A DNA stretch of 64,000 bases from Gemmatimonadaceae bacterium (GTDB taxonomy: Bacteria > Gemmatimonadota > Gemmatimonadetes > Gemmatimonadales > Gemmatimonadaceae). The stretch lies in assembly GCA_011525845.1 (NCBI GenBank), contig WYBP01000004.1:1-64000 (forward strand), written 5' to 3'. Below the pieces are notes generated by a model, which searched no databases, was not told the DNA's origin, and worked only from the letters and a program-made list of their open reading frames with translations. Below are positions 1 through 64,000 of this stretch, one piece after another. Numbering within the stretch: the first letter of the stretch is position 1; each line of letters begins with the position of its first letter. Position numbers and translations under genes: made by a program.

Positions 1-647
1 ACCGGGACTTCGCCCAGAACATCCTCTGCGGGTTCGCGCACCTCGGCGGCCACTCCGTGGGCGTGATCGCCAACCAGCCCGCCGTGCTCGCGGGCGTGCT
101 CGACATCGCGGCGAGCGTGAAGGCCGCGCGCTTCATCCGGTTCTGCGACGCCTTCAACATCCCGCTCGTGACGTTCGAGGACGTGCCCGGCTTCCTCCCC
201 GGCGTCGCGCAGGAGCACGGGGGCATCATCAAGCACGGGGCGAAGCTGCTCTACGCCTACTGCGAGGCGACGGTGCCCAAGCTCACCGTCATCACGCGCA
301 AGGCGTATGGCGGCGCCTACGACGTGATGAGTTCCAAGCACATCCGTGGCGACGTGAACCTCGCGTGGCCCTCGGCGGAGATCGCCGTGATGGGGCCGAA
401 GGGCGCGGTCGAGATCCTCTTCCGGAAGGAGATCGCCGACGCGAAGGACCCCAAGGCCGCGATGGATGCGCGGGTGGACGAGTACACCGAGAAGTTCGCG
501 AACCCGTACGTCGCCGCGGGCCGTGGCTACGTGGACGACGTGATCGATCCCCGCGACACGCGGCCCCGGCTGATCGACGCGCTCGACGCGCTCCAGGGCA
601 AGCGGATGCGGAACCCCGCCAAGAAGCACGGTTGCATCCCCCTGTGA
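1..647 (+). CDS. pccB: Acyl-CoA (propionyl-CoA) carboxylase carboxyltransferase subunit, 5'-truncated
   Basis: The C-terminal ~214 residues of a carboxyltransferase beta chain; reading starts in frame at base 3 and the 5' part lies outside the window. The enzyme moves the carboxyl group from biotin to an acyl-CoA. Visible crotonase-fold landmarks are [22 protein letters not shown], a glycine-rich [10 protein letters not shown] segment and [18 protein letters not shown]. The terminal [11 protein letters not shown] resembles the conserved end of PccB-type subunits. It is followed by a biotin carboxylase and, two genes on, a biotin carrier, so it is probably part of a propionyl- or acetyl-CoA carboxylase. 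Substrate (propionyl, acetyl or methylcrotonyl) cannot be fixed from this fragment; PccB is the best fit. Confidence 0.9.
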
Positions 648-2224
648 GGCCGGCCCGCCGCCGCAGCGACCAGGTGACGCCGCCGCGCCCCGCGGTGCCG
701 GTGCGTCCGCTGCGCAAGGTGCTCATCGCCAACCGGGGCGAGATCGCGCTGCGCATCGTCCGGGCCTGCCGCGAGCTCGGGATCCGGTCCATCGCGGTCT
801 ACTCCGACGCCGACGCGCAGGCACCGCACGTGCGCGAGGCCGACGAGGCCGTGCACATCGGCCCGGCGCCGGCCGCGGAGAGCTACCTGCGCGGCGAGCA
901 CCTGATCGCCGTCGCGAAAGAGCTCGGCGCCGACGCCGTGCACCCCGGCTACGGCTTCCTCTCGGAGCGGGAGTGGTTCGCGCGCGCGGTGCGCGACGCG
1001 GGGCTGGTCTGGGTGGGACCGCCGGCCGAGGCGATCGCGGCGATGGGGTCGAAGATCGCGGCGCGCACGCTGGCGATCTCGGCCGGCACCCCGGTGGTCC
1101 CCGGCACCACCGAGCCGCTGCGCGACGCGGCCGAGGCCGCCGCGATCGCCGAGCGCTTCGGGTATCCGGTGCTGCTGAAGGCGGCGGCCGGCGGGGGCGG
1201 GAAGGGGATGCGCGTCGTGCACGCGCCCGGCGAGATCGCGGGCGCGCTCGCGGCGGCGCAGCGCGAGTCGAAGAACGCCTTCGGCGATGACGCGGTCTAC
1301 GTCGAGAAGTACATCGAGGGTCCGCGGCACGTCGAGATCCAGGTGCTCGCCGACCAGCACGGCACCTGCATCGCGCTCGGCGAGCGCGAGTGCTCCGTGC
1401 AGCGCCGGCACCAGAAGATGATCGAGGAGGCGCCGAGCATCGCGGTCACCGCCGAGCTGCGGAAGCGGATGGGGGACGCGGCGGTGGCGGCCGCGCGCGC
1501 GGCGGGATACGTGAACGCGGGCACCTGCGAGTTCCTCCTCGACCGCCACGGGGAGTTCTACTTCCTGGAGATGAACACGCGCATCCAGGTCGAGCATCCG
1601 GTCACGGAGCTCGTGATGGGGATCGACCTGGTGCAGTGGCAGCTGCGGATCGCGGGGGGCGAGCCGCTCCCATTCACGGAGTCCCCCGCGCCGCGCGGAT
1701 GGGCGATCGAGTGCCGCATCACGAGCGAGGACCCGGCGAATGGGTTCCTGCCCTCCACGGGCCGCATCGAGCACCTCCACCTGCCGAGCGGTCCGGGCGT
1801 GCGGTGGGACGGCGGCATCGAGGCGGGGAGCGTGGTGGGGCTCTCCTACGATCCGATGCTCGCGAAGCTCATCGTCTTCGACCGCACGCGCGAGGCCGCG
1901 ATCGGCCGCATGGAGCGGGCCCTGCGCGAACTCGTCATCGACGGCGTCGAGACCTCGCGCGAGTTCCACCTGCGGGTGATGGCCGACCCGGAGTTCCGGC
2001 GCGGCGAGATCAGCATCCAGTGGCTCGAGGCGCGCCTCCCGCACCTGCTCGCGCAACGGCCGGGCGAGGAGACGATCCGCGCGGCCGCGATCGCGGCCGC
2101 GCTGCTCGCGGACCGGGACCGGCGGGGCCGGAACGGGCGTGGCGCCGCGCGGAACGGGTCCGCGGCGGACGCCTCGGGGTCGGCGTGGGCCCAGCTGGCG
2201 CGCCGCGAGGGGCTGCGCGACTGA
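644..2224 (+). CDS. accC: Biotin carboxylase subunit of acyl-CoA carboxylase
   Basis: ATP-dependent carboxylation of biotin on a separate carrier protein. The BC N-terminal domain begins [19 protein letters not shown] (about 710-770). HPGYGFLSE follows, then the ATP-grasp glycine loop GGGGKGMR (about 1192-1215), [17 protein letters not shown] (about 1384-1434), the active-site strand [14 protein letters not shown] (about 1567-1608) and the BC C-terminal domain. There is no biotinyl domain; that is a separate gene at 3462. The start given is the GTG overlapping the upstream stop (GTGA), the commonest junction in this window. In-frame GTGs at 674, 695 and 701 are alternatives, and 701 would begin almost exactly at the family's usual N-terminus. 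A low-complexity Gly/Arg/Ala tail follows the last domain. Confidence 0.92.
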
Positions 2225-3465
2225 TGGCGGAGACGACGGTCGCCCCGCTCGAGATCGCGTCCATCGCCGCCGGCGGCGACGGCGTCGCGCGCCTCGACGG
2301 GCTCGTGGTCTTCACGCCGCGCACCGCGCCCGGCGACCTGGTCGATGCATCGGTGCGCGTGGAGGGACGCGTGGGCCGCGGCACGCTGGAGCAGGTGCGC
2401 CGGCCCGGCGCCTCGCGCGTGGCGGCCACCTGTCCGCACTACGAACCCCCGGACCGCTGCGGCGGCTGCCAGCTCCAGCACCTCGGCATCGAGGCGCAGC
2501 GCGAGGCGAAGCGCACGATCGTCCGCGACTCCTTCCGCCGGATCGCCCGTCGCGAGGTCGACCTCCCCGCGATCCGCGGTGGCGACCCCTGGCGGTACCG
2601 TGGCACGCTCACGCTCGCGATCCGTCGCGCCCCGGACGGCACCGTGCGGGCCGGGATGCGCGCCTTCGACGATCCCGAGGCGGTGTTCGCGCTGCGCGAC
2701 TGCCCGATCACGGCGCCGCCGGTGCTCGAGGCATGGCGCGGGATCCTCGCGGCGGGGGCGCACCTCCCCGCGGGCGACCGGCTGCGCGGCACGGTGCGCC
2801 TGGCCGACGGCCGCGCGATGCTCGTGCTCGAGGGCGGGCGCAGCTGGGACGCGCTCGACGCCTTCCTGCGCGCCGTGCCCGGACTGGCCGCGATCTGGTG
2901 GCAGGCCGATGGGCACCGGCGGCGGCTCGTCGCCGATCGCCGCACGGAGGCGGCTCCCGGCGCGTCGTTCGCGCAGGTGAACCCCGCGATGGCCGCGGTG
3001 CTCCATGCGACGGTCGTGGAGCGCGCGATGCGGCACGCCCCCGCGCATGTGGTGGACGCGTACAGCGGCACCGGCGCGACCGCGGTGGCCCTCGCCGCGC
3101 AGGGGGTCCGCGTGACCGCGATCGAGCTCGACGAGGAGGCGAGCGCCTGGTCCGCGCGCGGCCTGCCGTCGCCCTCCCGGGCGATCGCGGCGCGCGTCGA
3201 GGACATGCTGCCGCGCCACCTGCCGGCCGACGTGGTGATCCTCAACCCGCCGCGCGCGGGCGTCGACGCGCGGGTGGCCGCCCTGCTCGCCGAGGCCGCG
3301 CCCGCACCGCGGGCGATCATCTATGTGAGCTGCGACCCGGCGACGCTCGCGCGCGACGTCTCGCGACTCCCCGGGTGGCGCGTGCACGCGCTCGAGTGCT
3401 TCGACCTGTTCCCGCAGACGGCGCACGTGGAGACCGTGTGCGAGCTGCATCCGGAGGCGGCGTGA
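2224..3465 (+). CDS. rlmD: 23S rRNA (uracil-5-)-methyltransferase, RlmD/TrmA family
   Basis: SAM-dependent m5U methyltransferase of 413 residues. An N-terminal TRAM-like beta-barrel (about 5-60) precedes a [4Fe-4S]-type cysteine set C70, C79, C82 (in CPHYEPPDRCGGC) and C160 (RDCPIT). The Rossmann part shows DAYSGTGATAVALA for SAM, NPPRAG, and the nucleophile C370 in YVSCDPATLARDV. ATG overlaps the accC stop (ATGA), and its own stop overlaps the next gene's GTG. Whether it modifies U1939, U747 or a tRNA uracil cannot be told from sequence, so the symbol is tentative. Its location between biotin carboxylase and biotin carrier genes is unusual and implies co-transcription, not a shared function. 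Confidence 0.88.
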   Translation: MAETTVAPLEIASIAAGGDGVARLDGLVVFTPRTAPGDLVDASVRVEGRVGRGTLEQVRRPGASRVAATCPHYEPPDRCGGCQLQHLGIEAQREAKRTIVRDSFRRIARREVDLPAIRGGDPWRYRGTLTLAIRRAPDGTVRAGMRAFDDPEAVFALRDCPITAPPVLEAWRGILAAGAHLPAGDRLRGTVRLADGRAMLVLEGGRSWDALDAFLRAVPGLAAIWWQADGHRRRLVADRRTEAAPGASFAQVNPAMAAVLHATVVERAMRHAPAHVVDAYSGTGATAVALAAQGVRVTAIELDEEASAWSARGLPSPSRAIAARVEDMLPRHLPADVVILNPPRAGVDARVAALLAEAAPAPRAIIYVSCDPATLARDVSRLPGWRVHALECFDLFPQTAHVETVCELHPEAA

Positions 3466-3977
3466 GGTATCTCGTGGATCTCGACGGCCAGCGCGTCGAG
3501 GTGGTGCTCGACGCCGACGGCGTCTCGGTGCACGGGGAGCACGTGGCGGCGCACCTCGCGGACGTGGAGGGGACCACGGTCCGGCTCGTCACCATCGGGG
3601 GCGTGCAGCACCGCGTGGTGGCGCGCCGGGGGGCGGCGCGCGGCCAGTACGCCCTCTGGATCGACGGCTGGCGGCTCGACGTCGAGGCGCTCGACGAGCG
3701 CGCGCGCGCCATCCGCGACCTCGCCGCCGCCAGCGCGAAGGCCTCGGGTCCGGCCCCCGTCGTCGCACCGATGCCGGGCCTGATCGTGCGCGTCGAGGTG
3801 GCCGTGGGGGACCGCGTCGTCGCCGGCCAGGGCGTGGTGGTGATGGAGGCGATGAAGATGGAGAACGAGCTGCGGGCGCCAGCCGCCGGCGTCGTACGCG
3901 CGGTCCACGTGGAAGCGGGCGCCGCGGTCGAGAAGGGGACGGCGCTCGTCGAGTTCGACGACGAGGACGCCGCCTAG
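3462..3977 (+). CDS. Biotin carboxyl carrier protein of acyl-CoA carboxylase
   Basis: A 171-residue carrier protein. The N-terminal ~85 residues (YLVDLDGQRVEVVLDADG onward) resemble the beta-strand region that precedes the biotinyl domain in propionyl-CoA carboxylase alpha chains. The C-terminal domain (about 100-171) is a biotinyl/lipoyl fold starting APMPGLIVRVEV, with the target K132 in VMEAMKMENEL. GTG start overlaps the rlmD stop. It supplies the carrier missing from the biotin carboxylase at 644, so carboxyltransferase, carboxylase and carrier are split into three polypeptides. Thirteen bases separate its stop from that of the convergent histidine kinase gene. Confidence 0.9.
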   Translation: MRYLVDLDGQRVEVVLDADGVSVHGEHVAAHLADVEGTTVRLVTIGGVQHRVVARRGAARGQYALWIDGWRLDVEALDERARAIRDLAAASAKASGPAPVVAPMPGLIVRVEVAVGDRVVAGQGVVVMEAMKMENELRAPAAGVVRAVHVEAGAAVEKGTALVEFDDEDAA

Positions 3978-3990
3978 GGCAGCGCGCGCG

Positions 3991-6558
<2,568 letters not shown>

Positions 6559-6624
6559 AGTATCGGCCGTTCGGGGGGCGCACGGGAGTCCCCGGTGGCC
6601 GGAATGTCGTTGTCAGGGTGCGAC

Positions 6625-6653
6625 TTGACCTCGCTCCGGAGGGTGTCTATGAT
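6625..6653 (+). promoter_or_regulatory. Sigma70-type promoter of rplM-rpsI
   Basis: TTGACC (6625-6630), a 17-base spacer, then TATGAT (6648-6653): close to the vegetative consensus with ideal spacing. It faces the ribosomal protein genes and predicts a leader of roughly 85-90 nt before the rplM ATG. Confidence 0.8.
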
Positions 6654-6664
6654 TCGGGTCTGTC

Positions 6665-6680
6665 CCAAAACGCCTTTTGG
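6665..6680 (+). promoter_or_regulatory. Hairpin near the 5' end of the rplM leader RNA
   Basis: CCAAAA (6665-6670), loop CGCC, TTTTGG (6675-6680) form a perfect 6-bp stem only a few bases after the predicted transcription start. It could be a 5' stabilising hairpin or part of an autoregulatory leader. No known L13/S9 leader motif was recognised. Confidence 0.4.
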
Positions 6681-6747
6681 CGGCCGAGACCCGGGTTGCA
6701 TCCCGCACCGGTGAGGCGCAGTACCTCCTGTTCCAGATGGATCCCGA

Positions 6748-7200
6748 ATGAAGACGACGTACACGGCCACGCCCTCCGACATCGAACACAAGTGGTTCGT
6801 GGTCGATGCCGACGGCATGGTCCTCGGCCGCCTCGCCACCGAGGTCGCGCGCATCATCCGCGGCAAGCACAAGGCGATGTTCACGCCGCACATGGACACC
6901 GGTGACTTCGTCATCGTGATCAACGCGAGCAAGGTCCGCGTGACCGGCCGCAAGGCGGAGCAGAAGAACTACTTCCGCCACACCGGCTACATGGGGCACG
7001 AGATGTACACCCCGTTCGCCACGATGCTGGCGAAGCACCCGGAGCGGGTGATCGAGAAGGCCGTCTTCGGCATGCTGCCCAAGACCGCGCTCGGCCGCCA
7101 GAAGCTGCGGCTCAAGCTCCGCGTCTATCCCGACGCGAAGCACCCGCATGGCGCGCAGCAGCCCGAGACGCTCACCTTCCCGAAGGCCGAGGCCAAGTAA
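6748..7200 (+). CDS. rplM: 50S ribosomal protein L13
   Basis: A 150-residue large-subunit protein, normal length for the family. It begins MKTTYTATPSDIEHKWFVVD and carries the L13 core DGMVLGRLATEVARIIRGKHK, RVTGRKAEQK and HPERVIEKAVFGMLPK. First gene of the rplM-rpsI pair, preceded by a clear promoter at 6625-6653. Its TAA stop is immediately followed, with no spacer, by the rpsI ATG. Confidence 0.97.
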   Translation: MKTTYTATPSDIEHKWFVVDADGMVLGRLATEVARIIRGKHKAMFTPHMDTGDFVIVINASKVRVTGRKAEQKNYFRHTGYMGHEMYTPFATMLAKHPERVIEKAVFGMLPKTALGRQKLRLKLRVYPDAKHPHGAQQPETLTFPKAEAK

Positions 7201-7596
7201 ATGGCGGAGACACCGACGACCCATACGATCGGCCGCCGCAAGGAGGCCGTCTGCCGCGTGTTCCTCACCCCGGGTTCGGGGAAGTGGAGCCTCAACGGCC
7301 GCACGCTCGGGGACTACTTCCCCCGGCCGGCGCTCGTGACGGCGATCCAGCAGCCCTTCACCGCGACGGACACGCTCGGTTCGTACGACGTGTCGGCGAA
7401 CCTCACGGGGGGCGGGCAGACCGGCCAGGCCGGTGCGCTCCGCCTCGCGATCGCCCGCGCGCTGGTGAAGATCGATGAGACGCACCGCCGGAAGCTCCGC
7501 GACCTGGGCCTGCTCACGCGCGATGCGCGTGCGGTGGAGCGCAAGAAGCCGGGCCGTCCGAAGGCGCGCAAGCGGTTCCAGTTCAGCAAGCGGTAA
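7201..7596 (+). CDS. rpsI: 30S ribosomal protein S9
   Basis: A 131-residue small-subunit protein. It contains TIGRRKEAVCRVFLTPGSGK near the start, the GGGQTGQAGALRLAIARAL core and the conserved basic C-terminus ending FQFSKR, which reaches the P-site tRNA in known ribosomes. The ATG abuts the rplM stop, consistent with coupled synthesis of the L13/S9 pair. Confidence 0.97.
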   Translation: MAETPTTHTIGRRKEAVCRVFLTPGSGKWSLNGRTLGDYFPRPALVTAIQQPFTATDTLGSYDVSANLTGGGQTGQAGALRLAIARALVKIDETHRRKLRDLGLLTRDARAVERKKPGRPKARKRFQFSKR

Positions 7597-7605
7597 ACGA
7601 ACAAC

Positions 7606-7678
7606 AGAGGTGAGATGGGAGATGGGAGATGTGAGGGTCCGCCCGCAGCTGTTCCCTCACATCTCCCATCTCACCTCT
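7606..7678. repeat. Heptad-based inverted repeat between rpsI and rpsB (copy 1)
   Basis: The left arm (7606-7637) is built of GGGAGAT-type heptads flanked by GAGGTGA and GTGAGGG. The right arm (7654-7678) is its exact reverse complement, but with one heptad fewer. This gives a 25-bp perfect stem with a 7-nt bulge and a 16-nt loop. It has no T-tract. Related sequence occurs at 18926-18967 and 47098-47222. The stem could act as an RNA processing or termination element between the two ribosomal transcription units. Confidence 0.8.
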
Positions 7679-7794
7679 CCCCTCTGCATCTCACAGTCCG
7701 CCCAGCCCCCCGTGCCGGTGCCGCGCCCCAGGCGTGGTGACACGGAGCGATGACGACGGACGACGCACCCAACCATCAGTCAGGACCCAACCTC

Positions 7795-8697
7795 ATGTCC
7801 CAGCCCTCGCTCGACGAACTCCTCAAGGCCGGTGTCCACTTCGGGCACCAGACGCGCCGGTGGAACCCCAAGATGCGCCGCTTCATCTTCGCGGAGCGCA
7901 ACGGGATCCACATCATCGACCTCCAGAAGACGCTCCGGCAGATCGAGCTCGCGCAGAAGCTCGTGCGCGAGGTCATCATGCGCGGGGAGAACATCCTCTT
8001 CGTCTGCACCAAGCGGCAGCTCGCGCAGATCGTCGCCGCCGAGGCCGAGCGCGCGGGGGTCATGCACGTCACCGAGCGCTGGCTCGGCGGGCTCCTGACC
8101 AACTTCTCGACCGCCAAGAAGCAGATCAAGAAGCTCAAGGACCTCGAGGCCGGCTCCGAGGCGGGGGGCGCGTTCGAGAACTACACCAAGAAGGAACAGC
8201 TGATGATGTCCCGTCAGCGCGACAAGCTCTCGAAGAACCTCTCGGGCATCAAGGCGATGGGGCGGCTCCCGGGCCTCCTTTTCGTCGTGGACGCCAAGAA
8301 GGAGCGGATCGCGGTGGACGAGGCGAACAAGCTCGGCATCCCGATCGTGGCCATCTGCGACACGAACTCGGACCCGGACCTCATCACGGTGCCGATCGCC
8401 GGCAACGACGACGCGATCCGCTCGGTGGAGCTGATCACCGCGGCCATCGCGAACACCATCGAGGAGGCCCGCCGCGAGGCGCCGGCGCGCGCCGAGGCGG
8501 AGGAGCCGGGCGAGTCGACCACCTGGTCGTCCGAGCGCGGCACCGAGAAGGAGAGCGATGACGACCGTCGCCGGAAGCGCCGCCCGCGGCGCCGCCGGGC
8601 CAAGCCGGAAGCGATCGCCGCGCGCCTCAAGGGCGGCGCGGCCGCCGAGGGCGGGGACGACGCGGGCGAGAGCGACGGGGACGACGCGTCCGAGTAA
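7795..8697 (+). CDS. rpsB: 30S ribosomal protein S2
   Basis: Small-subunit protein of 300 residues. The ATG at 7795 gives the family start MSQPSLDELLKAGVHFGHQT and has AGGA nine bases upstream. An in-frame ATG at 7750 would add 15 unconserved residues. The core includes RRWNPKMRRFIFAERNGIHI, ERWLGGLLTNFST and PGLLFVVDAKKE. After the conserved domain there is an atypical tail of about 60 residues. It is mixed-charge and rich in Arg/Lys (KRRPRRRRAKPE), then acidic (GGDDAGESDGDDASE), so the protein is longer than the usual ~240-250. tsf lies downstream, as in most bacteria. Confidence 0.96.
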   Translation: MSQPSLDELLKAGVHFGHQTRRWNPKMRRFIFAERNGIHIIDLQKTLRQIELAQKLVREVIMRGENILFVCTKRQLAQIVAAEAERAGVMHVTERWLGGLLTNFSTAKKQIKKLKDLEAGSEAGGAFENYTKKEQLMMSRQRDKLSKNLSGIKAMGRLPGLLFVVDAKKERIAVDEANKLGIPIVAICDTNSDPDLITVPIAGNDDAIRSVELITAAIANTIEEARREAPARAEAEEPGESTTWSSERGTEKESDDDRRRKRRPRRRRAKPEAIAARLKGGAAAEGGDDAGESDGDDASE

Positions 8698-8714
8698 GGC
8701 GTCGTTCGGTAGTG

Positions 8715-8778
8715 CAGGGGGCGACCCCTGAGTAACTTTCCCTCGCCGCCGGAAGAGTCTCACCACTCGCCGGCGGCG
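8715..8778 (+). promoter_or_regulatory. Two hairpins between rpsB and tsf
   Basis: Hairpin 1 is CAGGGG (8715-8720), loop GCGA (a GNRA tetraloop), CCCCTG (8725-8730), followed by AGTAACTTTCC. Hairpin 2 is CGCCGCCGG (8744-8752) pairing perfectly with CCGGCGGCG (8770-8778) across a 17-nt loop. They sit in the 121-nt rpsB-tsf gap and could attenuate or process the transcript. No strong uridine tract follows either. Confidence 0.45.
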
Positions 8779-8818
8779 ATCTCACAGATACCGTACCGTT
8801 CCACATTGAGAGTTGACG

Positions 8819-9718
8819 ATGGCTGCCACACAGATCACCGCGAAGGATGTCGCCGAGCTCCGTGCCCGCACGGGGGCCGGCATGATGGATTGCAAGAAGG
8901 CGCTCGAGGAGGCCGGGGGTGACCTCGACGCCGCGATCGACCTGCTCCGCAAGCGCGGCATCGCGAAGGCGGACAAGCGCGCCGACCGCGCCGCGTCGGA
9001 GGGCCAGATCGTCACCTGGACGAGCCCGGACGGGTCCGTCGCCGCGATGATCGAGCTCAACTGCGAGACCGACTTCGTGGGCCGGAACGACGAGTTCGTC
9101 GCGCTCTCGAAGGAGATGGCGGCGCACGTCGGGCAGGACGCCGCCGTGGACGGCCTCGTGACCGTCGGCGCGGACGGCGCCTACCTCGCCACGCCCTGGT
9201 CCGCCGACAAGTCGCGCACGGTGGGCGACGTCGTGAAGGCGGCCTCCGCCAAGACGGGGGAGAAGGTCGAGCTGCGCCGCGTCGCGCGCTTCGCCTCCAA
9301 GGGCACCGTGGGGAGCTACCTCCACTTCAACGGCAAGGCGGCCGTGATCGCGGAGATCACGGGCGGCTCCGGGGAGGTGGCGAAGCAGCTCGGCAAGCAC
9401 GTCGCGGAGCATGTCGCGGCGGGCGTGCCGTCGGTCGCCGTCGCGGTCGACAAGGATGGCGTCCCGGCGGAGTTCATCGAGCGCGAGCGCGCGATCTTCG
9501 TCGCGCAGGCGGTCGAGAGCGGCAAGCCGGAGGCGATCGCGCAGAAGATGACCGAGGGCCGGATCGCGAAGCTCTACAGCGAGATCACGCTCCTCGGCCA
9601 GCCCTGGGTGCGCGACGACAAGCAGACCATCGGGGAGCTCGTGAAGGCGAGCGCGAAGGAGGCGGGCGAGCCGCTCGCCGTCAAGCGCTTCGTCCGCTTC
9701 AAGATGGGCGAGTCCTGA
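8819..9718 (+). CDS. tsf: Elongation factor Ts
   Basis: Guanine nucleotide exchange factor for EF-Tu, 299 residues. The N-terminal UBA-like module is [20 protein letters not shown] then [20 protein letters not shown], including the [12 protein letters not shown] signature. The core contains [16 protein letters not shown]. The C-terminal part is of the usual full-length type with [13 protein letters not shown]. The start is ATG at 8819 ([11 protein letters not shown]); a TTG two codons upstream is unlikely. pyrH follows after 14 bases. Confidence 0.97.
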
Positions 9719-9732
9719 CCCGGTCCGCGCCG

Positions 9733-10455
9733 ATGAGCCCGCCGAGCGACCTCAAGTATCCGCGCGTGCTCCTGAAGCTCTCCGGCGAGGCCCTCGCCGG
9801 GGACACCGGGTTCGGGTTCGACTTCGAGTCCATCCGCGAGTTCGCACGGCAGGTGAAGGGGATCGCGGCGATGGGCGCGCAGATCGGGATGGTGATCGGC
9901 GGCGGGAACATCATCCGCGGCTCCCAGCTCTCCCGGATGGGGATGGACCGCGTCTCCGCCGACTACATGGGGATGCTCGGCACGGTGATCAACGCCCTCG
10001 CGTTCCAGGACACCCTGGAGCGCGAGGAGGTCGACACCCGCGTGATGACGGCGATCCGGATGGAGGAGGTGGCCGAGCCCTACATCCGGCGCCGGGCGCT
10101 CCGGCACCTCGAGAAGGGGCGCGTGGTGATCTTCGCGGCCGGCACGGGCAACCCGTACTTCTCCACCGACACCGCCGCGGTGCTGCGCGCCATCCAGATG
10201 AAGGCGGATGTCATCATCAAGGCCACCAGCGTGGACGGCGTCTACTCCGCCGACCCCAAGAAGGATCCGAAGGCGACCCGCTTCGACCGGATCTCCTACC
10301 GGGACGTGATGGCGGGTGAGCTCAAGGTGATGGACCAGACGGCGGTCACGCTCTGCAAGGAGAACGAGCTGCCGCTCATCGTGCTCAACATTCACACGCC
10401 GGGCATCGTGGCCAAGGCGCTGCGCGGCGAACCCGTGGGGACCCTCGTCACATGA
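9733..10455 (+). CDS. pyrH: UMP kinase
   Basis: Bacterial UMP kinase of the amino-acid kinase fold, 240 residues, making UDP from UMP for RNA, nucleotide-sugar and lipid precursors. Visible motifs are [13 protein letters not shown] near the N-terminus, [11 protein letters not shown] for phosphate binding, [20 protein letters not shown] and [18 protein letters not shown]. Its stop overlaps the frr start (ATGA). The tsf-pyrH-frr-uppS-cdsA-dxr-rseP order is the classical bacterial arrangement. Confidence 0.97.
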
Positions 10456-11006
10456 ATGACACCCAGTCGATCCTGAAGGAGTGCCGCAGCGCCATGGACA
10501 AGGGCGTCGAGGCGGTGAAGCGCGAGTTCGCGTCCGTCCGCTCGGGCAAGGCGTCGCCGAGCATGCTCGACGCCGTGAAGGTCGAGATGTACGGCCAGCT
10601 GATGGCGATGAACCAGTGCGCCAACGTCTCCGCCCCGGAGCCCCGGCTCCTGATGGTCACCCCGTTCGACAAGGGGCAGGTCAAGGCGGTCGAGAAGGCG
10701 ATCCGCGAGTCGAACCTCGGGCTCGACCCGGCGGTGCAGGGGCACGTGATCCGCGTCCCGCTCCCCTCGATGAACGAGCAGCGCCGCAAGGAGCTGGCGA
10801 AGCTCGTCCACAAGTACGCCGAGGACGGGCGCATCGCGGTGCGGCACGCCCGCACCCATGCCCGCGACCTCCTCAAGAAGCTCGACGGCGTCTCCGAGGA
10901 CGAGGTGAAGCGCGCCGAGAAGGAGCTGCAGCAGCTGCACGACGAGGAGATCGGGAAGATCGACGCGCAGATGAAGGCGAAGGAAGCGGAGATCATGGAG
11001 GTCTGA
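10452..11006 (+). CDS. frr: Ribosome recycling factor
   Basis: Splits post-termination ribosomes together with EF-G. The 184 residues match the family length. Motifs include [20 protein letters not shown], the central [36 protein letters not shown] and a C-terminal coiled-coil helix. The start codon overlaps the pyrH stop, so translation is likely coupled. Confidence 0.97.
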
Positions 11007-11028
11007 CCGTCCGCGGTCCTTCCACGCC

Positions 11029-11772
11029 ATGAGCCCCTCCCAGCTGCTCGACCGGATCCGCGTGCACGGCGCGATCCCGCGCCACGTCGCCATCATCATG
11101 GATGGCAACGGGCGCTGGGCGCGCGAGCGGATGCTGCCGCGCCCCCTCGGGCACCGGAGCGGGATGAAGTCCGTGCGCGAGGTGGTGGAGGGGTCGCTCG
11201 AGGCGGGGGTGGAGGTGCTCTCCCTCTTCGCCTTCTCCCAGGAGAACTGGCAGCGTCCCCGCGTGGAGGTCAGTGCGCTGATGTCACTCCTCGAGGAGTA
11301 CATCCAGCGCGAGTCGGACGAGCTCCAGGCGCAGGGCGTGCGCGTGCGGGTGCTCGGCGACGTCGACAGGCTGCAGGGCGCCGCGCGCGCCGCCGTGGAC
11401 CGCGTCTGCGCCCAGACGGCGCACAACACCCGGCTCACCCTCAACCTCTTCATCTCCTACGGCTCGCGCGCGGAACTCGTGCGCGCGGCGCGACTGCTGG
11501 CCGAGGACGTCGCGGCCGGCCGCCTCGCGCCGGACGCAATCGACGAGGCCGCCTTCGCCGCGAAACTGTTCACGGCGGACTGCCCCGACCCCGACCTGCT
11601 GATCCGCACCTCGGGGGAGCAGCGCCTCTCCAACTTCCTCCTCTGGCAGCTCGCGTACACCGAGCTCTTCATCTCCCCGGTGCTCTGGCCGGACTTCGGG
11701 CGGTCCAACCTGTTCGAGGCGATCCTCGACTACCAGAACCGGGACCGCCGCTTCGGCCGCGTCGCGGTCTGA
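11029..11772 (+). CDS. uppS: Undecaprenyl/polyprenyl diphosphate synthase (cis-prenyltransferase)
   Basis: Elongates farnesyl diphosphate with isopentenyl units to the C55 carrier lipid for peptidoglycan and other glycans. 247 residues. The catalytic aspartate D25 lies in HVAIIMDGNGRWA; LFAFSQENWQRP and the C-terminal DLLIRTSGEQRLSNFLLWQ with PDFG are also present. It sits just upstream of cdsA and dxr, so isoprenoid and lipid precursor supply are encoded together. Confidence 0.96.
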   Translation: MSPSQLLDRIRVHGAIPRHVAIIMDGNGRWARERMLPRPLGHRSGMKSVREVVEGSLEAGVEVLSLFAFSQENWQRPRVEVSALMSLLEEYIQRESDELQAQGVRVRVLGDVDRLQGAARAAVDRVCAQTAHNTRLTLNLFISYGSRAELVRAARLLAEDVAAGRLAPDAIDEAAFAAKLFTADCPDPDLLIRTSGEQRLSNFLLWQLAYTELFISPVLWPDFGRSNLFEAILDYQNRDRRFGRVAV

Positions 11773-11778
11773 CCGCCC

Positions 11779-12633
11779 GTGAGTGAACTGACGAAGCGCG
11801 TCCTCTTCGCCGTGCCGGCGATCCCCGCCGTCGCGGGGGTGCTCTACCTCGGCGACGCGCCGCTCGCGATCCTGCTCTCCATCGCCTCGGCGCTCGGCGC
11901 CTGGGAGTACAACCGCCTCGCGGCCGCCGCCGGGGCGCGCCCGATGATGGCGTGGGGCGTGGTGCTCGCGGCCCTCGTCCCGCTCCTGATGCACGCCGCG
12001 CGCCTCGGGCTCTGGGTGCCCCCGATCTCGCTGGCGCTCCTCGTCGTGCCGATCCTGCTCGCGGTCGCGCTCTGGACCCGGGGCGCCGACGGGCGTCCCA
12101 TCGAGGCGACGGCGACGACGCTCTTCGGGGTGCTCTACACCGGCGGCATGTTCGCCTTCGCCTACGCGCTGCGGTACCACCGCTTCGCCGTCGGCGCCGT
12201 GGCCGGCACGCTCCTGCTCCTCCTGCCGCTCGTGCTCACCTGGGCCAACGACATCGGCGCGTACTTCTGCGGCCGCGCCCTCGGGAAGCGGAAGCTCATG
12301 CCGTCGATCAGCCCCGGGAAGACCGTCGCCGGGGCGGTCGGGGGACTCGCGCTCACGGTGCTCGTCACGTGGGTGTACCTGCGGTTCGTCCTGCAACCTC
12401 GCGCCGGCCTCGGGCTCACCCTCGGGTGGACGCTCGTCTTCGGCGCGGTGGTGAGCGTGGCGGCGCAGGTGGGGGACCTCGTGGAGAGCATGCTGAAGCG
12501 GCAGGCGGGGGTGAAGGACAGTTCGGCACTGATCCCCGGGCATGGCGGCGTGCTCGACCGCACCGATTCGCTCCTCTTCACGATCCCGGTCGCGTACCTG
12601 CTGCTCGATCGCCTGCTGGCCGTCCGCGGATGA
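11779..12633 (+). CDS. cdsA: Phosphatidate cytidylyltransferase (CDP-diglyceride synthase)
   Basis: Integral membrane enzyme, 284 residues with multiple hydrophobic helices, making CDP-diacylglycerol from phosphatidate and CTP. The family signature is visible as ISPGKTVAGAVGG, GDLVESMLKRQAGVKDSS and PGHGGVLDRTDS. The GTG start lies 6 bases after uppS; its stop overlaps the dxr ATG. Its product feeds the phosphatidylserine synthase encoded at 58128 on the other strand. Confidence 0.95.
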   Translation: MSELTKRVLFAVPAIPAVAGVLYLGDAPLAILLSIASALGAWEYNRLAAAAGARPMMAWGVVLAALVPLLMHAARLGLWVPPISLALLVVPILLAVALWTRGADGRPIEATATTLFGVLYTGGMFAFAYALRYHRFAVGAVAGTLLLLLPLVLTWANDIGAYFCGRALGKRKLMPSISPGKTVAGAVGGLALTVLVTWVYLRFVLQPRAGLGLTLGWTLVFGAVVSVAAQVGDLVESMLKRQAGVKDSSALIPGHGGVLDRTDSLLFTIPVAYLLLDRLLAVRG

Positions 12634-13799
12634 GCAGCGCCGCCGAGGTCCGCGGCGTGGCACTGCTCGGCGCGACCGGCTCCATCGGGGAGACCGCGCG
12701 GCGGGTGCTCGCGCGTCACGCGGACCGGTTCCGCGTGGTCGCCCTCACGGCGAACGGGAGCCGGGACGCGCTCGCCGCGGCCGCCGCGCGCCTCGCGCCG
12801 GCGATGGTCGGGCTGGTCTCGCCGAACGGCACGCCGCTGCCCCCCGGATGGCGCGGGGGTCCGGAGTGCCTCGTCGAGGCGGCGACGCACCCCGACGCGG
12901 CGATCGTGCTGAACGCCGTGGTCGGTGCGGCGGGGCTCGACGCGACGCTCGCGGCGCTCCGCGCGGGGAAGCGGGTGGCGCTCGCCAACAAGGAGTCGCT
13001 GGTGATGGGGGGGGCGCTGGTGCAGCGTGCCGCGCGGGAGGGGGGCGGGGCGGTGGTCCCCGTGGACTCGGAGCACTCCGCCCTGCTGCAGTGCGTGAGT
13101 GGCCGCATCGCCACCGAGGGTGAGGGGCTCCTCCCGCTCACGGGGGTGCGTCGCGTGGTGATCACCGCCTCCGGTGGTCCCTTCCGCACCTGGAGTTCGG
13201 AGCGGATCCGCGGTGCGCAGCTGGCCGATGCGCTCGCCCACCCGACCTGGAGCATGGGGCGGAAGATCACGGTCGACAGCGCCTCCCTCGCGAACAAGGC
13301 GCTCGAGGTCATCGAGGCGCACGTCCTGTTCGGCGTCCCGTACGACCGGATCGAGGTGGTGGTGCACCCGCAGAGCATCGTGCACTCGATGGTGGAGTTC
13401 GATGACGGGAGCGTGCTGGCGCAGCTGGGCGTGCCGTCGATGGAGCTCCCCATCCTCTACTCGCTCACCTATCCGGACCGGCTGGAGGATCCGGGGGTAC
13501 CGAGGTTCGACCCGGTGGCCTCGAGCCCGCTCACGTTCGAGTCCGTCCGGGACGCCGTGTTCCCCACGCTCGGCCTCGGCATCGCGGCCGGGCGGCGCGG
13601 TGGCGCGGCACCGGCGGTGTTCAATGCGGCGAACGAGGCCGCCGTCGCTCGTTTCCTCGATGGCTCGCTGGACTTTCCCGGCATCCCCGGAGCGATCGGC
13701 AGGGCGCTCGAGCGCCTCGCCGACCATCCGGCCAACGACCTGCCTGCGCTGCTCGCGGCCGATGCCGCCGCGCGCGCACACGTGAAGGAGTACCGCTGA
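12630..13799 (+). CDS. dxr: 1-deoxy-D-xylulose 5-phosphate reductoisomerase
   Basis: Second step of the MEP isoprenoid pathway, converting DXP to MEP with NADPH. 389 residues. The dinucleotide-binding start is LLGATGSIGETARRV. Metal and substrate motifs follow: LANKESLVMGG, VPVDSEHSALLQCV, ITASGGPFR, GRKITVDSASLANKALEVIE and VHPQSIVHSMVEF. The ATG overlaps the cdsA stop (ATGA), and the stop overlaps the rseP ATG (TGATG). Confidence 0.97.
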   Translation: MSSAAEVRGVALLGATGSIGETARRVLARHADRFRVVALTANGSRDALAAAAARLAPAMVGLVSPNGTPLPPGWRGGPECLVEAATHPDAAIVLNAVVGAAGLDATLAALRAGKRVALANKESLVMGGALVQRAAREGGGAVVPVDSEHSALLQCVSGRIATEGEGLLPLTGVRRVVITASGGPFRTWSSERIRGAQLADALAHPTWSMGRKITVDSASLANKALEVIEAHVLFGVPYDRIEVVVHPQSIVHSMVEFDDGSVLAQLGVPSMELPILYSLTYPDRLEDPGVPRFDPVASSPLTFESVRDAVFPTLGLGIAAGRRGGAAPAVFNAANEAAVARFLDGSLDFPGIPGAIGRALERLADHPANDLPALLAADAAARAHVKEYR

Positions 13800-14962
13800 T
13801 GTGGAGTTGGTTCGCACCCCTGCTGGTCCTGGGCCTCGTGATCTTCGTGCACGAGCTCGGGCACTTCGTCGCGGCGAAGCTGACGGGCGTCTACGCGCCG
13901 CGCTTCTCGCTCGGGTGGGGGAAGCCGATCTGGAGCTTCCGGCGCGGCGAGACGGAGTACGCGCTCTCGGCGCTGCCGATCGGCGGGTACGTGCGGATGG
14001 CCTCCAAGGAGGACGAGACGGGTTCGTCGCTCGAGGGGGGGAACGAGTCCGCGGAGGCCGAGCGTTCGCGGCACTGGGACGAGCACTCGATGATCCCGCA
14101 CGGGCCGCACCCCGTGCCGGCCGACCGCTGGTTCGAGTCCAAGTCGCTCCCGGCGCGGCTCACGATCATGCTGGCGGGCGTGTTCATGAACGTCGTGCTC
14201 GCGCTGGTCGTCTCGATCGGGGTGTTCGCCTGGTACGGTGGCGGGTATGCGACGGCCGTCGCGGGGAGCGTGGTCGCCGACAAGCCGGCGGCGCGCGCGG
14301 GGATGCAGGTGGCGGACAGCATCGTGGCGATCGACGGCGTGCCGATCGCACGCTGGGACGAGGTGCTCGATGCGGTCTCGGCGGCCGCGGGGCGCGAGCT
14401 GGTGTTCGAGGTCCGGCGTGGCGACGCCACCCTGATGATCCCGGTGACGCCCGAGGCGACCGAGGTCGCGATGCCCCCGTCCGGGGAGATGCAGGTGGTG
14501 GGCCGCATCGGGCTGGGGTCGAGCGGCGGGGTGGCCCGGGAGCCGATCGGCTTCGGCGGCGCGGTGGTGCAGGGATGGAACGCCACCTGGAACATGGCCG
14601 GGAGCGTGATCACGGTCCTGGGGGGGCTCTTCCGGGGGAGCGTCTCCGTCACCCAGCTCGGGGGGCCGGTGGAGATCGCGCGCTCGAGCGTGGCGGCGGC
14701 GCAGACGGGGGCCGAGTCGCTCTGGGCGCTGGTGGCGTTCCTGAGCATCAACCTCGCGGTGCTCAACCTCCTGCCGATCCCCCTGCTGGACGGGGGGCAG
14801 ATCGTGCTCCAGCTGGCGGAAGGGGTCTGGCGGCGTCCCTTCCCGCCGATGGTGCGGGAGTGGTACGCCCGGATCGGTCTGGCGGCGATCGGGGTGCTCT
14901 TCCTGACCGTGACCTTCAACGACCTGAAGCGGCTGATCCTGGGGTGGATCGGCGGGTCGTGA
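13799..14962 (+). CDS. rseP: Site-2 zinc metalloprotease RseP
   Basis: Intramembrane protease that cleaves anti-sigma factors or remnant signal peptides inside the membrane. 387 residues. The first transmembrane segment carries the zinc motif H18-E19-x2-H22 (HELGH), the centre (about 150-225) has a PDZ domain, and the C-terminal membrane motif NLLPIPLLDGG supplies the third ligand. It is the last gene of the tsf-to-rseP run. About 100 bases with a possible promoter separate it from rpsO. Confidence 0.95.
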   Translation: MWSWFAPLLVLGLVIFVHELGHFVAAKLTGVYAPRFSLGWGKPIWSFRRGETEYALSALPIGGYVRMASKEDETGSSLEGGNESAEAERSRHWDEHSMIPHGPHPVPADRWFESKSLPARLTIMLAGVFMNVVLALVVSIGVFAWYGGGYATAVAGSVVADKPAARAGMQVADSIVAIDGVPIARWDEVLDAVSAAAGRELVFEVRRGDATLMIPVTPEATEVAMPPSGEMQVVGRIGLGSSGGVAREPIGFGGAVVQGWNATWNMAGSVITVLGGLFRGSVSVTQLGGPVEIARSSVAAAQTGAESLWALVAFLSINLAVLNLLPIPLLDGGQIVLQLAEGVWRRPFPPMVREWYARIGLAAIGVLFLTVTFNDLKRLILGWIGGS

Positions 14963-14980
14963 TCGGTCCGGGCGGCCCCC

Positions 14981-15009
14981 TTTACAGGGAGGCCGGGAGT
15001 GCCTAACTT
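14981..15009 (+). promoter_or_regulatory. Possible promoter of rpsO-pnp
   Basis: TTTACA (14981-14986), a 17-base spacer, TAACTT (15004-15009). The -10 fits the TAnnTT form seen at other promoters in this window. It predicts a leader of about 55 nt before rpsO. Confidence 0.45.
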
Positions 15010-15070
15010 ACCATGCTACAACGGAATCGGCTTTCAAACGCACTGCGCAGCGCAGGCAAGGACTTCAGGG

Positions 15071-15331
15071 ATGGCGTTCGTCAAGACGGCGGCGATCGAG
15101 AAGCATCGCCAACACGAGACCGACACGGGCTCGTCCAAGGTGCAGGTCGCGGTACTCACTGAGCGTATCAACTACCTCACGGAGCATTTCCGCACCCACA
15201 AGAAGGACCACCACAGCCGTCGTGGCCTTCTCCGCATGGTCGGCAAGCGCCGGCGCCACCTGGATTACCTCAAGCGGACCGACGTCGAGACGTATCGCAA
15301 GATCATCGCCGACCTCGGCTTGCGCCACTAA
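15071..15331 (+). CDS. rpsO: 30S ribosomal protein S15
   Basis: An 86-residue small-subunit protein binding the central domain of 16S rRNA. It shows [20 protein letters not shown], the [20 protein letters not shown] core and [16 protein letters not shown]. The ATG at 15071 follows AGGG closely. The reading frame extends upstream to 14999, but those 24 residues are not family-like. pnp lies immediately downstream, the classical rpsO-pnp pair. Confidence 0.97.
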
Positions 15332-15347
15332 GCGCATCACCCACACC

Positions 15348-15379
15348 AGCGCGCGACCGCAGAGAGCGGATCGCGCGCT
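15348..15379 (+). terminator. Strong hairpin between rpsO and pnp
   Basis: AGCGCGCGACCGC (15348-15360) pairs with GCGGATCGCGCGCT (15366-15379) across a 5-nt loop with a single bulged base. No T-tract follows. In Escherichia coli this interval holds a terminator and an RNase III-processed stem; here it may likewise be an attenuator or processing site. Confidence 0.55.
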
Positions 15380-15406
15380 TCGTGTACAGATCAGAGAAAA
15401 ACAGAA

Positions 15407-17635
15407 ATGATGCATCGTATCGAGCGGACCTTCGCCGGTCGCCCCCTCATCATCGAGACCGGGCGCATGGCCAAGCAGGCTGCAGGCTCGTGCCTCGTCA
15501 CCTTCGGTGACACCATGGTCCTCGCGGCCGTCACCGTGAGCCCGAAGCGGAGTCACCTCCCCTTCTTCCCGCTCACCGTCGAGTACAAGGAACGGACCTA
15601 CGCCGCCGGGAAGATCCCGGGCGGCTTCATCAAGCGCGAAGGGCGGCCCCGCGACGAGGAGATCCTCTCCTGCCGCATCATCGACCGCTCCATCCGCCCC
15701 CTCTTCCCGGAAGGGTTCCAGAACGAGGTGCAGGTCTTCCTGTACGTCCTCTCGGCCGACCAGGAGAATGACGCGGACATGCTCGGCCTCCTGGCCGCCT
15801 CGTTCGCCCTGAACGCGAGCAAGATCCCCTTCGCCAAGCCGATCGCCGGTGTGCGCCTCGGCCGCGTGGAAGGGAAGTGGCTCCTGAACCCGACCTTCCA
15901 GGCGCTGGCCTTCAGCGACATGGACATGGTGGTCGCGGGCTCCGACGACTCGATCATGATGGTCGAGGGCGGCGCGCTCGAGGTCTCCGAGGAGGACGTG
16001 GTCGAGGGGCTCGGCATCGCGCAGCGCGGCATCAAGGAGCTGATCGCGATGCAGGAGGAGCTCCTCTCCAAGGTGAAGGTCCAGAAGATGGAGTGGACCA
16101 AGCCGGAGACCCCGGCGACGGTCCTCGAGACCGTGACCAAGGCGGCCAAGGGCCGGATCGAGGCTGCGATCAACCAGAAGGACAAGGCGACGCGTGTCGA
16201 AGCGGTCGACGCCGTGAAGGACGCGGTGAAGACGGAGATGGCCGAGTCGCTCACGCCAGAGGAGCTCCCGTTCGTCGGCAGCATCCTCGGCGACCTCGAG
16301 TACAGCATCCTGCGCGACCAGGTGCTCAGCACCGGGCTCCGCGTGGACGGCCGCAAGCCGACCGAGGTGCGCGACATCTCGATCGACACGAGCCTGCTCC
16401 CGCGCGCCCACGGCTCCGCGCTCTTCACGCGCGGCCAGACGCAGGCCCTCGTGGCCGCGACGCTCGGCACCGCGAACGACGTGCAGCGCCTGGACTCGAT
16501 CGACGAGGCCAAGGAGACGACCAAGTCGTTCATGCTGCACTACAACTTCCCGCCCTTCTGCACGGGCGAGGTGCGTCCGATGCGCGGCACCAGCCGCCGC
16601 GAGATCGGCCACGGCAACCTGGCCGAGCGCGCGATCCAGGGCGTGCTCCCGGCGTTCGAGGAGTTCCCGTACACCATCCGCATCGTCTCCGAGGTCATGG
16701 AGTCGAACGGCTCGTCGTCGATGGCCTCGGTCTGCGGCGCCTCGCTCGCCTGCTTCGACGCCGGCATCCCGATCAAGGGTGCGGTCGCCGGCGTGGCGAT
16801 GGGGCTGATCAAGGAAGGGAAGAAGTACGCGATCCTCACCGACATCCTCGGCACCGAGGACCACCTCGGCGACATGGACTTCAAGGTCGCCGGGACGAAG
16901 GACGGGATCACGTCCATCCAGATGGACATCAAGATCCAGGGCCTCGAGCTCAAGATCATGACCGAGGCGCTCGCGCAGGCCAAGGCGGGCCGGCTGCACA
17001 TCCTCGGCGAGATGAACAAGGCGCTCGCCACGGTGCGTCCGGAGCTCTCGCCCTGGGCCCCGCGGATCGTGACCATGATGATCAACCCCGAGAAGATCGG
17101 CGACCTGATCGGCCCGAAGGGGAAGACCATCCGCGGCATCCAGGACGAGACCGGCGCCGAGCTCTCGGTGGACGACTCGGGCCTGGTCACCATCGCCGCC
17201 GTCGGTGGCGAGGCGATGGAGCGCGCGCGCCAGATGGTCGCGGCCATCACCGCGGAGCCGGTGGTGGGCGACACCTACCAGGGCACGGTGAAGTCGGTGA
17301 CGGCGTTCGGCGCCTTCATCGAGATCATGCCCGGGACCGAGGCGCTCCTCCACGTGTCCGAGATGCGCCACACGCGCGTCGAGAAGCCGGAGGACATCGT
17401 GAAGAAGGGCGAGATGGTGACCGTCAAGCTCATCGATCGCGACGAGCGTGGCCGCCTCCGCCTCTCCATGAAGGCGCTGCTGCCGAAGCCGGAGCGGACG
17501 GAGGGCGCGGGTGACGCGCCGGACGCCGGCGAAGGCGAGGGCGAGCCGGTGGCGGCGGGCGGCGGTGAGCGCTCCCGCAGCGACCGCCCGCGCGGCGGTG
17601 GCCGCGGCGGCCGCGGGGGCCGTTCCCGCGAGTGA
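15407..17635 (+). CDS. pnp: Polyribonucleotide nucleotidyltransferase (PNPase)
   Basis: Phosphorolytic 3'-5' exoribonuclease, 742 residues. Two RNase PH domains (about 1-215 and 310-540) flank the all-alpha linker. RSIRPLFPEGF and GHGNLAERAIQGVLP mark the PH folds. The KH domain (about 555-615) has IGDLIGPKGKTIRGIQDETG, and the S1 domain (about 620-695) starts GDTYQGTVKSVTAFGAFIEI. The C-terminus is an acidic stretch followed by an RGG-rich tail. Two consecutive ATGs (15407 and 15410) are possible starts. Its stop overlaps the next gene's GTG. Confidence 0.96.
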   Translation: MMHRIERTFAGRPLIIETGRMAKQAAGSCLVTFGDTMVLAAVTVSPKRSHLPFFPLTVEYKERTYAAGKIPGGFIKREGRPRDEEILSCRIIDRSIRPLFPEGFQNEVQVFLYVLSADQENDADMLGLLAASFALNASKIPFAKPIAGVRLGRVEGKWLLNPTFQALAFSDMDMVVAGSDDSIMMVEGGALEVSEEDVVEGLGIAQRGIKELIAMQEELLSKVKVQKMEWTKPETPATVLETVTKAAKGRIEAAINQKDKATRVEAVDAVKDAVKTEMAESLTPEELPFVGSILGDLEYSILRDQVLSTGLRVDGRKPTEVRDISIDTSLLPRAHGSALFTRGQTQALVAATLGTANDVQRLDSIDEAKETTKSFMLHYNFPPFCTGEVRPMRGTSRREIGHGNLAERAIQGVLPAFEEFPYTIRIVSEVMESNGSSSMASVCGASLACFDAGIPIKGAVAGVAMGLIKEGKKYAILTDILGTEDHLGDMDFKVAGTKDGITSIQMDIKIQGLELKIMTEALAQAKAGRLHILGEMNKALATVRPELSPWAPRIVTMMINPEKIGDLIGPKGKTIRGIQDETGAELSVDDSGLVTIAAVGGEAMERARQMVAAITAEPVVGDTYQGTVKSVTAFGAFIEIMPGTEALLHVSEMRHTRVEKPEDIVKKGEMVTVKLIDRDERGRLRLSMKALLPKPERTEGAGDAPDAGEGEGEPVAAGGGERSRSDRPRGGGRGGRGGRSRE

Positions 17636-18912
17636 TCGACGCGTCCGTCGCCGTCCCCGCGCTGATCGAGCGCGGCGTGCAGCGGACCGTCCTGCCGAAC
17701 GGACTGACCGTACTCTCGGAGCACCTTCCGGGCGTGCGGTCAGTTGCGTTGGGGGCCTGGGTGCGCGCGGCCTCGCTGCATGAGCCGCGCGAGAAGATGG
17801 GGGTCTCCCACCTCCTCGAGCACATGGTGTTCAAGGGCTCCGAGCGGCGCACGGCGCGCGAGCTCGCGCTCTCGCTCGAGTCCCTCGGCGGCTCGCTCGA
17901 CGCCTACACCGGGCGTGAGGCGACGTCGTTCCAGGCGCGGGTGCTCGACGAGCACCTGCCCCAGGCGGCGGACGTCCTCTTCGACCTGATGTTCCGGCCG
18001 GCGCTCCGCGAGGCCGACCTCCGGCTCGAGCGGGGCGTCGTGCTGGAGGAGATCGCCATGGTGGACGACACGCCGGACGACGTCGTCTTCGAGTTGCACA
18101 ACGAGGCGATGTGGGGCGCGCATCCGTTCGGGTACTCGATCCTGGGCACCCGGGAGACGGTCGGCGCGCTGCAGGTGGCCGACCTGCGGGCGCTGCACGA
18201 GCGGGCCTACGGTGCCTCGCAGGTGGTCGTGGCGGCCGCGGGGAACGTGGCGCACGAGGTGCTGCTCGAGGTGCTCGCGGCGGCGGGGTGGGCGGACCTC
18301 CGGGCGGGGTCGCCGGAGCCGCTGCCGGTCCCGGCCGCGCGCGCGGCGGCGGCCAGCGAGCGCGTGGTCGAGCGCGACACGCAGCAGCTCCACCTCGTCT
18401 TCGGCAACGTGACCGTGCCGCACGGGGACCGGCGACGCTATCCCCTGATGCTGGTGAACACGCTCTTCGGCGGCGGGATGAGCTCGCGGCTCTTCCAGAA
18501 GGTGCGCGAGGAGCTCGGATTGGCATATTCCGTGCACGCGTTCCAGTCGTTCCACCGCAGCGCCGGCGTGCAGGGCATCTACGTCGGCTGTGCGCCGGAG
18601 CGCGCGCGGGAGGTCATCGACGCGGTGCACCAGGAGCTCCTGCTCCTGCAGCGCGAGGGGATCCCGGCCGACGAGCTCGCGATGGGGAAGCAGCAGTTGA
18701 AGGGCCAGGTCACGCTCTCCATGGAGAGCACCTCGGCCCGGATGTACCGCGCCGCGGCGGTGGAGCTCTTCGACGAGCCCTACCGGCCGCTCAGCGAAGT
18801 GCTGGCGCGCGTGGACGCGATCACGTCGGACGACGTCGCGGAGGTCTGCCGGGAGTTCTTCTCGGTGGAGCAGCAAACGGTCGTGCGCCTCGGCCCCGCC
18901 GCACCGGTGTGA
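17632..18912 (+). CDS. M16 family zinc metallopeptidase (processing-peptidase-like)
   Basis: A 426-residue insulinase-type protease, probably cytosolic or periplasm-independent as no signal peptide is visible. The inverted zinc motif is H60-L-L-E63-H64, with the distal acidic ligand expected in the helix around FELHNEAMWG. The C-terminal half shows the family's FQKVREELGLAYSVHAFQSF segment, so both homologous halves are present. The GTG start overlaps the pnp stop. A pnp-M16 peptidase neighbourhood is common in bacteria. The substrate is unknown. Confidence 0.9.
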   Translation: MIDASVAVPALIERGVQRTVLPNGLTVLSEHLPGVRSVALGAWVRAASLHEPREKMGVSHLLEHMVFKGSERRTARELALSLESLGGSLDAYTGREATSFQARVLDEHLPQAADVLFDLMFRPALREADLRLERGVVLEEIAMVDDTPDDVVFELHNEAMWGAHPFGYSILGTRETVGALQVADLRALHERAYGASQVVVAAAGNVAHEVLLEVLAAAGWADLRAGSPEPLPVPAARAAAASERVVERDTQQLHLVFGNVTVPHGDRRRYPLMLVNTLFGGGMSSRLFQKVREELGLAYSVHAFQSFHRSAGVQGIYVGCAPERAREVIDAVHQELLLLQREGIPADELAMGKQQLKGQVTLSMESTSARMYRAAAVELFDEPYRPLSEVLARVDAITSDDVAEVCREFFSVEQQTVVRLGPAAPV

Positions 18913-18925
18913 GCGGCGCCCGTCG

Positions 18926-18967
18926 TTCCCCTCACACCTCCCACCTCACATCTCTCCTCTGCCTCTC
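18926..18967. repeat. Half element of the heptad repeat family, abutting ald (copy 2)
   Basis: A pyrimidine-rich stretch in the same order as the right arm and tail of copy 1: TCACA, CTCCCA, TCAC, then CTCTGC and TCTCA blocks with only scattered differences. No left arm is present, so it cannot form the hairpin. It ends exactly at the ald start codon and therefore forms the whole ribosome-binding region of ald. Confidence 0.65.
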
Positions 18968-20083
18968 ATGAAAATCGGCATCCCGAAGGAAATCAAAACG
19001 AACGAGAACCGCGTCTCCCTCGTGCCGGCGGGCGCCGAGGCGCTCGTGATGGCCGGGCACACGGTCCACGTCGAGCAGGGCGCAGGCCTCGGCAGCGGCT
19101 TCACCGACGAGCAGTACGTGGCGGTCGGGGCCAAGATCCTCCCCACGGCGGACGCCGTCTGGAAGGATGCCGAGATGATCATCAAGGTGAAGGAGCCGAT
19201 CGCGGTGGAGTGGCCCCGGATGCGGAAGGGGCAGACGATCTTCACCTACTTCCACTTCGCCGCCGACGAGGCGCTGACCAAGGCGCACCTCGATTCCGGT
19301 GCGACCTGCATCGCGTACGAGACGGTCGAGCTCCCGAGCCGCGAGCTCCCGCTCCTGACGCCGATGTCCGAGGTGGCGGGGCGCATGGCCGTGCAGGAAG
19401 GGGCCAAGTACCTCGAGAAGCTCTACGGCGGCCGCGGCGTGCTGCTGGGTGGCGTGCCGGGCGTCCCGCCGGGCAAGGTGGTGATCCTGGGCGGCGGCGT
19501 GGTGGGCGTGAACGCGGCGAAGATGGCGGCCGGGATGGGCGCCAAGGTGACGATCATGGACACCTCGCTCCCGCGGCTCCGCTACCTGAGCGACGTGATG
19601 CCGGCGAACGTGCAGATGATCTTCTCGAATCGCCAGAACATCCTCGAGCAGATCTCGACGGCCGACCTCGTGGTCGGGGGCGTGCTGCTCCCGGGCGCCA
19701 AGGCGCCCAAGCTGATCGTCCGCGAGGACCTCAAGCTCATGCAGCAGGGCGCGGTGATCGTGGACGTGGCGATCGACCAGGGCGGGTGCGTGGAGACCAT
19801 CAAGGCGACGACGCACGAGAACCCGGTGTACACGGTGGACGGGATCATCCACTACGGCGTGGCGAACATGCCGGGCGGCGTGCCGCGCACCTCGACGCTC
19901 GCGCTCACCAACGCGACCTTCCCCTATGCGTTCAAGCTCGCGAACAAGGGGTGGAAGCAGGCGCTCCGCGAGGACGCGGCGCTGCTCAAGGGGCTGAACG
20001 TCGTGGCGGGCAAGGTGACCTACCAGGGCGTGGCCGAGGCGTTCGGCATGGAGTACCACGAGCCGCAGCAGTTCGTGAAGTAG
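18968..20083 (+). CDS. ald: Alanine dehydrogenase
   Basis: NAD-dependent interconversion of L-alanine and pyruvate plus ammonia. 371 residues, normal length. The N-terminus [20 protein letters not shown] is diagnostic. The Rossmann loop is [20 protein letters not shown], and the C-terminal signature is [20 protein letters not shown]. The start is ATG at 18968, directly behind a CT-rich repeat-derived leader with no purine-rich ribosome site, which is unusual. A GC-rich hairpin follows the stop. Confidence 0.96.
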
Positions 20084-20118
20084 CCCGGCGGCCGACGCCC
20101 GAGGGGCGCCCGCCGGGC
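20083..20118 (+). terminator. Nested hairpin after ald
   Basis: GCCCGGCGG (20083-20091) pairs perfectly with CCGCCGGGC (20110-20118). Inside it CGCCC (20096-20100) pairs with GGGCG (20104-20108). The stem begins at the last base of the ald stop codon. No T-tract follows, so termination is an inference from position and stability. Confidence 0.5.
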
Positions 20119-20198
20119 GCCGCGGGCCACGGTGCGATGTCCGTGCACGGGGGAGGGATGCCGTCCAGGCGTTCCTCCCCCGCGTCGTCCGCGCTCGC

Positions 20199-20228
20199 TT
20201 GACGCCTCCCGCGCGGGTGGGGTATGTA
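20199..20228 (+). promoter_or_regulatory. Promoter of the first plug/TonB_C chimera gene
   Basis: TTGACG (20199-20204), an 18-base spacer, TATGTA (20223-20228). It lies 27 bases before the ATG at 20256, with a GAGAGG ribosome site in between. Confidence 0.6.
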
Positions 20229-20255
20229 GGTGGGGGACCACGACGACGAGAGGCG

Positions 20256-21422
20256 ATGGCGCCGAGACGCTGGGTCACGAGCTGGTTGGGGGTGGGGACG
20301 GTCGCGCTGGCGACGGTCCTCGCGGGCGCAGCCAGGCCCGTCGCCTCCCAGGCGCCGGCGGAGCGCGGCGAGGTGGCCGGCCGGGTGGTGGATGCCGGCG
20401 GGCGCGCGGTCTCGGGCGCGCGCGTGAGCGTCCTTGGCACCACCCGCCTTGCCGAGAGCGACGACCTCGGCGCGTTCCGCCTGACCGACATCGCGACGGG
20501 GGAGGTGCGCCTGGCGGTACGACGCCTGGGCTTCGCGCCGGAGACGCTCACGGTGCTCGTGCGGACGGCGGACGCGGCCAGCGTATCGCTCTCGCTCGAG
20601 CGGGTGTCGCAGCCACTCCCCGCGGTGCAGGTGCACGGGCGCCGGGACCTCACGGGACCGATGGCCGGGTTCTACGAGCGGATGGAGCGGGGGCATGGCC
20701 GCTTCTTCACGCAGGAGCAGCTCGACAAGCAGACCTCGCGCCGGATGTCGGACCTCCTCCGCGGCATCCCCGGCCTCCGGCTGGAGCAGCGGCGTGGGGG
20801 CGCGCAGTCCGTGCGGATGCGGGGGTCGACGGTGGCGCCCCTCTTCTGGCTCGATGGGGTGCCGATGGGGATGGCCGAGCTCGACCTCGACAACTTCGAT
20901 CCGCGGACCTTCGCGGGGATCGAGATCTACAGCGGGGCGGCGACGGTCCCCGTGGAGTTCGCCGGCGGCCGGACGATGACCACCTCCGGGGGGACGGTGC
21001 TGCTCTGGACGCGGCAGGGGGAGCCGCGGGCGCGTTCACGGAAGAAGGACGGACCGTCCCCGATGAGCGTCCTGCTCCAGATGCTCGACGAGTCCCGTGT
21101 CTTCACCCGCGACTCGGTCGACACGCCCGCGACGCTCATCGGCGGGTCGCAGGGCATGCCGCTCTACCCGGACTCCCTGTACGCCGCCCGCGTCGGTGGG
21201 CGCGTGGAGGTGGAGTTCGTGGTGGACGCCGAGGGAGCGCCGCTGATGGACACGTTCGGCGTGGTGGCGAGCTCGCACCCCGCGTTCGTGGATGCGGTGC
21301 GCCGGGTGATCGAGGACCGGCGCTACGTGCCGGCCACGCGGCGGGGCAGGGCGGTCGCGCAACTGGTGCAGGTGCCCTACGAGTTCCTGCCGGACACGGG
21401 CGCTGGTACGCGCCGGCCCTGA
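20256..21422 (+). CDS. Secreted chimera: CarboxypepD_reg-like + receptor plug-like + TonB C-terminal-like domains (A)
   Basis: A 388-residue exported protein. Residues 1-33 form a signal peptide ending near ASQA. Residues 37-115 are a carboxypeptidase-regulatory-like beta-sandwich (GRVVDAGGRAVSGARVSVLG). Residues 124-255 look like a TonB-dependent receptor plug: MSDLLRGIPGL, SVRMRG, FWLDGVPMG, FAGIEIYSGAATVP and GGTVLLWTRQG. After a basic linker, residues 301-378 resemble the TonB C-terminal domain: PLYPDSLYAARVGGRVEVEF, then RRVIEDRRYVPATRRG. There is no beta-barrel and no TonB-type N-terminal membrane anchor. The paralogue at 26121 has the same layout, and the SusC/SusD pair lies between them. 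Function unknown; a role in energising or assembling the adjacent transporter is inference. Confidence 0.85.
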   Translation: MAPRRWVTSWLGVGTVALATVLAGAARPVASQAPAERGEVAGRVVDAGGRAVSGARVSVLGTTRLAESDDLGAFRLTDIATGEVRLAVRRLGFAPETLTVLVRTADAASVSLSLERVSQPLPAVQVHGRRDLTGPMAGFYERMERGHGRFFTQEQLDKQTSRRMSDLLRGIPGLRLEQRRGGAQSVRMRGSTVAPLFWLDGVPMGMAELDLDNFDPRTFAGIEIYSGAATVPVEFAGGRTMTTSGGTVLLWTRQGEPRARSRKKDGPSPMSVLLQMLDESRVFTRDSVDTPATLIGGSQGMPLYPDSLYAARVGGRVEVEFVVDAEGAPLMDTFGVVASSHPAFVDAVRRVIEDRRYVPATRRGRAVAQLVQVPYEFLPDTGAGTRRP

Positions 21423-21459
21423 GAATCGTTGAACGGTCGAGCGCCGGCCGCGACCCCCG

Positions 21460-21489
21460 TTGACGCCGACGGCCGTGCCGAGGTAGATA
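21460..21489 (+). promoter_or_regulatory. Promoter of the SusC/SusD pair
   Basis: TTGACG (21460-21465), an 18-base spacer, TAGATA (21484-21489). The -35 and spacing are identical to the promoter at 20199-20228. It predicts a leader of about 60 nt before the susC-like ATG at 21556. Confidence 0.6.
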
Positions 21490-21555
21490 CGGGTGCTGAT
21501 CTCGCGGCGGTCGCGACGTCGGCCGGACCTCTCAACCAGCTCGAGGCACTCGATC

Positions 21556-24500
21556 ATGCGACGGATCCTCCGACGCACCACGCTCATTGGCACGCTGCTC
21601 GCCGCCGCCGCTGCGGCCCTGGCGACCGGCGCGCAGGCACAGGCGACCACGGGGACCGTCGTCGTGACGGTCAAGGACGCGGCGGGAGCGCCGCTCCCGC
21701 AGGTGCAGGTGTCGATCATCAACACGCTCCTCGGCGCACAGACGAACGAGGAAGGACGCGCGACGATCCGCAGCGTGCCGACCGGCGCGCAGCAGGTGCG
21801 TGCGCTCCGGATCGGCTATGCCGAGGCGAAGATGGCGGTGACGGTCGCCGCCGGCGGCGTGGCGAACGCCGAGATCACGCTCCAGACCGTGGCGGTGACG
21901 CTGAGCGCGGTGGTCTCGACGGCCACGGGCCAGACGCGCCGCGTGGAGGTCGGGAACGCGATTCCCTCGATCGACGCGGTGAACGAGACGAAGCTCAAGC
22001 CGATCTCGAACCTCCAGGACCTCCTGAACGCCCGGGCACCGGGCGTGCAGCTCTCCACCGGCACGCAGTCCGGCACCGGGGCGCGCGTCCGCATCCGCGG
22101 TGCGGGGTCGCTCAACCTCTCGAACGACCCGATCTACGTGATCGACGGCGTCCGGATGACGTCCAACAACGGCTCGTTCGCCTTCTTCACGGGTGATGCG
22201 CAGCCGAGCCGCGTGGTGGACATCAACCCCGAGGAGATCGAGAACATCGAGATCGTGAAGGGTCCGTCGGCGGCGACGCTGTACGGCACGGATGCCGCGA
22301 ACGGCGTCATCGTGATCACGACGCGGCGCGGCCGCGCCGGCGCCCCGCGCTGGTCGGTGTACAGCGAGGTGGGCTCCCTCTCCGACCGCAACACCTACCA
22401 GAACAACTTCACCGGGTGGGACGGCACGCTGAACGCGCCCTGCCGCCTCTCCGGCATGGCGGCCGGCACCTGCACGATCGACTCGGTGCGCACCTACTCG
22501 CCGATGAACGATCCCGACGCGACGCCGATCGGGACGGGGAGCCGCTCGCAGGTGGGGCTCCAGCTCTCCGGCGGCACGGAGGCGCTCCGTTACTTCATCG
22601 GGCTCGAGAACGAGAACGAGCTCGGCGTGTTCGAGCTCCCGAAGTTCGAGCGGCGCTACCTCGACTCCGTCGGGGTGGGGAACCACTACTACACGCGGCG
22701 TCCCAACGCGCTCGACAAGCAGTCGTTCCGCCTCAACCTGAACTCGGCGGTCTCCCCGACGCTCGACATCGCGGTCAACACGAACTACATCCGCTCCACC
22801 ACGCGGCTCTCGAACTCCTCGAACGCGACCGCGGGCGTGGGGTCGCAGGCGTTCGGTGGCCCCGGGTACAAGAACAGTGGCACGGTGGCCGTCACGGGCA
22901 CACCGCTCAACGGGTACCGGGCCTGGACGCCGGCGTACACCTGGCAGGAGCTCTTCCAGCAGGGCGTGGACCGGTTCATCGCGGGCATCAACGCGCAGTG
23001 GCGTCCGTTCCCGTGGATGCAGAACCGCCTGAACTTCGGCACCGACTACACCTCGCGCGAGGACAACCACCTCCGCCTGCGTGGTGAGGCGCCGCCGCTC
23101 ACGGCGACGTATCGCCTGGGCGCGAAGGACAACTCCCGCACCGGGATCACGAACTTCACGGTGGACCTCGGCTCCTCGGCGAGCTACTCGCCGCGTCCCT
23201 GGCTGAACACCAAGACGACGTTCGGCGCGCAGTACGTGCACTACGCGTTCGACCAGAACAACGCCGGCGGCACCGAGCTCTCGGCGGGGTCGCAGCAGGC
23301 GGGCGCCAACGCGCTCCCGTCGGTGTTCGAGGCGTCGACCACCGCGCGCACGCTCGGCTTCTTCATCGAGGAGGGGCTCGCCTTCAACGACCGGCTCTTC
23401 GTGACGCTGGCGCTGCGGTCGGACCAGAACTCCGCGTTCGGCACGGACTTCCAGTCGGTGGTCTATCCGAAGGCCTCGGTCTCCTGGCTCGTCTCCGACG
23501 AGTCGTGGTACCGCGCGCCGACCTGGATCGACAACGTGCGCTTCCGCGCAGCCTTCGGTTCGTCGGGCGTGCAGCCCGGCCCGAACGACGCGCTCCGCTC
23601 CTACGCGGCGCAGCAGACCAACGTCGCGGGGACGGACCTGCCGGGCCTCGTCTTCTCGGCGATCGGCAACACCGAGTTGAAGCCTGAGCGTTCGACCGAG
23701 TTCGAGACGGGCTTCGAGGCCGGGTTCCTCGGCGGCCGCTACAACGTCGACCTGACCTACTACCACAAGAAGACGAAGGACGCGCTGATCTCGGCCATCG
23801 TGGCGCCGTCCCTCGGTGCGGCGACGAACGTGCAGCGGAACCTCGGCGCGACGATGAACCGCGGGTGGGAGCTCCTGGCCAGCGGCCGCCTCGTGGACCG
23901 TGACTGGTGGGGCGCGGACCTGACGATCAGTGCGTCCGCGAACCAGAACCGCCTGCTCGACCTGGGCGGGACGCCGGACCAGATCTTCACCAACAACCGG
24001 TTCGTCGAAGGGTACCCGATGTTCGCGTGGTGGGGCCGGCCGATCCTCGGCTGGGAGGACAAGGACGCCAACGGGATCCTGACGTACAATGCGGACCCGG
24101 CGCTCAATGAGGTGTTCGTCGGCGACTCCGCCGTGATGCTCGGGTATGCGTCGCCGCGGTACAACATGTCGATCTCGCCGGGCATCGACCTCTTCGAGCG
24201 GAAGCTCCGGATCTCCGCGCTGATCGACCGGCGCGACGGCAACCGCTACTACAACAACACCGAGCGCATCCGCTGCGCCTCGCGCCTCAACTGCAACGGG
24301 TTGAACAACCCCGAAGCGTCGTTCGAGGAGCAGGCGATGGTCGTGGCCGCGCTGATCCATCCGGCGCGCACGAACGCCGGATTCATGCAGCCCGGCGCCT
24401 TCACCAAGCTCCGCGAGGTCTCCGTCAGCTACCAGCTGCCGTCGATGGTGACGAACGCGCTGCGCTCGCGCGACGCGACGCTCACCTTCGCCGCGCGGAA

Positions 24501-24639
24501 CGTCGCCACCTGGACGCGCTTCCGCGGCGTCGACCCTGAGAACGACTTCACGGTCACGAACGGCGGCGACCTGCCGAACGACTTCCAGACCTTCGGGCCG
24601 GCCAGCTACTACATCCTCCGTCTCAATCTCGGGTTCTAG
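21556..24639 (+). CDS. SusC/RagA-type TonB-linked outer membrane receptor
   Basis: A 1027-residue outer membrane transporter. Signal peptide 1-29 ends AQAQA. A CarboxypepD_reg-like domain (about 32-115) precedes the plug (about 130-260: LNARAPGVQLSTG, RVRIRGAGSLNLSNDPIYVI, EEIENIEIVKGPSAATLYGT, GVIVITTRRG). A beta-barrel fills the rest and ends YYILRLNLGF with a terminal Phe. The ATG at 21556 begins a proper signal peptide; the frame continues upstream to 21493 without one. A SusD-like lipoprotein gene follows after 3 bases. The substrate is unknown; no polysaccharide- or protein-degrading enzymes are adjacent to suggest it. Confidence 0.92.
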   Translation: MRRILRRTTLIGTLLAAAAAALATGAQAQATTGTVVVTVKDAAGAPLPQVQVSIINTLLGAQTNEEGRATIRSVPTGAQQVRALRIGYAEAKMAVTVAAGGVANAEITLQTVAVTLSAVVSTATGQTRRVEVGNAIPSIDAVNETKLKPISNLQDLLNARAPGVQLSTGTQSGTGARVRIRGAGSLNLSNDPIYVIDGVRMTSNNGSFAFFTGDAQPSRVVDINPEEIENIEIVKGPSAATLYGTDAANGVIVITTRRGRAGAPRWSVYSEVGSLSDRNTYQNNFTGWDGTLNAPCRLSGMAAGTCTIDSVRTYSPMNDPDATPIGTGSRSQVGLQLSGGTEALRYFIGLENENELGVFELPKFERRYLDSVGVGNHYYTRRPNALDKQSFRLNLNSAVSPTLDIAVNTNYIRSTTRLSNSSNATAGVGSQAFGGPGYKNSGTVAVTGTPLNGYRAWTPAYTWQELFQQGVDRFIAGINAQWRPFPWMQNRLNFGTDYTSREDNHLRLRGEAPPLTATYRLGAKDNSRTGITNFTVDLGSSASYSPRPWLNTKTTFGAQYVHYAFDQNNAGGTELSAGSQQAGANALPSVFEASTTARTLGFFIEEGLAFNDRLFVTLALRSDQNSAFGTDFQSVVYPKASVSWLVSDESWYRAPTWIDNVRFRAAFGSSGVQPGPNDALRSYAAQQTNVAGTDLPGLVFSAIGNTELKPERSTEFETGFEAGFLGGRYNVDLTYYHKKTKDALISAIVAPSLGAATNVQRNLGATMNRGWELLASGRLVDRDWWGADLTISASANQNRLLDLGGTPDQIFTNNRFVEGYPMFAWWGRPILGWEDKDANGILTYNADPALNEVFVGDSAVMLGYASPRYNMSISPGIDLFERKLRISALIDRRDGNRYYNNTERIRCASRLNCNGLNNPEASFEEQAMVVAALIHPARTNAGFMQPGAFTKLREVSVSYQLPSMVTNALRSRDATLTFAARNVATWTRFRGVDPENDFTVTNGGDLPNDFQTFGPASYYILRLNLGF

Positions 24640-24642
24640 ACC

Positions 24643-26037
24643 ATGTCCCCAATCCTGACTTCCATGCGACGCGGCCTGCGGCACCGCCACACGCGCGTCG
24701 CCCTCGCCCTGGTGTTCCTCGGCGCGTGCTCGACGGACACCCTGCTCCGGGCGCCCGACCCCGACCTCGTGACGCCGGAGACGGTGACGAGCGCCGAGGG
24801 TGCGAACGCGGTCTACATCGGCGCGCTCGACCGCTTCCGCAACATCACCGCCGGCGCGGAGAGCTCCTGGCTCTTCGGCGGCCTGCTGGCGGATGAGTGG
24901 TCGACCTCGTCGACCTTCATCCAGAACGACGAGACGGACCAGCGCCGCGTCCAGGAGAACAACTCCTCGGTCACCGGCATGTTCCGCAACCTCGCGCGCG
25001 TGCGCACGGCGACCAACCAGGCCATCCGTGGCCTGACGACGTATGCGCCGACGCGCGTGGCGGAGACGGCGGAGATGTACTTCGCCCGCGGCTTCGCCGA
25101 GATGCAGCTGGCGCAGGACTTCTGCAACGGGATCCCGCTCTCGGACGCCTCGGGGGATGAGCTGATCTTCGGGCAGCCGCGCTCCGTCGCCGACGTGTTC
25201 GGCGTCGCGATCGCGTCGTTCGACTCCGCGTCCGCGCTGGTGGTCGGGCGGACGGATGCCGCGTCGGTGCGCGTCGAGCGCGCCGCCCGCATCGCCAAGG
25301 CCCGCGCGCAGCTCGGGCTCGGCAACGCGGCCGGGGCCGCGGTGACGCTCGCCACGGGCGCCGCGATCCCGACGACGTACGCCTACGAGCACACCTTCGC
25401 GACGACCTCGGGGGACAACATCCTCTGGGCGCAGCCCTTCTCGGCGGGCCGGTACATCGTCGGGGACAGCCTCGAGGGCACGGCACCGAACACCTTCCCG
25501 GTGGCCAACGCGATCGGCTTCTCGCGCGCTGGCGATCCGCGGCTCCCGGTGACGATCTCGACGACCGCGAACGGGCAGGATGGCCAGACCAAGCTGCGCC
25601 GGACGACCCTCTGGGCGCGGAGCACCTACGTGCCGGTGGTGAACGGCATCGATGCGCGTCTCATCGAGGCCGAGGCGCGGTTGGCCGCCAGCGACCGCCC
25701 CGGCACGCTCGCGATCCTGAATGCCCTGCGGGCGGCGCCGCCGACCCTTGGCACGGTGACACCGGCCGCGATGCCGGCACTCGCCGATCCGGGGAGCCAG
25801 GCCGCGATGGTCTCGATGTTCTTCCGGGAGAAGGCGTTCTGGACCTTCAGCCGCGGCCAGCGGCTTGGGGACATGCGCCGCATGATCCGCAACTACGGCC
25901 GGACGGAGGCGAACACCTTCCCGACGGGCCAGCACTACAAGGGCGTGGCCTATGGCACGGACGTGAACCTGCCGGTGCCGACGGACGAGCGCTCCAACAA
26001 CCCGAACTCGCAGGGGTGCACGGACCGCAATCCGTGA
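24643..26037 (+). CDS. SusD/RagB-type nutrient-binding outer membrane lipoprotein
   Basis: A 464-residue lipoprotein. The signal ends in a lipobox with the acylated cysteine at C29 (VFLGAC). The helical SusD-like body includes NAVYIGALDRFRNITAG, ARGFAEMQLAQDFCNGIPLS and a C-terminal region ending in ERSNNPNSQGC, similar to the ends of other RagB/SusD proteins. It starts three bases after the SusC-type receptor gene and would form the lid of that transporter. A strong hairpin at 26062-26100 ends the pair's transcript. Confidence 0.88.
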   Translation: MSPILTSMRRGLRHRHTRVALALVFLGACSTDTLLRAPDPDLVTPETVTSAEGANAVYIGALDRFRNITAGAESSWLFGGLLADEWSTSSTFIQNDETDQRRVQENNSSVTGMFRNLARVRTATNQAIRGLTTYAPTRVAETAEMYFARGFAEMQLAQDFCNGIPLSDASGDELIFGQPRSVADVFGVAIASFDSASALVVGRTDAASVRVERAARIAKARAQLGLGNAAGAAVTLATGAAIPTTYAYEHTFATTSGDNILWAQPFSAGRYIVGDSLEGTAPNTFPVANAIGFSRAGDPRLPVTISTTANGQDGQTKLRRTTLWARSTYVPVVNGIDARLIEAEARLAASDRPGTLAILNALRAAPPTLGTVTPAAMPALADPGSQAAMVSMFFREKAFWTFSRGQRLGDMRRMIRNYGRTEANTFPTGQHYKGVAYGTDVNLPVPTDERSNNPNSQGCTDRNP

Positions 26038-26061
26038 CACGCGCGAGGTAAGGAAGTGGAG

Positions 26062-26103
26062 CTGGCCCGTCGGGTGGCGGAATGTCGCCCGGCGGGCCAG
26101 TTT
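26062..26103 (+). terminator. Rho-independent-like terminator after the SusD-like gene
   Basis: CTGGCCCGTCGGGTGGC (from 26062) pairs with the stretch ending CGCCCGGCGGGCCAG at 26100, using two U-G wobbles in the + strand RNA, around a short loop. The stem is followed directly by TTTCGT. It separates the SusCD pair from the second chimera gene. Confidence 0.7.
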
Positions 26104-26120
26104 CGTCATCGGGTGGTCGC

Positions 26121-27293
26121 ATGGGAGGGCGCGTGACGACTCGTGGCACGATGGTCGCTGCATCCCTGCTCGCCGCGGCGCTGGTCGCGGCGGGTGCGGC
26201 GGTGCACGCGCAGGACCCCGCAGGAGCGCGCGGCGGCGTCCGTGGCGAGGTGCGCGACGCCGAGGGCCGTGGTGTGGCAGGTGCCCGGGTCGAGGTGGTC
26301 GGGAGCCAGCGGGCCGGCGAGAGCGACGCCTCCGGGGGCTACGAGGTGAGCGGACTCGGGCTCGGCCAGGCCCGGCTCCTCATCCGCCGCATCGGGTTCT
26401 CGCCGGAGTCACTGCTCCTGCAGGTCGAGGGCCCGCGCACGGTGGCGCCGGCGGTCGTCCTGCGCCGGGTGGGGGACCTGATGCAGCCCGTCGTGGTGCA
26501 GGGCAGGCGCGACCTCAAGGGACCGATGGCCGGCTTCTACGCGAGGATGGAACGGGGGCAGGGTCGGTTCTTCACCGAGTCTCAGCTGGAGAAGCTGCGC
26601 TCCCCCCGCATGACGGACCTGCTGCGCCGGATCCCGGGGCTGGGGGTCTCCCAGCGGAAGTTCGGCACCACCTCGGTCCGGATGCGCGGGTCCTGGGTGG
26701 CCCCCCTCGTCTGGCTCGACGGGGTGCCGATGGGAGCGGGGGAGGTGGACCTCGACAACTTCGACCCCCGCACGTTCGCGGGGATCGAGGTGTACAGCGG
26801 TTCCGCGACCGTCCCGATGGAGTTCGCCGGCACCCAGACGATGACCACCTCCGGCGGGACGATCATCCTCTGGACCCGGCAGGGCCGGCTCTCGCCCCCC
26901 CGGCGCGGGCCCGACCAGCCCTCCCCGAGCAGCGTCATCGCCCGGCTGCTGGAGCGCGACGAGGCCTTCACGCGGGACGAGGTCGACACCCCCGCACGGG
27001 CGCTCGGGGAGTCGGAGGTGACCCCCATGTACCCGGATTCGCTCTTCAACGCCCGTATCGCGGGGCAGATCGAGGTGGAGTTCATCGTGGACCATCGCGG
27101 GCAGCCCCGGATGGACACCTTCGGGGTGGTGGCGACCACGCACGCCGCACTGGAAGAGGCCGTTCGGCGCGCCATCCAGTCCCGGGTGTTCCTCCCCGCG
27201 ACCCGCGGCGGCGTCTCCGTCGCGCAGCTGGTCCAGCAGCCGTTCCGGTTCGAACCGGACGGCCGGGCGTCAGCGCGCAAACCTCAGGACTGA
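26121..27293 (+). CDS. Secreted chimera: CarboxypepD_reg-like + receptor plug-like + TonB C-terminal-like domains (B)
   Basis: A 390-residue paralogue of the gene at 20256 with the same domain order. A signal peptide ends near VHAQ, followed by a beta-sandwich (GEVRDAEGRGVAGARVEVVG). The plug-like region has DLKGPMAGFYARMERGQGRF, LVWLDGVPMG, GIEVYSGSATVP and GGTIILWTRQG. The TonB_C-like end runs TPMYPDSLFNARIAGQIEVE then AIQSRVFLPATRGG. Conservation with copy A is strongest across plug and TonB_C parts. The start is uncertain: ATG 26121, GTG 26133 (with GGGAGG just upstream) and ATG 26151 are all in frame. The frame also runs back into the terminator at 26082, which is unlikely. Function unknown. 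Confidence 0.85.
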   Translation: MGGRVTTRGTMVAASLLAAALVAAGAAVHAQDPAGARGGVRGEVRDAEGRGVAGARVEVVGSQRAGESDASGGYEVSGLGLGQARLLIRRIGFSPESLLLQVEGPRTVAPAVVLRRVGDLMQPVVVQGRRDLKGPMAGFYARMERGQGRFFTESQLEKLRSPRMTDLLRRIPGLGVSQRKFGTTSVRMRGSWVAPLVWLDGVPMGAGEVDLDNFDPRTFAGIEVYSGSATVPMEFAGTQTMTTSGGTIILWTRQGRLSPPRRGPDQPSPSSVIARLLERDEAFTRDEVDTPARALGESEVTPMYPDSLFNARIAGQIEVEFIVDHRGQPRMDTFGVVATTHAALEEAVRRAIQSRVFLPATRGGVSVAQLVQQPFRFEPDGRASARKPQD

Positions 27294-27300
27294 CAACAGC

Positions 27301-27330
27301 TTGTCCCGTCTGGTGACCGGGGACTAAGTT
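27301..27330 (+). promoter_or_regulatory. Promoter of the mreB cluster
   Basis: TTGTCC (27301-27306), an 18-base spacer, TAAGTT (27325-27330). The -10 has the TAnnTT form recurring in this window. It predicts a leader of about 70 nt before mreB. Confidence 0.55.
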
Positions 27331-27403
27331 CCCCCACGTCCCCCGTTGCGCCGCGGCGCCCCCAGCCGTCTCCCAGGTCCAGACGAGCGAGAAAGCAGAC
27401 ACG

Positions 27404-28441
27404 ATGCGTTGGCCGTTCTTTCAAAAAGGTGGATTCCTCTCGGCGAACGCCATCGCCGTGGATCTCGGAACGGCGAACACGCTCATCTACGTCAAGGGTG
27501 AGGGCATCGTCCTGAACGAGCCGTCCGTGGTCGCCATCGATCGCGAGACGAAGCGCATCAAGGGCGTGGGCCTCGAGGCGAAGCGGATGCTCGGCCGCAC
27601 GCCCGACGGCGTGCTCGCGGTGCGGCCGATGAAGGACGGCGTGATCGCCGACTTCGACGTGACCGAGAAGATGCTCCGCTTCTTCCTCGAGCTCATCATC
27701 AAGAACCACATGTTCCGCGTGAAGCCGCGCGTGATCGTGTGCGTGCCCTCGGGGATCACCGAGGTGGAGCGCCGCGCGGTGCGCGACTCCGCGCTCGGCG
27801 CCGGCGCGAAGGAGGTGTTCATGGTGGCGGAGCCGATGGCGGCGGCGATCGGCGTCGGCCTCCCGGTGGAGACGCCGACGGGGAACATGGTGATCGACAT
27901 CGGGGGCGGGACGACGGAGATCGCGGTGATCGCGCTCTCGGGCATCGTCTCCGACACCTCGATCCGCACGGGCGGCGACGAGCTCGACGCGAGCATCGTG
28001 CAGTTCATGCGGAAGAGCTACAACCTCCTGATCGGCGAGCCGACGGCGGAGCAGATCAAGATCCAGATCGGCTCGGCGGCGCCGATGGGGGAGGAACGCG
28101 AGATGGAGGTGAAGGGACGCGACCTCGTCTCGGGCATCCCCAAGACGGTGCGCGTGCACTCGGCGGAGATCCGCGAGGCGGTGCAGGAGCCGATCCAGCA
28201 GATCGTGAACGCGGTGCGGCGCGCGCTGGAGATCACGCCGCCGGAGCTGGCGTCGGACATCGTCGACCGCGGGATCGTGATGACCGGGGGCGGCGCGCTC
28301 ATCCGCGGGCTCGACGTGCTGCTCACGCAGGAGACCGGGCTGCCGATCCATGTCGACGAGGACCCGCTGACCTGCGTGGTGCGCGGCTGCGGCCGGATCC
28401 TCGACGACGAGGAGAAGTACTGGTCAGTGCTGAGCACCTGA
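27404..28441 (+). CDS. mreB: Rod shape-determining actin homologue MreB
   Basis: A 345-residue actin-like ATPase that organises lateral wall synthesis at the inner membrane. The nucleotide pocket motifs are [30 protein letters not shown] and the adenosine motif [24 protein letters not shown] is also present. First gene of mreB-mreC-mreD-mrdA-rodA, the complete elongasome core, with mreC 13 bases downstream. This argues for a rod-shaped cell. Confidence 0.97.
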
Positions 28442-28454
28442 GCCGGGGGGTCCC

Positions 28455-29450
28455 GTGCCGCGCGGAGCCCGGACGGATACGCGAGTGGACACGGCGATCG
28501 CCGCGGGCTGTGTGCTCATCGCGCTCGCGCTGCTGGTCCTCCCCGACGGGGCGCGTGCCGGCATCGCCGGGGTGATCCGGGGCAGCATCGTCTCGCCCCT
28601 GGCGGCCGTGCAGCAGCGGGCGGGGCTCGCGCGCCGCGCCTTCATGGAGCACGACAGCCTCGTCCGCGTGGCGGACAGCATCGTGCAGCGCTCGCAGCGG
28701 CTGGACGAGTTCGCGGCGGAGAACGCCCGGCTGCGGTCCCTCCTCGGCCTCGGGCGTGCGCTGCGCTGGGGATTCGTGCCCGCGGAGGCGCTGGTCGGGC
28801 GGGGGATGGGGGATGAGCACACGCTGGTGCTCTCCGCCGGTCGCAGCGCGGGTGTGGAGCGGCTGAGCGCGGTGGTCGCGGCCGATGGGCTCGTGGGGGT
28901 CGTGCAGGACGTGGACGAGCGCACGAGCGTCGCGATCACCTGGCCCCACCCGGAGTTCCGCGTGAGCGTCACCAGCGCCGACGGCGCGGCCTTCGGGATC
29001 GTGGCGGCCTATCGGGGTCCGGCGGACGACGAAGGGTACCTGCTCGAGCTGCGCGGCGTGCCCTTCCGGGCCCAGATCCGCAGCGGGACGCCGATCGTGA
29101 GCTCGGGCCTCGGGGGGATCTTCCCGCGGGGGATCCTGGTCGGCACGGTGCTCGAGCAGCTGGGTGAGACGTCGGGGTGGACGCGCACCTATCTCGTGCG
29201 ACCGGCCGTGCGCCCGAGCGACGTCACCTCGGTGATGATCCTGAGCCCGGAGCGGAACGCGGAGGGCGTGGAGAGCGTCTGGGCGCCGGCGATCGAGGCG
29301 CTCAACCGGCGGGTGATCGGCGCGGGGGACAGCCTCGCGCGGCGCGCGCGCGACTCGACCGCGGCCGCGATGCGCAAGCACCTGATCGATTCGCTTGCCG
29401 CCGTGGTCCCTCCGGCGCGCGTTGCGACGCCCCCGGAGGACCCGCGATGA
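28455..29450 (+). CDS. mreC: Rod shape-determining protein MreC
   Basis: A 331-residue inner-membrane protein with a periplasmic beta-domain that bridges MreB and PBP2. One N-terminal transmembrane helix (about 13-32) is followed by a coiled coil (about 60-95, including RLDEFAAENARLRSLLGL). The MreC beta-barrels contain GLVGVVQDVDERTSVAITW and GTPIVSSGLGGIFPRGILVG. An Ala/Arg-rich tail follows. GTG start; the stop overlaps the mreD ATG (ATGA). Confidence 0.93.
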   Translation: MPRGARTDTRVDTAIAAGCVLIALALLVLPDGARAGIAGVIRGSIVSPLAAVQQRAGLARRAFMEHDSLVRVADSIVQRSQRLDEFAAENARLRSLLGLGRALRWGFVPAEALVGRGMGDEHTLVLSAGRSAGVERLSAVVAADGLVGVVQDVDERTSVAITWPHPEFRVSVTSADGAAFGIVAAYRGPADDEGYLLELRGVPFRAQIRSGTPIVSSGLGGIFPRGILVGTVLEQLGETSGWTRTYLVRPAVRPSDVTSVMILSPERNAEGVESVWAPAIEALNRRVIGAGDSLARRARDSTAAAMRKHLIDSLAAVVPPARVATPPEDPR

Positions 29451-29935
29451 TCAGCGCGCGCACGGTGACCCTCGCCATCGCGGTGCTCGGGCTGCTCGTC
29501 CTGCAGTACACGGTGCGGCCGATCCTCGACTGGCGGGCGGGGATCGACTTCCTCGTGATCGCCCTGCTCGTGCTCGCCGTGCGGGTGCGCCCCGGGGCCG
29601 CGGCGGCGGCCGGGTTCGCGATCGGGCTGATCGCCGACGCGCTCACGCCCGAGGCGTTCGGCGCCGGGGCGCTCGCGATGACGCTCGTGGGGTTCGCGGC
29701 GTCCCGCCTCAAGGCGGGGTTCTTCGCCGAGAACATCTGGCTCAACGCGGTCTTCGTCTTCGTCGGCAAGGTGGCGTTCGACGTGGTGTACGCGCTCGCC
29801 GAGCAGCGCCTCGGCGGGATGGAGCTGCTCGGCCAGCTCTTCGTCTGGACGCCGCTCGCCGCGCTCGCGACGGCGGTGGTGGGGCTCATCGTCATGGCGA
29901 TGGTGCGTCCGAGCTTCGAGCGGAGGCACCGGTGA
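29447..29935 (+). CDS. mreD: Rod shape-determining membrane protein MreD
   Basis: A small multi-spanning membrane protein of 162 residues with five or so hydrophobic helices, matching MreD in size, hydropathy and position between mreC and mrdA. It includes VRPILDWRAGIDFLVIALLV and GLIADALTPEAFGAGALAMT. MreD proteins diverge strongly, so context carries much of the weight. Both ends overlap neighbours (ATGA with mreC, GTGA with mrdA). Confidence 0.85.
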   Translation: MISARTVTLAIAVLGLLVLQYTVRPILDWRAGIDFLVIALLVLAVRVRPGAAAAAGFAIGLIADALTPEAFGAGALAMTLVGFAASRLKAGFFAENIWLNAVFVFVGKVAFDVVYALAEQRLGGMELLGQLFVWTPLAALATAVVGLIVMAMVRPSFERRHR

Positions 29936-31707
29936 GCTTCCAGCCGAACGAGGTCCAGCGGCGCGCGCGCATCGCCTCGGCGGCGCTCTTCGTCGGGTTC
30001 GTCTTCCTGGCGGGCGCGTTCTTCCGGACGCAGGTGCTCCAGAACGCGCGGTACACGCTCCAGTCGGAGGAGAACCGCCTGCGCGAGATCCCGCTCCCGG
30101 CGCCGCGGGGGATGATCTACGACCGCACCGGGAAGATCATCGCCGAGAACCTGCCGGGGTACTCCGTCTCGCTGCTCGCGCGGAACGAGGACTCGTTGCG
30201 CACCACCATGCGGCGCATCGGCGAGCTCGTGCACGTCTCGAGCGAGCAGGTGGGCGCGGCGGTGCGGCGCTTCCGGCGCGACCGGACGCGGCCGACGGTG
30301 CTGTTCGGGGATGCGCCGTTCGAGCTCGTCTCGGTGCTCGAGGAGCGGCGCGTGGAGTTCCCGGGGCTGATCATCCAGGCCGCGCCCAAGCGCTTCTATC
30401 CCGATGGACCGGCGGTCTCGGCGCTCGTGGGCTACACCGGCGAGATCAGCGACATCGAGCTCGGGCAGAGCCAGTTCGCCGAGTACAAGGCGGGCCAGCA
30501 GGTGGGGAAGGACGGGATCGAGCGGCAGTACGAGGCGCGGCTCCGCGGCCGCGAGGGGATGCGGTTCGTGGAGGTGGATGCGCGCGGGCGCGTGGTGCGC
30601 GAGAACGCGCGCGCGGACCTGGTGCCGGAGCCGCCGCCGCCGCTCTACACGAACATCGACCTCGACCTCCAGCGCTTCGTGCACTCGATCTTCGGCGACT
30701 CGCTGATCGGGGGCGTGGTGGCGATGGAGCCGCAGTCGGGGGAGGTGCTCGCGCTGCACTCCGCGCCGACCTTCGACCCCAACCGCTTCATCGGCGGGAT
30801 CCCGGTGAGCTACTGGCAGGAGCTCCAGGACGACCCCCGCAAGCCGCTCTACAACAAGGCGATCAAGGGCACGTATCCACCGGGCTCCATCTGGAAGCTG
30901 GCCACGGCGATCATCGCGATGGAGGAGGGGATCGCCGAGATGGACGACCACATGACCACGCCCTGCACGGGCGGGTACCAGTTCGGCAACCGGTACTTCC
31001 GCTGCTGGGATCGGAAGGGGCATGGCGACCTCGACCTCAACGACGCCATCGCGAAGTCGTGCGACGTCTACTTCTACCAGCTCGGCCTGAAGATCGGGCT
31101 GCAGAAGCTGATCGCCGGCGGCATCCGCCTCGGGACGCGTGAGCGCTCGGGGATCGACCTGCCGGCGGAGAACCGCCCGCTCTTCCCGACCGACCCGCCG
31201 AAGGCGTACTACGACAAGCTCTTCGGGCCGCAGGGGTGGAGCAGCGCGGTGACGCTCAACCTCTCGATCGGGCAGGGGGAGAACTCCCAGACGGTCGTGA
31301 ACATGGCGCGCTTCTATACCGCGCTCGCGACCGACGGCCAGGCCGCGCGGCCGGAGATCGTGCGCGGCCAGGCGGAGCGCACGCGACTCTTCTCGGTGAC
31401 GCCGACGCAGATGCAGGCGCTGCAGCAGTCCCTCACCGACGTGGTCGGGCGCGGGACGGCGATCGGGTCGCGCCTGGACGGGATCGTGGTGGCGGGCAAG
31501 ACGGGCACGGCGCAGAACGCCCACGACGCGGTGAACGACCACGCCTGGTTCGTGGGTTACGCTCCCGCCGAGGACCCGAAGATCGTCGTGGCGGTGATGC
31601 TCGAGTTCGGCGGCCACGGGTCGCGCGCCGCGCGCATCGCCACGCGCATCATGGAGCGATACCTCAAGGTGCGCGTGGCATCGATGCCGGCGACGGAGGG
31701 GGAGTGA
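29932..31707 (+). CDS. mrdA: Penicillin-binding protein 2 (peptidoglycan transpeptidase)
   Basis: A 591-residue class B PBP of the elongasome. An N-terminal membrane anchor (about 15-33) is followed by the dimerisation domain with APRGMIYDRTGKIIAEN. The transpeptidase domain carries all three active-site motifs: S319-I-W-K322 (GTYPPGSIWK), S376-C-D (AKSCDVYFYQ) and K523-T-G-T (AGKTGTAQN). The GTG start overlaps mreD, and the stop overlaps rodA, its glycosyltransferase partner. Confidence 0.96.
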   Translation: MSFQPNEVQRRARIASAALFVGFVFLAGAFFRTQVLQNARYTLQSEENRLREIPLPAPRGMIYDRTGKIIAENLPGYSVSLLARNEDSLRTTMRRIGELVHVSSEQVGAAVRRFRRDRTRPTVLFGDAPFELVSVLEERRVEFPGLIIQAAPKRFYPDGPAVSALVGYTGEISDIELGQSQFAEYKAGQQVGKDGIERQYEARLRGREGMRFVEVDARGRVVRENARADLVPEPPPPLYTNIDLDLQRFVHSIFGDSLIGGVVAMEPQSGEVLALHSAPTFDPNRFIGGIPVSYWQELQDDPRKPLYNKAIKGTYPPGSIWKLATAIIAMEEGIAEMDDHMTTPCTGGYQFGNRYFRCWDRKGHGDLDLNDAIAKSCDVYFYQLGLKIGLQKLIAGGIRLGTRERSGIDLPAENRPLFPTDPPKAYYDKLFGPQGWSSAVTLNLSIGQGENSQTVVNMARFYTALATDGQAARPEIVRGQAERTRLFSVTPTQMQALQQSLTDVVGRGTAIGSRLDGIVVAGKTGTAQNAHDAVNDHAWFVGYAPAEDPKIVVAVMLEFGGHGSRAARIATRIMERYLKVRVASMPATEGE

Positions 31708-32954
31708 GGGCGCGCGGCATCCCGGCGGACTGGCCGCTCGTCGTGCTCTCGCTCACGCTCTCGTTGTTCGGGATCGCGATGGTGTACTCGGCCGGCCAGA
31801 CGGACGTGCCCACCTTCGTCGAGGGCATCTGGCGGAACCAGCTCACCTGGTTGTCCCTGGGCGTGGTGGTGGCGTACGGGATCTCGCGGACCTCGGTCCG
31901 CCTGCTCGAGTGGGGGGCGTTGCCGGTCTACCTCGGCGCCTGCCTGCTGCTCGTCGCCCTCCTCTTCATCGGGCAGGGTGCGGGAACGGCGGCGAGCACC
32001 AAGAGCTGGCTCGCGATCGGCGGCGTGCGGCTCGGGCAGCCCTCGGAGCTGGCGAAGCTCGCCGTGGTCCTCATGCTCGCGCGGGTGCTCAGCGCGGAAC
32101 GCACGGCCCCCACGACCCTCTTCGGACTCTGGCGCCCTTCGCTCATCGTGCTCGTCCCCTGGCTGCTGATCATGGCGCAGCCCGACCTCGGCACGGGGAT
32201 CGTCTTCATCGGGATCTTCTTCGCGATGCTCTTCTGGAGCGGCGTGGCGTGGCCACTCCTCGTCATGGCGGCGAGCCCGGCCGTGAGCCTGATCCTCGCG
32301 TTCGGCCCCGGGGTGTGGGGGGCGTGGTTCCTGATGCTGCTCGCCCTGGTGGCCTGGCGGCGTCCGTCCTGGGTGGAGGGGGCGGTGCTGATCGCGGCCA
32401 ACGTGGTGATGGGGGTCGTCGCCCCGCTCCTCTGGGCTCGCCTCAACCCCTACCAGCAGCGGCGGCTCCTCGTCTTCCTCGACCCCTCGAGCGATCCCCG
32501 CGGCTCGGCGTACCACCTCATCCAGTCGCAGGTCGCCATCGGCTCGGGCGGGCTGACGGGGAAGGGGTTCACCCAGGGCTCGCAGAAGCGGCTCGCCTTC
32601 CTTCCCGAGCAGCAGACCGACTTCATCTTCCCGGTGGTGGGCGAGGAACTCGGCTTCATCGGCGTGACGATCGCGCTCGGGCTCTTCTGCGTGCTCCTCC
32701 TGCGCACCGTGCGCGTCGCCTCCCGGGCCTCGACCCCGTTCGCCTCCCTGGTCGCCTTCGGCCTCACCTCGGCCTGGTTCACGCACATCATGGTGAACAT
32801 CGGGATGACCGTCGGCCTGATGCCGATCACGGGGATCCCGCTCCCCTTCTTCTCGTATGGCGGCTCGTTCATGCTCGCGTGCTGGATGGCGGTGGGGATG
32901 CTGGTGCTCGTCTCGTCCGAGGGGCGGGGCCGGGCCGACGGGCTGGTCATCTAG
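31704..32954 (+). CDS. rodA: Rod shape-determining SEDS glycosyltransferase RodA
   Basis: A 416-residue multi-spanning SEDS protein that polymerises lipid II with PBP2. Family motifs are visible: SWLAIGGVRLGQPSELAKLA, AQPDLGTGIVF, the loop with HLIQSQVAIGSGGLTGKGF, FLPEQQTDFIFPVVGEELGF and the last helix region GIPLPFFSYGGS. The length slightly exceeds many RodA proteins because of extra residues between helices in the middle. GTG start overlaps mrdA. It ends the mre cluster. Confidence 0.95.
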   Translation: MRARGIPADWPLVVLSLTLSLFGIAMVYSAGQTDVPTFVEGIWRNQLTWLSLGVVVAYGISRTSVRLLEWGALPVYLGACLLLVALLFIGQGAGTAASTKSWLAIGGVRLGQPSELAKLAVVLMLARVLSAERTAPTTLFGLWRPSLIVLVPWLLIMAQPDLGTGIVFIGIFFAMLFWSGVAWPLLVMAASPAVSLILAFGPGVWGAWFLMLLALVAWRRPSWVEGAVLIAANVVMGVVAPLLWARLNPYQQRRLLVFLDPSSDPRGSAYHLIQSQVAIGSGGLTGKGFTQGSQKRLAFLPEQQTDFIFPVVGEELGFIGVTIALGLFCVLLLRTVRVASRASTPFASLVAFGLTSAWFTHIMVNIGMTVGLMPITGIPLPFFSYGGSFMLACWMAVGMLVLVSSEGRGRADGLVI

Positions 32955-32972
32955 GCGCGCGCGCGCCAACTT
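32944..32972 (+). promoter_or_regulatory. Possible leaderless promoter of accD
   Basis: TGGTCA (32944-32949), a 17-base spacer, CAACTT (32967-32972), then six bases to the accD ATG. It is weaker than the others of this type, lacking the first T of TAnnTT, but has the same geometry. Confidence 0.4.
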
Positions 32973-32978
32973 TCCCCG

Positions 32979-33842
32979 ATGGCTTGGTTCCGGAAGGACA
33001 AGAAGCCCCGCAAGCCACGCGGGGAACGGCTCGAGATCCCTCCCGACGTCTGGGAGAAGTGCGAGGCGTGCGGGCACACGGACATCCGGGAGAAGTTCGT
33101 CCGGAACCACAACGTCTGCCCGAGCTGCGACTTCCACCGGCGATTCCGTGCCCACGAGTACGCGGCCCTCCTGCTCGACGAGGGCACGATCGAGGAGAAG
33201 GACGTCAACCTCGCGTCGGTGGACCCCCTCGAGTTCCCGGAGTACCCGGCGCGCCTCAAGAAGGCGATCAAGAACGCCGGGGACTCGGACGCGATCCTCA
33301 CCGTCTCCGGGCTGATGGACAAGATGCCCGTGAACCTCGGCGTGATGGACTTCGCCTTCATGGGCGGGTCGATGGGCTCCGTGGTGGGCGAGAAGATCGC
33401 GCGCCTCGGCCAGCGCTCGCTCGAGAAGAAGTGGCCGCTGATCATCCTCTCCGCCTCGGGTGGCGCGCGGATGCAGGAGGGCGTGCTCTCCCTCATGCAG
33501 ATGGCCAAGTCCTCGGCGATGCTCTCGGAGCTGGCCGAGCGGCGCATCCCGTACGTCTCGATCCTCACCAACCCGACCACCGGCGGCGTGAGCGCCAGCT
33601 ATGCCATGCTCGGGGACGCGATCCTCGCCGAGCCCGGCGCGGTGATCGGGTTCGCCGGCCCGCGCGTGATCAAGCAGACGCTCGGACAGGACCTGCCGGA
33701 GGGATTCCAGACGGCCGAGTTCCTCCTGACCCATGGGATGGTGGACAGCGTGGTGCACCGGCACCAGCTCAAGCGCACGGTGGGCCGGTTGCTGCGGCAC
33801 ATGAGCGGGAAGCCTGCGGCCGCGGGGTGGGTCTCCGCCTGA
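32979..33842 (+). CDS. accD: Acetyl-CoA carboxylase carboxyltransferase subunit beta
   Basis: Carboxyltransferase beta subunit of the fatty-acid-synthesis acetyl-CoA carboxylase. 287 residues. The N-terminal zinc ribbon has C28-x2-C31 and C47-x2-C50. The crotonase-fold body includes MDFAFMGGSMGSVVGEKIAR, LSASGGARMQEG and NPTTGGVSASYAMLGD. The matching alpha subunit is not in the window. folC follows with a short overlap, the common accD-folC pair. Confidence 0.96.
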   Translation: MAWFRKDKKPRKPRGERLEIPPDVWEKCEACGHTDIREKFVRNHNVCPSCDFHRRFRAHEYAALLLDEGTIEEKDVNLASVDPLEFPEYPARLKKAIKNAGDSDAILTVSGLMDKMPVNLGVMDFAFMGGSMGSVVGEKIARLGQRSLEKKWPLIILSASGGARMQEGVLSLMQMAKSSAMLSELAERRIPYVSILTNPTTGGVSASYAMLGDAILAEPGAVIGFAGPRVIKQTLGQDLPEGFQTAEFLLTHGMVDSVVHRHQLKRTVGRLLRHMSGKPAAAGWVSA

Positions 33843-35122
33843 CCACCCGGACCTATCGGGACGCGCTCGACTTCCTCTTCGCGCGGACCACGGGCCAATG
33901 GAAGCTGGGGCTGGAGCGCGTCGAGGCGTTCCTGCGGACCATCGGCGACCCGCACCGCGACCTCAAGGTCCTGCACGTGGCCGGCACGAACGGGAAGGGG
34001 AGTGTCTGCGCCTCCCTCGAGGCGGTCCTGCGCTCGCGCGGGCTGCGCGTGGCGAAGTACACCTCACCGCACCTCGTGGACTTCCGCGAGCGCTTCGTGG
34101 TGGATGGCCACCTGGTGGAGGAGGGCGCGATCATGGCCTTCCTCGACCGCTGGACCCCCACCGTGGAGGAGCTCGGCGTCACCTTCTTCGAGGCCACGAC
34201 CGCGATGGCGTTCCAGCTCTTCGCCGACGCCGAGGTGGACGTCGCGGTGATCGAGACGGGGTTGGGCGGCCGGCTGGACGCGACCAACGTGGTGACGCCG
34301 CTCGTCGCCGGCGTGACGGGGATCGCGATCGACCACACGGAGTGGCTCGGCACCACGCGCGAGGCGATCGCGCCGGAGAAGGCGGGCATCTACAAGCGCG
34401 GGGTCCCGGCGGTCGTCGGCGAGCCGGACGCGGCGATCCGGCGGATCCTCGCGGATGAGGCGGCCCGGAGAGGGGCGTCGCCGATCCGCATCGTCGCGGA
34501 GGAGGGGAGCGCCGAGGGGATCGAGGTGCGCGGGAGCGGGACGAGCTTTCGGTGGCTCACGGGCGCGGCGCGCCACGAGCTCACGACCGGGATCCCGGGT
34601 CGGCACCAGGCCAACAACGCGATCGTCGCCCTCACGATGCTCGACGCGCTGCCGGAGGCACTGCGCGTCTCTCCCGGCGATGCGGCCGCGGCCCTCGCCA
34701 CCGTCACCCTCCCGGGGCGATTCTCCCGCCACGGCGCCTGGATCTTCGACGTGGCGCACAACCCGCAGGGCTCCGTGGTGACCGCGGAGACGCTTTCCGC
34801 GATCGCGCCGGCCGGGCCCGTCGTGGCCCTGGTGAGCATCCTCGGCGACAAGGACTGGAAGCGGATGATCGGGGCGCTCGTCCCGGCGGTGGACCACCTG
34901 ATCCTGACGAACGCTCCCACCGCCCCGGCGAGCCGCGCCTGGGACGTGGATGAGGTGTTCCGGCACGCGCGCGCCGAGGGATGGCCCGTGGAATGCGAGC
35001 CGGACTTCGACGCCGCGCTCGCCCTGGCCCCGTCCCGGGGCGCGACGGTGCTGGTCACCGGCTCGTTCCACACGGTCGGCGACGCGATGTCGCGGTTGCA
35101 GGTAGCTCTGACGCCCGGGTAA
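33827..35122 (+). CDS. folC: Folylpolyglutamate synthase / dihydrofolate synthase
   Basis: Mur-ligase-type enzyme adding glutamate to (dihydro)folate, about 431 residues. P-loop VLHVAGTNGKGS, then YTSPHLVDFRERF, IETGLGGRLDATNVV, DHTEWLG, and the C-terminal domain with IFDVAHNPQGSV and LVSILGDKDW. The best start is GTG at 33827, overlapping accD by 16 bases and placing TTRTYRDALDFLF at the usual N-terminal position; no ATG lies nearby. The TAA stop forms part of the -10 element for hisS. Confidence 0.93.
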   Translation: MGLRLTTRTYRDALDFLFARTTGQWKLGLERVEAFLRTIGDPHRDLKVLHVAGTNGKGSVCASLEAVLRSRGLRVAKYTSPHLVDFRERFVVDGHLVEEGAIMAFLDRWTPTVEELGVTFFEATTAMAFQLFADAEVDVAVIETGLGGRLDATNVVTPLVAGVTGIAIDHTEWLGTTREAIAPEKAGIYKRGVPAVVGEPDAAIRRILADEAARRGASPIRIVAEEGSAEGIEVRGSGTSFRWLTGAARHELTTGIPGRHQANNAIVALTMLDALPEALRVSPGDAAAALATVTLPGRFSRHGAWIFDVAHNPQGSVVTAETLSAIAPAGPVVALVSILGDKDWKRMIGALVPAVDHLILTNAPTAPASRAWDVDEVFRHARAEGWPVECEPDFDAALALAPSRGATVLVTGSFHTVGDAMSRLQVALTPG

Positions 35123-35125
35123 ATT
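35096..35125 (+). promoter_or_regulatory. Leaderless-type promoter of hisS
   Basis: TTGCAG (35096-35101), an 18-base spacer, TAAATT (35120-35125), then only five bases to the hisS ATG. Transcription would begin at or next to the start codon. The element lies inside the end of folC. Confidence 0.65.
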
Positions 35126-35130
35126 GGGGG

Positions 35131-36507
35131 ATGAGTAGTGCAGCACTTCCTGGCTTCCGTGATTTCTATCCTGACGAGCTGGCCCGCCGCGCACATGTCT
35201 TCCGCGCCTGGCGGGCCGTAGCGCGTCGGTATGCCTTCGTGGAGTACGACGGGCCCCCGCTGGAGCCCCTCGACCTCTACACGAAGAAGAGCGGCGACGA
35301 GATCGTGGGCCAGCTGTACAACTTCACGGACAAGGGGAACCGCGAGGTCGCGCTCCGCCCGGAGATGACGCCGACCTTCGCGCGGATGGTCGGCGCGCGC
35401 GCCAACGCGCTCCGCAAGCCGGTGCGCTGGTTCTCGATCCCGCAGCTCTTCCGCTACGAGCGCGCCCAGCGGGGGCGCCTGCGCGAGCACTTCCAGCTCA
35501 ACGTCGACATCGTGGGCGAGGAGAGCGAGGTCGCCGACGCCGAACTGCTCGCGGTCGCGATCGACATCATGCGGGAGCTGGGGCTCGGGCCCGCGGACGT
35601 GCGCGCGCGGGTCTCGGACCGCCGGCTGCTGAATGGGATCCTCCTCACGCTGGGGGTCACCGAGGCGCAGGTGGGGGCCGTCTACGGCGTGGTGGACAAG
35701 GTCGCGCGGCAGCCGCGCGAGGTCTCGGCCGCCAAGCTCGGCGAGGCCGGCCTCGCACCCGCGCTCGTGGAGCGGGTGCTGCAGCTCGCGGCCGGGGCCG
35801 AGTTCGCCGACCTGCAGCGCGAGTTCGGCGCGGCACCCGCGGCTCGCGAGCACATCGAGCGCTTCGCGCGGTACCGCGCCCACCTCGACGCACTCGGCGT
35901 CGGCGAGTGGGTGGACCTCGACCTCTCGATCGTGCGCGGGCTCGCCTACTACACCGGGATCGTGTTCGAGCTCTTCGACGCGAAGGGCGAGCTGCGCGCG
36001 ATCTGCGGCGGCGGACGGTACGACACGCTGCTCAAGGCGCTCGGCGGCACCGACCTCCCGGCGCTCGGCTTCGGGATGGGGGACGTCGTGCTCGGCGAGC
36101 TGCTCTCCGACCGCGGGCTCTGGCCGGACGCGGTGCAGGAGCCGGTGGACCTGCACCTCGTGGCCGGCAACGGGGCCGGGCAGCGCCCCTACGCCGACGC
36201 CCTCCGCCTCGTGGCGGCGCTGCGCGCGGCGGGGCTGAGCGTGAACCACGCGATGAGCGCCGAGCGCTACCTCTCGCAGGCCACGCGCAACCAGGTGGAC
36301 AGCGCGCGCAAGGCCGGATGCAGCGCCGCGATCTACTTCCGCGAGGACGGCGAGGTGGAGGCGGTGAGCCTGCTCGGGAAGATGAAGGACGCACCGACCC
36401 ACGTGATCCCGGCCGCGCTCGCGCTCGCCGGCGACGCCGCCGCGCTGCACTCCCTCCGTGATTGGCTGCACCAGCAGCGTGACCCCGCGAGCAACCCCAA
36501 TGGCTGA
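35131..36507 (+). CDS. hisS: Histidyl-tRNA synthetase
   Basis: Class II synthetase of 458 residues. Motif 1 region GFRDFYPDEL, the TDKGNREVALRPEMTP segment, motif 2 IPQLFRYERAQRGRLREHFQ, the histidine-specific RGLAYYTGIVFE and GGGRYDTLL, and motif 3 (PALGFGMGDVVLGE) are visible. A C-terminal anticodon-binding domain (about 340-440) argues for HisS rather than the shorter HisZ regulator. The ATG at 35131 gives MSSAALPGFRDFYP. proS overlaps its 3' end by eight bases. Confidence 0.93.
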   Translation: MSSAALPGFRDFYPDELARRAHVFRAWRAVARRYAFVEYDGPPLEPLDLYTKKSGDEIVGQLYNFTDKGNREVALRPEMTPTFARMVGARANALRKPVRWFSIPQLFRYERAQRGRLREHFQLNVDIVGEESEVADAELLAVAIDIMRELGLGPADVRARVSDRRLLNGILLTLGVTEAQVGAVYGVVDKVARQPREVSAAKLGEAGLAPALVERVLQLAAGAEFADLQREFGAAPAAREHIERFARYRAHLDALGVGEWVDLDLSIVRGLAYYTGIVFELFDAKGELRAICGGGRYDTLLKALGGTDLPALGFGMGDVVLGELLSDRGLWPDAVQEPVDLHLVAGNGAGQRPYADALRLVAALRAAGLSVNHAMSAERYLSQATRNQVDSARKAGCSAAIYFREDGEVEAVSLLGKMKDAPTHVIPAALALAGDAAALHSLRDWLHQQRDPASNPNG

Positions 36508-37972
36508 CGACAAGAAGCTGACGACGCGCGCTGAGGACTTCAGCGCCTGGTACAACGAACTCGTGCTGCGCTCGGAGCTGGCGGACTACTCGCCGGTGAA
36601 GGGCTCGATGGTGATCCGTCCCAACGGCTATGGCATCTGGGAACGGATGCAGCGCGCCCTGGACGACATGTTCAAGGCGACCGGGCACGAGAACGCCTAT
36701 TTCCCACTCTTCATCCCCGAGAGCTTCCTCAAGAAGGAGGCCCAGCACGTCGAGGGGTTCGCCCCCGAGTGCGCGGTGGTGACGCACGGGGGCGGGAAGA
36801 AGCTGGAGGAGCCGCTCGTCGTCCGGCCGACGTCCGAGACGATCATCTACCACATGTTCGCGAAGTGGACGCAGTCGTACCGCGACCTGCCGATCCTCAT
36901 GAACCAGTGGGCGAACGTGGTCCGCTGGGAGATGCGCACGCGCCTCTTCCTGCGGACGCTGGAGTTCCTCTGGCAGGAGGGGCACACCGCGCACGCGACC
37001 GAGGCGGAGGCCGAGGAGGAGGCGCGCCGCATGCTCGGCGTGTACCGCACGTTCATGGAGGAGTGGATGGCGATGCCCGTGGTGACCGGGCAGAAGACCG
37101 ACAGCGAGCGGTTCGCCGGCGCCGTGCGCACCTACTCGTGCGAGGCGATGATGCAGGACCGCAAGGCGCTGCAGGCGGGCACCTCGCACCACCTCGGGCA
37201 GAACTTCGCGAAGGCGTTCGACCTCAAGTTCCAGAACGAGGAGGGCGAGATGGCCTTCGCCTGGAACACCTCGTGGGGCGTCTCGACGCGCATGGTGGGG
37301 GGGCTCGTGATGACCCATGGCGACGACAACGGGCTGCGGGTGCCCCCGAAGCTCGCGCCGATCGAGGTCGTGATCGTCCCGATCTTCCGGAAGGACGAGG
37401 AGCGGGACCGTGTCGTGGGCGCCGCGCACAAGCTGCGGGACGAGCTCCAGGCGTGGACCGGCCGTGGCGCGACGGACCGGCTGCGCGTGAAGGTGGATGC
37501 CCGCGAAGGGATGAAGCCCGGTGCCAAGTACTACGAGTGGGAGCTGCGCGGCGTGCCGCTCCGTCTCGAGCTGGGGCCCCGCGACCTCGACCAGCAGAGC
37601 GTGATGTCCGCGCGGCGCGACACGAAGGAGAAGGCGGCGCTCCCGATGGCCGACCTCGCGCCGCAGCTCGCGAAGCTGCTGGAGACCATCCAGGCGCAGA
37701 TGTTCGCGGACGCCAAGGCGCGCCGCGAGGCGGCGACCATCCGCGGTGGCCTCACCTACGCGCAGTTCCGCGAGCTGATGGACGGAGAGGGCGGTTTCGT
37801 CTACGCGGGCTGGAATGGCGACCCCGCGGTCGAGGCCCAGGTGAAGGAGGAGACCAAGGCGACCATCCGGGTGATCCCGGACGCCGAGTTCCGGTCCCCG
37901 ATCGCTCCGACCACCTGCCTGGTCACCGGCCAACCCGCGAAGCACGAGGTGTTGTGGGCGAAGGCCTACTAG
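36500..37972 (+). CDS. proS: Prolyl-tRNA synthetase, archaeal/eukaryotic type
   Basis: Class II synthetase, 490 residues, without the large editing insertion of the common bacterial form. It begins LTTRAEDFSAWYNELVLRSE. Motif 2 is VVRWEMRTRLFLRTLEFLWQ followed by EGHTAHAT, and motif 3 is GLVMTHGDDNGLRVPPKLAP. The C-terminal extension ending PAKHEVLWAKAY is typical of the archaeal/eukaryotic type, but only one cysteine (TTCLVTG) remains where a zinc site is often found. The ATG at 36500 is inside the end of hisS. The stop overlaps lysA by one base. Confidence 0.95.
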   Translation: MADDKKLTTRAEDFSAWYNELVLRSELADYSPVKGSMVIRPNGYGIWERMQRALDDMFKATGHENAYFPLFIPESFLKKEAQHVEGFAPECAVVTHGGGKKLEEPLVVRPTSETIIYHMFAKWTQSYRDLPILMNQWANVVRWEMRTRLFLRTLEFLWQEGHTAHATEAEAEEEARRMLGVYRTFMEEWMAMPVVTGQKTDSERFAGAVRTYSCEAMMQDRKALQAGTSHHLGQNFAKAFDLKFQNEEGEMAFAWNTSWGVSTRMVGGLVMTHGDDNGLRVPPKLAPIEVVIVPIFRKDEERDRVVGAAHKLRDELQAWTGRGATDRLRVKVDAREGMKPGAKYYEWELRGVPLRLELGPRDLDQQSVMSARRDTKEKAALPMADLAPQLAKLLETIQAQMFADAKARREAATIRGGLTYAQFRELMDGEGGFVYAGWNGDPAVEAQVKEETKATIRVIPDAEFRSPIAPTTCLVTGQPAKHEVLWAKAY

Positions 37973-39234
37973 TGCTGGGCTTCTCGCGGATCGACGGCGG
38001 GCTGCACTGCGAAGGCGTCGCGCTCGAGGGGATCGTGCGGGAGGTCGGGACCCCGGCGTACGTCTACTCCGCGGGCGTCGTGCGGGACCGGTACACGCGG
38101 CTCGACGCGGCGCTCTCCGCCGCCCCGCACCGGATCCACTACTCGCTCAAGGCGAACGCCTGCCGGGGCGTGCTGGAGGTGCTGCGGGCCGCCGGCAGCG
38201 GCGTGGATGTCGTCTCCGGGGGCGAGCTGTTCCGGGCGCTCCGCGCCGGCTTCCGGGGCGAGGACATCCTCTTCGGCGGGGTGGGGAAGCAGGAGCACGA
38301 GATCCGCGAGGCGCTCGTCGCCGGCGTGAAGCTGATCAACGTGGAGTCGGAGGCGGAACTCCGGCTCGTGTCGCGCATCGCGGCCGAGCTGCAGGTGATC
38401 GCCTCGGTGGGACTGCGCGTGAACCCCGAAGTGGACGTCGCGAACGCGCACCGGTACATCGCCACCGGCGAGCGCGGGCACAAGTTCGGCATCCCGGTGG
38501 GGGAGGCGGAGGCGGTGGGCGCGGTGGCGCTCTCGCTGCCGAACATCGCGCTCCACGCGGTGGACATGCATGTGGGGAGCCAGTTGAGTTCGTTCGAGGC
38601 GTACCGCGCCGGGACCGGGCGCCTGGTGGAGCTCTCGCTCGCGCTCCGCAAGGCGGGCGCGCCGATCAAGTACCTCGACAGCGGTGGCGGACTGCCGGTG
38701 CCCTACGCGGAGGAGGAGGAGCCGGACCTCGGGGCGTACGGCCGGATCGTGACCGACGCCGCGAACGCGCTCGGCGCCGAGCTGCTGGTGGAGCCGGGAC
38801 GCTTCTTCGTCGCCGCGGCCGGGGCGCTCGTCACCCGCGTGCTCTACCGCAAGGAGACGGGGCACAAGACCTACCTCGTCTGCGACGCCGGGATGACGGA
38901 GCTGCTGCGCCCCTCCCACTACGACGCGTTCCACCGGATCGAGACGCTCGCCGCGCCCCACGGTGCGATGGTGGCCGACGTCGTCGGGCCGGTGTGCGAG
39001 AGCGGCGACTTCCTCGCGCTCGATCGCGCGCTCCCCGAGGTCGCACCGGGTGAGTTGCTGGCGGTGCACACGACTGGCGCCTACGGTTACGTGATGAGTT
39101 CGCACTACAATGCGCGACCGCGGGTGCCGGAGGTGCTGGTCGACGGCGATCGCTGGGCGCTGGTGAGCGCCCGCGAGACGTACGCGGACCTCGTGCGGCT
39201 CGAGGATCCGTCCCCTGAGTGGAGGACCACCTGA
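37972..39234 (+). CDS. lysA: Diaminopimelate decarboxylase
   Basis: PLP-dependent last step of lysine synthesis (meso-DAP to lysine). 420 residues. The PLP lysine is K60 in IHYSLKAN. Other motifs are VDVVSGGELFRAL, GHKFGIPVGEAE, HVGSQLSSFEAY, YLDSGGGLPVPY, the PLP-phosphate region EPGRFFV, and the cross-subunit active-site motif CESGDFLA. The GTG start overlaps the proS stop (TAGTG), and its own stop overlaps the next ATG. Confidence 0.95.
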   Translation: MLGFSRIDGGLHCEGVALEGIVREVGTPAYVYSAGVVRDRYTRLDAALSAAPHRIHYSLKANACRGVLEVLRAAGSGVDVVSGGELFRALRAGFRGEDILFGGVGKQEHEIREALVAGVKLINVESEAELRLVSRIAAELQVIASVGLRVNPEVDVANAHRYIATGERGHKFGIPVGEAEAVGAVALSLPNIALHAVDMHVGSQLSSFEAYRAGTGRLVELSLALRKAGAPIKYLDSGGGLPVPYAEEEEPDLGAYGRIVTDAANALGAELLVEPGRFFVAAAGALVTRVLYRKETGHKTYLVCDAGMTELLRPSHYDAFHRIETLAAPHGAMVADVVGPVCESGDFLALDRALPEVAPGELLAVHTTGAYGYVMSSHYNARPRVPEVLVDGDRWALVSARETYADLVRLEDPSPEWRTT

Positions 39235-39743
39235 TGCGCGTCGGACTGATCGCGGACACCCACGACCGCCTGCCGGCCGTGGATGCGCTGCTGAAGGAGA
39301 TGATGGGACGTGGCGTGAACTTCGTGCTGCACGCGGGGGACTTCTGCTCCCCCTTCTCGCTCAAGCCGTTCCAGGACCACGGCATCGCGATGGCCGGCGT
39401 GTTCGGGCGCAACGACGGCGACCCCGAGGGGATCCGCGCCTTCGCCGCCCAGGGGATGGGGCAGGAGCTCTTCGAGTCGCCCCACAGCCTCAAGCTCGGC
39501 GACCACAAGATCCTCATGGTGCATGACATCGGCGAGGTGGTGGAGCGCTCCGTGCTGGCGCATTCCATCGTGATCCACGGCCACACGCACCTGCAGGAGA
39601 TGAAGACGCGGAACGAGACGCTGATCGTGAATCCGGGCGAGGCCTGCGGCTGGCTCTACGGCTCCCCGACGGCCGCGATCCTCGACCTCGACACCAGGCA
39701 GGTGGAGTTCATCAAGCTCCCCGGGGAGGACTGGGCACCGTGA
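39234..39743 (+). CDS. YfcE/MJ0936-type metallophosphoesterase
   Basis: A 169-residue calcineurin-fold phosphodiesterase with dinuclear metal motifs: GLIADTHDR (D-x-H), HAGDF (GD), GVFGRNDGD (GND-like), VHD and IHGHTHL (GH-x-H). Substrate unknown; relatives hydrolyse bis-p-nitrophenyl phosphate in vitro, and some lineages recruit the fold for 2',3'-cAMP. ATG 39234 overlaps lysA. A GTG at 39219 is in frame but less likely. The stop overlaps the guaA GTG. Confidence 0.88.
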
Positions 39744-41284
39744 GTTCACGGATCCTCATCCTCGACTGCGGCTCGCAGTTCACGCAGATCATCGCGCGGC
39801 GGGTGCGCGAGGCGCGGGTCTTCTCGGAGATCCATCCCCCCACGCGCTCCCTTGACTGGATCCGGGAGTGGAAGCCGACCGCGATCATCCTCTCGGGCGG
39901 CCCGAGTTCGGTCACGGACGAGGGGGCGCCGGCCTTCGACCCGGCGATCCTCGACATCGCACCCGCGCTCGGCGTCTGCTACGGGATGCAGTGGATCGCC
40001 CACGTGGCCGGGGGACAGGTGAAGGGCGGAGGACGCCGGGAGTACGGGCGCGCGGAGATCGAGGTGAAGGAGGCCGCCGGCCTCTTCGCGGGCTTCGACC
40101 AGGGGGAGCGGTCGATCGTCTGGATGAGCCACGGGGACCACGTCGAGGTCGTGCCGCCGGGCTATGTGCTGACGGCGACCAGCGAAGGGAACCCGGTCGT
40201 CGGCTTCCGCCACGAGTCGAAGCCGATCCACGCCATCCAGTTCCACGCCGAGGTGGCGCACACGGTGCGCGGCGCGGAGATCATCGAGAACTTCCTGTTC
40301 GAGATCGCCGGGTGCACGCCGGACTGGACGCCCGGGCACTTCATCGAGCTCGAGATCGCGCGCATCAAGACGCTGGTCGGCGACCGACAGGTGATCTGCG
40401 GGCTCTCGGGGGGCGTGGACTCCTCCGTGGCGGCGGCGCTGGTGCACCGTGCCATCGGCGACCAGCTCACCTGCATCTTCGTGGACACGGGGCTCCTCAG
40501 GCTGCACGAGCGGGAGCAGGTCGAGCGCACGATGGGGAAGCATCTCGGCATCCGCCTCATCACGGTGCGGGCCGAGGACCGGTTCCTCGGCGCGCTCGCG
40601 GGGCTCGACGACCCCGAGAAGAAGCGCAGGGCGATCGGCCACGCCTTCATCGACGTGTTCGAGGCCGCGGCCGCCGAGGCGGGGAAGGACGCGGCATTCC
40701 TCGTGCAGGGCACGCTCTATCCCGACGTGATCGAGTCGGTGAGTGCGAAGGGCGGGCCGAGCGCGGTGATCAAGACGCACCACAACGTGGGTGGCCTCAA
40801 GCCGGACATGAAGTTCAAGCTGATCGAGCCGCTGCGGGAGCTCTTCAAGGACGAGGTGCGGAACGTCGGCCGCGAGCTCGGGCTCCCCGAGGAGATGGTC
40901 GGGCGCCATCCCTTCCCGGGTCCCGGACTCGCGATCCGCGTCCTCGGCGCCGTGGACCCCGCGAACGTCGAGACGCTGCGGCGCGCCGATGCGATCTACC
41001 TGGAGGAGATCCGGGCCGCCGGTCTCTACAACGAGATCTGGCAGGCCTTCGCGGTCTTCCTCCCGGTGCGCTCCGTGGGGGTGATGGGGGACGGGCGGAC
41101 GTACGAGCACGTGATCGCGCTCCGCGCGGTCACCAGCACCGACGGGATGACGGCCGACTGGTACGCCTTCCCGCCCGCCGTGCTCGCGCGCATCTCGAGC
41201 CGGATCATCAACGAGGTCCCGGGGATCAACCGCGTGGTGTACGACGTGAGTTCGAAGCCCCCCGCCACCATCGAGTGGGAGTAG
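39740..41284 (+). CDS. guaA: GMP synthase (glutamine-hydrolysing)
   Basis: Converts XMP to GMP using glutamine. 514 residues, full length. The class I glutaminase domain (about 1-190) has nucleophile C80 in LGVCYGMQW and the catalytic FHAEVAHT region. The ATP-pyrophosphatase domain has the P-loop [13 protein letters not shown]. The C-terminal dimerisation domain includes [15 protein letters not shown] and ends [12 protein letters not shown] start overlaps the phosphoesterase. The rest of purine synthesis is encoded at 53-62 kb on the other strand. Confidence 0.97.
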
Positions 41285-41285
41285 C

Positions 41286-42650
41286 GTGACCCGGTTCGCG
41301 CGGCTCCGCCCGACCTCCGGCGAGCTGCGTGAGATGGCGCGGCTCGCCGCACCGATCGTGCTCGTCAACGTCGGCATGCAGCTGATGGGCGTGGTCGACT
41401 CGATCATGCTCGGGCGCGTGTCCGCGACCGACCTCGCCGCCGGCGCGCTCGGCAACTTCTACTTCTTCGTCATCTCGATCGTCGGCGTCGGGATGCTGAT
41501 GGCGCTCGACCCCGTGATCGCGCAGGCGCTCGGCGCGCGCGACGAGGAGGCGGTGGCGCGCGGGGTGCAGCGCGGCGTGATCCTGACGGGTGCGGTGGCC
41601 GCCACGGTCATGCTCCTCTTCCTCACGGCCGGTCCGGTCCTCGCGCTCCTCCGCCAGCCCGCGGACGTCGTGCCGCTCGCGACCGGGTACGTGCTCTGGA
41701 GCATCCCGGGGATGCTCCCGTTCTTCGCGTTCAACATGCTGCGGCAGGTGCTGCAGGCGATGAAGCGCCTGCGACCGATCGTCTTCGCGGTCTGCGTGGC
41801 GAACGTGGTGAACGTGTTCCTTAACTGGGTGCTGATCTTCGGGCACCTGGGGTTCGCGCCCGGGGGCGTGGTGGGATCGTCGCAGGGCACCGCGATCTCC
41901 CGCTGGGTGATGGCCCTCGTGGTGCTCGGGGCGGCGTGGCCGGTGCTCCGCCCCGCGCTCACGCCCTGGCGTCCCGAGAGCTGGCGGCTCGCGCCGCTCC
42001 GGCGGATGGTCGCGCTCGGGTTCCCGATCGGCCTCACCTTCCTCGCCGAGGCCGGCGCCTTCGGCTTCGTGACGCTGATGGCGGGGTGGATGGGTACCGA
42101 GGTGCTCGCGGGCCACGAGATCGCGCTCAACATCGCCGCACTCACCTTCATGGTGCCGATGGGGGTGGCCGGCGCCGCCGCGGTGATGGTGGGGCACGCC
42201 GTCGGGGCAGGGGACATGGCGGCCTCGCGCCGCGACGCGGTCGCGGCACTCGCCGTCGGCGTGGGGTTCATGGCGGTGATGGCGGTCGTCTTCTCGCTCA
42301 TCCCGCGCCAGCTCGCGCACGCGTTCACGATCGACCCGACCACACGCGTGATCGCGGCCACGCTGATCCCCATCGCCGCGGTCTTCCAGGTGTTCGATGG
42401 CACGCAGGTCGTCTCGGCGTCGATCCTGCGCGGGGCGGGGGACACGCGCGTGCCGATGGTCCTGCACGTGCTGAGCTTCTGGGCGGTGGGGATCCCGCTC
42501 GGCGCGCTGCTCGCGTTCCGCGCCGGGATCGGCGCGCAGGGACTCTGGTGGGGGCTGACCGCCGGACTCTCCGCCGCGGCGGTGCTGCAGCTCTCGCGCG
42601 TGCGGAGCAAGCTCGGGGGCGACGTCCAGCGCGTGGCGATCGATCACTAG
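41286..42650 (+). CDS. MATE family multidrug/Na+ efflux transporter
   Basis: A 454-residue membrane protein with about twelve helices and the two-fold MATE layout. The N-terminal half includes APIVLVNVGMQLMGVVDSIM and LGRVSATDLAAGALG. The second half includes FPIGLTFLAEAGAFGFVTLM and GHEIALNIAALTFMVPMGVA. It resembles NorM-type exporters of cationic compounds driven by H+ or Na+. GTG start lies one base after guaA. Substrate cannot be inferred. Confidence 0.9.
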   Translation: MTRFARLRPTSGELREMARLAAPIVLVNVGMQLMGVVDSIMLGRVSATDLAAGALGNFYFFVISIVGVGMLMALDPVIAQALGARDEEAVARGVQRGVILTGAVAATVMLLFLTAGPVLALLRQPADVVPLATGYVLWSIPGMLPFFAFNMLRQVLQAMKRLRPIVFAVCVANVVNVFLNWVLIFGHLGFAPGGVVGSSQGTAISRWVMALVVLGAAWPVLRPALTPWRPESWRLAPLRRMVALGFPIGLTFLAEAGAFGFVTLMAGWMGTEVLAGHEIALNIAALTFMVPMGVAGAAAVMVGHAVGAGDMAASRRDAVAALAVGVGFMAVMAVVFSLIPRQLAHAFTIDPTTRVIAATLIPIAAVFQVFDGTQVVSASILRGAGDTRVPMVLHVLSFWAVGIPLGALLAFRAGIGAQGLWWGLTAGLSAAAVLQLSRVRSKLGGDVQRVAIDH

Positions 42651-42665
42651 GGAGGCGCGCTCCAG

Positions 42666-42684
42666 GCGCGCGCCCAGTGCGCGC
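42666..42684. terminator. GC-rich hairpin between convergent MATE and ptsN genes
   Basis: GCGCGC (42666-42671), a 7-nt loop, GCGCGC (42679-42684), within a 54-base interval of alternating G/C repeats between two convergent stops. No T-tract. A bidirectional terminator is plausible by position only. Confidence 0.35.
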
Positions 42685-42704
42685 GGGCGCCCGGCCCCAG
42701 TCCG

Positions 42705-43157
42705 CTAGACGCCCTTCTCCTCCAGCAGCTTCATGAACTGCGCCGGCTCGGTCAGCGCCAGCAGGCGTGACGGCACGTCGCTCTCCTTCGAGAACTGCGC
42801 GATCTTGCCGAGCACCGGGAGGTACTGGTTCGAGACCTCGAGCGGGGGCGCGACGATCAGGAAGATGAACTGCACCGGCTTGTCGTCGATCGCCTTGAAG
42901 TCGAGGCCCGCCGCCTTGCGCCCGAACGCGACGCGCAGCTTGGAGACGACGAGTGAGCGGCAGTGCGGGATCGCGATCCCGCGTCCGATGCCGGTGGAGC
43001 CGAGGTTCTCCCGGCGCTTCAGCATCTTGTAGAGCATCCCCTCGTCCTTCTCGCCGAGCTTGAAGAGCCCGATGAGTTCCTTGAGGATGTCGTCCTTCGA
43101 GGTGCCCTCAAGGTCGAGCTTGACGGCGTCTTCAGAGAAGAATTCGCGCAGTTCCAT
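42705..43157 (-). CDS. ptsN: PTS IIA-like nitrogen-regulatory protein PtsN
   Basis: A 150-residue EIIA of the fructose/mannitol superfamily. The phosphorylated histidine is H65 in RGIAIPHCRS. FIFLIVAPPLEVSNQYLPVL and the C-terminal LLALTEPAQFMKLLEE match PtsN-like proteins. No sugar permease, HPr or EI genes are near, so a regulatory role rather than sugar uptake is likely. It has its own promoter at 43164-43192, divergent from dusB. Confidence 0.9.
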   Translation of the reverse strand: MELREFFSEDAVKLDLEGTSKDDILKELIGLFKLGEKDEGMLYKMLKRRENLGSTGIGRGIAIPHCRSLVVSKLRVAFGRKAAGLDFKAIDDKPVQFIFLIVAPPLEVSNQYLPVLGKIAQFSKESDVPSRLLALTEPAQFMKLLEEKGV

Positions 43158-43163
43158 CCCGGG

Positions 43164-43192
43164 AAGCTATGAGCGCCGTTCAGGGCTGTCAA
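43164..43192 (-). promoter_or_regulatory. Leaderless-type promoter of ptsN
   Basis: On the minus strand: TTGACA (43192-43187), a 17-base spacer, TAGCTT (43169-43164), then six bases to the ATG at 43157. It has a consensus -35 and ideal spacing. No room is left for a ribosome-binding leader. Confidence 0.75.
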
Positions 43193-43201
43193 ATCGTGAT
43201 A

Positions 43202-43230
43202 TTGCAAGCAGTTGGGGGTGGTTCTAGGTT
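43202..43230 (+). promoter_or_regulatory. Leaderless-type promoter of dusB-larB-GGDEF
   Basis: TTGCAA (43202-43207), a 17-base spacer, TAGGTT (43225-43230), then eight bases to the ATG at 43239. It is back to back with the ptsN promoter, the two -35 elements lying nine bases apart. Confidence 0.65.
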
Positions 43231-43238
43231 TCGCCGTG

Positions 43239-44234
43239 ATGCCCTTCCCGTACCCGACCGGACACGCGGTCCCGCTCTTTCTCGCCCCGATGGCCGGGGT
43301 GTCGGAGAGCCCCTTTCGCCGGCTCTGCCGCGCGTGGGGGGCGGACGTCGTCGTGACCGAGTTCCTCTCGGCCGAAGGGATCCGGCGGGAGAACGAGGCG
43401 ACGATCAGCAAGCTCCGCTTCGGGGAGGATGAGCGTCCGATCGGCGTGCAGATCTTCGGCGCCGAGCCGCAGGCGATGGAGGAGGCATCGGCCCTCGTCA
43501 CCGACCTGTTCCAGCCCGAGTTCATCGACATCAACTTCGGCTGCCCGGTGAAGAAGGTGGTGAAGCGGAACGGCGGCTCCGGGTGCCTGCGCGACCTGGA
43601 CCTCGTGCAGCAGGTGATCCGCGCGGTGATCCGCGGCACGCACCTGCCCGTGACATGCAAGATCCGGAGCGGGTGGAACGAGGAGATGCGGGACCCCGCC
43701 ACGATCGGCCGGCGGTGCGAGGACGCCGGGGTGCGGGCCATCGCCCTCCACCCCCGCACGCGCACGCAGATGTACACGGGGAGCGCACGCTGGGAGGAGA
43801 TCGCGGTGCTCAAGGCGGCGGTGCGGATCCCCGTGATCGGGAACGGGGACATCAAGACGGCGGAGGACGCCGTGCGGATGCGGCGGGAGACGGGGTGCGA
43901 CGGAGTGATGATCGCCCGCGGGTCGTTCGGCCAGCCCTGGATCTTCCAGCAGGCGCGGGCGATGCTCGAGGGTGCGCCGGTGCCGCTCACGCCGCCCGTC
44001 GAGGAGCGGTTCCGCATCGCGCTCGAGCACGCGCGGATGGTGCAGGCGTACGAGCACGACCCGATCGGCGCGGCCCTGGAGTTCCGCAAGCACCTCGGGT
44101 GGTACGTGAAGGGACTGCCGCACTCCGCCGACCTGCGCAAGAAGCTCCACGCGGTGAACAGCTTCTCCGAGGTCGAGGGGATCTTCGAGGACTACCTCGC
44201 CAGCGCCGACCGCCACGAAGCCGAGGCGGCGTGA
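43239..44234 (+). CDS. dusB: tRNA-dihydrouridine synthase (DusB-like)
   Basis: FMN enzyme reducing uridines in tRNA D-loops. 331 residues. The TIM barrel begins LFLAPMAGVSESPFRRLCR. Substrate and flavin motifs include IGVQIFGAEPQAM, the catalytic-cysteine strand IDINFGCPVKKVVKRNGGSG, VTCKIRSGW, HPRTRTQMYTGSARW, IPVIGNGDIKTAEDA and GVMIARGSFGQPWIF. The C-terminal helical tRNA-binding domain follows. ATG 43239 is preferred; a TTG at 43212 would lie inside the promoter. The stop overlaps the larB GTG. Confidence 0.93.
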   Translation: MPFPYPTGHAVPLFLAPMAGVSESPFRRLCRAWGADVVVTEFLSAEGIRRENEATISKLRFGEDERPIGVQIFGAEPQAMEEASALVTDLFQPEFIDINFGCPVKKVVKRNGGSGCLRDLDLVQQVIRAVIRGTHLPVTCKIRSGWNEEMRDPATIGRRCEDAGVRAIALHPRTRTQMYTGSARWEEIAVLKAAVRIPVIGNGDIKTAEDAVRMRRETGCDGVMIARGSFGQPWIFQQARAMLEGAPVPLTPPVEERFRIALEHARMVQAYEHDPIGAALEFRKHLGWYVKGLPHSADLRKKLHAVNSFSEVEGIFEDYLASADRHEAEAA

Positions 44235-44980
44235 GGCGCGACCGCGTGAAGTCGCTCCTCGATGCCGTGGCGTCGGGGCAGGTGGGCGTGGACACGGCGC
44301 TCGCGCAACTCGACGCGGCTCCGGTGGATGACCTCGGGTTCGCGACGCTGGACCAGCACCGGGCGCTGCGGCAGGGATACCCCGAGGTGGTGTTCGGCCA
44401 GGGCAAGACACCCGAGCAGGTGACTGCGATCTGTGCGCGCATCGCGGAGCACGGGGACGGGTTCCTCGTCACGCGCGCGGCGCCGGACGTGCTCGATGCG
44501 CTGCTGGGGGCCTGGCCCGACGTCGAGCGGAACGACCTGGCGCGGACGGCGCTGCTGCGCGCGCAGGCGCCACGGGCCAGGGGCACGCGAGCGGTCACGA
44601 TCGTCACCGCCGGCACGAGCGACCTCCCGGTCGCGGAGGAGGCCGCCGTGACGCTCGATGCGATCGGGCACCCGGTGCTGCGCGTCACGGACGTTGGCGT
44701 GGCCGGGATCCACCGCGTGCTGGCGCGCCGCGATGCGCTGCACGAGGCAGCCGTCGTGATCGTGGTCGCCGGGATGGACGGCGCGCTTCCCTCGGTGGTC
44801 GGCGGGTTGGTGCGCGGTCCCGTGATCGCGGTGCCGACGAGCGTCGGGTACGGGGCGGCCTTCGGCGGACTCGCGCCGCTGCTCACGATGCTCAACTCCT
44901 GCGCGGCGGGGGTCGTGGTCTGCAACATCGACAACGGGTTCGGCGCCGCGATCGCGGCGGCACGCATCCTCGACCAGTAG
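44231..44980 (+). CDS. larB: LarB-type pyridinium-3,5-biscarboxylate mononucleotide synthase / AIR-carboxylase-like protein
   Basis: A 249-residue protein with a C-terminal PurE-like domain (about 125-245: IVTAGTSDLPVAEEAA, VIVVAGMDGALPSVVGGLV, AVPTSVGYGAAFGG, NSCAAGVVVCNIDNGFGAA) behind an N-terminal domain containing YPEVVFGQGKTPEQV. LarB carboxylates nicotinate adenine dinucleotide in synthesis of the nickel-pincer cofactor of lactate racemase. No larC, larE or larA lies in the window, so the pathway is not proven. GTG 44231 overlaps the dusB stop; GTG 44246 is an alternative. Confidence 0.9.
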   Translation: MRRDRVKSLLDAVASGQVGVDTALAQLDAAPVDDLGFATLDQHRALRQGYPEVVFGQGKTPEQVTAICARIAEHGDGFLVTRAAPDVLDALLGAWPDVERNDLARTALLRAQAPRARGTRAVTIVTAGTSDLPVAEEAAVTLDAIGHPVLRVTDVGVAGIHRVLARRDALHEAAVVIVVAGMDGALPSVVGGLVRGPVIAVPTSVGYGAAFGGLAPLLTMLNSCAAGVVVCNIDNGFGAAIAAARILDQ

Positions 44981-44986
44981 GCCGGC

Positions 44987-46627
44987 GTGCTCACCGTCGC
45001 GGTCGCGCTCGCTGCGGGAGTGATCGGGGTGGTGCTGGGGGCCTGGCTCGTCCGCCGCTCGGAGCGCGCCTCCGTGCGACACCCGCCGCGGCGCCGATCG
45101 ACGGATTGGATCCCGCGCGACACCACGCAGGAAGCCCTCATCGCGGCGTTCCGGCCCGAGGAGCTGCCCGCGCCGGAGGAGGTCCTGCTCAACGACCAGC
45201 GGATCCTCTCCGACGCGCTCCGCGAGATCCGCCACCGCCGCGGGGCGATGGCCGCGGCGCTCTGGGTGCTGGACCAGACGATGGGCGGTGAGGCGATCTC
45301 CGCCGCCTGGAGTTCGGCGATGCAGGAGACCGGCGAGGCACACGGGGCGTTCCAGGTGGACGATGCCACGCGGGCGCTGATCGAATGGGCGGGGCAGTCG
45401 CGGCAGCTGGGGTTCGACGGGGGCGAGGGGCCGCCGCGGCTGGCCGTGGCGCCCTTCGAGGCCGGAGGGGAGCGGGGCGTGCTCAGCCTCCACTTCGACG
45501 ACGGCGCGCTCGTCACCCGCGACGCGGTGCGCGAGTGGATGCCGCACCACGCCCGGATGATGCAGACCTGGTACGAGCTCGTGCGCACCCGCAGCGACGT
45601 GGCGCGGCAGAACTTCCGGCTTCGCGGCCTCATCCGCACCGCGGGCACCCTGCAGGCGGCGCGCGACCCGCTCGAGCTCGAGCGGACCCTCGTCGTGGAC
45701 TCCCTCACCGTGGTCGGCGCCGAGTGGGCGGTGCTGGTGCGCTGGGACGAGCGCGGGGAGACGGGGGCCGTGCGCGCCGCGACCGTCGGCGCGATCGAGC
45801 TCGGCGTGGTGGTGAGCGACTTCCACGTGGCGCGGGCGTCGGTGGCGGGCTCGGTGTGCGCCGACGGGCAGCCGGTGGTGCTCGCCGATGCCCGGCACAC
45901 CGTGGCCGGGTCGGACCAGGTCTTCGGGAGCGGCCGCACACTCGGGAGCGTGGGATCGCTGCTGGCCGTCCCCCTCGTGCGCGGGCGGCAGGAGCGCCCC
46001 ATCGGCGCGCTCGTCTGCGGGCACTCGCAGGTGCAGGCGCTGCGCGCCACGGAGGCACGGAACGCGAAGAACCTCGCCGTGATCGCCGCCGGGGCGCTCG
46101 AGACGGCCTGGGCCGTGGACGATGCGCGGCGCAACGCCCGCACCGACCCGCTCACAGGGCTGGCCAACCGGCGCGGGTTCGAGGAGCGCTTCGCCCAGGT
46201 GGTGAACGAGACCGACCGCTACGGCGGCACCTCCGCGCTGATCATGGTGGACATCGACTTCTTCAAGCGGGTCAATGACACCCACGGCCACGACGCGGGG
46301 GACCGGGTGCTGACGGCGGTGGCCGCGGTGCTCGCCGACGGTCGCCGCACGGTGGACCTGGCCTCGCGGCTCGGCGGCGAGGAACTCGCGCTCCTCCTGC
46401 CGCAGACGGACACCGGAGGGGCGCGGGAGGTGGCGGAGCGGCTCCGGCAGCGGATCGAGGGGCTCCGCGTGCGGGTGGAGACGGGCGAGGTGCAGGTGAC
46501 CGCGAGCTTCGGGATCAGTGAATACGCGGCTCGCGTGGGGCGCGCGGAGCAGGTGATGGACCACGCGGACAAGGCGCTCTACGCGGCGAAGCGGAACGGG
46601 CGGAACCGGGTGGAGGTGTTCGCCTAG
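44987..46627 (+). CDS. GAF-GGDEF diguanylate cyclase, membrane-anchored
   Basis: A 546-residue signalling protein. One N-terminal transmembrane helix (about 2-20) precedes two sensor-like regions; the second (about 220-375) reads as a GAF domain. The C-terminal GGDEF domain (about 385-545) has DPLTGLANRRGFEERF, MVDIDFFKRVNDTHGHDAGD and the active site SRLGGEELALLLP, an intact GGEEL, so c-di-GMP synthesis is expected. An RxxD product-inhibition site was not obvious. GTG start lies 6 bases after larB. Ligand unknown. Confidence 0.9.
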   Translation: MLTVAVALAAGVIGVVLGAWLVRRSERASVRHPPRRRSTDWIPRDTTQEALIAAFRPEELPAPEEVLLNDQRILSDALREIRHRRGAMAAALWVLDQTMGGEAISAAWSSAMQETGEAHGAFQVDDATRALIEWAGQSRQLGFDGGEGPPRLAVAPFEAGGERGVLSLHFDDGALVTRDAVREWMPHHARMMQTWYELVRTRSDVARQNFRLRGLIRTAGTLQAARDPLELERTLVVDSLTVVGAEWAVLVRWDERGETGAVRAATVGAIELGVVVSDFHVARASVAGSVCADGQPVVLADARHTVAGSDQVFGSGRTLGSVGSLLAVPLVRGRQERPIGALVCGHSQVQALRATEARNAKNLAVIAAGALETAWAVDDARRNARTDPLTGLANRRGFEERFAQVVNETDRYGGTSALIMVDIDFFKRVNDTHGHDAGDRVLTAVAAVLADGRRTVDLASRLGGEELALLLPQTDTGGAREVAERLRQRIEGLRVRVETGEVQVTASFGISEYAARVGRAEQVMDHADKALYAAKRNGRNRVEVFA

Positions 46628-46674
46628 CGTGCGCTCCTGGCACGCGCCCCTGGCGCACTCCTGGCGCGCGCCGA

Positions 46675-46703
46675 TTGAACTCCGGGGCGCTGCGGGGTAC
46701 CAT
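46675..46703 (+). promoter_or_regulatory. Promoter of ssrA
   Basis: TTGAAC (46675-46680), a 17-base spacer, TACCAT (46698-46703), placing transcription start a few bases before the mature tmRNA 5' end at 46717. Just upstream (46627-46672) three CCTGGC units alternate with GCGC blocks. Confidence 0.7.
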
Positions 46704-46716
46704 TCAGGAGCATCAC

Positions 46717-47072
46717 GGGGGCGACTGGTTTCGATTGTGTAAGTGGCTCCGTGGCTGCGCGCCCAGGTCCTCGGGTCCCTGGTAAAACACTCGGGAAGTT
46801 CCAACTGCGAATAACAACTTCGCTCTCGCTGCGTAAGACCTAGTCTTACCGTAGCAGTGCCTGAGAGGCAGCCCGCCCGGGGCGGCGCTCAGGTATCGCA
46901 AATCCGGGCTGGCCCAACGGCGCGTCTGCCGCTCGCGGGCGAGATCTCAGCAGACTCATCCGTCCGTCGGCGGCCTGTCGGCCAGCGTCCGGAGACATCA
47001 ATCGACGGGACACGCGCGTAGACGCTGCGGAAGATCTTGTGCAAGACGGGAGTTCGAATCTCCCCGCCTCCA
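46717..47072 (+). ncRNA. ssrA: Transfer-messenger RNA (tmRNA)
   Basis: A 356-nt tmRNA that rescues stalled ribosomes. The 5' acceptor strand GGGGGCG (46717-46723) pairs with CGCCTCC (47065-47071), followed by discriminator A at 47072. The 5' region GACTGGTTTCGATTG and the T-arm GGGAG-TTCGAAT-CTCCC near 47048-47064 form the tRNA-like domain. The tag frame at 46807-46836 reads ANNNFALAA then TAA. Pseudoknot-rich sequence follows the tag. The 3' CCA is not encoded: the genome has CTT after the discriminator, so it must be added post-transcriptionally. A consensus-like promoter lies at 46675-46703. No smpB gene is in the window. Confidence 0.93.
46807..46836 (+). other. tmRNA proteolysis-tag reading frame
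   Basis: Resume codon GCG at 46807 and stop TAA at 46834-46836 encode ANNNFALAA. The ALAA end matches degrons recognised by ClpXP-type proteases. The first alanine of the finished tag comes from the charged tmRNA itself. Confidence 0.88.
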
Positions 47073-47097
47073 CTTGGTGAACGGCAGAACTGAACGG

Positions 47098-47222
47098 CAG
47101 ATGTGAGATGGGAGATGGGAGATGGGAGACGCGAAGGGAGAGGGCGCGGCGCGATCCGGCTTGCCGGGGTGCCGCGCTCTCGTCGTTTCCGCCTCCCACC
47201 TCCCACCTCCCACCTCACATCC
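47098..47222. repeat. Heptad-based inverted repeat between ssrA and arsN2 (copy 3)
   Basis: The left arm (47098-47130) has three GGGAGAT-type heptads after GATGTGA. The right arm (about 47190-47222) is the complement with C in place of T at three positions (CTCCCAC for CTCCCAT). Read as minus-strand RNA these become G-U wobbles, giving a stem of about 29 bp. Read as plus-strand RNA they are A-C mismatches. The stop codon and last codon of arsN2 lie inside the right arm. It is probably the 3' end structure of the ars transcript. Confidence 0.8.
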
Positions 47223-47697
47223 TGAGCTTCATCACCACCGCCGACGCCGGGCAGGCGAACTGGAACTCGTCGCTGGCGAGCAGTGATGCCGGCGCCTCGT
47301 CGCGCGCGATGCGCTCGAAGCCGAAGCGTGGGAACCACTCGGCCGCGGTGGTCGTGAGGAGCACCAGCTCAGCGAGCGCCTGCGTGCGCGCGTCCTCGAG
47401 CGCACGGCGCACGAGCCGCTCGCCAAGGCCGGTGCCGCGCAGCGCCGGTGCCACCACGGTGGAGCGGAGGAGCGCGGCATCGCCGTGCCGCTCGAGGGCG
47501 ACGGCACCCACGATTTCCGAGCCCGTGCCGGCTCCGCGCACGGCGACCACGAGGTGCGTGAGCACCTCGGGCACGCCGTCCACGGGCAGGTCGGCCGCCC
47601 GGAGCAGCTCGAGCACCGCCGGAGTGTCGTCCGCGGTGGCCTCGCGGAGCGTCACCGACCCGCCAGCGCCCGCTGCACCCCTGCCGGCGGCGCTCAC
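47215..47697 (-). CDS. arsN2: ArsN2-type arsenic-resistance GNAT acetyltransferase
   Basis: A 160-residue GNAT protein. It starts near VTLREATADDTPAVLELLRA and contains VVAPALRGTGLGERLVRRAL, the acetyl-CoA loop. The C-terminal stretch ELVLLTTTAAEWFPRFGFER, then APASLLASDEFQFACPASAV, is characteristic of the ArsN2 group found in ars operons. Biochemistry of ArsN2 is poorly defined; the related ArsN1 acetylates arsinothricin. The GTG at 47697 overlaps the arsM stop; GTG 47655 would trim a Gly/Ala-rich 14-residue lead. Its 3' end runs into repeat copy 3. Confidence 0.85.
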   Translation of the reverse strand: MSAAGRGAAGAGGSVTLREATADDTPAVLELLRAADLPVDGVPEVLTHLVVAVRGAGTGSEIVGAVALERHGDAALLRSTVVAPALRGTGLGERLVRRALEDARTQALAELVLLTTTAAEWFPRFGFERIARDEAPASLLASDEFQFACPASAVVMKLRM

Positions 47698-48710
47698 CGC
47701 GCGCCCACCGGCTTGATCGCGCGCACGAACGCGGAGCAGAAGGCGCCATCGATCTCCTCGGCGACGGCGTCCGCGTCCAGGCCCGCATCCTTCAGGAACG
47801 CGCGCGCATCCTCCGCCTTGTAGATGCGGGTCGGCTCGATCGACGGGCTCACGAATCCGACCTCGCCCAGGAGGCGCAGGAACTCCTGCTCCTCGAGCGC
47901 GCCGGCGATGCACCCCACCCAGAGCTCCATCGAACGCCGCACCGCGGGAGGCACCTCGCCCCGGACGACGACGTCGCTCACGGCGAACCGGCCCCCGGGC
48001 TTCAGCACGCGGAAGGCCTCGCGCAGCACCTGCGGCTTGTCCACCGCGAGGTTGATCACGCAGTTGGAGATGATCACGTCCACCGAGGCGTCGGGGAGGG
48101 GGATCTGCTCGATCTGCCCCTTGAGGAAGGTGACGTTCGCCGCCCCTGCCGCCTCCGCATTGCGCCGCGCGAGGGCCAGCATCTCGTCGGTCATGTCGAG
48201 GCCATAGGCGTGGCCCGAGGGGCCGACGCGCTGCGCGGAGAGGAGGACGTCGATCCCGCCCCCCGAGCCGAGGTCGAGCACGGTCTCGCCGGGCTTGAGC
48301 GCCGCGAGGGCGGTGGGGTTGCCGCACCCGAGGGAGGCCAGCACCGCGCTGGCGGGGATGCCCTGCACCTCGGAGGCGGCGTAGAGGTCGGAGGTGATGG
48401 GGTCCTTCTCGTCCCCACCGCAGCACGTGGTACCGCAGCCGCAGGAGGAGTCTCCCTGCGAGGCGCGGGTGGCCGCGGCGCCGTACTTCTCACGCACGAC
48501 CGCGTGGACGTCCGGCTGGGCGTCCGGCTGGACGTCGGGCCTGGCGACCGGCGGGACGCTCGGCGCTTCGCTGGCGCGCCGTGCCCGCGGCGCGATCGCG
48601 GTGGCGGCCTCGCCACCGCAGCAGGAGGGGCCGCAGCACGAGCCGTCGGAGGACGACTCGTCGTTCACTTCGCTCACGGGGGAGGCGGGGACGCGGGTGG
48701 TGGTCGGCAT
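47694..48710 (-). CDS. arsM: Arsenite S-adenosylmethionine methyltransferase ArsM
   Basis: Methylates As(III) to mono- to trimethylated species. 338 residues. SAM motif LDLGSGGGIDVLLSAQ (about 146-161). Candidate As(III)-binding cysteines of the family are C129 (SLGCGNP), C217 (SNCVINL) and C267 (WVGCIAGA). The ordinary N-terminal part begins near VREKYG (residue 72) and contains SCGCGTTCCGG. Ahead of it lies an extra ~70-residue segment with SCCGPSCCGG and a repeated PDVQPDAQPDV stretch, rich in Pro/Ala and probably disordered. ATG 48710 has AGGA eight bases upstream, overlapped by an ArsR-type operator. Confidence 0.93.
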   Translation of the reverse strand: MPTTTRVPASPVSEVNDESSSDGSCCGPSCCGGEAATAIAPRARRASEAPSVPPVARPDVQPDAQPDVHAVVREKYGAAATRASQGDSSCGCGTTCCGGDEKDPITSDLYAASEVQGIPASAVLASLGCGNPTALAALKPGETVLDLGSGGGIDVLLSAQRVGPSGHAYGLDMTDEMLALARRNAEAAGAANVTFLKGQIEQIPLPDASVDVIISNCVINLAVDKPQVLREAFRVLKPGGRFAVSDVVVRGEVPPAVRRSMELWVGCIAGALEEQEFLRLLGEVGFVSPSIEPTRIYKAEDARAFLKDAGLDADAVAEEIDGAFCSAFVRAIKPVGAR

Positions 48711-48726
48711 ATCAACTTTCCTTGAT
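48711..48726. promoter_or_regulatory. Second ArsR-type operator, upstream of arsM
   Basis: ATCAA-N6-TTGAT: a perfect dyad with half sites at 48711-48715 and 48722-48726. The same half sites and spacing occur in the arsR operator. It directly precedes the arsM ATG and covers its ribosome-binding region, suggesting local control within the operon. Confidence 0.65.
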
Positions 48727-48767
48727 GGATGAAAGGTGGAACCGGACGGTGGTGCGGGACAAGGGGA

Positions 48768-49109
48768 TCAGGCGCAGCAGCTCACGGGGAGGGTGCGGCG
48801 CTTGTGGGCGGGGACGCGGTAGGCGGCGACGGCCTGCTCAGCGTGGGCGAAGGTGTCGGGGTCGAGCTGGTAGTACGACCACCGTCCCTCCTTGCGCATC
48901 GTCACGAGGCCGGCGTCGCGCAGGGTCTTGAGGTGGAAGGAGAGCAGGGACTGCCCGCAGTCGAGGTCCGTGAGCAGGTCGCAGACGCACTGCTCGCCGG
49001 AGCGCAGCAGGTCGAGGATCCGGAGCCTGCGCGGGTCGGAGAGGGCCTGGAAGAGCGCGGCGTGGCGCTCCAGGCTCTCATGGGCGGGGGGTACGAGGGT
49101 GTTCGCCAT
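48768..49109 (-). CDS. arsR: ArsR/SmtB-family arsenite-responsive repressor
   Basis: A 113-residue winged-helix metalloregulator. The inducer motif CVCDL lies at the start of the DNA-binding region (GEQCVCDLLTDL). The recognition helix contains GQSLLSFHLKTLRDAGLV and the wing RKEGRWSYYQL. A further cysteine pair ends the protein (SCCA) and may add to metal binding. It heads arsR-arsM-arsN2 and should repress it through the dyads at 49112-49135 and 48711-48726. Confidence 0.93.
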   Translation of the reverse strand: MANTLVPPAHESLERHAALFQALSDPRRLRILDLLRSGEQCVCDLLTDLDCGQSLLSFHLKTLRDAGLVTMRKEGRWSYYQLDPDTFAHAEQAVAAYRVPAHKRRTLPVSCCA

Positions 49110-49111
49110 GC

Positions 49112-49143
49112 ATCAACGTATCAAGATATGTTGATGGACGCAA
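49112..49143 (-). promoter_or_regulatory. arsR promoter with overlapping operator
   Basis: On the minus strand: TTGCGT (49143-49138), a 17-base spacer, TACGTT (49120-49115), then five bases to the arsR ATG, i.e. leaderless geometry. A 24-bp near-perfect palindrome (49112-49135) covers spacer and -10. It contains ATCAA-N6-TTGAT (49120-49135) plus an outer half site, so bound ArsR would block RNA polymerase. Confidence 0.75.
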
Positions 49144-49159
49144 GTCCCCCCCCTCGTCG

Positions 49160-50041
49160 CTACGGGCTGCGGGGCTCCCGGAGCCGGATCAGCCCCTCCT
49201 GCGCCACGGAGGCCACCAGCGCACCCTCGCGCGTGAAGACCTGGCCACGGACGAACCCGCGGGCACCCGCCGCCGACGGGCTGTCGCTCACGTAGAGCAG
49301 CCACTCGTCGGCCCGGAAGGGCCGGTGCATCCACACCGTGTGGTCGAGCGAGGCGATCATCAGGCGCGGGTCGCGGAAGGCGATCCCGTGCGGCAGCAGC
49401 GCCGTGGGCAGGAAGCCGTAGTCGGAGGCATACGCCAGCACCGCCTGGTGCATGATCGGCGCGTCGGAGATGCGTTCCGTGAGCCGGAACCAGACCTGCC
49501 GGCGCGCGTCCTCCGGGCGCCCGCGCTTCGCGGGGGCGAACGGGTCGGAGGGGGTGATCGAGCGCAGGTCGATCGGCCGGTCCTGCGTGAGCACGGCACG
49601 GAGGTGCTCGGGGATCAGCTCCTTCCGCGCGCGGATCAGCTCCAGGTCGTTCGTGAGCGACTCCGGATCGGGGACCTCCGGCATCGTCACCTGGTGATCG
49701 ATCCCGGGCTCCTCGCGATGGAACGACGCCGAGAGGTGGAAGATCGCCTCGCCGTGTTGGATGGCGGTCACGCGCCGGCTGGTGAAGCTCTTCCCGTCGC
49801 GGGGGCGATCCACGAAGTAGACGATGGGTGCCCGGAAGTCCCCCTCGCGCAGGAAGTAGCCGTGCACGGAGTGTGCCTCGCGGCCCTCCTCCACGGTGCG
49901 CCGCGCGGCGACCAGCGCCTGCGCGAACACCTGCCCGCCGAACACGCGGCCCGTGCCGAGGTCGCGGTTGCCGCCGCGGTAGATGTTGATCTCGAGGCGC
50001 TCGAGCTCGAGCAGCGCGAGGAGGTCGGTGACGACGGTCAT
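49160..50041 (-). CDS. tesB: Acyl-CoA thioesterase II
   Basis: Double-hotdog thioesterase hydrolysing acyl-CoA, 293 residues. N-terminal hotdog: GRVFGGQVFAQALVAARRTV and HSVHGYFLREGDFRAPIVYF. C-terminal hotdog: LAYASDYGFL, ASLDHTVWMHRPFRADEWLL and VASVAQEGLIR, which carry the Asp, Thr/Ser and Gln of the family's active site. It is the last gene of the long minus-strand run, starting 3 bases after the globin gene. About 50 bases with the arsR promoter separate it from arsR, which points the same way. Confidence 0.94.
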   Translation of the reverse strand: MTVVTDLLALLELERLEINIYRGGNRDLGTGRVFGGQVFAQALVAARRTVEEGREAHSVHGYFLREGDFRAPIVYFVDRPRDGKSFTSRRVTAIQHGEAIFHLSASFHREEPGIDHQVTMPEVPDPESLTNDLELIRARKELIPEHLRAVLTQDRPIDLRSITPSDPFAPAKRGRPEDARRQVWFRLTERISDAPIMHQAVLAYASDYGFLPTALLPHGIAFRDPRLMIASLDHTVWMHRPFRADEWLLYVSDSPSAAGARGFVRGQVFTREGALVASVAQEGLIRLREPRSP

Positions 50042-50044
50042 CGG

Positions 50045-50464
50045 TCAGCCCGCCACGGGGAGTGCGCGCCCGGTCTCGGGCTCTTCCTGGTTCCGCATGT
50101 GGTCCGCGAGGTGGTGCAGGCGCTGGCGCAGGAAGGTGCGGAGTTCGTCGGGCATCGGGTGCTCGTCGAGCGCGCGGTCCATGCACCAGAGCCACTCGTC
50201 CCGCTCGCGCGCGCCGATGGCGAAGGGGAGGTGTCGCGCGCGCAGGCGCGGGTGGCCATAGCGTTCCTCGTAGAGCGGGGGACCGCCGGTCCACCCCGTC
50301 AGGTACTCGTACAGCTTCTCCCTTGACCGCTTGAGGCTCGCCGCGTGCAGCCCTCGGACGGTCGCGGCCTCGGGGGAGGCGTCCATCAGGTCGTAGAAGC
50401 GGTCGACCAGTGTTCGCACGCCCTCCGCACCGCCCAGGAGCTCGAACGGCGTGGGCTCCGTCAC
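50045..50464 (-). CDS. Group II truncated haemoglobin
   Basis: A 139-residue 2-on-2 globin. FELLGGAEGVRTLVDRFYDLM is the usual helix A/B region. GGPPLYEERYGHPRLRARHL, then PFAIG, carries the proximal histidine. DEWLWCMDRAL has the group II Trp at G8. Possible roles are O2 or NO chemistry; none is shown by the sequence. GTG start overlaps the ppdK stop. Its presence at the end of a purine/phospholipid operon has no obvious logic. Confidence 0.92.
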   Translation of the reverse strand: MTEPTPFELLGGAEGVRTLVDRFYDLMDASPEAATVRGLHAASLKRSREKLYEYLTGWTGGPPLYEERYGHPRLRARHLPFAIGARERDEWLWCMDRALDEHPMPDELRTFLRQRLHHLADHMRNQEEPETGRALPVAG

Positions 50465-53121
50465 CCCTTCACCGCCTGCGCGGCCGCGAGCCGTGCGATC
50501 GGCACGCGGAAGGGGGAGCAGCTCACGTAGTCGAGGCCGGTCTCGTGGCAGAAGGCCACCGAGCGGGGCTCGCCGCCATGCTCGCCGCAGATCCCCACCT
50601 TGAGCGCCTTGCGCGCGCTCCGCCCCTCCGCCGTGGCCAGCTGGATGAGCCGGCCGACGCCCTCCACGTCCAGCACCTGGAAGGGATCATCGGGATAGAT
50701 GCCGCGCTCCACATAGAGCGGGAGGAAGCGTCCCGCGTCGTCGCGGCTGAGGCCAAGGGTCGTCTGCGTGAGGTCGTTGGTCCCGAACGAGAAGAACTCC
50801 GCCTCCGCGGCGATGGCCTTCGCGGTCAGGGCGGCGCGCGGCAGCTCGATCATGGTGCCGACGAGGTACTTGATCCGCACCCCGCTCTCCTTCGCGACCT
50901 GTGCCGCCATGCGGTCCACGATCGCGCGCTGGTGCGAGAACTCGCGCACGGTCGAGACGAGCGGGATCATGATCTCGGGCATCACGATCACGCTCCGGCG
51001 CGATGCGGCCGTGGCGGCCTCGAAGATCGCGCGCGCCTGCATCTCGGTGATCTCGGGATAGGTGACGCCCAGGCGGCACCCGCGGTGGCCCAGCATCGGG
51101 TTCGACTCCCGGAGCGACTCCACCACCCGCATGAGCTCGCGCCGCGTGACGCCGACCCGCCGCGCGAGGAGCTTCGCCTCCTCCCCGCCGTGCGGGAGGA
51201 ACTCGTGCAGCGGCGGATCGAGGAGGCGGATGGTGACGGGGAAGCCGTCCATCGCCTCGAAGATCCCCTCGAAGTCGGCGCGCTGCATCGGCAGGAGCTT
51301 GGCGAGCGCGCGCCGGCGCCCGGACTCGTCGTGCGCGACGATCATCTCGCGCATCGCGTGGATCCGGTCGCCATCGAAGAACATGTGCTCGGTGCGGCAG
51401 AGCCCGATCCCCTCGGCGCCGAAGCCCCGGGCGATCCGCGCGTCGGTCGGCGTGTCGGCGTTGGCGCGGACGGCGAGCCGACGGCGTGCGTCCGCCCAGC
51501 CGAGCAGCTCGGCGAACCCGCGGTAGACGGGCGCATCCTCGGCGGAGAGGGTGCCTTCGTTCACCTGCATCACCTCGCTCGGGACGGTCGGCAGGTCGCC
51601 GACGAAGACCTCCCCCGTGCCGCCGTCGAGCGTGATCCAGTCCCCCTCGGTGACCTCCACGTCGCCGACGGTGAAGCGGCGGCTGGTCGCGTCGACGCGC
51701 ATCTCGCCGCAGCCGACGATCGCGCACTTCCCCATGCCGCGGGCCACGACGGCGGCGTGGCTCGTCATCCCGCCGCGCGCGGTGAGCACGGCGCGCGCCG
51801 CCACGATGCCGTGGAAGTCCTCCGGCGTCGTCTCGTCGCGCACGAGGATCACCGCGTCGCCGCGCGCCGCGCGCGACTCGGCGACGTCCGCGTCGAACAC
51901 GGCGATGCCGCTCGCGGCCCCCGGGCTCGCCGGCAGGCCCGTGCAGAGCACGCTGGTCTTCGCCTTCTCGTCGATGACGGGGTGCAGGAGCTGGTCGAGT
52001 TGCTGCGCCGGCACGCGCTGCAGCGCCTCCGGCCGCGAGATGAGCCCCTCGCTCACGAGGTCGCGCGCGATGCGCACGGCGGCAGCGGCCGTGCGCTTGC
52101 CGATGCGCGTCTGCAGGAGGTAGAGCTTCCCGCGCTCCACCGTGAACTCGAGGTCCTGCATGTCGCGGAAGTGGCGCTCGAGGAGCGACTGCGTGCGCAG
52201 CAGGTCGCCGTACGCCTCGGGGAGCTTCGTGGCCATCGCCGCGATCGGCTCCGGCGTCCGGATCCCGGCCACCACGTCCTCCCCCTGCGCATTCACGAGG
52301 AACTCGCCGTAGAAGAGGCGCTCCCCCGTGGACGGATCGCGGGTGAACGCGACACCCGTCCCCGAGTCGTCGCCGAGGTTGCCGAACACCATCGCCACGA
52401 TGTTCACGGCGGTCCCCGGCGTCTCGGCGATCCCGTTCACGCGGCGGTAGTCCTGCGCCTTCTTGAGCCGCCAGGACATCCAGACCGCCTCGATCGCGCC
52501 CCAGAGCTGGTCGCGCGGGTCGGCGGGGAAGGCGCGCCCCGTCTTCGCCTTGATGAGCGCCTGGTACTCCTCGGCCAGCGCCTTGAGCGCGTCCGCGGGG
52601 AGCTCGGCGTCGCTCTTCACGCCGGAGGTGAGGCGCTTGGCCGTGAGGAGGTGCTCGAAGTCCTGGATGGGGACGCCGAGGACGACGTTCCCGTACATCT
52701 GGAGCAGGCGCCGGAACGAGTCGTAGGCGAAGCGCTCGCTCCCGCTCTGTGCGGCGAGCCCGCGCACGGTCTCGGCGTTCAGCCCGAGGTTGAGGATGGT
52801 GTCCATCATCCCCGGCATCGAGACGCGCGCGCCCGATCGCACGGAGACCAGGAGGGGGTGCTTCGGGTCGCCGAAGCGGCGCCCGGCGGCCTCCTCGAGG
52901 CGCGTGAGCGCCGACGCCACCTCATCGGCCAGCCCGTCCGGCACCTTGCCGTGCGCGAGGTAGAGGTCGCAGAGGTTGCACGCGATGGTGAAGCCCGGCG
53001 GCACCGGCACGCCGAGGTTCGTCATCTCGGCCAGGTTCGCCCCCTTGCCGCCGAGGAGGTCGCGGTCGTCGCGCGTGGCCTCGGCCCGCCCGTTCCCGAA
53101 GAAGAACACCGACTGCTTCAC
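50461..53121 (-). CDS. ppdK: Pyruvate, phosphate dikinase
   Basis: Reversible conversion of pyruvate, ATP and Pi to PEP, AMP and PPi. 886 residues. The N-terminal ATP-grasp begins SVFFFGNGRAE, LLGGKGANLAEM, followed by VSVRSGARVSMPGMMDTILN. The swivelling phosphohistidine domain has ARGGMTSHAAVVARGMGK, and the C-terminal TIM barrel has EGIGLCRTEHMF, VGTMIELPRAAL, FSFGTNDLTQTTLG and GICGEHGGEPRS. The start is GTG 53121 with GGAGGT six bases upstream; the frame extends to 53253 without family similarity. Suggests PEP-pyruvate flexibility in central metabolism. Confidence 0.96.
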   Translation of the reverse strand: MKQSVFFFGNGRAEATRDDRDLLGGKGANLAEMTNLGVPVPPGFTIACNLCDLYLAHGKVPDGLADEVASALTRLEEAAGRRFGDPKHPLLVSVRSGARVSMPGMMDTILNLGLNAETVRGLAAQSGSERFAYDSFRRLLQMYGNVVLGVPIQDFEHLLTAKRLTSGVKSDAELPADALKALAEEYQALIKAKTGRAFPADPRDQLWGAIEAVWMSWRLKKAQDYRRVNGIAETPGTAVNIVAMVFGNLGDDSGTGVAFTRDPSTGERLFYGEFLVNAQGEDVVAGIRTPEPIAAMATKLPEAYGDLLRTQSLLERHFRDMQDLEFTVERGKLYLLQTRIGKRTAAAAVRIARDLVSEGLISRPEALQRVPAQQLDQLLHPVIDEKAKTSVLCTGLPASPGAASGIAVFDADVAESRAARGDAVILVRDETTPEDFHGIVAARAVLTARGGMTSHAAVVARGMGKCAIVGCGEMRVDATSRRFTVGDVEVTEGDWITLDGGTGEVFVGDLPTVPSEVMQVNEGTLSAEDAPVYRGFAELLGWADARRRLAVRANADTPTDARIARGFGAEGIGLCRTEHMFFDGDRIHAMREMIVAHDESGRRRALAKLLPMQRADFEGIFEAMDGFPVTIRLLDPPLHEFLPHGGEEAKLLARRVGVTRRELMRVVESLRESNPMLGHRGCRLGVTYPEITEMQARAIFEAATAASRRSVIVMPEIMIPLVSTVREFSHQRAIVDRMAAQVAKESGVRIKYLVGTMIELPRAALTAKAIAAEAEFFSFGTNDLTQTTLGLSRDDAGRFLPLYVERGIYPDDPFQVLDVEGVGRLIQLATAEGRSARKALKVGICGEHGGEPRSVAFCHETGLDYVSCSPFRVPIARLAAAQAVKG

Positions 53122-53152
53122 CGCGCGACCTCCGACATGGGGACCTGCGCCA

Positions 53153-54526
53153 TCAGCCGAGCCGAAGCTTTTCCGGGACGGTGGGTGGCTTGGTGGGGTA
53201 CTTGCCGGAGAAGCAGGCGTGGCAGAAGCCCTCCGGTCCGTCCGGCACCGCACCGAGCATGCCGTCGAGCGAGATGTAGCCGAGCGAGTCGACGCCGATC
53301 TCCTTCGCGATCCCCTCCACCGAGTGGCGGGCGGCGATCAGCTGCCCGCGGTCCGGCGTGTCGATGCCGTAGTAGCAGGGACCGGTGATCGGCGGGGACG
53401 AGACGCGCATGTGCACCTCGCGCGCCCCCGCCGCCCGGATGAGCGCGACGAGCCCGCGCGTGGTGGTGCCGCGCACGATCGAGTCGTCCACCATCACCAC
53501 CGACTTCCCCTCGAGGATCTCCCGCACCGGGTTGTACTTGACCTTCACCTTCGCGTCGCGCCCCGACTGCGTGGGCTGGATGAAGGTCCGGCCCACGTAG
53601 TGATTGCGGATGAGTGCGAGTTCGAGGGGGAGCCCGCTCTCCTCCGCGAACCCGAGCGCGGCCGAGTTCGACGAGTCCGGCACCGAGAAGACGAAATCCG
53701 CTCCGGGCGCCGGGTGCTCCTGCGCCAGGCGGCGCCCGAGGGCGCGCCGTGCGCGGTCCACCGAGCCGCCGAACACCCGCGAGTCCGGCCGCGCGAAGTA
53801 CACGTACTCGAACACACAGCGATGCAATTCCGGTGCCGGGGTCCGCTGCAGCGTGCGCACGGCGCCGTCCGCCGCCACTGCCACGATCTCGCCGGGGCGC
53901 ACCTCGCGCTCCACGGTCGCGCCCACGATGTCGAGCGCACAGGTCTCGGACGCGAACACGAGCGCGCCGTTCAGCCGGCCCATCACGAGCGGGCGCCAGC
54001 CGAAGGGGTCCCGCGCGGCGACGAGCGTGTCGCCGACGATGACCAGGAGGGAGTACGCGCCCTCCACGCCCTCGAGCGCCTCGGCGAGCTTCTCCTCCGG
54101 CTTCTCCGCCCGCGCCTTCGCGAGGCGGTGGACGATCACCTCGGAATCCATCGTGGAGCTGAAGATCGATCCCTCGGCCTCGAGCCCGTCGCGGATCTCC
54201 GGGGCGTTCGTGAGGTTGCCGTTGTGCGCGAGCACGATGTGCCCGCCCTTGAAGCGCACGAGCGCCGGCTGCGCGTTCTCGATGGTGCTCGAGCCGGCGG
54301 TGGAGTAGCGCGTGTGGCCCATCGCGAGCGGCCCCACGAGGGTGCGCATCTTCTCGGGGGAGAACTGGTCCGAGACGAGGCCCATGGCGCGGATGGCGTG
54401 GACCTCCCCCTGGTGCGCGGAGACGATGCCGGCCGACTCCTGCCCGCGATGCTGCAGCGAGTAGAGGCCCAGGTGCGCGAGCGCCGCGGCGTCCGGGTGG
54501 CCGCTGATGCCGAAGATGCCGCACAT
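53153..54526 (-). CDS. purF: Amidophosphoribosyltransferase
   Basis: First committed step of purine synthesis, glutamine plus PRPP to phosphoribosylamine. 457 residues. MCGIFGISG exposes the N-terminal nucleophile C2, followed by LQHRGQESAGI and GHTRYSTAGSS. The phosphoribosyltransferase part has the PRPP loop VVMVDDSIVRGTTT. Cysteines in RCVFEYVYFARPDS and GFCHACFSGKYP fit the [4Fe-4S]-containing Bacillus-type enzyme. ATG overlaps the purL stop. Confidence 0.97.
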   Translation of the reverse strand: MCGIFGISGHPDAAALAHLGLYSLQHRGQESAGIVSAHQGEVHAIRAMGLVSDQFSPEKMRTLVGPLAMGHTRYSTAGSSTIENAQPALVRFKGGHIVLAHNGNLTNAPEIRDGLEAEGSIFSSTMDSEVIVHRLAKARAEKPEEKLAEALEGVEGAYSLLVIVGDTLVAARDPFGWRPLVMGRLNGALVFASETCALDIVGATVEREVRPGEIVAVAADGAVRTLQRTPAPELHRCVFEYVYFARPDSRVFGGSVDRARRALGRRLAQEHPAPGADFVFSVPDSSNSAALGFAEESGLPLELALIRNHYVGRTFIQPTQSGRDAKVKVKYNPVREILEGKSVVMVDDSIVRGTTTRGLVALIRAAGAREVHMRVSSPPITGPCYYGIDTPDRGQLIAARHSVEGIAKEIGVDSLGYISLDGMLGAVPDGPEGFCHACFSGKYPTKPPTVPEKLRLG

Positions 54527-56841
54527 CAGGCGGTCCCTCCGGCGAGGGCGGGGTCGCGGGTGACCTTCTCGGCCGCCGCCCGCGCCATCGCGCGCGGGAG
54601 CGCCTCGTGGTACGCCTCGGCCAGTTTGGAGACCGGCGCTGTGAGTCGCACGTCGCCCGCCCGCACGGAGAACCCGTTGGATGCGGGCGTGACGGTTCCG
54701 ATCACGCGGGCCGGGACCTGGTGGCGCTTCGCCACGGCGAGCACCGACTCCGCGTTGGCGCTGGAGACGATCACGCGCCCCTGTGCCTCACCGAAGAAGA
54801 GCGCCCGCGGCGCGAGGGCGCTCCATGGCGAGAGGTCCACATCGGCGCCCGTCGGCCGGTCGCGCTCGGCCATGCAGCACTCCGCCAGCGCGACGGCGAT
54901 CCCGCCCTCGGAACAGTCGTGGGCGGAACGCACGTAGCCGGCCCGGATGGCCTCGAGGAGTGCGTCGATCAGGCGCTTCTCGCCCGCGAGGTCGCAGGCG
55001 GGCGGGGCGCCGGCCACCACGCCGTGCACCCAGGCGAGGTACTCCGAGCCGCCGAGCTCGTCGGTGTTCTCGCCGAGGAGGATGATCGCATCCCCCGGCG
55101 TGGTGAAGGTGAGGCGCGTGGCGTGGGCGGCGTCCTCGAGCACGCCCACCATGCCGATGGTGGGCGTCGGGTACACCGCACCCTGCGGGTTCTCATTGTA
55201 GAGCGAGACATTCCCGCCGGTCACCGGCGTCTCGAGGGCGCGGCAGGCGTCGCCCATGCCGAAGACGGCCTCGCGGAACTGGAAGAACACCTCGGGCTTC
55301 TTGGGATTCCCGAAGTTCAGGCAGTTGGTGATGGCGCGCGGGGTCGCCCCGGTGCACGCGACGTTGCGCGCGGCCTCCGCCACCGCGATCCGCCCGCCCA
55401 CGCGCGGGTCGAGGAACACGTAGCGGCCGTTGCAGTCGGTCTTCACCGCGAGGGCCCGCTTGGTGCCGCGGATGCGGAGCACCGCGGCGTCGGCGGCGCC
55501 GGGGCCGAGCACCGTGTTGGTGCGCACGGTGGAGTCGTACTGCCGGTGGATCCACTGCTTGCTCGCGATCGTCGGCGCCTGGAGCAGGCGCTCGAGCGTC
55601 CACGCGGGGTCCGCCTCCGCCGCGAGGGGCGGGATGGCGTGGACGTCACGCGCGCGACGGGCGATGGCCGCCTCGCTCTCCTTCGCCTCGGGGGTGTACT
55701 GCGGGCAGTCGGTGACCAGGCGGGTGCCCGGGAACTCGGCGACCACCCGATCGCCCTCCGTCACCCGGTAGACGGGCTCGGCGATCACCTCGCCGATCAC
55801 CTCGGCGGCGAGGTCCCACTTGGCGAGGATCGCCTTCACCTCCGCGTCGCGCCCCTTCTTCGCGACGACGAGCATCCGCTCCTGCGATTCGCTGAGGAGG
55901 ATCTCGTACGGCGTCATCCCCGCTTCGCGCACCGGCACCTTGGTGGTGTCGATCGTGACGCCGACGTCCCCTCGCTCGGCCATCTCGGCGCTGCTCGAGG
56001 TGAGGCCCGCCGCTCCCATGTCCTGGATGGCGACGATGTGCCCCGACCGGATGAGCTCGAGGGAGGCCTCGAGGAGCAGCTTCTCGGTGAAGGGGTCGCC
56101 CACCTGCACGCGCGGACGCTTGGCCTCGTTCTCCTCGGAGAGGTCCTCGGAGGCGAAGGAGGCGCCGTGGATGCCGTCGCGCCCGGTGCGGGCGCCGACC
56201 GCGATCACCGGGTTCCCCACACCCTCGGCCTTCGCGCGGATCAGTTCGTCCTCGTGCAGCAGGCCGACGCACATCGCGTTGACGAGCGGGTTCCCCTCAT
56301 ACGCGGCGTCGAACATCACGTCGCCGGCCACGGTGGGGATGCCGACGCAGTTGCCGTAGTCGCCGATCCCCTTGACCACGCCGTCCACGAGGTAGCGCAC
56401 GCGCGGCGTCTCGAGCGACCCGAAGCGGAGCGAGTTGAGCATGGCGATGGGGCGGGCACCCATCGTGAACACGTCGCGCAGGATCCCCCCGACCCCCGTG
56501 GCGGCGCCCTGGTAGGGCTCGACCGCCGAGGGGTGGTTGTGCGACTCGATCTTGAAGGCGACGGCGAGGCCGTCCCCGATGCTGATGACGCCGGCGTTCT
56601 CTCCGGGACCCTGGAGCACCCAGGGCGCCTTGGTCGGCAGGGTCTTCAGCACGGGTCGGGAATGCTTGTAGGAGCAGTGCTCGCTCCAGAGCGCGCTGAT
56701 GATCCCGAGCTCGGTGAAGGTCGGCGTGCGCTCCAGCATCCGCACCAGGCGCTCGTACTCGTCGGCGGTGAGCCCGTGCTCGGCGACGAGCGCGGGGGTG
56801 ATCACCGGGTCGCCGGGGCGGGGGACGGCTCCAGTGGTCAC
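54526..56841 (-). CDS. purL: Phosphoribosylformylglycinamidine synthase subunit PurL (small type)
   Basis: FGAM synthase catalytic subunit, 771 residues. This is the small form that needs separate PurQ and PurS, both encoded upstream. [47 protein letters not shown] and the second-half [20 protein letters not shown] and [15 protein letters not shown] are visible. GTG start overlaps the stop of the zinc-ribbon gene (GTGA). Confidence 0.97.
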
Positions 56842-57152
56842 TTGGCGCGGAGACCCTTGAAGATGTCCTTGATGAACCCGCCGACCGCGCCCTCGTCACC
56901 GCGGCCGACCAGCTCGAGCTCGCCGGCGTCGAGCCACATCCCGTGGCACTCGGGGCAGATGTCCACCTTCACGCCGCGATGGTCCTGCTCCTGCAGGTCC
57001 GCGCCGCACTTGGGGCACTTCATGAAGTGCACGCTGCGCGCCTTGCTCGCGCGCTCGGCGTCGAGCTTGGCGCGGTGCGCCTTCATCAGCTCGGCGTCCT
57101 GCTTGGCGAAGTACTCGTCCTCGTTGCGGGAGGGCTTGTTCTCGATCGACAT
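56838..57152 (-). CDS. Small zinc-ribbon (TFIIB-type) protein within the pur cluster
   Basis: A 104-residue protein. A charged N-terminal helix (about 10-42) precedes a zinc ribbon C46-x2-C49 and C66-x2-C69 ([28 protein letters not shown]). The C-terminal part ends [11 protein letters not shown]. It matches the zf-TFIIB family of small bacterial proteins with unknown role. It lies between purQ (21 bases upstream) and purL (4-base overlap), so it must be co-translated with purine enzymes. Confidence 0.88.
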
Positions 57153-57173
57153 GGCAATGGTCCTGGTTGGAGG

Positions 57174-57866
57174 TCAGGCGTGGACGGCCGCGAGGAGCGA
57201 CTGGAAGAGCACGAGGCCGTCGGTGGAGCCGAGCAGCGGTTCGAGCGCGCGCTCGGGGTGGGGCATGAGGCCGACGACGGTGCCGCCGGCGTTCGCGATG
57301 CCGGCGATGTTGCGCATCGACCCGTTGGGGTTGGCGGCCGCGGTGGCTTCCCCGCGGGCGTCGACGTAGCGGAAGACCACGCGTCCCTCGGCCTCGAGCC
57401 GGTCGAGGGTGGCCTCGTCCGCGGTGTAGCGCCCGTCGCCGTGCGCGATGGGCATCGTCAGCCGCATGCCCACCTCGGCGGCGCGGGTGAAGACCGTGTC
57501 GGTGGTCTCGACGCGCAGCGTCACCGGCATGGAGCGGAACTGCAGGCTGGCGTTCCGCAGCAGCGCGCCGGGAAGGAGGCCCGCCTCGCAGGCGATCTGG
57601 AACCCGTTGCAGATCCCGATCACGGGACCGCCGCGCTTCGCGTGGGCCACGACCTCCTGCATGATCGGCGAGAAGCGGGCGATCGCGCCGGCGCGCAGGT
57701 AGTCGCCGTAGCTGAACCCGCCCGGCAGGATGACCACGTCCGCGCCCTGCAGGTCGTGGTCCTTGTGCCAGAGCAGCACCGCGTCCTCGTCGAGCCGCTC
57801 GACCACGGCGAGGAGCGCGTCCTCGTCGCAGTTGGAGCCGGGGAAGGAGACGACGCCGACCTTCAT
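57174..57866 (-). CDS. purQ: Phosphoribosylformylglycinamidine synthase, glutaminase subunit
   Basis: Class I glutamine amidotransferase delivering ammonia to PurL. 230 residues. VGVVSFPGSNCDEDA starts the domain. The nucleophile is C86 in IGICNGFQ, the oxyanion region is ILPGGFSYGDYLRAG, and the His-Glu pair lies in MPHPERA. It follows purS by 7 bases. Confidence 0.96.
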   Translation of the reverse strand: MKVGVVSFPGSNCDEDALLAVVERLDEDAVLLWHKDHDLQGADVVILPGGFSYGDYLRAGAIARFSPIMQEVVAHAKRGGPVIGICNGFQIACEAGLLPGALLRNASLQFRSMPVTLRVETTDTVFTRAAEVGMRLTMPIAHGDGRYTADEATLDRLEAEGRVVFRYVDARGEATAAANPNGSMRNIAGIANAGGTVVGLMPHPERALEPLLGSTDGLVLFQSLLAAVHA

Positions 57867-57873
57867 GCGCGCC

Positions 57874-58131
57874 TCACGTGGCCACCACGGCAGCGATCTC
57901 GAAATCCTCGGTCACCGGATTGGCGAGGAGCCGGGTGCACATCTCGCGCACGGAGCCCTCCGCGGCCTTGGCGTCGGCGGCGTCGGTCTCGATCACGAGG
58001 TGCCGGCCGACGTGGACGTCGGCGACGGCGGCGAAGCCCAGGGTGTGCAGGGCATCGGTCACGGCCTTGCCCTGCGGGTCGAGCAGCCCCTTGCGGGGCA
58101 CGATGTGGACGGAGACACGGAAGCGCTTCAC
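57874..58131 (-). CDS. purS: Phosphoribosylformylglycinamidine synthase subunit PurS
   Basis: An 85-residue bridging subunit of the PurLQS complex. It begins VKRFRVSVHIVPRKGLLDPQ, then GKAVTDALHTLGF, and ends in ANPVTEDFEIAAV, the usual PurS pattern. The GTG at 58131 overlaps the pssA stop (GTGA). The open frame continues far upstream as a shadow of pssA, but only this part is PurS-like. Confidence 0.94.
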   Translation of the reverse strand: MKRFRVSVHIVPRKGLLDPQGKAVTDALHTLGFAAVADVHVGRHLVIETDAADAKAAEGSVREMCTRLLANPVTEDFEIAAVVAT

Positions 58132-58934
58132 GCGCGGGGATCCTCGGCAAGGGAGTCCTCGTCGTCGTCCTCGGCCTGCGCCGGGTCGTCGAACGGGGGA
58201 GGGACCTCGAACACGCCCCGCAGGATCGCGAGGACGATGCCGGTCAGCACGTACACCACGCCGACCGGGAAGAAGAACTGCTTGGGGAGCACGAAGAGGG
58301 CGACCACCGCGGAGAAGAGCACGATGATGCCGAGCGTGCCGTGGAGCGTCCGGAAGCTGAACTTGGGCCAGGCCGGGTAGGGCACGTCCGAGATCATCAG
58401 GAAGCTCAGCGTGATCATGAGCAGCCGCATGATCGTCTCCCAGGGCCACTCGATGAAGAACTCGTTGTAGAGCGGCGTCTGGCTGAACCAGTAGTACGTC
58501 GCGAGCGTGCCACCCGCCGCCGGACTCGGGAGCCCCTTGAAGTAGGCGGCCTTGGGCTGGCCGGCCGACTCGACGTTGAAGCGCGCGAGGCGCATCACCG
58601 CGCAGGCGGCGAAGAGGAAGACGAGGATCCAGTCCCATCCGGAGTGCCGGAGCACGGCGAAGTACATCATCATCGCCGGCGCGACGCCGAACGAGATGGC
58701 GTCGACGAGCGAGTCGAGCTCCTCGCCGAACGCGCTCCCCGTGTTGGTCGCGCGCGCGATGCGGCCGTCGAGCGCGTCGGCGAAACCGCCGATCACGATG
58801 TACCAGCCGGCCTGCGCGTGCTGCCCGCGCGAGGCGGCGACGATCGCGAAGATCCCGAAGAACAGGTTCGCGAGCGTGAACCCGTTCGGCAGCATCACGA
58901 GCGAGGGGCGCGGGAGCCGGCGGCGGCGCTTCAC
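58128..58934 (-). CDS. pssA: CDP-diacylglycerol-serine O-phosphatidyltransferase
   Basis: Membrane enzyme making phosphatidylserine from CDP-DAG and serine. 268 residues with about seven helices. The CDP-alcohol phosphotransferase signature D-x2-DG-x2-AR-x8-G-x3-D-x3-D is visible in FADALDGRIARATNTGSAFG followed by EELDSLVDAISFG. An acidic C-terminal tail follows (AEDDDEDSLAED). It pairs with psd upstream to make phosphatidylethanolamine. The start overlaps the psd stop. Confidence 0.95.
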   Translation of the reverse strand: MKRRRRLPRPSLVMLPNGFTLANLFFGIFAIVAASRGQHAQAGWYIVIGGFADALDGRIARATNTGSAFGEELDSLVDAISFGVAPAMMMYFAVLRHSGWDWILVFLFAACAVMRLARFNVESAGQPKAAYFKGLPSPAAGGTLATYYWFSQTPLYNEFFIEWPWETIMRLLMITLSFLMISDVPYPAWPKFSFRTLHGTLGIIVLFSAVVALFVLPKQFFFPVGVVYVLTGIVLAILRGVFEVPPPFDDPAQAEDDDEDSLAEDPRA

Positions 58935-59581
58935 TGGGGGAGCACCGCGAGCACCGTGGTCCCGGCCACCGGCTTGTCCCCCAGCTTCGCGTGGATCGTG
59001 CTACCCACCGGCACGAACACGTCCACCCGCGACCCGAACCGGATCAGGCCCATCCGCGCGCCCTGCTCGGCCTCGTCCCCGGCCCGGCTGTAGGTGACGA
59101 TCCGGCGCGCCACGAGCCCGGCGATCTGCCGGAAGAGCACGCGGTGCGTCGGCGTCTGGATCCCGACCGAGCTCTGCTCGTTCTCCAGCGACGCCTTCTC
59201 GGCCGCCGCGTTGAGGAACTTGCCCGGGTTGTAGTGCACGTAGGCGACCCGCCCGCTCACCGGATACCGGTTCACGTGCACGTTGAAGACGTTCATGAAG
59301 ACCGAGATGCGGATCGCCCGCCCCTGCAGGAAGGCCGGCTCGTCCACCTCGACGATCTCGATCACGCGCCCGTCGGCGGGGGAGATCACCAGCGCGGGGC
59401 CGCGCTCCCCCGTGCGCTCGGGGTCGCGGAAGAAGTAGGCCACCCAGAGCACCAGCAGGGTGAGCACGAAGGCGAGCAGCCAGAGCCACCAGGAGCGCCG
59501 CGCGAGGGCGGCGGCGTACCCGGCCGCCGCCAGCGCGAGGGCGATCAGGATGAACGGGATCCCTTCACGGGCGAAGTTCAC
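58931..59581 (-). CDS. psd: Phosphatidylserine decarboxylase, short form
   Basis: Pyruvoyl enzyme converting phosphatidylserine to phosphatidylethanolamine. 216 residues, the short type. Two N-terminal hydrophobic segments are followed by [36 protein letters not shown] and [14 protein letters not shown]. The Gly-Ser in RFGSR is the expected self-cleavage site that makes the pyruvoyl group. GTG start overlaps the purC stop; pssA follows immediately. Confidence 0.94.
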
Positions 59582-60510
59582 GGGAGTCGGGTCAGGTCGA
59601 GGGGATGGCCGGTGAGGCGCTCGAAGGCCTCCAGGTAGCGCCGGCTGGTCGCGGACACGACGTCCGCGGGAAGGGTGGGGGGCGGCGCGTTGCCGTCCCA
59701 GCGGCCGGCGCGGCGCTCGACGTCGAGCCAGTCGCGCAGCGGCTGCTTGTCGAAACTCTGCTGCGACCGGCCCGGGGTGTACTGGTCCGCCGGCCAGAAT
59801 CGGGAGCTGTCGGGCGTGAGCACCTCGTCGATCAGGAGGATGCGCCCGTCCCGGTCGCGCCCGAACTCGAACTTGGTGTCGGCGATGATGATCCCGCGCG
59901 CGGCGGCGATGTCGCGGCCCCGGCCGTAGACCAGCCGCGCGAGCCGCTCGAGCGTCGCGGCGGCCTCGGCACCCACCGCCGTCGCCATCTGCGCGATGGT
60001 GATGTTCTCGTCGTGGCCTGACTCGGCCTTGGTCGCAGGACTGAAGACCGGCGGGTCGAAGCGCGCGCTCTCGGTGAGCCCCGGCGGGAGGGCCTCGCCC
60101 GCCAGCGTGCCGCTCGCGGCGTACTCCTTCCACGCCGACCCCGCGAGGTAGCCGCGCACCACGCACTCCACCGGGAACACCTCCGTGCGGCGGCAGAGCA
60201 TCGACCGTCCCGCGAGCTCGTCGTGGTGGAGCGCGAGCGCCGGGACCTCCTTCACGATCTCGTCCACGTCCGAGGAGATCAGGTGGTGCGCGACCTCGGA
60301 CTCGAACTGGCGGAGCCACCAGGCGGTGACCTGCGTGAGCACCGCGCCCTTGTAGGGGACGAGCTCCCGCATCACCACGTCGAACGCGCTCACGCGGTCG
60401 CTCGTGACGAGCAGGAGCCGGTCGGCATCCACCTCGTACACGTCGCGCACCTTGCCACGCCGGAGCAGCGGAAGGTGGAGCATCGTCTCCCCGACGAGGA
60501 GCGAGCTCAT
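59578..60510 (-). CDS. purC: SAICAR synthase
   Basis: ATP-dependent condensation of CAIR with aspartate. 310 residues, the long, yeast-like type. [82 protein letters not shown] and [10 protein letters not shown] are all present. ATG overlaps the purB stop (ATGA). Confidence 0.96.
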
Positions 60511-61940
60511 ACGCGCACCTCCTCGCGCGGCGGCGCAGCCTCGCCATGCGCCACGAGGATCGGGTCCACCACCTCGGCCAGGAAGTCGTCCACCTGCTGC
60601 GGCGCCCGCCCGACGAAGCGCGCCGGGTCCGTCACCGCGCGCAGGTCGTCGGCGCGGACGGGGAAGGCGGGGTCGGCGGCCAGCCGCTCCAGCAGGTCGT
60701 TCGTGCGTCCCTCGTCCTTCATCGCCCGGGCGGCGGCGATGGAGTGCCCGCGGATCACCTCGTGCGCCTGCTGCCGGTCGCCCCCGGCCTGCACGGCGCG
60801 CACGAGGAGCGACTCGGTCGCCATGAAGGGGAGCTCATCCGCGATGCGGGCGCGGATGCGGGCCGGGTGCACCTCGAGGCCCCCCACCACGTTCTCCATG
60901 AGGATCAGGATCGCGTCGGTGGCGAGGAAGGCCTCGGGGATCACGAGACGGCGGATGGCGGAATCGTCAAGGGTGCGCTCGAAGTACTGCACCGCGTGCG
61001 TGGGGTTGGCCGTCCCGGCGACCGACTGCACGAAGCGCGCGAGCGAGTTGATCCGCTCGCACCGCATCGGATTCCGCTTGTACGCCATCGCCGAGGAGCC
61101 GATCTGGTCCTTGCCGAACGGCTCCTCGATCTCGCCGAAGGACTGCAGCATCCGGAGGTCGGAGGCGAACTTCGCCGCGGTGGTCGCGATCCCGGCGACG
61201 ACGTCGAGCACGTGCGCATCGAGCTTGCGCGAGTAGGTCTGGCCACTCACCGGGATGGAGCCCGGGAACCCCATCGCGTGGCAGACCTTCGTGTCGAGGG
61301 CGCGCACCTTGGCGTGGTCGCCGCCGAAGAGCTCGAGGAAGCTGGCCTGCGTGCCCGTGGTCCCCTTGACCCCGCGCATGGGGAGCGCGCCAAGGCGGTG
61401 CTCGAGTTCGGCGAGGTCGAGCACGAGGTCCTGCATCCAGAGCGTGGCGCGCTTGCCGACGGTGGTGAGCTGGGCGGCCTGCAGGTGCGTGTAGCCGAGC
61501 GTGGGCTCGGCGCGCCACTGACGCGCGAACGTGGCGAGGGTGCGCAGCAGCGCGACGAGCCGCCCGCGCAGGAGCTCGAGCGCGCGGCGCATCTGGATCA
61601 GGTCGCCGTTGTCGGTGACGAAGCAGCTCGTGGCCCCGAGGTGGATCACGCCGCGCGCGGCCGGGGCCGCGTCCCCGAAGGCGTGCACGTGCGCCATCAC
61701 GTCGTGCCGGAACTTCCGCTCGTACTCGGCCACGGCCGCGAAGTCGATGTCGTCGAGGTGCGCGCGCATCTCGCGGATCGCCGCCTCGGGGATGTCCACG
61801 CCGAGCTCGCGCTGGGCCTCGGCCAGGGCGAGCCAGAGGCGCCGCCAGAGCCCGTGCCGCGTCTGCGGGCTGAAGAGCTCGAGCATCGCGCGCGAGGCGT
61901 AGCGGTCCGCGAGTGGCGAGCGATACTCGTCGTGGCTCAT
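60507..61940 (-). CDS. purB: Adenylosuccinate lyase
   Basis: Releases fumarate from SAICAR and adenylosuccinate. 477 residues. It starts [35 protein letters not shown] and [20 protein letters not shown] carry catalytic histidines. The signature loop is [17 protein letters not shown]. The sequence is of the form closer to eukaryotic-type lyases (CFVTDN) than to Bacillus PurB. ATG overlaps the degP-like stop. Confidence 0.95.
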
Positions 61941-63358
61941 GAGATGCGGAAGTCGGTGGAGTACACGGTGCCGTTGCGCTCGAGGTACATGCGGATGGGG
62001 CCGCGCCCGCTGTAGTACTCCAGCACGCGTGCCGCCTGCTGGGCATCCGTGACCGGCGTGCGGTTGATCTGGATGATGACGTCCCCGGCGCGGATGCCGA
62101 GGTCCTGCGCGACCCGCTCGGTGACCTTGTAGACCACCGCGCCCTGGGCGCTGCGCACGCTGCGCTGCACCCGGATGGCGGGGGTGAGGGTGATCAGCTC
62201 GAGCTCGCGGAGCACCGCGACCTTCTCGGCGCCCACCTCCGGGAGGTCCTTCACGGCCACGGTGATGCGCTGGTCGCGCCCGCCGCGCCGCACCGTGAGG
62301 TCCACCGCCTCGCCGACGCGCAGCTCGAGGAGCTCGGCCTCCCAGTCGTACGAGTTCCGGATCATCCGGTCGCGGCTCTGCACGATCACGTCCCCCGGCC
62401 GGAGGCCGGCGTCGGCCGCGGGACTCGCCGGGACGATCTCGCCCACGATCGCCCCCGCGTTGGCCGTCCCGCGCCCGCCGGTGGCGGCCACCTGCTGGAG
62501 CTTCACCCCGATCCACGGACGCCGCACGGACCCGTGCGCGAGGAGGTCCTCGGCCACGCGGCGCGCGCGGTCGATCGGGATCGAGAACCCGAGGCCGATC
62601 GAACCCCCGGTCGGGGAGTAGATGGAGCTGTTGACCCCGATCACCTCGCCCGCGGCGTTGATCAGGGGGCCGCCCGAGTTGCCGGGATTGATCGACGCGT
62701 CCGTCTGGATCATGTCGACGTAGACGCCGGGGCCGTCGGCGCGCCCCGTGAGGTTCCGCCCCACGCCGCTCACCACGCCGGCGGTGACGCTCGGCTCGGA
62801 GTTGCCGAGCAGGAAGCCGTAGGGGTTGCCGATCGCGATCACCCACTCGCCGATCAGGAGGCCGCGCGAGGAGCCGAGCGGTGCCGTGGGGAGGCCGCGC
62901 GCGTCGATCCGGAGCACCGCGAGGTCGTTCAGTTCGTCCTCGCCCACCACCATGGCCGGGTAGGTCGTCCCGTCGCGGAGCGCGACGGAGACCTTGCTCG
63001 CCCCCGCGACCACGTGCGCGTTGGTCACGATCACGCCGTCCTCGCGCACCACGAACCCGGAGCCGATCCCCGCCGCGACCTGGTCGCTGGGCCGTCCGCC
63101 GAAGAAGAGGTCGAAGGGCGAGGCCGCGGCGCGCTGGACGCGCTCGGTCTGCACGGTGACGACCGACGGGGCGACGCGCGCGACGGCCTCCGTGATCGCC
63201 GTACGCCGCGAGGCGTTGATCGCGTCCGGCGACCGGTCGATGGTCGGCAGCGTGGCGGACGGCGGCGTCTGCGCGATGGACGGGCTCGGGTTCGCCCCTT
63301 CGCAGGCGAGGAGGCCGGCGAAGAACATCGGGCCGAGGGCGGTGAGGCGGCGGTTCAT
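61937..63358 (-). CDS. DegP/HtrA-type serine protease with two PDZ domains, lipoprotein
   Basis: Envelope quality-control protease, 473 residues. The signal peptide ends in a lipobox (FAGLLAC, C19), so membrane anchoring by a lipid is likely, unlike soluble Escherichia coli DegP. Trypsin-like triad: H115 (VTNAHVV), D145 (ELNDLAVLR), S228 (NPGNSGGPL). Two PDZ domains follow (about 275-370 and 385-470). The ATG at 63358 gives this signal; a longer frame to 63391 would spoil it. It lies 7 bases after the transaldolase-like gene. Confidence 0.93.
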   Translation of the reverse strand: MNRRLTALGPMFFAGLLACEGANPSPSIAQTPPSATLPTIDRSPDAINASRRTAITEAVARVAPSVVTVQTERVQRAAASPFDLFFGGRPSDQVAAGIGSGFVVREDGVIVTNAHVVAGASKVSVALRDGTTYPAMVVGEDELNDLAVLRIDARGLPTAPLGSSRGLLIGEWVIAIGNPYGFLLGNSEPSVTAGVVSGVGRNLTGRADGPGVYVDMIQTDASINPGNSGGPLINAAGEVIGVNSSIYSPTGGSIGLGFSIPIDRARRVAEDLLAHGSVRRPWIGVKLQQVAATGGRGTANAGAIVGEIVPASPAADAGLRPGDVIVQSRDRMIRNSYDWEAELLELRVGEAVDLTVRRGGRDQRITVAVKDLPEVGAEKVAVLRELELITLTPAIRVQRSVRSAQGAVVYKVTERVAQDLGIRAGDVIIQINRTPVTDAQQAARVLEYYSGRGPIRMYLERNGTVYSTDFRIS

Positions 63359-63365
63359 CGCGCGC

Positions 63366-64000
63366 TCACTTGGTGCGCCGCGGCTTGGCACGCCGGCTCA
63401 CGTCGCCGAGGAAGCGGTCGATCCCGCGGTCGGTGAGCGGGTGCTGCAGGAAGGCGCGCAGCGAGGCGGGGGGGAGCACCGCCGCGTCCGCCCCCGCCGC
63501 CGCGAGCTCGCCGAAGCGGGTCGCGCTCGAGGGGCCGGCCGCGACGACGTCGCACTCCACCGTCCAGCGCTCGAAGGCGGCACGGAGGCCGCGGATCACG
63601 TCGTCCGACGGGTGTCCCACCGCCTCGAGCGCATCGACCGGCACCACGACGTGGGCCGCGCCGGCACGCGCCGCGAGGATGCCCTGCGCGACCGAGTGCA
63701 CGAAGGTCGCGGCGCACCGCACCCCGTCCGCGCTCAGGCGCCGGAGCGCGGGCAGGGCGTCGTCCACCAGCGGGATCGCCACGATCAGGTGCTCGGCGAT
63801 CTTCCCGAGCGCCTTCCCCTGCCGGTAGATCTCCTCCGCGTCGAGCGAGGGGACGCTGGCGAAGATCGGCAGCGCGCTCCGCTCCGCGAGCTCGGCGAGC
63901 ACCTCGCGCGGGTCCGCCTGCGGCAGCTCCGCCGAGAGCACCGCGGGCGTCGCGACGATCCCATCGAGGAGCCCGGCCCTGGTCGCCCACTGGATCTCGG
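63366..64000 (-). CDS. Transaldolase/fructose-6-phosphate aldolase-like protein lacking the Schiff-base lysine (5'-truncated)
   Basis: The 3' ~210 codons of a TalC/FSA-like barrel; the frame is open to the window edge, and a GTG at 63941 is internal. EIQWATRAGLLDGIVATPAV corresponds to the family's early strand, where TTNPS is usual, but the Asn is absent. EHLIVAIPL corresponds to the strand that carries the catalytic Lys (usually VKIP), with Ala encoded at 63777-63779 instead. TFVHSVAQGILAARAGA and the C-terminal FLQHPLTDRGIDRFLGD support the assignment. Probably not an active aldolase; role unknown. First visible gene of the minus-strand operon. Confidence 0.8.
   Translation of the reverse strand, partial: EIQWATRAGLLDGIVATPAVLSAELPQADPREVLAELAERSALPIFASVPSLDAEEIYRQGKALGKIAEHLIVAIPLVDDALPALRRLSADGVRCAATFVHSVAQGILAARAGAAHVVVPVDALEAVGHPSDDVIRGLRAAFERWTVECDVVAAGPSSATRFGELAAAGADAAVLPPASLRAFLQHPLTDRGIDRFLGDVSRRAKPRRTK

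Follow-up and report, generated by a model that had tools for sequence, protein, structure and literature searches.

Proteins combining the front half of a SusC-type receptor with a TonB C-terminal domain in Gemmatimonadaceae: possible regulators or adaptors of the Ton system

Closest described systems and domain composition

In its logic, the closest described analogue of the proteins analysed here is VreA (PA0674) of the PUMA3 cell-surface signalling system of Pseudomonas aeruginosa. VreA is a periplasmic, barrel-less receptor relative with a TolA/TonB-like C-terminal domain (PMC2729926), and our proteins also lack a barrel, end in such a domain and are probably periplasmic. However, VreA involves an STN domain, for which we obtained no Pfam match in either of the two copies of our protein (copies A and B); their front part is instead made up of CarboxypepD_reg, a TonB box and a full plug. 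Moreover, VreA is encoded beside vreI and vreR, whereas the neighbours in the window (the whole stretch of 64,000 nucleotides that was analysed) are ald, SusC, SusD and mreB. Because front domain and partners differ, our proteins, which are called chimeras in the following, are not members of the VreA family.

SusC/RagA- and Oar-type transporters carry the same elements in their front half (CarboxypepD_reg NTE, TonB box, plug). In contrast to them, the chimeras have no barrel, and thus no pore, but they involve a TonB_C domain, and most of them carry a cysteine pair that was found in none of 36 SusC proteins. With the TonB energy transducer, the chimeras share the fold of the C-terminal domain and the conserved YP and G positions (Y304 is nearly invariant in the family; P305, G315 and G327 are invariant). 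Unlike TonB, they lack a proline-rich spacer (none was found in the linker 256-300 of copies A and B), they are not encoded together with exbBD, and they carry a probable cleaved signal peptide where TonB has a membrane anchor. The MxcH-type myxobacterial receptor (NF038079), to which the chimeras gave a weak match, likewise unites TonB_C with parts of a receptor in a single chain. However, in the 792-residue MxcH model it is the start that aligns with the TonB_C stretch, which points to an N-terminal TonB_C, whereas in the chimeras this domain is C-terminal and a barrel is lacking. In MxcH, the N-terminal TonB_C is presumably followed by a complete receptor.

Copies A and B (Table 1) are paralogues, which share 58% identity over 358 residues (E 5e-143). 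The earlier note on this DNA had given the coordinates and reading frames of both ORFs correctly, and its reading by eye of a CarboxypepD_reg-like, a plug-like and a TonB_C-like region was confirmed by Pfam matches above the curated cut-offs in both copies. For copies A and B, these were 8.5e-14 and 1.3e-10 (CarboxypepD_reg), 2.5e-13 and 4.9e-11 (Plug, PF07715) and 5.5e-9 and 2.5e-7 (TonB_C, PF03544). When 43 aligned relatives were scanned singly, Plug and TonB_C were detected in all of them and CarboxypepD_reg in 42. The absence of a barrel, which had also been claimed, was borne out by the lack of a Pfam match to the 22-strand barrel family (PF00593) in either copy, the chains of which stop after 388 and 390 residues. 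Among the NCBIfam models, tonB_Cterm scored above its cut-off and the fronts of receptors, including that of MxcH, were matched weakly. Ahead of the plug, the chimera pattern L..V.V.GR can be aligned position by position with the SusC box L.EVVVTG and is a putative TonB box. Judged from the sequences only, 65 of 83 chimeras have a hydrophobic N-terminus with an AQ motif, usually without a later membrane-like segment, and the previous prediction that both proteins are exported by a signal sequence is upheld. Taken together, the domain composition of the chimera is secure: it is the front half of a SusC/Oar-type receptor (NTE, TonB box, plug) with a TonB C-terminal domain at the place of the barrel.

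Table 1. Coordinates of the features in the window
Feature	Position	Strand	Basis
Alanine dehydrogenase (ald), upstream of the chimera site and conserved there across the genus	18968..20083	+	TIGR00518; synteny
Promoter-like site of copy A, TTGACG-N17-GTATGT	20199..20227	+	
Copy A, exported (predicted) NTE-TonB box-Plug-TonB_C chimera, 388 aa	20256..21422	+	
Copy A NTE, CarboxypepD_reg, transthyretin-like sandwich, residues 38-117	20367..20606	+	Pfam; 5aq0 Z 15.1; SusC NTE 9hfj Z 14.0
Copy A TonB-box-like strand LPAVQVHGRR, residues 121-130	20616..20645	+	Alignment with SusC TonB box L.EVVVTG
Copy A plug, residues 143-254	20682..21017	+	Pfam Plug 2.5e-13; SusC 6z9a_B plug Z 10.2
Copy A TonB C-terminal domain, residues 289-381	21120..21398	+	Pfam TonB_C; 6i97_D Z 10.5
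Promoter-like site of SusC, TTGACG-N17-GTAGAT	21460..21488	+	
SusC/RagA-type TonB-dependent transporter	21556..24639	+	TIGR04056 404 bits, cut-off 368
Divergent SusD-like lipoprotein	24664..26037	+	Profile vs PDB SusD homologues, best 2.6e-10
Hairpin between SusD and copy B	26057..26106	+	-45.4 kcal/mol, z -7.7
Copy B, architecture as copy A, 390 aa	26121..27293	+	
Copy B TonB-box-like strand LMQPVVVQGR	26481..26510	+	Alignments
Copy B TonB C-terminal domain, residues 302-378	27024..27254	+	Pfam TonB_C 2.5e-7
mreB, downstream of the chimera site and conserved there across the genus	27404..28441	+	TIGR00904; synteny

The genes between the two copies had been called SusC and SusD, and both assignments are correct; the SusD gene gave no Pfam match above cut-off and could be assigned only with a profile built from the protein and its relatives. 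The pattern TTGACG-N17-GTANNT occurs in the window only at 20199 and 21460 (0 expected), and copy A and the SusCD pair do share the -35 element and the spacing that had been ascribed to their promoters. With a slightly stricter form (GTANRT), the 3.58 Mb genome yielded 4 matches versus 1 in the backward control, and a sigma-70 promoter scan gave nothing above threshold. The proposed terminator that isolates copy B was retained in part: the strong hairpin in front of this gene is a probable terminator, but its U tract is weak and a standard terminator scan did not include it among its terminators.

Distribution, gene neighbourhood and history

When 395 Gemmatimonadota genomes were searched with a profile, 320 of them yielded matches. 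Full-length chimeras with TonB_C were counted in about 75 genomes among the matches listed, and all of these belong to the family of the window, a restriction that holds within Gemmatimonadota, the phylum searched. Named members of this family include Gemmatimonas and Gemmatimonadaceae, which are soil and freshwater bacteria. In the other Gemmatimonadota families, the matches listed involve NTE and plug only (ORFs mostly of about 260-330 aa), and these sequences indicate a phylum-wide group of barrel-less plug proteins without TonB_C. Four loci (L073, L106, L118, L119) encode longer NTE-plug proteins (about 440-525 aa) with an additional C-terminal part. In the source genome (3.58 Mb), the TonB of which is encoded at C18:205485, there is a third chimera (C13:250169) along with several plug-only proteins. 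A further genome scan, which was based on a closer alignment, reached near relatives only. Among plasmid homologues, there were only plug-only or ordinary receptor matches and none of them spanned 80% of the query. A literature search retrieved no paper in which TonB_C, Plug and CarboxypepD_reg occur together as whole words, and no description of barrel-less plug proteins was found.

Three reduced genomes of 1.8-2.1 Mb (G028, G170, G385) retain 11-16 receptor barrels, and two TonB_C genes were found in each of them: the chimera and a gene beside exbD, which is the true TonB. The chimera does not lie beside exbB or exbD, and the ExbD genes adjoin other TonB_C genes.

The plug of the chimeras involves two cysteines in the motifs RGxxCxP and xCGxI (positions 193 and 245 in copy A numbering). 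Both residues are present in 66 of 83 distinct chimeras and both are absent from the other 17, so that mixed cases do not occur (0/83). The four mixed cases seen in a second alignment with shortened rows were attributed to rows that end before the second cysteine. The two positions are the top covarying column pair, and 18 of 20 plug-only proteins carry both cysteines. We infer from this pattern that the pair probably forms a disulfide, which may steady the plug when there is no barrel. The window copies sit in a part of the tree that lost both cysteines.

In the genus of the window, five loci (L062, L066, L081, L124, L139) show the order ald-chimera-mreB without SusCD. A sixth (L129) begins at the chimera, which is followed by mreB, and also has no SusCD. 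At L062 and L066, the chimera starts 2 bp after ald, a spacing that applies to the streamlined genomes G028 and G170. Locus L121 reads ald-SusC-SusD-chimera-mreB and has one chimera, and in the closest relative (L120) the order is SusD-chimera-chimera-mreB with the copies side by side. In a tree of 83 chimeras, copy A groups with the second L120 copy and copy B with the first. Thus, the duplication predates the split and the bracket in the window results from a local rearrangement. The synteny data and the tree rule out that SusCD bracketed by two chimeras, the arrangement which the earlier note had described for the window, is a conserved unit; the SusCD pair between the window copies is a lineage-specific neighbour and not evidence of a three-part machine at this locus.

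When the whole family was considered, SusC was located within two genes of 27 of the 78 placeable chimeras (those not at contig edges) versus about 0.9 expected, a value that derives from 9 SusC genes in some 3,300 genes (gene number estimated) and that has to be read with the relatives not being independent. SusC is the next gene downstream in 21/80 chimeras, and on the tree the SusC label changes 5 times versus 21 times in shuffles. Most of the SusC-linked chimeras fall into two supported clades with the order chimera-SusC-SusD, and many of them have a GDSL-TPR gene upstream. For 43 of the 78 chimeras, neither SusC nor ald-mreB was found within two genes, and for 8 more it was ald-mreB only. 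The anticipated co-occurrence with SusCD in Gemmatimonadota holds for the 27 chimeras mentioned, but in the window's own clade (39 members) SusC is nearby in only 4. Occurrence away from receptors, which had been named as an argument against a receptor-related role, applies to the remaining 35 members of this clade. However, since the chimera is located directly upstream of SusC-SusD in two other clades, the link to TonB-dependent receptors is still supported.

The conserved block GDSL-TPR/chimera/SusC/SusD was seen at nine loci (L100, L104, L087, L090, L092, L094, L096, L179, L181), and at L104 a 586-aa gene further upstream looks carbamoyltransferase-like by eye. The composition of the block suggests a glycan-related uptake system. 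Plug-only proteins also adjoin two further SusC genes of one genome (L101, 8040-8855, and L102), so that a barrel-less plug is encoded next to 4 of its 9 SusC genes.

Predicted structure and the TonB-box strand

Copy A was modelled with AlphaFold2 on the family alignment (43 rows), and the full model reached a pLDDT of 87.9 and a pTM of 0.77. Among solved structures, its front resembles carboxypeptidase transthyretin-like domains and the SusC NTE of 9hfj. Residues 143-254 correspond to the plug that a SusC homologue shows in 6z9a (Z 10.2), and residues 289-381 to TonB from the FoxA complex (6i97_D) with a Z of 10.5 and an rmsd of 1.6 over 89 residues. A strand was predicted at residues 124-127 of this model, within a block (121-130) that has a mean pLDDT of 87. 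As deletion control, residues 33-264, from which the signal peptide and TonB_C are removed, were modelled on the same 43 rows. Here, residues 124-127 were coil, the pLDDT of the block 123-132 was 54 and the pTM was 0.56, and the remaining NTE-plug elements were arranged nearly as in the full model.

TonB joins the boxes of receptors via strand addition (PMC11658791, review). Since the TonB-box strand of copy A is ordered in the presence of TonB_C and disordered in its absence, the models suggest that the TonB box is clasped by the TonB_C domain of the same protein. Strand 124-127 would then pair with TonB_C, as we infer from the deletion model, but a swapped dimer is possible and would give the same picture. 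Covariation between box and TonB_C columns (mutual information) was at background in an alignment of about 68 effective sequences, which is too shallow to decide. Plug-only relatives without TonB_C retain a weaker V.V motif.

Candidate functions

It is likely that the chimera serves the Ton system. Our main reading, to which we assign a probability of about 0.4, is that it acts as a periplasmic regulator or adaptor of this system, which is self-locked at rest and works by exchange. At rest, TonB_C would clasp the TonB box of its own chain via strand addition, as TonB does with the boxes of receptors, and a closed periplasmic protein would result. The clasp would open in one of two ways: either TonB takes over the box, or TonB_C, once free, engages the TonB box of a receptor. 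This exchange would set the amount of TonB or receptor that is engaged. The target may be one SusCD system in the SusC-SusD-linked clades or a general one in the ald-mreB clade of the window. On the basis of the model and its deletion control, the cis lock appears to be the best-supported mechanism. The earlier note did not contain this reading; the decoy or bridge functions it named are possible. More specifically, TonB_C may hold its own box permanently or reversibly, and plug and puller would then form a self-contained switch that competes with receptors for TonB. We put this specific form forward tentatively, as an idea that may well turn out wrong.

A rather unlikely alternative is that the chimera works in trans. 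Here, TonB_C would bind the TonB box of a partner SusC and the chimera's own plug and box would be pulled by the TonB of the inner membrane; the chimera would then either bridge TonB and the receptor or hold the receptor in reserve. This scenario is in line with the two supported clades in which SusC-SusD directly follows the chimera and with the conservation of both TonB box and TonB_C within one chain. However, the predicted model supplies TonB_C with a strand of its own to bind, a SusC neighbour is mostly absent in the clade of the window, and the contact between TonB_C and a receptor is hypothetical.

We consider it unlikely that the domains have been reused for an envelope task outside the Ton system, for instance at the cell-shape locus ald-mreB. 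The location of the chimera between ald and mreB in the genus, 2 bp after ald in streamlined genomes, and its varied neighbours elsewhere would fit such a task, but the TonB box and the TonB marks are conserved and the partnership with SusC-SusD recurs in other clades. Still more doubtful is a signalling adaptor, a barrel-less periplasmic receptor relative that would sense an event at the outer membrane and signal to an anti-sigma factor. For VreA, the lack of a barrel, a mostly soluble nature and the TolA/TonB-like C-terminal domain have been described (PMC2729926), but its front is an STN domain and that of the chimera consists of CarboxypepD_reg and plug, and there is no sigma or anti-sigma gene among the annotated neighbours. 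Finally, decaying receptor fragments without function, for which one might cite front domains that are assigned by Pfam as in complete receptors, are highly improbable and largely refuted by conservation: the chimeras are intact in about 75 genomes among the matches listed, with invariant residues, they are kept in reduced genomes, and they carry a covarying cysteine pair that is absent from SusC.

Our data introduce barrel-less plugs as a family that spans the phylum and in which a cysteine pair is conserved. If the chimera is a self-locked regulator or adaptor, it would also bear on the question of how one TonB is shared among many receptors. A widespread soluble protein that possesses both sides of the contact between TonB and receptor would be a natural candidate for a regulator. 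In addition, the chimera may provide a small, expressible system in which recognition of the TonB box can be studied without a membrane.
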